Source of the DNA: Noviherbaspirillum sp. Root189
GTDB lineage: Bacteria; Pseudomonadota; Gammaproteobacteria; Burkholderiales; Burkholderiaceae_D
DNA length: 33,171 nucleotides
Assembly (NCBI RefSeq): GCF_001428545.1
Contig: NZ_LMHZ01000038.1
Coordinates: 1 to 33,171 of the forward strand
Direction: 5' to 3'
Shown one piece after another: positions 1 to 33,171 of this stretch. The notes below the pieces were generated by a model that was not told the DNA's origin, did not search any database, and saw only the letters and a program-made list of their open reading frames with translations. How positions within the stretch are numbered: position 1 is the stretch's first letter; the number at the start of each line of letters is the position of its first letter. Made by a program: the position numbers and the translations under genes.

Positions 1-352
1 GGTAATCTCTTGCGATCTTACCTATATTTCTTCGTGAGCACTTGATGCTTGTAGTTTCACGATAGCCCCGAAAGACCATCGCCGCACTCCATCAAGCGCC
101 CACACTTATCGGCTGTTATTTGTTAAAGAACCATCCTGCCCGTACCACAGATTTCCATCCGCCGTACCGCCGTCAAATCGTTGTGTTTGTCGGCCAGCAT
201 TTATTCAATATGGCGTTTTTCTGGCAACATTCAAGAACATGCATTCCTTAATTTTGCTGCAGAAGCCGCAGAATTTCCATCCCGCATCGCCATACCCATC
301 ACCGCTCAAACCGCTTGCTGCGCTCGCTTTGTTTGCTGCGTTTCGCGACGGG
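1..352 (-). other. Pre-16S rRNA leader region (rRNA operon begins off the left end)
   Basis: Read on the minus strand, this stretch runs from the promoter at 359-387 to the window edge. It contains boxA (121-132) and a 14-bp stem with two G-U pairs (arms 90-103 and 34-47) that encloses a second, smaller stem (76-82 with 59-65). The last 22 bases form another small hairpin (GGTAA/TTACC ends). From memory, this arrangement and the wording around GATAAGTGTGGGCGCTTGATG's neighbourhood are typical of leaders directly ahead of 16S rRNA in Oxalobacteraceae. The stems would take part in folding and RNase III processing of the precursor. The 16S gene itself is not in the window, so this is inferred from the leader alone. 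I see no protein gene in 1-517. Confidence 0.7.
121..132 (-). promoter_or_regulatory. boxA antitermination element of the rRNA leader
   Basis: The minus strand reads GGTTCTTTAACA, very close to the classical rRNA boxA (TGCTCTTTAACA). BoxA in the nascent RNA binds NusB/NusE (S10) and lets polymerase escape Rho during rRNA transcription. Its place about 230 bases downstream of the promoter and about 120 bases before the expected 16S start fits an rRNA leader. Confidence 0.75.
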
Positions 353-358
353 AGCCGA

Positions 359-387
359 ACTATAGCAAAGCCAAACGAGACATGCAA
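359..387 (-). promoter_or_regulatory. rRNA-type sigma70 promoter with GC-rich discriminator
   Basis: On the minus strand, TTGCAT (382-387) and TATAGT (359-364) are separated by exactly 17 bases, close to the ideal for sigma70. The -35 is immediately preceded by an A-rich block (GAAAAAAGAT), suggesting a proximal UP element. The -10 is followed by a GC-rich discriminator (TCGGCTCCCG), the hallmark of promoters repressed by ppGpp/DksA. Transcription would start near 350-352 and run leftwards into the boxA leader. I infer stringent, growth-rate control. A weaker second promoter between 190 and 240 is possible but not convincing. Confidence 0.75.
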
Positions 388-517
388 ATCTTTTTTCGAT
401 GTGCCGTCCATGCAACGTTAGGAACACTTGCCGCGTCATCTCCGACGGCTCCTGTTTCAGGTCAGCAAGTTGCCTTATTGGGCAGCAACGCACTTTGTAC
501 GGACATCCGTGGACAGT

Positions 518-1063
518 TCATTGGCTGTCATGTTCGTCAGAAGACTTCGGTCTAAGCAGAGGAAAAGGATTGACAGCGCCTGTGGGGGTATAGATCCCGT
601 AATGAAGGTGAGGTGACGTATGTTTTGCGTTGCCGGTATTGCCAACGAAGCCGAGCAGCGTTCCTGCATCGATTCGTTGGCCGGTTCTTATATTGGCTGC
701 TTGTTGGAGATGCGCGTAATAATGTCGCTGACCGCCCGGTCCCAATACCCAGACAACGTTTCCGCCGAGTTTACTTTTTGCAATCCGGCTTACCACACCA
801 CGAGTTGTCGAACGTACAGGGGTTCCGCGCTTTGCAAATATATCAATACCTTCATGTCGACGGTTTGTGTCGCGTGGGGCGTGCCATGAATTTCGGAGTG
901 CCAAGATTGGAATGTGATCCACAGGTATCGGCAAAACTTCGGCCGGCACTTGGGAAAGGAGATCTACGCGAAATGCCGCAGCCTCCATCATCGGCTTTAT
1001 CAAAACAATAAGCACGTTGATAATGGCTACAAGGTAAAGATGGCGAAGTACTTGCTGGACCAT
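518..1063 (-). CDS. Membrane-anchored M23-family metallopeptidase (LytM type)
   Basis: M23 enzymes are zinc endopeptidases that cut peptidoglycan cross-bridges or stems. With this start the protein has 181 residues: one hydrophobic segment (about 8-23) that would act as signal anchor, a short linker, and a LytM domain from about 60 to the end. The zinc and catalytic residues are all visible: H70 and D74 in RRHEGID, H118 in YYAHL, and H152/H154 in SPHLHYG. It should therefore be active, in the periplasm. The frame stays open upstream to 1303, but that extension looks non-coding and would overlap the small plus-strand ORF at 1274-1411. The chosen ATG lies directly before the membrane segment; its ribosome-binding site is poor, so the start is uncertain. 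It lies upstream of the rRNA promoter on the same strand. Confidence 0.8.
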   Translation of the reverse strand: MVQQVLRHLYLVAIINVLIVLIKPMMEAAAFRVDLLSQVPAEVLPIPVDHIPILALRNSWHAPRDTNRRHEGIDIFAKRGTPVRSTTRGVVSRIAKSKLGGNVVWVLGPGGQRHYYAHLQQAANIRTGQRIDAGTLLGFVGNTGNAKHTSPHLHYGIYTPTGAVNPFPLLRPKSSDEHDSQ

Positions 1064-1273
1064 GGAGAAAAGACGAGCACTTAATTCTAATGAATCCGCA
1101 TCGGAGCCGATACATGGATTGGAGTTGATTCTTTGTAACTGGTTCTGAAGGCACGCATTACACCGGTCATGGTGCTTGTATCGCTGCAGTGCATGTCTTG
1201 TAGGTAATTGACTTGACGCGCTTATGCTTCGAGAATCCGGTTTACGGCCATAGACCGACGCGAAGGACCGGAT

Positions 1274-1411
1274 GTGAACGAGGAATCGAGCAACAAATCG
1301 CATGATCCCAGAGCTGAGAAAATATCGCGCGTCATCGTGGCAGTGATGACTTGTCTCGGTGCGTTAGGCCTTGCCGCGCTAATCTACTTTCCTTTGCGTT
1401 ACCTTCACTAA
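1274..1411 (+). CDS. Candidate small single-pass membrane protein (45 aa)
   Basis: A GTG codon at 1274 is preceded by AAGGA with a six-base spacer and opens a 45-codon frame to TAA. The product has a charged, Ser/Asn-rich N-terminus (VNEESSNKSHDPRAEK), then one hydrophobic stretch (about residues 18-40, including VIVAVMTCLGALGLAALIYF), ending RYLH. That layout suits a small inner-membrane protein with its N-terminus in the cytoplasm. I do not recognise the family. The good Shine-Dalgarno sequence and amphipathic layout support it; its shortness and the GTG start count against it. Confidence 0.35.
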   Translation: MNEESSNKSHDPRAEKISRVIVAVMTCLGALGLAALIYFPLRYLH

Positions 1412-1456
1412 GAGAATCGCCCTGGCATAAGGTGCGAGATGCAGAGGCACCGGACA

Positions 1457-2188
1457 CTAAGCACGCAGACCAATATCAAAATTTGCCGCGTAACCATCTG
1501 TTGTTTTAGCCGGCTTGATTAACAGGTTTGCTCCGTCGCCATGCCGGAACAGACCGTCTTCAGTGTTCAGCACGTCCCGTCGTCCGCGGCGACGATAAAT
1601 GCCACTGGCGTGCACGATGTCAGTAATGCCGTCATCGAAGTACAACTGCGAGGTGAATTCACTTCTCCTGTTTCCGTTTGCCACCGTTCGCACCTTGAAA
1701 TGAATATGCACTGCGCGGCCTGGATACCAACCGGGGTAAATCGTCATAAAGCGAACGGCGCCGTCAGCGCCAGTTACCTGATAACCTCGTAGAAAACTTT
1801 CTCTCGCAAAGTTTCCCGTCTCCTGATCAGCGCCTGAGTATTGTCCGTTTGCATCGCAATGCCAGACATCGACTATCGCGCCCGACACCGGCAAGCACGC
1901 TGACCGACCAACGGCATGAACACGCAGGGTCAACATGAGAGGTGTACCTCCGCGGATTGCCTCGCTGGCTGGATCGGCACGGATATCCGATCTCTGAAGA
2001 CGCTTATCAATAAAGAATGGACCTTCGGTCTGCTTAGGTGTTATGACACACGCCGGCATGGTGGACTCAACGTCGCCGCCGCTGGCCGTTTCAGCGTAAC
2101 CTGCGGCACCAAGCGCCGCACTACCAAGCAATATAAGTGTGCGACGCCTTGCCTGATCGGGCTCCAACAACTGATCCTTTTTGTTCAC
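1457..2188 (-). CDS. Exported intradiol ring-cleavage dioxygenase, protocatechuate 3,4-dioxygenase beta-like
   Basis: Intradiol dioxygenases use non-haem Fe(III) to cleave catechol-type rings between the two hydroxyls. The four iron ligands are visible: Tyr117 (in GQYSG), Tyr155 (in GWYPG), His161 and His163 (in VHIHF). The TPKQTEGPFF motif near residue 50 is also typical of the family. The start is a GTG with a near-perfect Shine-Dalgarno sequence (AAGGAG, six-base spacer). The N-terminus then reads as a twin-arginine signal: ARRR at 13-16, followed by a hydrophobic Ala/Gly/Leu stretch and small residues. So the folded iron protein is probably exported by Tat. The frame is open further upstream to a TTG at 2275, which would add a membrane-like segment, but that start lacks a good ribosome-binding site. 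No partner alpha subunit or aromatic-pathway genes are nearby. The substrate is unknown. Confidence 0.85.
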   Translation of the reverse strand: MNKKDQLLEPDQARRRTLILLGSAALGAAGYAETASGGDVESTMPACVITPKQTEGPFFIDKRLQRSDIRADPASEAIRGGTPLMLTLRVHAVGRSACLPVSGAIVDVWHCDANGQYSGADQETGNFARESFLRGYQVTGADGAVRFMTIYPGWYPGRAVHIHFKVRTVANGNRRSEFTSQLYFDDGITDIVHASGIYRRRGRRDVLNTEDGLFRHGDGANLLIKPAKTTDGYAANFDIGLRA

Positions 2189-2194
2189 GGCAGA

Positions 2195-2200
2195 CTCCTT
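2195..2200 (-). promoter_or_regulatory. Shine-Dalgarno site that decides the dioxygenase start
   Basis: AAGGAG on the minus strand lies six bases before the GTG at 2188. It favours the Tat-signal form of the dioxygenase over the longer frame that begins with TTG at 2275. Confidence 0.7.
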
Positions 2201-2846
2201 GCTGTCGATTATACGAACATATTTGAAAGCTAAAAACCAAAAGCCAACGACTACAGCGATGAGCCAGAGGCGCAAGGTGCTGCAATGGCCTTTACCAAAA
2301 CCAAAACCAACACCGACCTGGATCCTGAAGTCCCGACCTTCGTCGATAGTGATAGTGTCAGCTGACGCGTGTTCATGCCTATTGGTATGGTAATTTTTCC
2401 TGCAAAACTTCGCTTCTCATTGGAAACAAAATTACTGAGTGAAGTCATACTGCCGTAACATCGAACTTCTATCATTCGTACATCTGCTGTACATGCAACT
2501 GATATGCATGACGGTAGCCAGGTATGCCGTCAGATCCGAATCAGAACGGGGCGGCATACCAACCACTCCCGCACCCGTTCAGTCATCGCGTTTTTCTATA
2601 ACGTCCAGCCGCGCATTACATCAACGCGCCCCCTGAGCTATGTTTGCCGCAAGCTTGCAGCACACAGCGCTTTTACGATTGCTCCCCTCGACAAGCATCC
2701 CATTTCTTGACTGCCGTCAACGCATCGATGTACATCGACATCGGGTTAATCTTTGCAAACTACAAGCATGTCAGCTCTATACGTATTATCCCCAATGGTA
2801 GTAAATACGAATTAGGGCCAAAGTTTTTATGCGGTATAAAAATCCA

Positions 2847-2917
2847 TTTCCAAAGAGAGATGGCGGAGACAAGTGGCAATAAAGGCCTGCACTCTTTGAA
2901 GAGGTGCGGGCCTTTTC
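2847..2917 (+). ncRNA. Candidate small RNA ending in an intrinsic terminator
   Basis: A TATAAA hexamer at 2835-2840 could serve as a -10 element (the -35, TTAGGG at 17 bp, is weak). About 70 bases downstream lies a strong terminator, so a transcript of about 71 nt would be made. Near its 5' end CCAT and ATGG could pair. It sits in a divergent gap, so the terminator does not belong to either neighbouring gene. This is a prediction from signals only; the promoter is weak. Confidence 0.3.
2881..2917 (+). terminator. Orphan Rho-independent terminator
   Basis: AAAGGCCTGCAC (2881-2892) pairs with GTGCGGGCCTTT (2904-2915), with one G-U pair, and runs into TTTT on the plus strand. The leading AAA gives a shorter U-run in the other direction. 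Neither flanking gene points into it, which implies an unannotated transcript or a lost gene. Confidence 0.7.
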
Positions 2918-3022
2918 CGTTTGATAACACTTATGCATTTTTCCCTTGACTGCCGTTCAGTTGATCGGGCGATCTACACCTGCGACTCAAGGAATCAACT
3001 TCCCGAAATGTTCAACTTAAAT

Positions 3023-3040
3023 TTGCAAAACTTTTTGCAA
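3023..3040. promoter_or_regulatory. Perfect palindrome, candidate operator
   Basis: TTGCAAAACTTTTTGCAA has two perfect 8-bp arms (TTGCAAAA and TTTTGCAA) around a CT centre. It lies about 140 bases upstream of the gene at 3179, in an AT-rich stretch that would suit a promoter. It could be a repressor site; no family is assigned. Confidence 0.35.
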
Positions 3041-3178
3041 GTGATCATTTCGCGACAGCCGATAATAAATTACCGTGACCATATAGTCGAAACAATTTCC
3101 TTGGATAAAATATCGAGTGAAGCATGGGCATTTCTTCAGAGCGTTCGCCTCTGCTGATGTTTCGGAATAGAAGGAACC

Positions 3179-3646
3179 ATGGGAATCACAAATATTCATA
3201 AAGCGGCTTCCTTTAAGGAAGAAGTCCTCGCCTCATTGAAAGAACTCGACCGGCTCAACCAACGGAAAATTTCGACGCTGGCCACATTGACAAAGCACTT
3301 TGCGCAACTGGTACAGGACAAGCTGGTACCGGGCGCGGTGATTGACATTACGGACTTTCATGGTGGTGCCTACAAGGCCAGGGTAATCAGTGGTACACAC
3401 GTTCAAAATACTCCCTATTTCCGCATTGACCAGGAATTATCGCTGACAGTGGACGACCGTCCGCTCAATTCCTCCTGGACGGCAATTGCAACGCCGTTAC
3501 GACCAGGCGATATGAAACCCTACTTTACGGCGGTAACCTTGCAAGGTTATGTGTTTCAGGGACGGGCAGAAATTGACCACGCAGCCTCGGACAATGAGAA
3601 CATCCTGCATCATCTAACCCTCTGGGAACGGGCGCAGCAAGCCTAA
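3179..3646 (+). CDS. Hypothetical protein (155 aa)
   Basis: I do not recognise this family. The ATG is preceded by AAGGAA with a short spacer. The product is soluble, with no signal peptide or membrane segment. The N-terminal third (about 10-50) is charged and helix-forming (SFKEEVLASLKELDRLNQRK), with a possible coiled-coil character. The rest (about 50-140) looks beta-rich, with several short strands and Gly/Pro turns (for example PGAVIDITDFHGGAYKA), which suggests a small binding domain. No catalytic motif stands out. The truncated Nudix gene begins 43 bases downstream on the same strand, but nothing links their functions. Its codon use and ribosome-binding site support a real gene. Confidence 0.75.
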   Translation: MGITNIHKAASFKEEVLASLKELDRLNQRKISTLATLTKHFAQLVQDKLVPGAVIDITDFHGGAYKARVISGTHVQNTPYFRIDQELSLTVDDRPLNSSWTAIATPLRPGDMKPYFTAVTLQGYVFQGRAEIDHAASDNENILHHLTLWERAQQA

Positions 3647-3689
3647 GCATCATAGCTGGACAAATTATCAATCATCGTCGCGAGCTTCG

Positions 3690-3917
3690 ATGAAAACTGC
3701 CATTTCCTGTGGAACGCTGATCATCAACGCACGCGACGAGATTCTTCTCTGCCATGTCACCGGGAAAAATCATTGGGACATTCCCAAGGGATTGCTCGAT
3801 GCCGGTGAGTCCACTCTGGTGGCTGCGCAGCGAGAGTTGTTTGAAGAGACCGGCCTGACGTTTGATATCAATGCATTTGAAGAATTTGGCCGATTCGCCT
3901 ACCGGCCAAATTACTGA
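3690..3917 (+). pseudogene. Truncated Nudix hydrolase (75 aa)
   Basis: Nudix enzymes hydrolyse nucleoside diphosphates linked to another group. The complete Nudix box is present: G at the start of GLLDAGE, seven residues, then RELFEETGL, matching GX5EX7REUXEEXGU. The N-terminal strand (SCGTLIINARDEILLCHV) and HWDIPKG are also typical. However, the frame stops right after RFAYRPNY, at 75 residues, whereas such proteins are usually about 130-150. None of the three frames after the stop continues a Nudix C-terminus before the next gene at 4032, so the C-terminal half appears deleted rather than frameshifted. It may be a recent pseudogene; a functional mini-protein is unlikely because the fold would be incomplete. 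Confidence 0.75.
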
Positions 3918-4031
3918 CTTGTCTGTTGCACAATGTGCGGCGTTGCCGCGTAAAATAAAGCTGACTGCATCTGCAAGCCGGTCTGATCGTTGATGCCCTG
4001 ACCTTTCCGAACCACGCGAACGGATACCGCC

Positions 4032-4703
4032 ATGTGTGCGAACTATATCCCATCGACCCATGACCAGTTGCGACAACATTTTCAGGTTGCGCCGCCGGAT
4101 TCGGAATACAAGGCCGAATCGTTTCCAGGCTATATGTCGCCACTGATTCGTCTACCACGCGCCGATGCCCTACCGGGCGATCGAGCCTGCGCATTGGGCA
4201 TGTTTGGCATGGTGCCGCATTGGGCGGAGGAGAAGCTCGCGCGCCAGACCTACAATGCACGCGCTGAAACCGTAGCGACCAAGCCGAGCTTCCGCCATGC
4301 CTTCAAGCATGGCCAGTTCTGCGTCATTCCGGCTGCGTCGTTCTATGAACCGAGTTACGAGTCTGGAAAAGCCGAGCGCTGGGAAATCGCGGCGGCCAAT
4401 GGTGAACCTCTGGGCATTGCCGGGATCTGGGACTACAAACCTGCTACCGACAAAGGTTTGCCGTTGCTCTCATTTTCAATGCTGACTATCAATGCCGACG
4501 GCCACCCTCTGATGCAACGCTTCCACAGGCCGGATGATGAAAAACGTATGCTGGTGATTCTCCGTCCGGATCAATATGATGAATGGCTACATTGCCCGGT
4601 TGATGAAGTTTCGGTTTTCCTGGAACGCTACCCTGCGGATGCCCTGACTGCACATCCGGCACCGCGGGGTTCGCATAAAACTATCCAAGGCTCTCTCCTT
4701 TAA
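4032..4703 (+). CDS. SRAP-domain protein, YedK/HMCES-type abasic-site sensor
   Basis: SRAP proteins bind abasic sites in single-stranded DNA and form a covalent thiazolidine link through Cys2 after the initiator Met is removed, protecting the site from strand breaks. All key residues are visible in 223 residues, the usual length: Cys2 (MCANYIP), Asn75 and Arg77 in YNARAET, Glu106 in SFYEP, and His165 in QRFHRP. These positions nearly match those known for E. coli YedK. The protein should therefore be active. The start is fixed because Cys must be residue 2. It is convergent with the chemoreceptor gene, with 31 bases between the stops. No LexA box was seen upstream, so SOS control is not shown by the sequence. 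Confidence 0.92.
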   Translation: MCANYIPSTHDQLRQHFQVAPPDSEYKAESFPGYMSPLIRLPRADALPGDRACALGMFGMVPHWAEEKLARQTYNARAETVATKPSFRHAFKHGQFCVIPAASFYEPSYESGKAERWEIAAANGEPLGIAGIWDYKPATDKGLPLLSFSMLTINADGHPLMQRFHRPDDEKRMLVILRPDQYDEWLHCPVDEVSVFLERYPADALTAHPAPRGSHKTIQGSLL

Positions 4704-4734
4704 AGGTTTGAAATCGGAAAAGAGCTGTAAGACG

Positions 4735-6270
4735 TCATAACTTGAAGAAGCGCACCATTTCCGCCAGCTTCGTTGCCTGATTTTGCATGGAGTCGGCAGC
4801 AGCAGCAGCTTCTTCCACCAGTGCGGCATTTTGCTGCGTCACCTGATCCATTTGCGTGATTGCACGATTCACTTCTTCGATACCGCTGCTTTGCTCTTCA
4901 CTCGCTGCGAGGATTTCCTTCATGATGTCGGCAACACGTTGTACGCCGTTCACAATCTCCGCCATTGTCGTGCCGGCGTCACTGACCATGCGTGTGCCAG
5001 CTTGTACATCCTCCGCGGATTCAGTAATCAGCGCCTTGATATCCTTGGCCGCCGCAGCAGAGCGCTGCGCCAGCTGACGCACTTCCGATGCCACGACAGC
5101 AAAACCTCTGCCCTGTTCGCCAGCCCGCGCCGCTTCGACTGCCGCATTCAGTGCGAGTATGTTGGTCTGAAACGCGATGCCATCAATCACAGCAATGATG
5201 TCGACAATCTTGCGCGATGACGCGTTGATCGCCTCCATTTTTCCTACCACATCCATCACCGCGACGCCGCCCTTGCTCGCTACCGCTGACGCGGACTCTG
5301 CGAGATGATCGGCCTGGCGGGCGTTGTCAGTGTTGTTCCTTACCGCCGATGTGAGTTGTTCCATGGCCGAAGCGGTTTCTTCAAGTGAACTTGCCTGCTG
5401 TTCGGTGCGGGTTGAAAGATCCAGATTGCCGGCGGCTATCTCGCCAGACGCTACAGTCATCGCACTGGTACCACTACGGATCTCTTGCACGGTGCGCAGC
5501 AGGCTATCTCTCATCTCGCCAAGGGCTCTGACCAGTTCGCCGGTTTCGTCATGGGAACGCGCTTCCAGCCTGACCGTAAGATCGCCCTGCGCAACAGAAT
5601 GGGCAAGTTGAACCGCTTCCGACAGCGGCTTTGTAATGCCGCGAGCCAGCATGGCTGCGAAAATGGCTCCGATCACCACGCTCAGTGCTCCAAGCACGAT
5701 GAGCAGGATACGGCTAGCTACGTAGATGGCATCGAGCTCTTCATGCATCTGATGAAAACGCGAGCTCTGATGATCCCGATACGCTTGTACCGCCGCAACA
5801 TATGCGGCCATGGCCGGCAGCATTTTCGAGTCGCTTAGCTCCTTGGCCTCGGGAGCTTGTCCATCAGCCTTCATCTTCATTACCTGCTGGCGAATGTCCC
5901 GATACAAAGCACGTGTCTCGGCGACATTGGACATTAACTGCTTTTCGTCGGGACTGGTCGCCAGTGGCTCAATTCTTTTCTGCAAGGCGCTGATTTCCGC
6001 GCTTTGTTCAGCCATCTGTTTTTCGAGTAGCTTGACATCGTCTTCGCCGCCGACCTTTCCTATTGCGGAGGTTCGGATTGCATTGTTAGCTATTCCACGC
6101 AGCCACTCTTCGGCCAGCACCTGCTTTTCTGACGCCTCCACTAATCGGTCTGTTGCCGCCTCTGCGGCAATGAGCCTCCACACACCTGCTACGATCATAA
6201 TCGCCGTCAAGGCGAGAACAAAGCCAAATCCAAGGCCGAGACGAGCGCCAATCTTAAATTTTAAAAACAT
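4735..6270 (-). CDS. Methyl-accepting chemotaxis protein (4HB ligand domain)
   Basis: This 511-residue transmembrane chemoreceptor signals through CheW/CheA to the flagellar motor. Order of parts: membrane segment 1 (about 11-31), a mostly helical periplasmic domain (34-185) of the four-helix-bundle type, membrane segment 2 (186-208), HAMP (about 209-262), and the methyl-accepting signalling domain to the end. The hairpin tip is nearly invariant ([19 protein letters not shown]), as is [13 protein letters not shown]. Methylation regions contain paired Glu/Gln (for example [19 protein letters not shown]). It ends in MVRFFKL, without the NWETF-type tail that docks CheR in Tar and Tsr. The ATG at 6270 was chosen because it directly precedes the first membrane segment; the upstream extension to 6366 looks non-coding. 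No chemotaxis genes adjoin it, and the ligand cannot be predicted. Confidence 0.93.
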
Positions 6271-6800
6271 GAAATAACCCCGAAACCGTACTGCATTTGC
6301 TGCAAGAAGATTGAATTGAAAATGTTTGAGCGGCCGTTGGCCATGCAATTGAAAGGAACAACGCAAATACGCTTAGGAAAATAGTACCGCGCGCAGTTTT
6401 GATCCGGCCACCAGAGAACGATTTCAAATCGGAAATATCGATAGATGTGGCAAAACTGCCATAACGAATGGGCAATTTTGTTAGAAGCGTTTTAACTAGT
6501 TGCCATAAAAAATAGCATTTGTATAAACATGAGAAAAGTACAGCTATGCGGATGTCGGCCGACCACGCGTCACATCATGTGACGGGCGATGACGATTCAA
6601 TCAACCTGCGGAAACGATGTGCAAGAGCTCAGATCAATTCTGACCCGTAACGTAACGAATGACATCGATGGATTTTTTTGACTGGCAAGGCGCAGGAAGA
6701 CTCAATAGCGGGCATTGACGACGCGTGCAACGCCGGCAGGCGGCTCGGCGCCCCCGGAAAAAGACGCGATCTCATGTTGCGTGATGGGCGGGGATTGGTA
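6271..6800. other. Intergenic region between chemoreceptor and hybrid kinase
   Basis: These 530 bases separate two minus-strand genes. I found no convincing gene. A short minus-strand frame at 6254-6475 contains a signal-peptide-like stretch, but it overlaps the chemoreceptor start and lacks other support. The only distinct signal is the palindrome at 6568-6584. No sigma28-type promoter (TAAA, GCCGATAA) was recognised ahead of the chemoreceptor. Confidence 0.5.
6568..6584. promoter_or_regulatory. 17-bp perfect palindrome, candidate operator
   Basis: CGTCACATCATGTGACG has perfect 8-bp arms around a single central C. It sits about 300 bases upstream of the chemoreceptor start and about 220 bases past the kinase stop. 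The arms TCACAT/ATGTGA faintly recall CRP/FNR-type sites, but with a spacing too short for those. It may be a dimer-binding site. Confidence 0.35.
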
Positions 6801-8783
6801 TCAGCTGCTGTGAGCAGCATTGCGCGACCAGGACAATCGCGACAGAAGTCGATTAACGGCGGCAAGCCCTGCTGGCTTGGTCAGATGTCCGTCAAATCCG
6901 GCTGCTCGTGACCGCTTTCTGTCGCTCTCGCTTCCCCACCCTGACAAGGCAACCAGGACAACTTGTTCCATGCCGGGAGTTTTGCGTAAAGTGCGTGCGA
7001 CTTCGTAGCCATTCATTCCTGGCATTCCGATATCGAGGAATACCACCTCGGGTTTGAAGTCTTGCACCATCTCGAAAGTCTGCATGGCGTCGTTAGCTAC
7101 ACGGGTGGTATAGCCTCCTACCTGCAGCAATGCCGAAAGACTTTCTGCTACATCACTATTGTCATCAACGACCAATACGCGCTTATTGATATGGCCAATC
7201 GATGCCGCTAAGGGAAGCGACGTTTCCGGTTCCTCAGATGCCTGCAAGACCAGAGGCAGGCGTACAGTGAAGGTACTGCCGCACCCTGGCCCTTCGCTGC
7301 TGGCCGTAACGGCTCCCCCATGGAGTTCTACAAGACGCCGCACCAGAGTCAGTCCGACACCAAGACCGCCCTGCGCCTGCTCCTTGTTTTGCCCGACCTG
7401 GGTGAACATATCAAAAACGCTCGGTAACAAACCTTCGGGAATACCGACGCCGTTATCGGTGACGGCAATGACCGCCTGGTTCCCGTCGCGTTCAGCCGTG
7501 AGAGCGATGCGGCCGCCCGCGGGAGTGTATTTGCATGCATTATTCAGCAGATTGCTCACCACTTGCGCCAGCCGCGTCGGATCAACATCCAGCACCATGG
7601 TTTCCGCGGCCACCTGTACAACAAGTTGATGCCGCGATGTCTGGATCAGGGGCATGCTGGTCTCGACCGCGCTATCAACGATGTTCTTCAGTTGTACCCG
7701 CTCCTTTTTCAGATGGACCTTGCCGCGCGTGATACGCGCCACATCGAGAAGATCATCGACCAAGTGCACCATGTGAGTCAGCTGGCGTTCCATCATGTCG
7801 CGTGTCCTGCCAAGAACCTCGGCATTGCCGGCAGACAGCCGCATGATTTCAAGCCCGTTCTGCAACGGTGCCAGCGGATTTCTCAGCTCGTGTGCAAGAG
7901 TGGCAAGGAATTCGGTCTTTCGGCGATCCGTTTCGGCAAGATCGGTCGCCAGCCTGCGCAAATTATCGGCCACGCGCTTTTCACCGGTCACGTCCCGGAA
8001 TATCTTGGTGAAGCCGCGCAGGGCACCCTTTGCATCGTTCAGGGCAACGGTCACCCCATCAGCATAAAATCGGCTTCCGTCCTTGCAGACATGCCAGCGC
8101 TTGTCTTCGCATCGACCATGCTCCTTGGCCTCCGTCATTTCGGTATCTGGCCGCCCCGCAATACGGTCTTCGTGGGTAAAAAGCATCGACAAGGGTTTGC
8201 CGATTGCCTGCCGGGCAGTCCAACCCGTAATTGCTTCGGCGCCCCCTTCCCACTCGGTAATCCAGCCATCCACATCCGTCACAACGAAAGCGTAGTCTTT
8301 GAGGTTCTCGAGCAACAGGCGAATCCGGGCATCCTTTTCACCGAGGGCTGCAGCGTGGCGCTCCCTTTCGATCCGGGCAAGATCGATCGTCTTGCGATAC
8401 AAGTCAACGAAAAAGCACACTTTCGCCTGCAGAACCGTAGGAATGATAGGCTTGGTCAGGTAATCGACCGCACCGAGCGCATAGGCTTCGTCCACTGGAA
8501 AATTCGGGTCGTCAGGTGCGGCCGTGAGAAAGATGATTGGCGTCCGGTTCGACTTGGGATGGGTGCGTATCATCCGCGCCGTGTCGAATCCGCTCATCGT
8601 AGGCATGCGCACATCGAGCAGAATAACGGCAAAGTCCATACTGAGAACATGCCGTAACGCCTCCTCGCCTGAGGAAGCGGATATCAGGTTTTCGCCAAGC
8701 TTGTCGAGTATGGTCTCGATTGCCAAAAGATTGGCTGGCTGGTCGTCTACCAACAGGATGTTGACCGGTTCCGGTCTCGTCAT
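6801..8783 (-). CDS. Hybrid sensor histidine kinase, REC-PAS-HisKA-HATPase-REC
   Basis: This 660-residue protein has no membrane segment or signal peptide, so it should be cytoplasmic. Domains: receiver 1 (about 7-125; acidic D13/D14, phospho-acceptor D57, K111), a coiled stretch, PAS (about 155-268), HisKA (about 285-350; H298 in LAHELRNPL), HATPase (about 365-510; N-box around N411/N415, then DNGVGIP and GLGVGLTL), and receiver 2 (about 534-650; D540/D541, D584, K636). All phosphorelay residues are present, so both receivers and the kinase look active. A receiver at the N-terminus suggests input from another kinase as well as from the PAS. The ATG at 8783 has a good ribosome-binding site (GGAG); an in-frame extension to 8813 is less likely. 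No DNA-binding response regulator is adjacent. Confidence 0.93.
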   Translation of the reverse strand: MTRPEPVNILLVDDQPANLLAIETILDKLGENLISASSGEEALRHVLSMDFAVILLDVRMPTMSGFDTARMIRTHPKSNRTPIIFLTAAPDDPNFPVDEAYALGAVDYLTKPIIPTVLQAKVCFFVDLYRKTIDLARIERERHAAALGEKDARIRLLLENLKDYAFVVTDVDGWITEWEGGAEAITGWTARQAIGKPLSMLFTHEDRIAGRPDTEMTEAKEHGRCEDKRWHVCKDGSRFYADGVTVALNDAKGALRGFTKIFRDVTGEKRVADNLRRLATDLAETDRRKTEFLATLAHELRNPLAPLQNGLEIMRLSAGNAEVLGRTRDMMERQLTHMVHLVDDLLDVARITRGKVHLKKERVQLKNIVDSAVETSMPLIQTSRHQLVVQVAAETMVLDVDPTRLAQVVSNLLNNACKYTPAGGRIALTAERDGNQAVIAVTDNGVGIPEGLLPSVFDMFTQVGQNKEQAQGGLGVGLTLVRRLVELHGGAVTASSEGPGCGSTFTVRLPLVLQASEEPETSLPLAASIGHINKRVLVVDDNSDVAESLSALLQVGGYTTRVANDAMQTFEMVQDFKPEVVFLDIGMPGMNGYEVARTLRKTPGMEQVVLVALSGWGSESDRKRSRAAGFDGHLTKPAGLAAVNRLLSRLSWSRNAAHSS

Positions 8784-9450
8784 GTTTACTCCAGGTAAGC
8801 ACCCATACCGCATGGCAGGGAGGAATGCGTTACGTCGACAGGCGGGCCGGATTGGGAGTGATCGTTTTGACGATACGTGCTTGTCAGTTCCGACATACTT
8901 TTCCAGCTATTGAAAACGTGCAAAAGAGCATCGAAAAATCTTCATTGGCTCAGCGTTGGCAGCAAGGTAACTTATTGCTTCTCTTCCGCTGAGTTGGTTT
9001 GCACAGGCGCTTCACCTCCATCGTCAAGCCCATCAGGAAATTGCCTTGTGACCACGCGGTGGCATCTCTAACACCGTACCGATCTGCCTGAAAATATTGA
9101 CATCCGTCACGAATCAGGGTGACAGATGGCTCGTGCTTATTCTCCACGGCTTGGGCGGCGAGGGTTTGAGATTCAGCAGCCTTTGTGAGGCGTTAAGCAC
9201 TTTAACGGGAGTGAAAATAAGTTCACGGTAAAGCATCTGTGGCGCGTGGCAAGTTTCCGCGCGTTAGCAACGCATCGAGCGATGCGTGCCAAAGTAAAAT
9301 ATTCTCGGCATGACTGTACATCGACGCTGGTCGCTTTGCTGGCGGCATTTTGATACGAGGGGCGCCGAGAGCTTTTCCCCCGACCTCTGTTCAGTCAGGG
9401 GGAAAGCGCTTTAGCACGCAGCGACAGGAGCCATCGCCGCGCCTTCCGAT
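8784..9450. other. Intergenic region with palindromes and a hairpin
   Basis: These 667 bases carry no convincing gene. Visible signals are CGTTAA/TTAACG (9191-9207), GTGAA/TTCAC (9211-9226) and a stronger hairpin at 9372-9406. A minus-strand frame of 65 codons (8950-9147) starts with GTG, lacks a ribosome-binding site and is not recognised; it is weakly protein-like. Confidence 0.45.
9372..9406. terminator. Hairpin after the GNAT gene, weak terminator candidate
   Basis: CTTTTCCCCC and GGGGGAAAG pair with one bulged T, with GAC/GTC inside. It lies about 45 bases past the stop of the minus-strand GNAT gene. No U-run follows on either strand, so it may be a Rho-linked 3' stem rather than a true intrinsic terminator. 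Confidence 0.35.
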
Positions 9451-9960
9451 TCAGGCGACGCGCTTTCCAAGAATAATGAGATCACGTTCGATGCCATCCA
9501 GCGTCGCCACGCGCGGCATGTTTGCCCACCGTTCAAATCCGAAGGCATCGAACAGTTTAAGGCTAGGCTGGTTATGTCCAAAGATAAAGCCCAACAACGT
9601 ATGCACTTTGATCTGGGGGGCAAAGTCGATCGCCTGTTGTAGCAGATAACGTCCGAGCCCTTTGCCACGCATGTCTTCGTGAATATAGATCGACAGTTCC
9701 GCCGTCCCGGAATAAGCGGGTCGCCCGTAAAAGTTCGAGTAAGACAACCAGCCGAGTATCTTGCCTTCCTGTTCCACCACCCACAGCGGGCGACGTTCCG
9801 GTGTATGTTCCGCGAACCAGGCATGGCGAGACTCCACGCTGACCGGTTCGGTATCGGCTGTGACTTCACGCGATGCAACCGTACTGTTGTAGATGTCGAC
9901 GATGGCGGGCAAGTCGTCGAAACGAGCGAGGCGATGCTGATAAGCGTACTTGGCAGACAT
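9451..9960 (-). CDS. GNAT acetyltransferase, phosphinothricin-acetyltransferase-like
   Basis: GNAT enzymes move the acetyl group of acetyl-CoA to an amine. This 169-residue protein has the layout of the Pat/Bar/YncA group: an N-terminal HRLARFDDLPAIVDIYN motif, the central WLSYSNFYGRPAYSGTAEL block, and the acetyl-CoA loop RGKGLGRYLL near residue 100. Members act on phosphinothricin, methionine sulfoximine or similar amino acids; the real substrate here is unknown. It starts 25 bases after the pilZ stop and is probably the last gene of the mltG-tmk-holB-pilZ unit, although its own ribosome-binding site is weak. Many relatives have tatD in this place. Confidence 0.85.
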   Translation of the reverse strand: MSAKYAYQHRLARFDDLPAIVDIYNSTVASREVTADTEPVSVESRHAWFAEHTPERRPLWVVEQEGKILGWLSYSNFYGRPAYSGTAELSIYIHEDMRGKGLGRYLLQQAIDFAPQIKVHTLLGFIFGHNQPSLKLFDAFGFERWANMPRVATLDGIERDLIILGKRVA

Positions 9961-9985
9961 GATGCAGAGGCAAATTTATTATGGG

Positions 9986-10378
9986 TTACAAGGTATGCGT
10001 AGCGCGGGATGAGCGCAGTGCGGCGCCGAGTAGTTCCTCGATACGCTGTTTGACCCGCAATCCGCTTTCGTCGGAAGAGAAATGAACACCGATCCCCTGT
10101 GCTTTGTTATTGTTGGCGCCCGAAGGCGTCACCCAGGCGACCTTGCCGGCGATTGGATATTTTGTCGGATCGTCCATCAGGGTAAGGATCAGGTAGATTT
10201 CGTCGCCCAGTTTGTAAGGCTTGTTGGTCGGGACGAAAATGCCGCCATTCTGCAAAAACGGCATGTACGCCGCATATAACGCTGCTTTTTCCTTGATCGG
10301 CAGAGACAGGACTGAAGGACGCGCGAGAGCCGCGCCGGTGGCGCCTGCAGGTTGCGGCATGACGGTATTTTCGGCCAT
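9986..10378 (-). CDS. pilZ: PilZ-domain type IV pilus protein
   Basis: PilZ of this class is needed for type IV pilus assembly and twitching, working with PilB and FimX. The 130-residue protein has the short PilZ fold (about 20-120) with NGGIFVPTN and GIGVHFSS strands. It lacks the RxxxR and D/NxSxxG motifs that bind c-di-GMP, as expected of the original PilZ. It follows holB with 28 bases between, in the order commonly seen in beta- and gamma-proteobacteria (tmk-holB-pilZ). A good ribosome-binding site (AAAGGA, about six bases) supports the ATG. The N-terminal 20 residues are Ala/Pro-rich and probably disordered. Confidence 0.9.
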   Translation of the reverse strand: MAENTVMPQPAGATGAALARPSVLSLPIKEKAALYAAYMPFLQNGGIFVPTNKPYKLGDEIYLILTLMDDPTKYPIAGKVAWVTPSGANNNKAQGIGVHFSSDESGLRVKQRIEELLGAALRSSRATHTL

Positions 10379-10406
10379 GGATGTCCTTTGAGACTAAAAG
10401 CTCGGT

Positions 10407-11444
10407 TCAGGAAGGGAATAGCGCAGCGTAATCGAGCAACATGTCTTCAATGAATAGCTTGGCCGACAGCGGATGGTCCGCTATCGCGCGTCGCTCTTTC
10501 ACCGACTTCAGCCCACGTAGCAAATTGCTCACATCCGCTTGCTCGGCCAATGCCGTAATTTCCTTCCGGTAACGCGGATAATACCGGATTCTGCCTGAAA
10601 GTTTGAGTGAAAACACGTCGTACAGCCAGCGCTGCAACCATGCAACAAGGTCGGTGACCGGCGCCTTTTGCAGCCTGTCGGCGGTTTTCAGCGCACCTTC
10701 AGTGCCGGGACGGGCCAGCGCACGCAGAAACTCGTCCATGATGTCATGCGCATCACTCTGCGCCATGTCGTGGGCAGCCAGTGGCGCTCCACCCTGCTCG
10801 GCCAGCCACAGGTCGGCATCCTTCACCCCTTGTTGCTGCAGCCACCCCAGCGCCTCGTCGGGTGAAGGCATGGGCATGCCAAACTTGCGGCAGCGCGAAA
10901 GAATCGTCGGCAACAAGCGCTCGATGCTATTGGATACCAGCAGGAACATGGTGGACGGCGGCGGCTCCTCGAGCGTCTTCAGGAGTGCATTGGCCGCTGC
11001 GGTATTCAGCGCCTCCGCCGGATACAGGACGACGACGCGCAGGCCTTGCCTGTGGGTCGACACGTTCATGAAATCTGCGAGTGCGCGTATCTGGTCGATC
11101 TTGATTTCTTTCGACGGCGCCTTGGTCGCCTTGCTTTTCTTTCCTTCACCGGCCTCGGCTTCCTCGCCGTCGGCGCCGTCGTCCTCATCAAGGACTTCAG
11201 GCCGTACCCGACGGTAGTCCGGATGGCTGTACTGGGTGAACCAGCCGCAGGCATCGCATTTGCCGCAGGGATGACCACCTGCAGCAGGCGTCTGGCACAA
11301 CAGCGACTGGGCAAAATGCTCGGCGAATACGGTTTTACCGATGCCTTGGGCGCCATGAAACAGAATGGCGTGCGGCAGCCTTTCTCGCAATTGCTGCAAC
11401 TGCTGCCAGGAGCCGTCTTGCCAAGGAAACAAGGGAGATGTCAT
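10407..11444 (-). CDS. holB: DNA polymerase III delta' subunit
   Basis: Delta' is the fixed arm of the clamp loader that places the beta clamp on DNA. The 345-residue protein has a Walker A motif (GAQGIGKT, 31-38), a four-cysteine zinc module (C50, C60, C63, C66) and an SRC sensor motif (LSRCRKF). An acidic then basic insertion (about 82-113, DEDDGADGEEAEAGEGKKSK) sits between the zinc module and the rest of the ATPase domain; it is probably disordered. The ATG at 11444 gives the usual start (MTSPLFPW); the longer frame to 11498 would overlap tmk. It starts 19 bases after the tmk stop. Confidence 0.93.
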   Translation of the reverse strand: MTSPLFPWQDGSWQQLQQLRERLPHAILFHGAQGIGKTVFAEHFAQSLLCQTPAAGGHPCGKCDACGWFTQYSHPDYRRVRPEVLDEDDGADGEEAEAGEGKKSKATKAPSKEIKIDQIRALADFMNVSTHRQGLRVVVLYPAEALNTAAANALLKTLEEPPPSTMFLLVSNSIERLLPTILSRCRKFGMPMPSPDEALGWLQQQGVKDADLWLAEQGGAPLAAHDMAQSDAHDIMDEFLRALARPGTEGALKTADRLQKAPVTDLVAWLQRWLYDVFSLKLSGRIRYYPRYRKEITALAEQADVSNLLRGLKSVKERRAIADHPLSAKLFIEDMLLDYAALFPS

Positions 11445-11463
11445 CGTTTGCCAGTCTTTCGTC

Positions 11464-12072
11464 TTACAGGTCGCACACGATGCCGCGTACCACGTCACGC
11501 ACCGCTTCCATTGGCATGGTGGAGTCGATTACACGGAAGCGTTGGGAATACTGCGCGGCCCGGCGCAGGTAGGCGTCCCGGGTCGCGGCAAAAAAGTCAG
11601 CCTTTTCCTGCTCGAATTTGTCGAGTGCACGGGTAGCGTCAAGCCGGGCTCTTGCAACGTCAAGTGGCACGTCGAACAGTAAGGTCAGATCAGGCTGCAG
11701 CTTCGGATGCACCCATTTTTCCAGTGCTTCCAGTTTATCGAAATCCAGTTTTCGACCTCCTCCCTGATAGGCGAAACTGGCATCGGTAAAGCGGTCGGAG
11801 ATGACCCAGTCGCCGCGCGCCAGTGCCGGTTCGATAACTTGCGCGAGGTGTTCGCGCCGGGCGGCGAACATCAGCAGCGCTTCCGTTTCAAGGTGCATCT
11901 TTTCGTGTAGCAGCAGTTCGCGCAGCTTTTCACCGAGCGGCGTACCACCCGGTTCGCGCGTCATGACGACGGACTTGCCGCGCTCTTTCAGCAGGTCCGC
12001 GACGAAGGCGATATGCGTGGACTTGCCGGCGCCATCGATGCCTTCAAAAGTGATAAATTTACCAAGTGTCAT
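11464..12072 (-). CDS. tmk: Thymidylate kinase
   Basis: It phosphorylates dTMP to dTDP in dTTP synthesis. The 202-residue length is normal. Visible motifs: the P-loop EGIDGAGKS (10-18), the DR motif in [13 protein letters not shown] that binds the dTMP base and phosphate, and the lid with its arginines ([17 protein letters not shown]). It lies between mltG (33 bases upstream) and holB (19 bases downstream) on the same strand, the common proteobacterial order, and is surely co-transcribed. Confidence 0.95.
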
Positions 12073-12105
12073 GAGGCGATACCGTAATGATCAATGCACT
12101 CGGCA

Positions 12106-13089
12106 TTATCGCTGGTATTTGTTGACGGCGCGGTTATGGTCGGCAAGGTTTTTGTTAAATTCGCTGGTGCCGTTGCCCCGCGCCACAAAATACAGGGCGT
12201 CGGAATTTGCAGGATTCAACGCGGCTTCGAGCGATTCCGCGCCCGGCAATGCAATGGGGGTCGGTGGCAAACCGACCCGCATGTAGGTGTTGTACGGCGT
12301 GTCGGTTTCGAGATCGCGTTTGCGGATATTGCCCTGAAATTTCTCGCCCATGCCATAGATGACGGTCGGGTCGGTTTGCAAAAGCATGCCCTTCCTGAGG
12401 CGGTTTACGAACACGGCGGCAATCAGGTTGCGTTCGGACTTCTGACCGGTTTCCTTTTCGATGATCGATGCCATGATCAGCGCCTCGTAGGGCGACTTGT
12501 ACGGCACGGACGGACTGCGGCGTGCCCAAGCCTCGTTCAAGCGTTTCTGCAGCAGCGCATGCGCCTGTTTGTAAATAATCAGATCGCTTGCTCCCTTTGC
12601 GAAGCGATAGGTGTCGGGAAAAAACAAACCTTCGGGATGGGTGTATTGCACCCCGATTTTTTCCAGCAGTTCGCGGTCAGACATACCGGCAGTGTCGTGC
12701 CTGATCGCAGGATGGGCGGCGATGGCCTGGCGCATCTGCTTGAACGACCAGCCTTCGATGATGGCGAGTCCTTCCTGCGCAAATTCGCCGCGCACCAGCT
12801 GATCGATCAGCGTCAGCGGCGTGGTGCCTGGCTTGGCCTCATAGCTGCCGGCCTTGAGCCGGGATGCCTTGCCAGTCAACCGGGCAAGCAGTTCGAATAC
12901 CCATGGGTTGACGGGAACGCCGGCTTCAGCAATTTGCTGGCTGGTACTGCGCACGCTACTGCCTGCCTTGACCGAAAATTCGATCGGCCTGTCCTCTCGG
13001 CCAATGATTGGCTGGTTGGCGATAAAAGTGACGCCGGCAGCGGCAAGCGCGACGAATACGATGATGCTGAAAATAAACTTTTTAATCAA
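12106..13089 (-). CDS. mltG: Endolytic murein transglycosylase (YceG-like)
   Basis: MltG cleaves nascent glycan strands at the inner membrane and sets their length. The 327-residue protein has an N-terminal membrane anchor (about 4-24, FIFSIIVFVALAAAGVTFI), a LysM-like domain, and the catalytic domain with the key glutamate E211 in ASIIEKETG, followed by ERNLIAAVFVNRLR. Further family motifs are PEGLFFPDTY and DPTVIYG. The only sensible start is a TTG at 13089, preceded by AGGA at a seven-base spacing; no ATG or GTG is in frame nearby. Rare start codons can lower expression. It heads the mltG-tmk-holB-pilZ unit and is divergent from ygfZ. Confidence 0.93.
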   Translation of the reverse strand: MIKKFIFSIIVFVALAAAGVTFIANQPIIGREDRPIEFSVKAGSSVRSTSQQIAEAGVPVNPWVFELLARLTGKASRLKAGSYEAKPGTTPLTLIDQLVRGEFAQEGLAIIEGWSFKQMRQAIAAHPAIRHDTAGMSDRELLEKIGVQYTHPEGLFFPDTYRFAKGASDLIIYKQAHALLQKRLNEAWARRSPSVPYKSPYEALIMASIIEKETGQKSERNLIAAVFVNRLRKGMLLQTDPTVIYGMGEKFQGNIRKRDLETDTPYNTYMRVGLPPTPIALPGAESLEAALNPANSDALYFVARGNGTSEFNKNLADHNRAVNKYQR

Positions 13090-13233
13090 AACTGAATCCT
13101 GAATCGCTGGTCGGCCATCGTCGCACGGTTTGGGCGCCTTGGACGGCTTTGCAAGGTTTGATGGACGCCGGACGCGTTTCCCGAGACCTCACTATAATCA
13201 AGCCATGATGATAATTGAATAATTCCCCAGCGT

Positions 13234-14283
13234 ATGACAATCACTATGAACCCATGGTTGCAATTTCTCGCCGATAGCGGCGCGCGCATCAACCCCGATG
13301 ACGGCGCGGCGGAATTCGATGGCCCTCGTCCGGCAGGACAACTTCCGAGGGCTTATGTATCGCCCCTGGGCGATCTTGGCCTGATCGCCATCACTGGTGA
13401 AGACAGCCCGACTTTCCTGCACAATCAACTCACCAATGACGTGGAGCATCTACCTGCGTCCGAAGCGCGGCTTGCCGGGTATTGCACGCCCAAGGGCCGG
13501 CTGCTCGCATCCTTCCTGATGTGGCGTACGGAAGCCACCATTTTCCTTGAACTTCCCCGCCAAATCCAGACCACAGTGCAAAAGCGGCTGCAAATGTTTG
13601 TGCTGCGCTCCAAGGCCAGACTAAACGATGCCGGCGATCAGTATGCCGTACTGGGCTTGGGTGGTGAAGCGGCAGCCGAGGTATTGAAACAATGGTTTCC
13701 CAGCGTTCCCACGCAAGCATTTGCCAAGCAGGATTCGGCATCCGGCTCCCTGATCCGCCTTCCGGACGCCTTTGGCTCGCCGCGATATCAATGGATTGCG
13801 GCCACGGCGATTGCGCAACAGGTCTGGCCAGAACTGGCCAAATCGATGACGCCGGTCGACACCAGCCTCTGGCGACTCACCGACATCCACGCCGGCGTAC
13901 CGCAAATTACGCAACCGACACAGGAGCAATTCGTGCCGCAAATGGTCAACTTCGAGTTGATTGGCGGTGTGAACTTCAAGAAGGGTTGCTATCCCGGCCA
14001 GGAAATCGTCGCCCGCAGCCAGTACCTCGGCAAGCAAAAACGTCGCATGCTGCTGGCGACCGTTGAGGGTGCGGAAGTCCGTCCCGGCATGGAGGTCTTT
14101 TCCAGCACCGACCCAGGACAGCCATGCGGGATGGTGGTGAACGCAGAGCGCAATTTGCAAAGTGGCGTCGATTGCCTGGTCGAACTCAAGATCGCTGCTG
14201 CCGAGGAAGGCGCGGTCCATCTCGGCTCTGCGCAGGGCCCGGTCCTTGCGTTCGCCAAACTCCCCTACGCGCTACCCGCATGA
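13234..14283 (+). CDS. ygfZ: Folate-binding YgfZ protein for Fe-S enzyme maintenance
   Basis: YgfZ (COG0354, IBA57-like) uses tetrahydrofolate to support assembly or repair of certain Fe-S enzymes such as MiaB. This 349-residue protein has the signature KGCYPGQE at 250-257, whose Cys252 is the essential residue, plus GCVM_T-like N-terminal strands (ITGEDSPTFLHNQLTNDV, GYCTPKGRL). The start could be the ATG at 13234 or the one at 13246; neither has a strong ribosome-binding site. It is divergent from mltG with a 144-base gap and leads a plus-strand operon with the DUF4936 and NRDE genes. Confidence 0.93.
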   Translation: MTITMNPWLQFLADSGARINPDDGAAEFDGPRPAGQLPRAYVSPLGDLGLIAITGEDSPTFLHNQLTNDVEHLPASEARLAGYCTPKGRLLASFLMWRTEATIFLELPRQIQTTVQKRLQMFVLRSKARLNDAGDQYAVLGLGGEAAAEVLKQWFPSVPTQAFAKQDSASGSLIRLPDAFGSPRYQWIAATAIAQQVWPELAKSMTPVDTSLWRLTDIHAGVPQITQPTQEQFVPQMVNFELIGGVNFKKGCYPGQEIVARSQYLGKQKRRMLLATVEGAEVRPGMEVFSSTDPGQPCGMVVNAERNLQSGVDCLVELKIAAAEEGAVHLGSAQGPVLAFAKLPYALPA

Positions 14284-14311
14284 AGGCGGATACATCGAGG
14301 CGAAGACATCC

Positions 14312-14599
14312 GTGGACTTGTACATCTACTATCGCGTCGCGACTAGCGACGCACCGCTGCTGCAGGCCCGCGCTGAGACCATGCAGCAATCCCTTTCACG
14401 GGAATATGGTATCGTGAGCCGACTGAAGCGGCGCCCTGCCGAGACCGATGGCATGCAGACATGGATGGAGGTCTACCTGTCGGTTCCTGCGGGCTTTGAA
14501 GCAGTGCTCGAACGGGCCGTGACTGATACGCAGCTGAACGCGCTTATTCACGGCCCGCGCCATACCGAACATTTTGTGGATGTTTCCCCATGTGCCTGA
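14312..14599 (+). CDS. DUF4936 family protein (95 aa)
   Basis: This small cytoplasmic protein matches the DUF4936 pattern as I recall it: DLYIYYRV at the start, LKRRPAETDGMQTWMEVY in the middle, and the ending GPRHTEHF. Its function is unknown. The chosen start is the GTG at 14312, which gives the family's usual N-terminus; the frame stays open to 14162 inside ygfZ, which is shadow. The stop overlaps the NRDE start by 10 bases, so the two are translationally coupled. It lies 28 bases after ygfZ. Confidence 0.75.
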   Translation: MDLYIYYRVATSDAPLLQARAETMQQSLSREYGIVSRLKRRPAETDGMQTWMEVYLSVPAGFEAVLERAVTDTQLNALIHGPRHTEHFVDVSPCA

Positions 14600-15315
14600 T
14601 CGTCTTTGCCTGGCAGGTCGTACCCGCAATCCCTCTGGTCGCAGCGGGTAACCGCGATGAGTTTTATGAACGTCCCGCAGCGCCGGCCGACTGGTGGACC
14701 GATTATTCGCAGGTGTACGCTGGACGCGACTTGCGCGGTGGCGGTACCTGGATGGGCGTGACCCGTGATGGCCGCTTCGCAGCGATCACCAACGTGCGCG
14801 ATCCCTTGACAAAACGTGAACCTGCGCCATCGCGCGGTGAACTGGTGGCCGGTTACCTGACCGGGGATATGGGGCCGGAAGCCTACATTGCATCCATTGC
14901 GCCGCAGGCCAGCCAGTACAACGGGTTCAACTTGCTCGTGGGTGACGCCGACAAACTGGTATGGTTGACTAATGCCGCGACCAATGATGAGCGTAACGGC
15001 AAAGCTCTTGCACCTGGCGTGTATGGATTGTCGAATGGCCTGCTGAACGATCCCTGGCCCAAGGTAGTGCGCACCAAGGCGCAGTTCTCCAGCCTGCTCT
15101 GCCAGGGCGCACCCGAAGATGCCTATTTCGAAATGCTGACCGATACGGCGCGCGCGCCGGATTGCCGTTTGCCGAAAACCGGTGTCAGCCTCGAATGGGA
15201 AAGAGTGTTATCGGCGGTGTGCATACAATCGCCTGAATACGGCACGCGGACATCGACAGTGGCGCGGGTTTTTTCAAATGGAACTGCCGCGCTCCAGGAG
15301 CAAGTAATACGCTAA
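14590..15315 (+). CDS. NRDE family protein (TANGO2-like)
   Basis: The NRDE family is named for the motif seen here as GNRDEFYERP near residue 20. The protein starts MCLIVFAW, with Cys2 conserved in the family and often compared with Ntn-type nucleophiles, so Met removal would expose Cys. Its 241 residues fit the family. The eukaryotic relative TANGO2 is linked to mitochondrial lipid and haem handling; the bacterial role is not settled, although a related protein (HtpA-type) has been tied to haem transfer. Its coupling to DUF4936 and ygfZ suggests a cofactor-related job, which is inference only. Confidence 0.88.
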   Translation: MCLIVFAWQVVPAIPLVAAGNRDEFYERPAAPADWWTDYSQVYAGRDLRGGGTWMGVTRDGRFAAITNVRDPLTKREPAPSRGELVAGYLTGDMGPEAYIASIAPQASQYNGFNLLVGDADKLVWLTNAATNDERNGKALAPGVYGLSNGLLNDPWPKVVRTKAQFSSLLCQGAPEDAYFEMLTDTARAPDCRLPKTGVSLEWERVLSAVCIQSPEYGTRTSTVARVFSNGTAALQEQVIR

Positions 15316-15378
15316 CGGGTGATATGCCAGGCTTGTTGGCCCCTATCAGCGAAACCTATCTCGCAAGCTGCACTTGAA

Positions 15379-15807
15379 CTACTCAGCAAAGACATGCCGC
15401 ATCTCGATATGCGGTATTCCCGCTTCCATGAATTCTTCGCCCCGGCGGGAAAATCCATAACGCTGATAAAAAGCTTCGGCATGCGTCTGTGCGCTGAGTA
15501 CGACCTCGCGGTCACCGCGCTCGCGTGCTTGCTCCATCAGCGCCTGCAACACCAGGCCACCGATGCCGTCGCCACGCATGTCCTTCACGACCGCCATGCG
15601 GCCGATGCGCCCATCGGGTAGAAGACGCCCGGTGGCGATGGGCTGTCCTTCATTGCCATACACGACGGCATGCAGCGAGACGTCGTCCATCTCATCCCAT
15701 TCCATGTCGAGCGGCACCTTTTGTTCGACCACGAAGACCTCGTGCCTGACCGGTTTTGCACCGGCCTGCTGCGAGGCCCAGTCGCCCAGGGTGAGGCGTA
15801 TCGTCAT
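15379..15807 (-). CDS. ElaA-like GNAT acetyltransferase
   Basis: The 142-residue protein has the GNAT fold with the acetyl-CoA loop RGDGIGGLVLQAL and the family's N-terminal block VRHEVFVVEQKVP. QxxPxxxExD-type spacing (here QKVPLDMEWDEMDD) is typical of the ElaA/COG2153-type group. The late motif AEAFYQRYGF marks the C-terminal GNAT strand-helix. The substrate is unknown. Its start overlaps the stop of the thioesterase upstream by four bases (ATGA), so the two are translationally coupled. Confidence 0.87.
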   Translation of the reverse strand: MTIRLTLGDWASQQAGAKPVRHEVFVVEQKVPLDMEWDEMDDVSLHAVVYGNEGQPIATGRLLPDGRIGRMAVVKDMRGDGIGGLVLQALMEQARERGDREVVLSAQTHAEAFYQRYGFSRRGEEFMEAGIPHIEMRHVFAE

Positions 15808-16241
15808 GCCGCCTCGGGTGCAATCTTTTCCATGCGTGTCATGGTGTCACGCCATTCCTGAGGCCAGGGAACGCCTTTGCGCAGCGTCGTGTCCGCATAC
15901 ACGTAGACCAGTTCGCCGGAAATGAGGTGTTGATCGCCGAGATGAATTTCAAGGACGAACCTGACGGAGGTACGACCGAATGCAGCGCAGCGCACACCGA
16001 TATCCAGCACATCATCAAAGCGTGCCGGCGCCTGGTATTCGATGGTCGCTTTGCGGGCGAACATTTCGCATCCTTCCTCGGCCTGCTGCATGGCCGTCGG
16101 CAAACCACTCGCACGCCAGTATTCAGTGAACGCGACATCGAAATACGTCAGGTAATGGCCGTTGAAGACAATGCCCTGCATGTCGACTTCGGCCCAGCGT
16201 ACGCGCAGGGAATGGAAAAAGGAAAAATCTTCGCGTGCCAT
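15804..16241 (-). CDS. Acyl-CoA thioesterase, 4HBT/YbgC type
   Basis: Hot-dog thioesterases cleave acyl-CoA to free acid and CoA. The 145-residue protein carries the signature VRWAEVDMQGIVFNGHY with the catalytic-type aspartate D20, corresponding to Asp17 of 4-hydroxybenzoyl-CoA thioesterase. A typical substitution is WAEVDMQG for the common YxDTDxxG. It starts 60 bases after the alpha/beta hydrolase and is coupled to the GNAT gene. The acyl chain length preference cannot be read from the sequence. Confidence 0.88.
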   Translation of the reverse strand: MAREDFSFFHSLRVRWAEVDMQGIVFNGHYLTYFDVAFTEYWRASGLPTAMQQAEEGCEMFARKATIEYQAPARFDDVLDIGVRCAAFGRTSVRFVLEIHLGDQHLISGELVYVYADTTLRKGVPWPQEWRDTMTRMEKIAPEAA

Positions 16242-16301
16242 AGTGATCGGGAGTGGTGAATGTGAGCGGAATTATGACCGATTTCTACCTTCTTCTGCGC
16301 G

Positions 16302-17192
16302 CTACAGAAAGGAACGTATCAGGCGGTTCACGCGCTCAGGCTGCTCATGCACGATCCAGTGCGTGCCTTCCGGGATACGTTCGATTGTTACATCGTCGAT
16401 CAGGTCCTCAAGTCCATTGAGCAGACTCTTGGGAAGCGCAATGTCCTGTTCACCCCAGATCACGCCGGTCGGCACCTTGATACGGAAGTCTTCCGGATTC
16501 AACTGCAGCTTGAGCGGCCCCTGATGATCGTCGGTCGGGGGATGCAAGGGCGAAGCACGATAGTAGTTCACACCGCCCGTCAACCCGCGTGACCAGCATT
16601 CATGGTACCGGACACGCACCTCCGGCGTGAACCACGGCGTCGGCGAACGTCCCATGCCATTGAGCAGGCGTTCAAGCAGGGCAAAATCATCTTTTGCCAA
16701 CGCGGCTTCCGAGCCCTCCGCTCGCAGCCAGTTCATGTATTCGCTTGCGGCTTTTTGCTCAGGATCCTCGGCCAGTGCCTTGGTGAACAGATAGGGATGT
16801 GGTGAATTGATGATGACGAGCTTATGCAGAAGCTGTGGCAAGGCAATCGCAAAATTCCATGCCACCGCGCCGCCCCAGTCGTGCGCCACCATCACAAACT
16901 TGTCGTAACCAAGATGCGCGGCCAGCAGGCGCAAGTCTTCAACAATATGTTTTGCCTTGTACGCCGAAAGGTCGGACGGCATGCTGGAGAGATTGAAGCC
17001 GCGCAGGTCGGGCGCTACTGCAAAATAATCGCCACCGAATTCCTGTAACTGCGCCTCCCACTCATACCAGAACTCGGGGAAGCCGTGTACGAACAGCATC
17101 AGGGGCTTGCCCTTTTCGCCCGCGCTGGCATAGTGCAGTCGCATGCCGTTCGGGAGATCGGCATATTGGTTGCTACGGATTGCAGCAGTCAT
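16302..17192 (-). CDS. Alpha/beta hydrolase, epoxide-hydrolase-like
   Basis: The residues match the epoxide hydrolase / haloacid dehalogenase branch of alpha/beta hydrolases: an HGFPEFWYEW oxyanion region (H36-P39), an aspartate nucleophile D105 in VAHDWGG instead of serine, a likely acid D250 in WGEQD, and His278 in EGTHW. Two cap tyrosines (Y210/Y211 in VNYYRASP) could activate an epoxide. The 296 residues are normal, and no signal is present. The natural substrate is unknown. It begins 33 bases after the SDR, with a good AAGGAG site, and belongs to the lipid-metabolism run. Confidence 0.88.
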   Translation of the reverse strand: MTAAIRSNQYADLPNGMRLHYASAGEKGKPLMLFVHGFPEFWYEWEAQLQEFGGDYFAVAPDLRGFNLSSMPSDLSAYKAKHIVEDLRLLAAHLGYDKFVMVAHDWGGAVAWNFAIALPQLLHKLVIINSPHPYLFTKALAEDPEQKAASEYMNWLRAEGSEAALAKDDFALLERLLNGMGRSPTPWFTPEVRVRYHECWSRGLTGGVNYYRASPLHPPTDDHQGPLKLQLNPEDFRIKVPTGVIWGEQDIALPKSLLNGLEDLIDDVTIERIPEGTHWIVHEQPERVNRLIRSFL

Positions 17193-17225
17193 CCTGGTTT
17201 CTCCTTGCAGTGGTGGCGCAGCGGA

Positions 17226-18131
17226 TTACTTGACGCTCAACTTGGCCTGCAGCATTTCGCGGATCTGCGGCGCGGCGGCAAACGGATCGCTGGGATTGCG
17301 CTGCAGAATGATATCTTCCATGCGCGTCTGCACATTGCCCAGCGCGTGCGGATGAGAATAAATATAAAACGCGTCGTTGCGAATCGCGTCGAAGGTACGC
17401 TGCGCCACTTCCGCGGCGCGGACCTTACCAGAGGAAACCGCCTTTTCCGACACCGCTTGCGCAGCCTGCTGGCTGGCAGTCGGTCCGCCCTCCTCCTTGA
17501 CATCATCCGGACGATTGCGTTGCGACTGACTGATGCCCGTCGGGACGAAATAGGGGCACAGCACCGATGCGCCGATCGGAGCCTTGATCAGTTGCAGGTC
17601 CTGGAACAATGTCTCGGACAGCGACACGACCGCGTGCTTGGACACGTTGTAGATGCCCATGTTGGGCGCATTGAGCAAGCCTGCCATGGACGCGGTATTG
17701 ACGATGTGGCCCTGATAACCCGGCTCATTTTTTGCGCATTCCAGCATCAGCGGCGTGAAGGTGCGCACGCCGTGGATAACGCCCCAGAGATTAACGCCAA
17801 GGACCCATTCCCAGTCTGCAATCGAATTTTCCCAGATCAGACCGCCGGAACCAACGCCCGCATTATTGAATACCAGGTGGACCGCCTTGAAGCGCTCCAT
17901 CGTCGCATCGGCGAGTGCCTGGACCGCCTCCGCTTTGCGCACATCGCAACGTACGGCCAGGACCTCTGCGCCCTGGGCCTCAAGTTCGGCGCGTGTCTTA
18001 TCGAGGGCATCTTGCTGGACATCGGCGAGCACAAGCTTCATGCCGAGACGCGCACCGATATTGGCAAATTCACGACCGAAGCCGCTGGCGCCGCCGGTGA
18101 TGACGGCAACTTTATCCTTGAACTCTTTCAT
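17226..18131 (-). CDS. Short-chain dehydrogenase/reductase
   Basis: This classical SDR of 301 residues uses NAD(P)(H) to oxidise or reduce a hydroxyl/carbonyl. Visible: the TGGASGFG cofactor motif (12-19), NNAG (89-92), Ser148, Tyr161 and Lys165 (YNVSK). The acidic residue after strand 2 (LADV) hints at NAD preference. The C-terminal part after about 200 is longer than in standard 250-residue SDRs, with residues QASQAA-type helices and an ending RNPSDPFAAAPQIREML. AGGAG lies six bases before the ATG. It stands between the GST and the hydrolase. The substrate is unknown. Confidence 0.9.
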   Translation of the reverse strand: MKEFKDKVAVITGGASGFGREFANIGARLGMKLVLADVQQDALDKTRAELEAQGAEVLAVRCDVRKAEAVQALADATMERFKAVHLVFNNAGVGSGGLIWENSIADWEWVLGVNLWGVIHGVRTFTPLMLECAKNEPGYQGHIVNTASMAGLLNAPNMGIYNVSKHAVVSLSETLFQDLQLIKAPIGASVLCPYFVPTGISQSQRNRPDDVKEEGGPTASQQAAQAVSEKAVSSGKVRAAEVAQRTFDAIRNDAFYIYSHPHALGNVQTRMEDIILQRNPSDPFAAAPQIREMLQAKLSVK

Positions 18132-18211
18132 GGTATCTCCTGTAATTTTATATATCTATCCTGAAGCTCAACGCCGGTTCAAACCTGATTCAAACCTGAT
18201 TCAAGCCAGGC

Positions 18212-19141
18212 TTATACTTTCTTGAGCTGAAAGCCGATGCGCGGAAAGTGCACGACGACCGTGCCGGCTTGCGGGTCTTCCCGGCGGACAGCAAATTCAG
18301 TAGCAGTCGAGACAATCAGGTCGCCTTCGACTGGGTCGATGGCATAATCAGTCGGCATGATCGCGACACGGTCGCCAAGCGCCACACCATGGGTATCGAC
18401 AAATACGGCATCGCCGCCGACAACGGATTTACTATTGCGAGCAATCTGCAATGCCTCCTCGGCATTCATTTTTTCAAACGCATGATGCCCGAACGCGGCC
18501 ATGCGTACAGCCCACTCCTTCAGCGCCGGCGTTGCGTTCAGAATCCCCGCAACCGGTTGAGCGCGCTGGATGAACCAGACGGAGTGGTACACCGAAAAAT
18601 CGGCGATCGTCGCTTGTTGGCCGAGCAGGTAAGGCTTGCCATCGGCAAGCATGTTTTCCAATCGGCCCAGATAGGCGGTAAGGGCCCCGGTCGCCTCCGG
18701 TACCGACATGCGCGGCGCGTTACTGCGCATCGCCGCGCGGTCCGCCGAGAACGCCTTCATTTGCTCGGGAGTGACATTGCCTAGCAGATGCGGGATTGAC
18801 GCCGGCTGGAATACATAGGCGATCATGGTCCAGAACAAGGTCGTGTCCGCCCATTGCGCGAGCGTGCGGGCGATGCCTTCGCTGTCCTTTGGGTAGATGG
18901 TCGGGCTAGGTGCCATTTTTTCCAGCACGTCACAGATGAGCGACGTATCGCAATAGATATCCGCACCGATTTGCATCACGGGCGTACGGCGATAACCACC
19001 GGTCAGTGCCGTGAGACTAGGCTTGGGCATGATGGTCGGAATGATTACCGACGTCCATGGCAATTTTTTGTAGCCGAACAGCAGGCGAACTTTTTCGGAA
19101 AAAGGGGAATTCGGATAATGATGGAAGATGATGCCGGACAT
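18212..19141 (-). CDS. Glutathione S-transferase family protein with extra C-terminal domain
   Basis: The N-terminal thioredoxin-like part (about 1-80) shows a cis-Pro in RRTPVMQ (Pro54) and the acidic/Ser glutathione site DTSLI (65-69). An all-helical domain follows (about 90-215, with LLGQQATIADFSVYHSVWF). Normal GSTs end near residue 220; here about 72 more residues follow (about 238-309), which look beta-rich (GDAVFVDTHGVALGDRVAIM). No catalytic Ser/Tyr/Cys motif is certain in SPFSEKVR. It could be a GST-like protein with a small regulatory or binding domain. The gap of 229 bases to the reductase suggests it might have its own promoter. Confidence 0.85.
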   Translation of the reverse strand: MSGIIFHHYPNSPFSEKVRLLFGYKKLPWTSVIIPTIMPKPSLTALTGGYRRTPVMQIGADIYCDTSLICDVLEKMAPSPTIYPKDSEGIARTLAQWADTTLFWTMIAYVFQPASIPHLLGNVTPEQMKAFSADRAAMRSNAPRMSVPEATGALTAYLGRLENMLADGKPYLLGQQATIADFSVYHSVWFIQRAQPVAGILNATPALKEWAVRMAAFGHHAFEKMNAEEALQIARNSKSVVGGDAVFVDTHGVALGDRVAIMPTDYAIDPVEGDLIVSTATEFAVRREDPQAGTVVVHFPRIGFQLKKV

Positions 19142-19299
19142 CGGTGTCTCCTGATTTTCGATGACTGTTATGGCCAGTCTTTGATGTTATATCGCGCTTG
19201 CGCAGCAGGATCGCGCGGCGACGCATTACTCCGACAGAGAGCGGATCACTAGCTACAAGTCGGCAAGTGCGCGGCAAGCGCGCGCCAAGTCCGTTGTAG

Positions 19300-19338
19300 T
19301 CCCTTCCCCTTCAAGGCGGCCCGCGTAGGGGGAAGGGA
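19300..19338. terminator. Strong hairpin between reductase and GST genes
   Basis: TCCCTTCCCC pairs perfectly with GGGGAAGGGA (10 bp) around a loop of about 18 bases. It lies just past the stop of the minus-strand reductase (19371). No U-run follows on the minus strand, so it would be a partial terminator or an mRNA-stabilising stem rather than a textbook intrinsic terminator. Confidence 0.4.
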
Positions 19339-19370
19339 ACATCAAGGCCTTAAAGACTTCTGGGTAATGC

Positions 19371-20366
19371 TCAAATCAGCTTGACCAACTGCTTGCCGAA
19401 GTTCTTGCCCTTCAGCAGGCCGATGAACGCCTCAGGCGCCGATTCCAGACCCTGCGCTACCGACTCGCGGAATTTCAGCTTGCCGCTTGCGACGAGTGTG
19501 CCCAGTTCCTTCAGACCCTGCGGCCAGAATTCCATATGCTCGGACACGATGAAACCACGCATGGTCAGACGCATCGTGAGGAAGGTCCGTACATTATTGA
19601 TCGCCATCGGTTCGCCGTCATAACCGGCAATCAACCCGCACAGCGCGATACGGCCAAACGGATTCATGCGGGCAAGTGCCGCGTCAAATACCTGGCCGCC
19701 GACGTTTTCGAAGATCGCATCGATGCCATTCGGCGTCGCCTTCGCAAGGTCTTCCACCAGGTTACCCGCCTTGTAGTCAACGCAGGCATCGAAGCCCAAT
19801 TCATTGACCACGTAATCGCATTTCTCCTTGCCGCCGGCGATCCCCACCGCACGGCAACCGCGTACCTTGGCCAGCTGCCCGACTACGCTGCCTACCGCAC
19901 CGCTTGCGGCCGAGACGACGATCGTTTCGCCTTCCTTAGGCTGCATGATCTGTGTCAGCCCGTACCATGCGGTCATACCCGGCATGCCCACCGAGCCGAG
20001 GTAGGCAGACAGCGGCACATGCGTCGTGTCCAGCTTGCGCAACAGGTTGCCGTCAGAAACACCCATTTCCGACCAGCCCATCATGCCCTGTACCTTGTCG
20101 CCGACAGCAAACTTCGGATTTTTTGATTCGACGATTTCGCCGACGGTTCCGCCGACCATGGTCTCGCCGATTGCCTGTGGTGCTGCGTAGCTCTTCACAT
20201 CTTCCATGCGCATGCGCATGTAGGGATCAAGTGACAGATAGTGATTGCGGATCAGGACTTCCCCGTCCTTGAGTGTCGGAACCGGGACTTCTTCCAGGCG
20301 AAAATTGTCAGGCGATACTTCGCCCTTGGGGCGGGATGCCAGAACCAGGCGCTTGTAGGTATTCAT
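19371..20366 (-). CDS. NADP-dependent oxidoreductase, MDR family (CurA/PTGR type)
   Basis: This is a zinc-free medium-chain reductase: the catalytic-zinc cysteines are absent. It reduces activated C=C bonds of enones, with NADPH. Visible: LSLDPYMRMRM near 45-54, GMPGMTAWYGL (127-137), the Rossmann motif AASGAVG (153-159) and GGKEKC, typical of the CurA / leukotriene B4 dehydrogenase-like group. The ATG at 20366 (MNTYKRLVLASRP) has a GAGG site and gives 331 residues, the normal length; the upstream frame to 20585 overlaps the thioesterase and is shadow. It lies 46 bases downstream of the thioesterase gene. Confidence 0.92.
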   Translation of the reverse strand: MNTYKRLVLASRPKGEVSPDNFRLEEVPVPTLKDGEVLIRNHYLSLDPYMRMRMEDVKSYAAPQAIGETMVGGTVGEIVESKNPKFAVGDKVQGMMGWSEMGVSDGNLLRKLDTTHVPLSAYLGSVGMPGMTAWYGLTQIMQPKEGETIVVSAASGAVGSVVGQLAKVRGCRAVGIAGGKEKCDYVVNELGFDACVDYKAGNLVEDLAKATPNGIDAIFENVGGQVFDAALARMNPFGRIALCGLIAGYDGEPMAINNVRTFLTMRLTMRGFIVSEHMEFWPQGLKELGTLVASGKLKFRESVAQGLESAPEAFIGLLKGKNFGKQLVKLI

Positions 20367-20412
20367 TGTTGCCTCGCGATTAATGGTTTGCTCAGGTACG
20401 CAAAGGATATGC

Positions 20413-20850
20413 TTATTCGTGATCCATCTTGCTGCCGACATCCACGCGCCTGAGATACTTGAAAGTACCCATGGCCTTGGCGACAAGTTTGTCGCCGTTC
20501 CATAGTTCTCCTTCACAAAAGCACATGCTGCTCGAGTGATGAATTGCCTTGCCTTTGGCGATAATGCGCCCGCCGGGATGCCCACCGGGCTGCATGAAAC
20601 TGGTTTTCATTTCCACCGTCACGCCGCCACGAGCAGTCGGGTCGAGCGAACGGCCGGCCATTGACATCACCGCGTCCAGCAGCGTCATGGTCACGCCACC
20701 ATGCGTGACCATCCAGCTATTCATGTGCCGCTTTTCCAGATTCAGCGCGACTTGCGCTTCACCGTTTCCCATACCGAGAAACTCCACGCCCAAATCATGG
20801 AGGAAGGGAATCTCGGATGAAAAAGGCTGAGGTGTCGAATGTTGATCCAT
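20413..20850 (-). CDS. PaaI-family hot-dog thioesterase
   Basis: The 145-residue protein has the PaaI/HGG signature: N44, H50-G51-G52 in MVTHGGVTMTLLDAVMSMA, with D59 one helix turn later. Such enzymes hydrolyse acyl-CoA or aryl-CoA esters. Its ATG overlaps the SDR stop (TGATG), so it is translationally coupled. With the YbgC-type enzyme at 15804 there are two thioesterases in the run, which suggests that CoA release is a recurring step. The substrate is unknown. Confidence 0.88.
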   Translation of the reverse strand: MDQHSTPQPFSSEIPFLHDLGVEFLGMGNGEAQVALNLEKRHMNSWMVTHGGVTMTLLDAVMSMAGRSLDPTARGGVTVEMKTSFMQPGGHPGGRIIAKGKAIHHSSSMCFCEGELWNGDKLVAKAMGTFKYLRRVDVGSKMDHE

Positions 20851-21635
20851 CAGTGAACAGCAGAGACACCGCCATCGACGGCGAGAATTTGACCGGTGAT
20901 GTGCTTGGCAGCATCGGAGGCGAACAGCAATGCCGCACCCTTCAGGTCTTCATCATCGCCGATGCGCTGCAGCGGTGCGCGCTTGGCGAGGTTGTCGGCG
21001 CCAAAATTTTCCAGCACGCCCTTGGTCATCTTCGACGGGAAGAAACCTGGTGCCAGCGCATTGACGGTAATGCCGTGCTTGCCCCATTCGCCCGCCAGGG
21101 TGCGCGTGAAATTGACGACCGCGCCCTTCGAGGTATTGTAGGAAATGGTCTGCATGGAATCCGGGCCGTTGCCCGACAGGCCGGCGATGGATGCCACGTT
21201 GATGATGCGGCCGTACTTGCGTGGAATCATCGACTGTTTGCCGACTGCCTGCGATAGCAGGAAGATACTGCGGATGTTGAGGTTCATCACCTTGTCCCAC
21301 GCCTCGACCGGATGATCTTCGGCGGGCGCGCCCCATGTCGCACCGGCATTGTTGACCAGGATGTCGATATGGCCGAGTCGCTTCATGGCTTCGGCAACCA
21401 GCGGAGCCACCGCGCTTTCCTGCGACAGGTCGGCCGCAATGGCGCTGGCTTCGATGCCGCGTCCTTTCAGGTGTGCAACGGCTTCATCGAGGTCCGCCTG
21501 CTTGCGCGATGACAGGACGATCCTGGCGCCCTGCTCGCCGAGTGCTTCGGCTATTTGCAATCCCAGGCCACGGGAGCCGCCGGTCACGAGTGCAGTTTTA
21601 CCGGTCAGGTCAAAAAGTTGTTGTGTGGTACGCAT
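20850..21635 (-). CDS. Short-chain dehydrogenase/reductase
   Basis: Another classical SDR (261 residues): TGGSRGLG (18-25), NNAG (95-98), Ser149, Tyr166 and Lys170 (YNTSK), and a typical C-terminal GQILAVDGGVSA. The SSRK stretch after strand 2 favours NADPH. The sequence recalls FabG-like and 3-ketoacyl or gluconate-type reductases. The ATG at 21635 has AGGAG six bases upstream; the in-frame extension to 21737 lacks such support. It is coupled to the PaaI thioesterase. It may supply the 3-hydroxyacyl dehydrogenase step missing from the thiolase/dehydrogenase pair, but that is only a suggestion. Confidence 0.92.
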   Translation of the reverse strand: MRTTQQLFDLTGKTALVTGGSRGLGLQIAEALGEQGARIVLSSRKQADLDEAVAHLKGRGIEASAIAADLSQESAVAPLVAEAMKRLGHIDILVNNAGATWGAPAEDHPVEAWDKVMNLNIRSIFLLSQAVGKQSMIPRKYGRIINVASIAGLSGNGPDSMQTISYNTSKGAVVNFTRTLAGEWGKHGITVNALAPGFFPSKMTKGVLENFGADNLAKRAPLQRIGDDEDLKGAALLFASDAAKHITGQILAVDGGVSAVH

Positions 21636-21742
21636 ACTGTCTCCTGATGTTGTGGTCGTGCGGCGGTATCTGCGCCAGTATGACGGAGATACCGCTTTTA
21701 CGAGAGTCATTGTCGCAAGTTTACTTGTGCTCACCAACTAGC

Positions 21743-23557
21743 TCAGAACCATGCATCCTGCATGTCGAGCGTCGTTGTGTCGATGCTTTCTAGCAGGTCA
21801 AGCTGAGGCTGGATCTTTGGCAATTCCCATTTGAAGAAATAGGCGCAGGCTTGCAGCTTGCCTTGGTAGAAGTCGGCATCGTGGCCGGATTTTCCGGTCG
21901 ACAGCAGCGCCTGCTGCAGCCACATCCACGCAACCACCGTATGGCCGAAGGCTTCCAGGTAGACAGAGGCATTCGCCAGCGTCTTGTTCATGTCACTCGC
22001 ACCGTACAAGGCCTGCGTCACCTTCTCGATGCGCTGCAGTGCCGCGCCCAGCGACTTGGCATAGCCGCTCAGTTCAGGTACTTCCATTGCCTTGGCAATG
22101 GTCTTCTGCACTTCCACGCCGAGCGCCTTGAAGGCGGCACCACCCTGCATCGATACCTTGCGTCCCAGCAGGTCCAAGCCCTGAATACCGTGCGTGCCTT
22201 CATGGATCGGATTGAGGCGGTTATCGCGATAGAACTGTTCGACGTTGTACTCGCGGGTGTAACCGTAACCGCCATGCACCTGGATTGCGAGGTTATTCGC
22301 TTCGAGGCACCATTGCGAGGGCCAGGATTTGGCGATCGGCGTCAGGATATCGAGCAACAATGTCGAATGGCGACGGACGTCTTCCGATTCAGCGGTACGC
22401 TCCTCGTCCACTAGGCGTGCGCAATACAGGTTGAGCGCGAGGCCGCCTTCAACATAGGCCTTCTGCGCCAGCAGCATGCGCTTGACATCGGTGTGCTGGA
22501 TGATGGGAATCTGGGGCTGAGCCGGGTCTTTTGCCATCGGATGGCGTCCCTGCGGCCGTTCACGTGCATATTCAAGCGCATGCAGGTAGCCGGTGTAGCC
22601 CAGCATGACGGCGCCAAGGCCAACACCGATACGGGCCTCGTTCATCATGTGGAACATGTTGGCCAGCCCCTTGTGCTTTTCGCCGACGAGATAGCCGACC
22701 GCGCCAGCCTTGCCGCCCGGTTTGAACTTGCCTTCGCCAAAATTGAGCAGGCAGTTGGTGGTGCCGCGATAGCCCATCTTGTGGTTCAGGCCAGCCAGGA
22801 CGACGTCATTGCGTTCGCCCAGGGAACCGTCCTTGTTGACCAGCTTTTTCGGCACGATGAACAGTGAGATGCCTTTCACGCCTGGAATCAATTTGCCGTT
22901 TTCATCCGGCACTTTGGCAAGGACGAGATGCACAATGTTTTCCGACAGCTCATGCTCGCCTGCGGAAATCCACATCTTGTTGCCCTTGAGGCGGTAGGTG
23001 CCGTCTTCCTGCGGCTCGGCGCGGGTGACGATGTCCGACAGCGAAGAACCGGCCTGGGGCTCGGACAAGCACATGGTGCCGAAGAAACGGCCTTCCAGCA
23101 TGGGCTTGACGAAGGTGTCGATCTGCTCCGGCGTGCCGCACTTGAGGAGCGTATTGGAGTTACCAATCGTCAGGAAGGGATAGGACGAAGTGCCGACGTT
23201 GGCCGCCTTGAAGTAGCCGAAGCCCGCCTTCTCGATCACACATGGCAACTGCATGCCGCCGAAGTCGTAGTCCTGCCCTGCCGCCATCAGGCCGGCGTCG
23301 CAGAATGCTTTGAGCGCGGTCTTGACTTCCGGGATCATATGGACAGTTTCGCCGTCGAAATGCGGCTCTTCCTGGTCGCTTTTCTTGTTATGCGGCGCGA
23401 ACAGATCGGTTGCGATCCGTTCGCAGGTATCCATTGCCGCGTTGAAGGTTTCGCGGGAATGATCGGCGTAGCGTGCGCGCTTGGTCAGCGCCTCGGAATC
23501 GAGCCATTCGTACAGCAGGAATTCGAGGTCGCGACGAGAGAGGATTTTCGATTGCAT
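21743..23557 (-). CDS. Acyl-CoA dehydrogenase (600-residue class, DmdC/FadE-like)
   Basis: It oxidises acyl-CoA to 2-enoyl-CoA with FAD and passes electrons to ETF. The 604-residue size is that of the long class with an extra C-terminal domain, which includes 3-methylmercaptopropionyl-CoA dehydrogenase (DmdC). Visible: MCLSEPQAGSSLSDI and KMWISAGEHEL in the FAD/substrate region, VHGGYGYTREYNVEQFYRDN, and HEGTHGIQGLDLLGR, whose Glu is the likely catalytic base. The C-terminal domain (about 480-600) ends in LDMQDAWF. Two starts are possible, 23581 and 23557; I chose 23557 because MQSKILSRRDLEFLLYEWLD fits the family start. It begins 119 bases after the thiolase stop. Confidence 0.92.
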   Translation of the reverse strand: MQSKILSRRDLEFLLYEWLDSEALTKRARYADHSRETFNAAMDTCERIATDLFAPHNKKSDQEEPHFDGETVHMIPEVKTALKAFCDAGLMAAGQDYDFGGMQLPCVIEKAGFGYFKAANVGTSSYPFLTIGNSNTLLKCGTPEQIDTFVKPMLEGRFFGTMCLSEPQAGSSLSDIVTRAEPQEDGTYRLKGNKMWISAGEHELSENIVHLVLAKVPDENGKLIPGVKGISLFIVPKKLVNKDGSLGERNDVVLAGLNHKMGYRGTTNCLLNFGEGKFKPGGKAGAVGYLVGEKHKGLANMFHMMNEARIGVGLGAVMLGYTGYLHALEYARERPQGRHPMAKDPAQPQIPIIQHTDVKRMLLAQKAYVEGGLALNLYCARLVDEERTAESEDVRRHSTLLLDILTPIAKSWPSQWCLEANNLAIQVHGGYGYTREYNVEQFYRDNRLNPIHEGTHGIQGLDLLGRKVSMQGGAAFKALGVEVQKTIAKAMEVPELSGYAKSLGAALQRIEKVTQALYGASDMNKTLANASVYLEAFGHTVVAWMWLQQALLSTGKSGHDADFYQGKLQACAYFFKWELPKIQPQLDLLESIDTTTLDMQDAWF

Positions 23558-23676
23558 GATGAGCCCCGCCTGCCGCATCAATTGCAGCAGGAATCAATAA
23601 GCATGTTGAAATAGTCGGACATGAGCTTGTCCAGATGCGTTCGTGGGCGCCGAAGCGCCCACGAGTCTGATATTGC

Positions 23677-24855
23677 TTACACCACTTCGAAGAGGCCGGC
23701 AGCACCCTGGCCACCGCCGATGCACATGGTCACGACCACGTACTTGGCGCCGCGGCGCTTGCCTTCGATCAGCGCATGGCCGGTCAGGCGAGCGCCCGAT
23801 ACGCCGTACGGGTGACCCACGGCAATCGCGCCGCCGTTGACGTTGAGGCGATCAGCCGGGATGCCGAGCTTGTCGCGGCAGTACAGGACCTGCACCGCGA
23901 ATGCTTCGTTCAGTTCCCACAGACCGATGTCTTCCACCTTGAGGCCGGCTTTCTTGAGCAGCTTGGGGATCGCAAAGACCGGGCCGATACCCATTTCATC
24001 CGGCTCGCAACCGGCGATGGCGAAACCGCGATAGATACCGAGCGGCTGCAGGCCGCGTTGTTCGGCCAGCTTGCTGTTCATGACGATGGCAACCGATGCG
24101 CCGTCGGAGAACTGGCTGGCGTTACCTGCGGAGATCACGCCGCCCGGCAGCGCGGTACGGATCTTGGACACGCCTTCAAGTGTGGTGTCGGCACGGATGC
24201 CTTCGTCGGCGGAGATGGTGACTTCGCGGGTCACCAGCATGCCGGTTTCCTTGTCGGCCACGCCCATGATGGTCGTCATCGGAACAATTTCGTCGTTGAA
24301 CTTGCCTGCGGCCAGCGCAGCCGCTGCGCGCTGCTGGCTCTGGACGCCGTATTCATCCTGGCGTTCCTTGCTGATGTTATAGCGCTTGGCGACTGTCTCA
24401 GCAGTCTGCAGCATCGGCCAGTAGATTTCAGGCTTGTTCTGCTTGAGCCAGACTTCAGCCAGCATGTGCTTGTTGGCTTCGTTCTGTACGCAGGAGATCG
24501 ACTCGACGCCACCCGCTGCATACACGTCGCCTTCACCCGCGATCACGCGCTGCGCTGCGGTCGCGATGGTTTGCAGGCCGGAGGAGCAGAAACGGTTGAT
24601 GGTCATGCCGGCGGTCGTCACCGGGCATCCGCCGCGCAGTGCGATCTGACGGGCAATGTTGCTGCCGGTGGCGCCTTCCGGCGTGGCGCAGCCCATGATG
24701 ACGTCTTCTACTTCACCTGCTTCAATCTTTGCGCGCTCGATAGCTGCCTTGAGCACATGGCCGCCCAGCGTCGCGCCGTGGGTCATGTTGAACGCGCCTT
24801 TCCATGATTTGGCCAGGCCGGTACGAGCTGTGGATACGATGACGGCGTCAGTCAT
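23677..24855 (-). CDS. Acetyl-CoA C-acyltransferase (thiolase)
   Basis: Thiolase II/I enzymes join or split acyl-CoA and acetyl-CoA. The 392-residue protein has the three catalytic residues exactly spaced: Cys90 (NRFCSSG), His348 (AVGHPYG) and Cys378 (TMCIGGGQG). The loop sequence and the family start [12 protein letters not shown] resemble FadA-type degradative enzymes. A strong ribosome-binding site (AAGGAG) supports the ATG. It heads the minus-strand run, facing a divergent region with a TetR-like palindrome. Whether it acts in fatty-acid breakdown or another acyl chain pathway cannot be told from sequence. Confidence 0.95.
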
Positions 24856-24969
24856 TTAATGCTCCTTGAGTTGGATTTGTGGATGTTCGAATCAGTGCTC
24901 GAGCTTGTCGCTTCTTCGGCGGACCACTGCGCGGCGTTCGGCTTTGCCGCCTCGTCTTCCAGTAAAGCT

Positions 24970-24991
24970 GTTAGGTTTTAGTTAGGTTTTA
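24970..24991. repeat. Perfect 11-bp tandem repeat upstream of the thiolase operon
   Basis: GTTAGGTTTTA occurs twice in direct succession (24970-24980 and 24981-24991), about 115-136 bases upstream of the thiolase start. Eleven bases is about one helical turn, so both copies face the same side of DNA, as in direct-repeat binding sites. It could also be a chance slippage duplication. Confidence 0.6.
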
Positions 24992-25037
24992 ATCAGGCAA
25001 AAAATTCACCGAAATTTGAGAATAGCATATTTTTAGC

Positions 25038-25049
25038 ACGATCGTTCGT
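25038..25049. promoter_or_regulatory. TetR-like palindrome between thiolase operon and transporter
   Basis: ACGATCGTTCGT has ACGA/TCGT arms and an extended flank AGC...AAAGCT. The ACGnnCGTTCGT style recalls TetR-family sites, including those controlling fatty-acid degradation in beta-proteobacteria; this is from memory and not a scan. It lies in the 398-base divergent gap, about 180 bases from the thiolase start and about 205 from the transporter start, so it could control either side. Confidence 0.4.
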
Positions 25050-25253
25050 AAAGCTTTTCTTCTTTTTTCAAACATCTTCCTATAGTGCATCTCACCAGGA
25101 TCGCAACACAAAATTGTCTTTGCGACAAGTTGCACGCTGTAAGTTTCTGTAAGTTTGAAGCAAGCATCCCGTAAGGTTCGAGTCGCACACTCCAGATGTG
25201 CAATATGGGCAAGAAGTTTTGCACATGAATATTAATTATTTGAGGAGATAGGC

Positions 25254-26915
25254 ATGGCGACAGTACAAACGACTGCACGCGGCATGACGTCAGAGGAGCG
25301 GAAAGTCATTTTCGCATCTTCGCTGGGAACGGTATTCGAGTGGTACGACTTTTATCTATACGGCTCACTGGCCGCGATTATCGCGAAACAGTTCTTTGCC
25401 GGTACCGACCCGAACACCGCGTTCATTTTCGCGCTGCTGGCATTCGCGGCAGGTTTTATTGTTCGTCCTTTCGGCGCCCTAGTCTTTGGTCGACTCGGCG
25501 ATATGATCGGCCGTAAATACACCTTCCTGGTGACGATCCTGATCATGGGCGTTTCGACCTTCATCGTCGGCTTGTTGCCCAACTATGCTTCGATCGGCAT
25601 TGCAGCGCCGATCATCCTTATTACTCTGCGGATTCTGCAGGGGCTCGCACTTGGCGGTGAATATGGCGGCGCGGCAACCTATGTCGCCGAACATGCTCCG
25701 CACGGCAAGCGCGGCGCCTTCACCGCATGGATCCAGACTACTGCGACACTGGGCCTGTTCCTGTCACTGATGGTGATTCTCGGCACCCGTACCGCAATCG
25801 GCGAAGCAGCCTTTGCTGATTGGGGCTGGCGTATCCCGTTCCTGGTCTCGGTGTTCCTGCTGGCAATTTCGGTCTGGATCCGCCTGTCCATGAATGAATC
25901 CCCGGCGTTCGCCAAGATGAAAGCCGAAGGCAAGACTTCCAAGGCACCATTGACCGAATCCTTCGCTGAGTGGAAAAACCTGAAGATCGTGATCCTGGCA
26001 CTGATCGGTTTGACCGCCGGTCAAGCAGTGGTCTGGTACACCGGTCAGTTCTACGCACTGTTCTTCCTGACGCAGACACTGAAGGTGGATGGTGCAACGG
26101 CTAACCTGCTGATCGCTGCATCGCTCGTGATCGGTACACCGTTCTTCATCATTTTCGGTAGCCTGTCCGACAAGATCGGCCGCAAGCCAATCATCCTCGG
26201 TGGCTGCTTGCTTGCTGCGGTGACATACTTCCCGATTTTCAGCGCATTGACGCACTACGCTAACCCGGCGCTGGAAAACGCGATCAAGAACTCCCCGGTT
26301 GTCGTGACGGCCGATCCGTCAAAGTGCCAGTTCCTGTTTAACCCAACCGGCACCAAGAAGTTCACCTCTTCCTGCGACATCGCACGTACCTTGCTGGCTA
26401 ACGCTTCCGTAAGCTACAACACGGTTGAAGCGCCTGCAGGCACCATTGCATCAATCAAGATCGGTGAAAAGACCATCCAGGGTTACGATGCAACCGGCCT
26501 CTCGAAAGAAGAAGCCGCTGCAAAAGACGCTGCGTTCAAGAAGGAAGTCGGTGACGCCATCAAGGCCGCAGGTTATCCAAGCAAGGCTGATCCGGCCCAG
26601 ATGAACAAGGGCATGGTCCTGCTGCTGCTGGTGGTCCTGGTGCTCTATGTCACCATGGTCTACGGTCCGATTGCGGCGATGCTGGTCGAAATGTTCCCGA
26701 CACGCATTCGCTACACATCCATGTCCCTGCCTTACCATATCGGCAACGGCTGGTTCGGCGGTCTGTTGCCGACCACAGCGTTCGCGCTGGTGGCCTACAA
26801 GGGCGACATCTACTTCGGTCTCTGGTATCCGATCATCATCGCTCTGATTACTTTCGTGGTCGGTATGCTGTTCGTCAAGGAAACCAAGGACAAGGATATC
26901 TACGCTGCAGATTAA
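25254..26915 (+). CDS. MFS transporter of the metabolite:H+ symporter (MHS) family with a periplasmic insertion
   Basis: This inner-membrane symporter of the ProP/ShiA/KgtP type imports an organic solute with protons. It has 553 residues against about 430 usually. The MHS signature is clear: FEWYDFYLYGSLA (28-40), RPFGALVFGRLGDMIGRK (71-88, loop 2-3) and GSLSDKIGRKP (loop 8-9). The excess is one insertion (about 336-450) between membrane segments 9 and 10, where topology puts it in the periplasm. It holds only two cysteines, C358 and C374, which could form a disulphide, plus a Lys/Ala-rich helix. GGAG lies just upstream of the ATG, and a strong terminator follows. The substrate is unknown; a carboxylate is a guess. 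Confidence 0.9.
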   Translation: MATVQTTARGMTSEERKVIFASSLGTVFEWYDFYLYGSLAAIIAKQFFAGTDPNTAFIFALLAFAAGFIVRPFGALVFGRLGDMIGRKYTFLVTILIMGVSTFIVGLLPNYASIGIAAPIILITLRILQGLALGGEYGGAATYVAEHAPHGKRGAFTAWIQTTATLGLFLSLMVILGTRTAIGEAAFADWGWRIPFLVSVFLLAISVWIRLSMNESPAFAKMKAEGKTSKAPLTESFAEWKNLKIVILALIGLTAGQAVVWYTGQFYALFFLTQTLKVDGATANLLIAASLVIGTPFFIIFGSLSDKIGRKPIILGGCLLAAVTYFPIFSALTHYANPALENAIKNSPVVVTADPSKCQFLFNPTGTKKFTSSCDIARTLLANASVSYNTVEAPAGTIASIKIGEKTIQGYDATGLSKEEAAAKDAAFKKEVGDAIKAAGYPSKADPAQMNKGMVLLLLVVLVLYVTMVYGPIAAMLVEMFPTRIRYTSMSLPYHIGNGWFGGLLPTTAFALVAYKGDIYFGLWYPIIIALITFVVGMLFVKETKDKDIYAAD

Positions 26916-26955
26916 GCATGGAATCGTGACGGGCGGTCTACCCCGCCCGGCTCGG

Positions 26956-26985
26956 AAAGCCGCCTGGACTTCAGGCGGCTTTTTT
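26956..26985 (+). terminator. Rho-independent terminator of the MHS transporter
   Basis: AAAGCCGCCTG pairs with CAGGCGGCTTT around a five-base loop (GACTT), followed by TTTTT. It lies about 40 bases after the transporter stop, a textbook intrinsic terminator that separates it from purT. Confidence 0.9.
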
Positions 26986-27098
26986 ATTTCTTCATCTTGC
27001 GCGTCGCCTGCCAAAAAGCTGCATTTCTGGTATCGTCCGCGAACCAACTCCAACACCAAGCCGCACCCACTTTTAGAGTTCCATTTTTCATTCACGTC

Positions 27099-28310
27099 AT
27101 GAAAACACCTGTTCGCCTCGGCACACCACTCTCTCCCTCCGCTGTCAAAGTCATGCTGCTAGGCTCCGGCGAACTGGGAAAGGAAGTCATCATCGCGTTA
27201 CAGCGCCTCGGCGTCGAAGTCATCGCCGTGGACCGTTATCCGAATGCCCCGGGCCACCAGGTAGCACATCGCGCCCATGTCATCGATATGACGGACGGCG
27301 CCGCACTGACTGCCCTGATTGAAAAGGAGCAGCCTGATCTGGTCGTGCCCGAAATCGAAGCGATTGCGACGCCGGCCTTGGTGGAACTCGAACGCAAGGG
27401 TGTTGCGACCGTCATTCCGACCGCTCGTGCCGCATGGCTGACCATGAATCGCGAAGGAATACGCCGGCTTGCCGCGGAAGAACTTGGGCTTGCGACCTCA
27501 CCCTACCGGTTTGCCGACAGCCTGGACGAACTGAAAGCGGCTTGCGAGGCAGTTGGCTTTCCCTGTGTCGTCAAGCCAGTGATGTCCTCATCGGGAAAAG
27601 GTCAGTCGCGCGTTGACAACGCCGCAGAGGTGGAGAAGGCCTGGAACTATGCGGCCGCAGGCGGTCGCGTCGACGCAGGCCGGGTAATTGTGGAAGGCTT
27701 TATCGATTTTGACTACGAAATCACGCAACTCACGGTGCGCGCATTGAACGCACAGGGCGACGTGACGACGCATTTCTGCGAACCGATCGGACATGTGCAG
27801 GAAAAAGGCGACTACGTCGAATCCTGGCAGCCGCATCCGATGCCTGCTGCGGCACTGCAAAAATCAAGGGAAATCGCCAGAAAGGTGACCGATGATCTCG
27901 GCGGACTCGGCGTCTTCGGCGTGGAGTTGTTTGTAAAAGGCGACATGGTGTGGTTCTCGGAAGTCAGCCCCCGCCCACACGACACCGGTATGGTGACCAT
28001 GGCAAGCCAGCGTCAGAATGAATTTGAACTGCATGCGAAAGCCATCCTGGGCTTGCCCGTGGACGTTTCCCTACTGGCACCCGGGGCCTCTGCCGTCATC
28101 TACGGCAAGCATGAAGCAAAAGCACTGGCGTTCGAAGGTGTCGCGGATGCACTGGCCACGCCTGGCGTCGATATTCGATTATTCGGGAAACCGGAATCCT
28201 TTGCGCGTCGGCGAATGGGTGTTGCGCTGGCAACGGCAAAGGATGTGGAGACGGCGCGTGTGCTGGCAAAAGAAGCTGCTGCCAAGGTAAGGCCGGTAGT
28301 CATTAAGTAG
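27099..28310 (+). CDS. purT: Formate-dependent phosphoribosylglycinamide formyltransferase
   Basis: PurT makes formylglycinamide ribonucleotide from GAR, formate and ATP, an alternative to folate-dependent PurN. The ATP-grasp layout is visible in 403 residues: [11 protein letters not shown] near the N-terminus, the P-loop-like SSSGKGQS, and [14 protein letters not shown] in the metal and ADP site. The ATG at 27099 gives the normal start; the extension to 26997 is shadow next to the terminator. It is convergent with the trehalose genes, 25 bases between stops. No purine operator was recognised upstream. Confidence 0.95.
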
Positions 28311-28335
28311 GGCGACTGTGTAGGATTTAATGCGT

Positions 28336-29133
28336 TTACGGCGCTGGGTGCGAACCCGCCTTATCGAGCAATATCTCGCTTAATCGATGCAACAGCATGT
28401 CAAGCAAATCGATTACCTGCTCCTGGCGCTGCAAATAATATTGCGCTGCCGTGTCAGGTGCATCTTCTATCCGTATCGTCAGAAGGTCCTCGCGAGGCAG
28501 TCTGAAAACCGACTCGTCGGTCACATCGTCACCAACATAAATAACAGACGGTGCCGAGATCGTGTGTCGCAGCATCTCCAGTGCATCACCTTTACAAGGC
28601 GCTCCGCCAGGGAGCACGTTGAATACGCATTTTCCATCGACAATCTCAGCATCGGGCAACTGCTGACGTATAAGCCGACGTAGCCGTGCTTCCGTACGGG
28701 ACAAGTCCTGCGCCATACGATAATGGATCGACAGTGAAAACGTCTTGTCCTCGATCCACGCTGCTGAAGCAAGGTCTTGCGCCTGCAGTGCGGCTTGCAA
28801 ACGTTTCAACCAGTCCTGACAAGTCAGGCGATAAAGTTCCTCTTGTGTTTCCTGGCCCGGCATCCCTTCGATACCATGATTACCGATCACATACTCCGGA
28901 AAGAAATCGAGCCGAAGACTGACATCCTCCACCGAGCGGCCGGTAATGACCGCTACAGGCGTAAACTCGGTCAATGCCGCCAGGCGGCGTAAAATCGGGG
29001 CAGGGATGCGTGCATCGGACGGATCGGCAACGATCGGAGCAAGCGTGCCGTCGAAGTCGAATGCACACAGCATGCCGGGTCGCACAAGCTCCAGCAGATC
29101 CTGAACTCCTTGATCAAAGAAGGGATTTGCCAT
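28336..29133 (-). CDS. otsB: Trehalose-6-phosphate phosphatase
   Basis: It removes phosphate from trehalose-6-phosphate to give the compatible solute trehalose. The HAD-fold motifs are in place over 265 residues: DFDGT (D26, D28, T30), TGR (motif II region), K181 and GDDVTDE (about 201-207). It starts two bases after the otsA stop, with its ribosome-binding site inside otsA, so translation is coupled. Length and motifs are normal and the enzyme should be active. Confidence 0.95.
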   Translation of the reverse strand: MANPFFDQGVQDLLELVRPGMLCAFDFDGTLAPIVADPSDARIPAPILRRLAALTEFTPVAVITGRSVEDVSLRLDFFPEYVIGNHGIEGMPGQETQEELYRLTCQDWLKRLQAALQAQDLASAAWIEDKTFSLSIHYRMAQDLSRTEARLRRLIRQQLPDAEIVDGKCVFNVLPGGAPCKGDALEMLRHTISAPSVIYVGDDVTDESVFRLPREDLLTIRIEDAPDTAAQYYLQRQEQVIDLLDMLLHRLSEILLDKAGSHPAP

Positions 29134-29135
29134 GA

Positions 29136-31394
29136 TCAGACCACGCGACGCAGAACCGGGCGATGATGCGTATCGATTCTCTGCATGACACGCTCACGTT
29201 TGCGCAGGCGCGCTGCATCTAAAAGCATATGTCCAGCCCAACGATAAACATTGAAGTCTTTCACAAGCGCCCGCATGCTGCGCATCCTCTCCTTTTGCTC
29301 GGCTTCCGGCATTGTCAGGGCCCGATATAAGGCCTCCGCGCTTTGCTCAATGTGGTAAGGATTGACAATCAGTGCTTCGTGCAGTTCACGCGCGGCGCCG
29401 GTGAACTGACTCAGCAGGAGAACCCCAAGTTCGTCGTAGCGTGAAGCAATAAACTCCTTCGCGACCAGGTTCATGCCATCGTGCAGGCTGGTGACCATGC
29501 AGACATCCGCCGCCCGGTAATACCGGTTGAGCTGATACTGATCATGATGTTCCGCCTTCAACAGGATGGGAACATAATTTCCTTGCGAGAAGCGCTGATT
29601 GATACGTAGCACCAGCGCCCTGACACGTGCCTCGAAGTTCTGGTATTCCTCCAGTGAGGACCTCGACGGTGCAGCGATCTGCACGAAGGTAAACTTGCCC
29701 ACCATGCCCGGATTCAGTTCAAGCATACGCTCTACGGCCTGAAATCGCTCAACAATACCTTTGGTGTAGTCCAGCCTGTCAACGCCAATACCCAGCAAGT
29801 GATCCGGCGGCAGTGCCAGCGACTTGCGGATATTGATCCTGCATTCGTTGCGACTCTCCGCGCTGACTTCGCCGGCACCGGGCCAGGCAATAGAAATCGG
29901 GTAATTTTCGACCTGCGTCAGCTTGCCGCCATGGGAAACGGTTGATGCCTCCGACTCGATACGGGTTTCCAGATAACGATCTACCGTTTCCAGGAAATTC
30001 TTGCGATGGAATGGCGTATGGAAGCCGAGAATAGTACTGCCCAGCATACCGGCAAGGATTTCCTCGCGCCACGGACAGATGCCGAAGGACTCGGGATTAG
30101 GCCACGGAATGTGCCAGAACGTGATAATGGTGGCGCGTGGCAGCACCTTGGAAATCATTTTCGGCAGCAAGGCAAAGTGATAGTCCTGCACCAGAATGAC
30201 AGGATCGTCGGTACGGGCCTCTGCAATGACGGCATCCGCAAATCGCTGATTCACTTTGACGTACTGTTCCCAGTCGGACGAGCGGAAAACCGGGCGCACG
30301 TGGGCAATATGGCATAGCGGCCACAAGCCTTCATTCGCAAAACCGTAGTAGTAGCCCTGCTCTTCTTCTTTTGAGAGCCAGACCCGGCGCAGCGTATATT
30401 CCGGCTGTTCAGGCGGGACCGGCACGCGATCATGCTTGTCCACCACCTTTTGATCGGCGCTACCGCTGCCATGCGCGATCCAGGTGCCCGAGCAGGCACG
30501 CATGACTGCTTCAACGGCGGTCACCAGTCCGCTCGCGGGACGGCTTACTTCGACGCCGTTGGCGGTTTCATTGTGGATGTAGGGCTCGCGATTGGATACG
30601 ACCAGGACCTCATCACCAGCGAGCTCGCCGCGCAATAACTCCCGGAGTCGCTCCGGCGTCCATGCTTGCTCGCCATCACGATGTCCCTGTCGCTCGCGGT
30701 GATATTCATGCAGCAGCGCACGCAGATCGCCTACCAACGGACTGACTTCCGGCGAAGGCCGCGCATGCGATGCTGGCAACAGTTCGCCGCGCAACAAGCC
30801 CCTGACACCATTTATCCACCCTCGCCAGCTCAGGTGCGCAACCGCGACGGTAATGAGCGAGATGACGATACCTAACAAGATGAAAAAGTAGATCACATAC
30901 TTCTTTGTGTCCGCACTCCGATGCTCGATAAAGCTCATATCGTGCACCAGCACCAGCTTACCGAAGGCTTCGCCTTCGCGGCTCATCACACTTTGCGCAA
31001 CATGAACCGGGCCTTGCGGCAGACGCACCAACGCCTTTTCGATGCCTTCCCTCGACGCTCCCGGCTCCTTGCATCCCAGTGAGGCCGGATAGGTTGACGT
31101 GGAATACAGAACACGGTCGTTCTTGTCGCAAAATGCCAGCGCATAAAGGCGCTCATCCTCGATGGCCTTGCTAAACAGGTGATTGATCTTGCCCTTTGCG
31201 CGTTGCGGCACGTAGTCGAGTAAAGGCTCTTCCAGTGTTGTGGCAAGCATCTTTGAACGAATGTCCAGATCGCGCACAAACCATCGCAATGTAAAGTTAT
31301 CCAGAAGCGGCACGACGACATACGCACCGAGCGCCAGGACCATGGCGAGAGGGACGACAAAACGCATCGACAGGCGAGTCCACTGCATCTTCAT
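29136..31394 (-). CDS. otsA: Trehalose-6-phosphate synthase with N-terminal membrane sensor-like region
   Basis: OtsA (GT20) joins UDP-glucose and glucose-6-phosphate. The catalytic half (about 261-735) has the key residues: R269 (SNRE), D404 (VQDYH), H428 (FWHIP), R540 and K545 (RLDYTKG), D639 (HDGMNLVAKE); the Gly-rich loop reads RPASGLVTA instead of the usual AGGL. In front is an extra part absent from E. coli OtsA (474 aa): membrane segment 1 (about 11-31), a periplasmic domain (32-165) with a Cys pair C89/C108, membrane segment 2 (166-188), then a HAMP-like stretch (about 189-245). This layout resembles a chemoreceptor or sensor-kinase input with an enzyme as output. It sits 14 bases after the MscS gene and two before otsB. 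Confidence 0.93.
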   Translation of the reverse strand: MKMQWTRLSMRFVVPLAMVLALGAYVVVPLLDNFTLRWFVRDLDIRSKMLATTLEEPLLDYVPQRAKGKINHLFSKAIEDERLYALAFCDKNDRVLYSTSTYPASLGCKEPGASREGIEKALVRLPQGPVHVAQSVMSREGEAFGKLVLVHDMSFIEHRSADTKKYVIYFFILLGIVISLITVAVAHLSWRGWINGVRGLLRGELLPASHARPSPEVSPLVGDLRALLHEYHRERQGHRDGEQAWTPERLRELLRGELAGDEVLVVSNREPYIHNETANGVEVSRPASGLVTAVEAVMRACSGTWIAHGSGSADQKVVDKHDRVPVPPEQPEYTLRRVWLSKEEEQGYYYGFANEGLWPLCHIAHVRPVFRSSDWEQYVKVNQRFADAVIAEARTDDPVILVQDYHFALLPKMISKVLPRATIITFWHIPWPNPESFGICPWREEILAGMLGSTILGFHTPFHRKNFLETVDRYLETRIESEASTVSHGGKLTQVENYPISIAWPGAGEVSAESRNECRINIRKSLALPPDHLLGIGVDRLDYTKGIVERFQAVERMLELNPGMVGKFTFVQIAAPSRSSLEEYQNFEARVRALVLRINQRFSQGNYVPILLKAEHHDQYQLNRYYRAADVCMVTSLHDGMNLVAKEFIASRYDELGVLLLSQFTGAARELHEALIVNPYHIEQSAEALYRALTMPEAEQKERMRSMRALVKDFNVYRWAGHMLLDAARLRKRERVMQRIDTHHRPVLRRVV

Positions 31395-31408
31395 TTTCGT
31401 CTCCTTTT

Positions 31409-32491
31409 TCAGGCGACCAGTTTTTCAGCCGCGTTGGAAATCTCTTCATTGGCAGGAGAAGGCGCGACATACAAGGTGCGTGTCGGATAGGCAAACGAGA
31501 TTTTTCGATCACGCAGTGCCGCGAGCAGACCAAGGTTGATTTCCTGCTGTATGTCCATGTATTTGTTGTAGTCCGGATCAAGCACGTAATACACCACTTC
31601 AAACAACAGGGCACTGTCTCCGTATCCCTTGAAATGCGCGCGGTCAAAGCGGGTCTCAAGATAACTTGCCGACACGATATCCTTGACCGTTTGCGGCAGG
31701 CGTTCGATTTCGGTCATTGGCGTTTCATACGCGATGCCGAACTCAAACAGCACACGCCGTTCCTGCATGCGCTTGTAGTTGCGTATGCGGCATTTCAGCA
31801 ATTCGGCATTGGAGAAGACGATCTGCTCACCGCCCAAGCTACGCAGACGGGTTGTCTTCATGCCCACGTATTCCACTGTGCCCATGTAGGAATCGACGAT
31901 AATGAAGTCGCCAATGACAAACGGTTTGTCCAAAGCGATCGACACAGAGGAGAAAATATCGCCAAGGATATTTTGCACAGCCAGCGCAACCGCAATACCA
32001 CCGATGCCAAGGCTGGCCATGATGGTCGTGATGTTGAATCCGAGATTATCCAGAACCACCAGCGCGGCGGTCGACCATAGAACGATGCGGCCAATGAGGC
32101 CGGCGATCATCAAGTGTGTCGCACTCGCCGGATCGCTCTGGCGCTGATAAATGAAGGAGCGCTGGACAGCGACCGCGATGATGCGGTTTCCCCACAGTGC
32201 GATCTGTGAGACAAGAATAATGATCCATGCGTAGTTCAGCCATTTTGCATGAAGAGCCGACAGCTCGGTCTGGCTAAAGCCGACGAGCAGTGCAATACCG
32301 ATGAAGAATGGCAGCCTCGTACCGGTTGTGATTTGTTCAGCATATTCAAGAAATGAAGGCTTGGCAGTTTTTGCCCGCTGTCGAAGCTGGCGTGCGATGA
32401 ACGCCTTGAGTAATAGCAGTGCGGCGAAAACCACCAAACCGGCGGTCACGGCGAGAGCCGCATCATAGGACACGAAGTCAAAGCTGGTCAT
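31409..32491 (-). CDS. MscS-family mechanosensitive channel
   Basis: MscS channels open under membrane tension to release solutes during hypo-osmotic shock. The 360-residue protein has several N-terminal membrane segments, then the pore helix region with the Gly/Ala pattern GIGGIAVALAVQNILGD, followed by the beta and C-terminal domains (DKPFVIGDFIIVDSYMGTVEYVG, RNYKRMQERRV). It is longer at the N-terminus than E. coli MscS (286 aa). The ATG at 32491 has AGGAG close upstream; the longer frame to 32563 lacks this. It leads the operon with otsA and otsB, so channel opening and trehalose synthesis may be balanced together. Confidence 0.92.
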   Translation of the reverse strand: MTSFDFVSYDAALAVTAGLVVFAALLLLKAFIARQLRQRAKTAKPSFLEYAEQITTGTRLPFFIGIALLVGFSQTELSALHAKWLNYAWIIILVSQIALWGNRIIAVAVQRSFIYQRQSDPASATHLMIAGLIGRIVLWSTAALVVLDNLGFNITTIMASLGIGGIAVALAVQNILGDIFSSVSIALDKPFVIGDFIIVDSYMGTVEYVGMKTTRLRSLGGEQIVFSNAELLKCRIRNYKRMQERRVLFEFGIAYETPMTEIERLPQTVKDIVSASYLETRFDRAHFKGYGDSALLFEVVYYVLDPDYNKYMDIQQEINLGLLAALRDRKISFAYPTRTLYVAPSPANEEISNAAEKLVA

Positions 32492-33171
32492 GGCAACTCC
32501 TGAAAAAATCATGCTGGCATCACCATGGTGGTCGGCGATCTTCCTGGCATGAGTGCTCGCCAACTATTGTCCCTTCCTGCTATGGGAAGAGACTGGCGGG
32601 AAATGGTTAGTGCAAGATGCGTTAAGGACGTTAAGGCCTCGCTGCAACGGCGCTTTTCTCTCTGATTAATAGAAAGAACAAGCGATAGATGATTGCCGGA
32701 TGGAAGCACAGACAGGACCGCAATTGCAGACCAGCGTGATTCTTCCTAACGCGGCGATCGTGCGTCCAGATGCTCACGACGACGCCTGTCAACAGGCGTG
32801 ACATGAACACTATCGAACTCGTCGTACAGCAGCACTTCTCGTCTTGAACTGTTTGGATGCCTTGCACTATACCTGCACTTGCTTAGGCCCAACTTAAGAG
32901 TCTTAACCGATCCGGCACATTGTCTTGCCGACATTGCGTCAGCGTAGACGACCCGTCAAATAGAGTGCCTTTTGAAATGGCACCCGCAGGGTGCGCCGAC
33001 AAAGACAGTACAGACCATACGATGAGAAGGCCCTATACCAACCCCAACCCCAACCCATAACGCGACAAGCGACATGTTGATTGATGGGATGGACTCCCTC
33101 CGTCTTTTTGCGCCAAAGTAGACGTACTGGTTCGCATGGGCATGGGGATCAACCAACAAAAGGAGTCCGTC
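32492..33171. other. Right-end region without a clear gene
   Basis: These 680 bases show no convincing coding frame. A weak sigma70-like pair on the plus strand (TTGAAC 32844-32849, 18 bp, TATACC 32868-32873) could start a plus-strand transcript. A set of competing hairpins (32965-32994), a short CCCAAC-type repeat (33038-33056) and a closing Shine-Dalgarno sequence follow, which together suggest the leader of a gene that begins just past the right edge. Confidence 0.4.
33160..33166 (+). promoter_or_regulatory. Shine-Dalgarno sequence for a gene starting beyond the right edge
   Basis: AAGGAG followed by TCCGTC ends the window; a start codon would be expected in the next few bases on the plus strand. 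The gene itself is outside, so this is inferred from spacing alone. Confidence 0.35.

Follow-up and report, generated by a model that had tools for sequence, protein, structure and literature searches.

A trehalose-6-phosphate synthase fused to a Cache-type transmembrane module, a probable receptor-enzyme of Noviherbaspirillum and its relatives

A stretch of 33,171 nucleotides from the soil bacterium Noviherbaspirillum sp. Root189 (C38:1-33171; genome assembly of 6.1 Mb and 90 contigs; hereafter the window) encodes a trehalose-6-phosphate (T6P) synthase fused to an N-terminal membrane module, in which two transmembrane segments enclose a periplasmic domain of the PDC/Cache sensor type and are followed by a cytoplasmic linker. 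The fusion is real and conserved, and the protein is probably a receptor-enzyme. Trehalose protects cells against stress, and bacteria are usually described as regulating its synthesis through transcription and through solutes of the cytoplasm. The layout and topology of the fused protein, its sensor fold, its intact active site, the co-location with otsB, the conservation of the arrangement and the purifying selection on the sensor were all established by computation.

Gene, operon and catalytic domain

The open reading frame assigned to the fused protein in the original prediction was found exactly where it had been placed, on the minus strand, and encodes one protein of 752 amino acids. Its parts and its neighbours are as follows.

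29136..31394, minus strand: sensor-fused T6P synthase; open reading frame of 752 aa from an ATG, GT20 match of 400 bits, 81 relatives alike
31302..31367, minus strand: first transmembrane segment (TM1), residues about 10-31; hydropathy in 82/82 sequences, within a continuous model helix 3-61
30915..31295, minus strand: periplasmic sensor domain of PDC/Cache type, residues about 34-160; the main family conserves Cys89 and Cys108
30834..30902, minus strand: second transmembrane segment (TM2), residues about 165-187; hydropathy in 82/82 sequences
30612..30833, minus strand: cytoplasmic linker, residues 188-261; a weakly HAMP-like part and a helix with invariant Trp245 joined to the first GT20 strand
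29217..30611, minus strand: GT20 catalytic domain, residues 262-726; Pfam PF00982, active-site residues aligned to E. coli OtsA
28336..29133, minus strand: otsB, trehalose-6-phosphate phosphatase; PF02358 at 88 bits, TIGR00685 above its cut-off
31409..32563, minus strand: MscS-type mechanosensitive channel gene; PF00924, PF21082 and PF21088, TTG start as listed mechanically

In the window otsB starts 2 bases downstream of the fused synthase and the MscS-type gene ends 14 bases upstream of it on the same strand, and the three genes look like an operon.

The 400 bits of the PF00982 match compare with a curated cut-off of 32.5. The active site of E. coli OtsA, which we take to consist of R10, G23, Y77, W86, D131, H155, R263, K268, R301, D362 and E370 (gene numbering), was aligned from the K-12 protein to R269, G289, Y349, W358, D404, H428, R540, K545, R578, D639 and E647 of the window protein. 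These counterparts are invariant in 55/55 relatives, which bears out the claim that all the main catalytic residues remain and rules out a pseudo-enzyme. The protein does not reach the cut-off of the NCBIfam trehalose_OtsA equivalog (TIGR02400; 421.6 bits against 564.85), and in a quick tree with long branches between the GT20 classes the fused family forms a branch of its own. A glucosylglycerol-phosphate synthase is less likely, the score being 298 bits compared with 422 for OtsA (neither above cut-off) and otsB lying downstream. From the active-site residues and the linkage to otsB we infer that the fused enzyme makes T6P.

Seven other GT20 proteins from the same family-level group (L092-L098) carry a HAD-phosphatase-like part before the GT20 domain, as judged by reading the sequences, ie a domain order the reverse of TPS-TPP; we take these to resemble GgpPS.

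Topology and fold of the N-terminal module

Transmembrane segments were scored with a 19-residue Kyte-Doolittle window and a threshold of 1.6 in the window protein and 81 relatives (n = 82). Both hydrophobic segments, at residues about 10-31 and 165-187, exceed the threshold in 82/82 sequences, and the stretch between them exceeds it in only one of the 82; chance hydrophobic stretches are thereby ruled out. Averaged over 85 rows, the net charge is +2.4 before TM1, +0.1 after TM1 and +2.5 after TM2, a pattern that fits the positive-inside rule and hence assigns the GT20 domain to the cytoplasm. The substrates UDP-glucose and glucose-6-phosphate are located on this same side. The two membrane segments around a periplasmic domain of about 130 residues that had been predicted are thus present, with approximately 133 residues facing the periplasm between them.

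AlphaFold2 folds the periplasmic residues with block pLDDT values of 88-96, except for 62 at residues 111-120, and TM1 lies inside one continuous helix covering residues 3-61. The predicted periplasmic part finds its best structural matches in the extracytoplasmic PAS/Cache (PDC) sensor domains of WalK, LuxQ, CusS, CitA and DcuS, and in the predicted structure the PDC fold fills the extracytoplasmic region between the two transmembrane helices. Comparison of the modelled N-terminal region with known sensor folds, proposed earlier as a check, therefore gave a confidently folded domain with PAS/Cache (PDC) proteins as its top matches.

No sensor-kinase, Cache or HAMP model matched the window protein in the profile scans, and in Pfam the only matches beside GT20 were sub-cut-off glycosyltransferase matches over the same region. 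In contrast to the window protein, some relatives did match sensor-kinase profiles by sequence, and in a few of them the kinase models align collinearly into the linker; seven of 20 chosen relatives had N-termini with no match at E <= 0.1. From the Cache clan of Pfam, CHASE4 was matched in 5/55 relatives (best E 0.0015) and sCache_4 in 1/55 (E 0.21). The profile of the N-terminal module also matched a histidine-kinase-like frame (L088, a kinase by sequence reading) at a weak 19.9 bits, which would fit a receptor origin weakly. Several further matches were set aside. The Pfam model Adeno_E3B, found in 27/55 N-termini at E <= 0.1 and in the window protein below cut-off over the TM2 helix, was taken as a hydrophobic-helix match; a module-profile match of 19.3 bits to L149 falls on a PAS/kinase-like part and was taken as chance; and a search of PDB sequences with the N-terminal profile returned two matches, the better at E 0.082, neither of them sensible.

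Linker

The linker (residues 188-261) had been called HAMP-like. AlphaFold2 predicts helical parts around a low-confidence gap, and the model carries little confidence in this region. At E <= 0.1 the Pfam HAMP model (PF00672) matched the N-terminal region of none of 55 relatives; of a divergent pair of relatives, L147 scored 12.8 bits against a cut-off of 25 and L148 had no match. For hhalign a HAMP reference was assembled from 21 such segments of the Noviherbaspirillum genome, with 19 control segments that included the reversed linker. Against it the family linker gave p 0.0098 over 39 columns (best control 0.033) at a probability of only 4 percent, and p 0.036 and 0.016 against the separate halves of the reference, which matched each other with 99.7 percent probability. 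The linker of L147/L148 gave p 0.0011 over 44 columns and a probability of 21 percent (best of the 19 controls 0.071); adding this pair to the family profile brought no improvement (p 0.018). The description survives in a reduced form: given the weak profile match and the collinear sensor-kinase alignments in a few relatives, set against the absence of Pfam HAMP matches, the linker appears weakly HAMP-like and is not called a HAMP domain.

The same genome contains two stretches of tandem HAMP matches, one of 11 in a 2100-aa open frame (C78:139129-142044) and a second of nine (C5:45420-47780).

Within the linker P219 is kept in 87/87 sequences. In the helix that follows, W245 and L250 are likewise kept in 87/87 and L254 in 85/87. 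The first GT20 strand continues from this helix and is closely followed by R269, the counterpart of a substrate-site arginine of E. coli OtsA. The end of the linker is retained in sensor-less relatives.

Conservation and selection in the sensor

Mean conservation of the periplasmic part peaks at its membrane-proximal ends and along the first strand, and reaches its minimum in the loops at 91-127. Many of the most conserved positions (W38, D42, R46, D152, S154 and R159) are membrane-proximal, on both helices; the charged residues D42, D152 and R159 occur in 87/87 sequences and R46 in 86/87. C89 and C108 are the sole periplasmic cysteines in 85/85 main-family rows. The pair is ruled out as a universal feature by its absence from the divergent L147 and L148.

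Selection on the periplasmic domain is purifying. Among the 25 most alike of 47 close pairs, dN/dS of the periplasmic part ranged from 0.016 to 0.41 in the 22 pairs with finite dS, usually above the value for GT20 yet well below 1; in the pair formed by the window protein and L003 the periplasmic part is saturated. Conservation across several phyla together with this low dN/dS shows that the N-terminal module is not a product of chance, and the same two features, with the in-frame position of the module, rule out an annotation artefact or wrong start.

Distribution and natural variants

Relatives were taken from the best 80 of 585 loci encoding one, with N-terminal peptides among the search patterns, which biases the set towards fused forms. 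Both transmembrane segments are present in all 80 and in a second copy from the same genome (L001). The family search that had been suggested thus found the layout recurring in 81/81 relatives examined (715-786 aa), from several phyla. Fused forms occur in Burkholderiales, other betaproteobacteria, Geobacter, Syntrophaceae, Nitrospira, Acidobacteria, Gemmatimonadetes and Bdellovibrionota/Oligoflexia, many of them as metagenome-assembled genomes (MAGs). Cloacimonadota were not counted as a further phylum: the protein concerned, from a MAG (L032), equals that of a Geobacter MAG (L030) at 734 of 744 positions and may reflect a binning error.

Counts with less of this bias were also made. In the family group of the window GT20 was matched in 65/116 genomes and the module profile in 42/116, two of the latter (G343, G356) covering only the end of the module. 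A phylum sample gave GT20 in 81/299 genomes and a module match in 6/299, the six including the genome of the window itself, a kinase-like frame (G138) and a match to the linker only (G194). In the phylum of a Nitrospira genome the module was matched in 14/100. Of 50 genomes selected because they carry the fusion, 36 show just one GT20 match, a count that may be overstated as many of the 50 are MAGs of unstated completeness. Both GT20 genes of the Noviherbaspirillum genome carry the sensor module; the second (L001, on C78) has its own otsB and a ROK-cluster gene downstream.

Three proteins of the same catalytic branch (L100, L101 and L102) keep the W245 helix and are without TM1, sensor and TM2. 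In the quick tree they fall among module-bearing Oxalobacteraceae/Burkholderiaceae rows, L102 on a long branch, a placement that suggests more than one loss of the sensor. Since these sensor-less relatives keep the catalytic unit, the enzyme probably works without the sensor. Two others of this enzyme branch, L110 from the same phylum and L146 from an Aminobacter plasmid, have one hydrophobic segment and the linker end without a periplasmic domain, which would suggest that membrane placement may itself matter.

Genomic context in relatives

An otsB homolog was present in 71/81 loci and directly downstream (within 300 bases) in 68/81; three of the ten loci lacking it have less than 150 bases of downstream sequence. 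Gene neighbourhoods were clustered in 71 loci, the other ten of the 81 being dropped because simple gene calling had not picked up the fused gene there, and by this stricter measure an otsB-like gene is next in 40/71. A GH15 trehalase-like gene lies within four genes in 33/71 loci (eg L005 and L057), on either strand and either side, suggesting that synthesis and breakdown of trehalose may be paired. An MscS cluster lies within four genes in 6/71, directly upstream in three (L050, L060 and L072) and nearby in L024, L044 and L078. These neighbour families were confirmed on two GH15 and three MscS representatives. By tblastn, MscS was matched in 6/81 loci, in two of them (L024 and L072) over about 268 residues at 47-51%. 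With adjacency this sporadic by either method, MscS is ruled out as a constant partner. The Noviherbaspirillum genome has five MscS-type and two otsB matches.

Discussion

The reading we favour, and hold to be somewhat better than an even chance, is that the protein is a one-component transmembrane receptor-enzyme whose Cache/PDC-type periplasmic domain tunes T6P synthesis. By analogy with Cache receptors, a periplasmic signal would move TM2 against TM1 within a dimer. The HAMP-like linker would relay the state of TM2 to the conserved helix W245-L254, movement of which would displace the first strand of GT20 together with its substrate loop and so tune T6P synthesis; OtsB would then convert T6P to trehalose. 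Every step of this relay is proposed by analogy. We infer in the same way that the sensor controls activity and that a dimer carries the signal, and the direction of control and the nature of the signal belong equally to the model. At best, the signal may be osmotic, related to desiccation or related to the envelope.

The original prediction of a one-protein osmosensor fared unevenly. A receptor-type sensor fused to a T6P synthase stands on the fold, topology, conservation, selection and the weak matches of relatives to sensor kinases. Direct gating of the enzyme by that sensor is a reasonable proposal, whereas osmolarity or tension as the signal is a guess. The product and the linkage to otsB would point to osmotic or desiccation protection. 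A direct osmotic or membrane-tension gate, the narrower form of the receptor-enzyme reading in which the input is not a chemical ligand, could draw on the Cache domain carried by the yeast osmosensor Sln1 (PMC4822843), on this osmoprotective product, on the conserved membrane-proximal residues and on the MscS channel gene upstream in the window. However, membrane-proximal conservation is expected for signal transmission under any input, PDC/Cache domains usually bind small ligands, and trehalose also serves against desiccation, cold and other stresses. The predicted fold is typical of ligand-type extracytoplasmic sensors, and the membrane-proximal conservation neither proves nor excludes a mechanical input; overall we regard such a gate as quite improbable.

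The N-terminal part might instead only hold the synthase at the inner membrane, eg near OtsB or MscS, with the periplasmic fold as a non-sensing leftover or assembly platform. The main evidence for such an anchor or scaffold is the one-segment forms L110 and L146. MscS is the immediate upstream neighbour in the window, as in 3/71 gene-called relatives, and an operon of Thermoproteus tenax unites tpsp, a glycosyltransferase and an MscS-like gene (PMC3634074). Yet an anchor needs no intact receptor-type fold with invariant charged residues across several phyla, periplasmic dN/dS is low and MscS adjacency is rare, and we judge this explanation rather unlikely. A redox or envelope-stress input, with Cys89-Cys108 as a thiol switch and not a structural disulfide, appears highly improbable: exactly two cysteines in all 85 main-family rows would suit a switch, but a structural disulfide accounts for the identical pattern, and L147 and L148 have kept the layout without either residue.

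Several known systems come close. With E. coli OtsA the protein shares the GT20 family, the active-site residues and the otsB alongside; OtsA differs in having 474 aa and starting at the GT20 domain, and the window protein is on another branch of the tree. With the Cache/PDC receptor histidine kinases WalK, CusS, CitA and DcuS and with LuxQ it shares, by structure and by weak collinear matches of some relatives, the order TM1, PDC fold, TM2 and HAMP-like linker, whereas its output is a GT20 enzyme of central sugar metabolism and not a kinase, chemotaxis or cyclic-nucleotide output. Cache domains are reported to co-occur with signal-transduction outputs, SMP_2 excepted (PMC4822843). The tpsp-gt-msc operon of T. 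tenax resembles the window in the co-location of a T6P synthase with an MscS-like channel gene, but there the proteins are separate, the TPS carries a fused TPP and a distinct glycosyltransferase brings about activation; the passages of PMC3634074 used here mention no sensor domain in the synthase. In Ramlibacter tataouinensis TTB310 (Rta_36480-36500) a TPS lies beside TPP and a candidate GH15 trehalase, an arrangement also seen in relatives of the window protein, and that TPS, known here from its description, is given no sensor or membrane part in the passages of PMC3164672 used. Other members of Ramlibacter are among the fused relatives (L064, L065, L073 and L074). Among the matches listed from the open-access literature, no description of a T6P synthase fused to a sensor or membrane part was found. 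What is new is the combination of two known kinds of module; the kinds themselves are not.

Whether such one-protein receptors are widespread, with a Cache-type sensor allosterically gating T6P/trehalose synthesis without kinase, second messenger or transcription, and as the only T6P synthase in many genomes, we consider an evenly balanced question. Sensor-less and one-segment relatives (L100, L101, L102, L110 and L146) are natural controls without the sensor, and the fused synthase could serve as a simple system in which to test transmembrane signalling, since its product is easy to measure. If true, a conserved receptor-enzyme would connect the cell surface directly with the making of a compatible solute, and would extend the known outputs of Cache receptors to primary metabolism.
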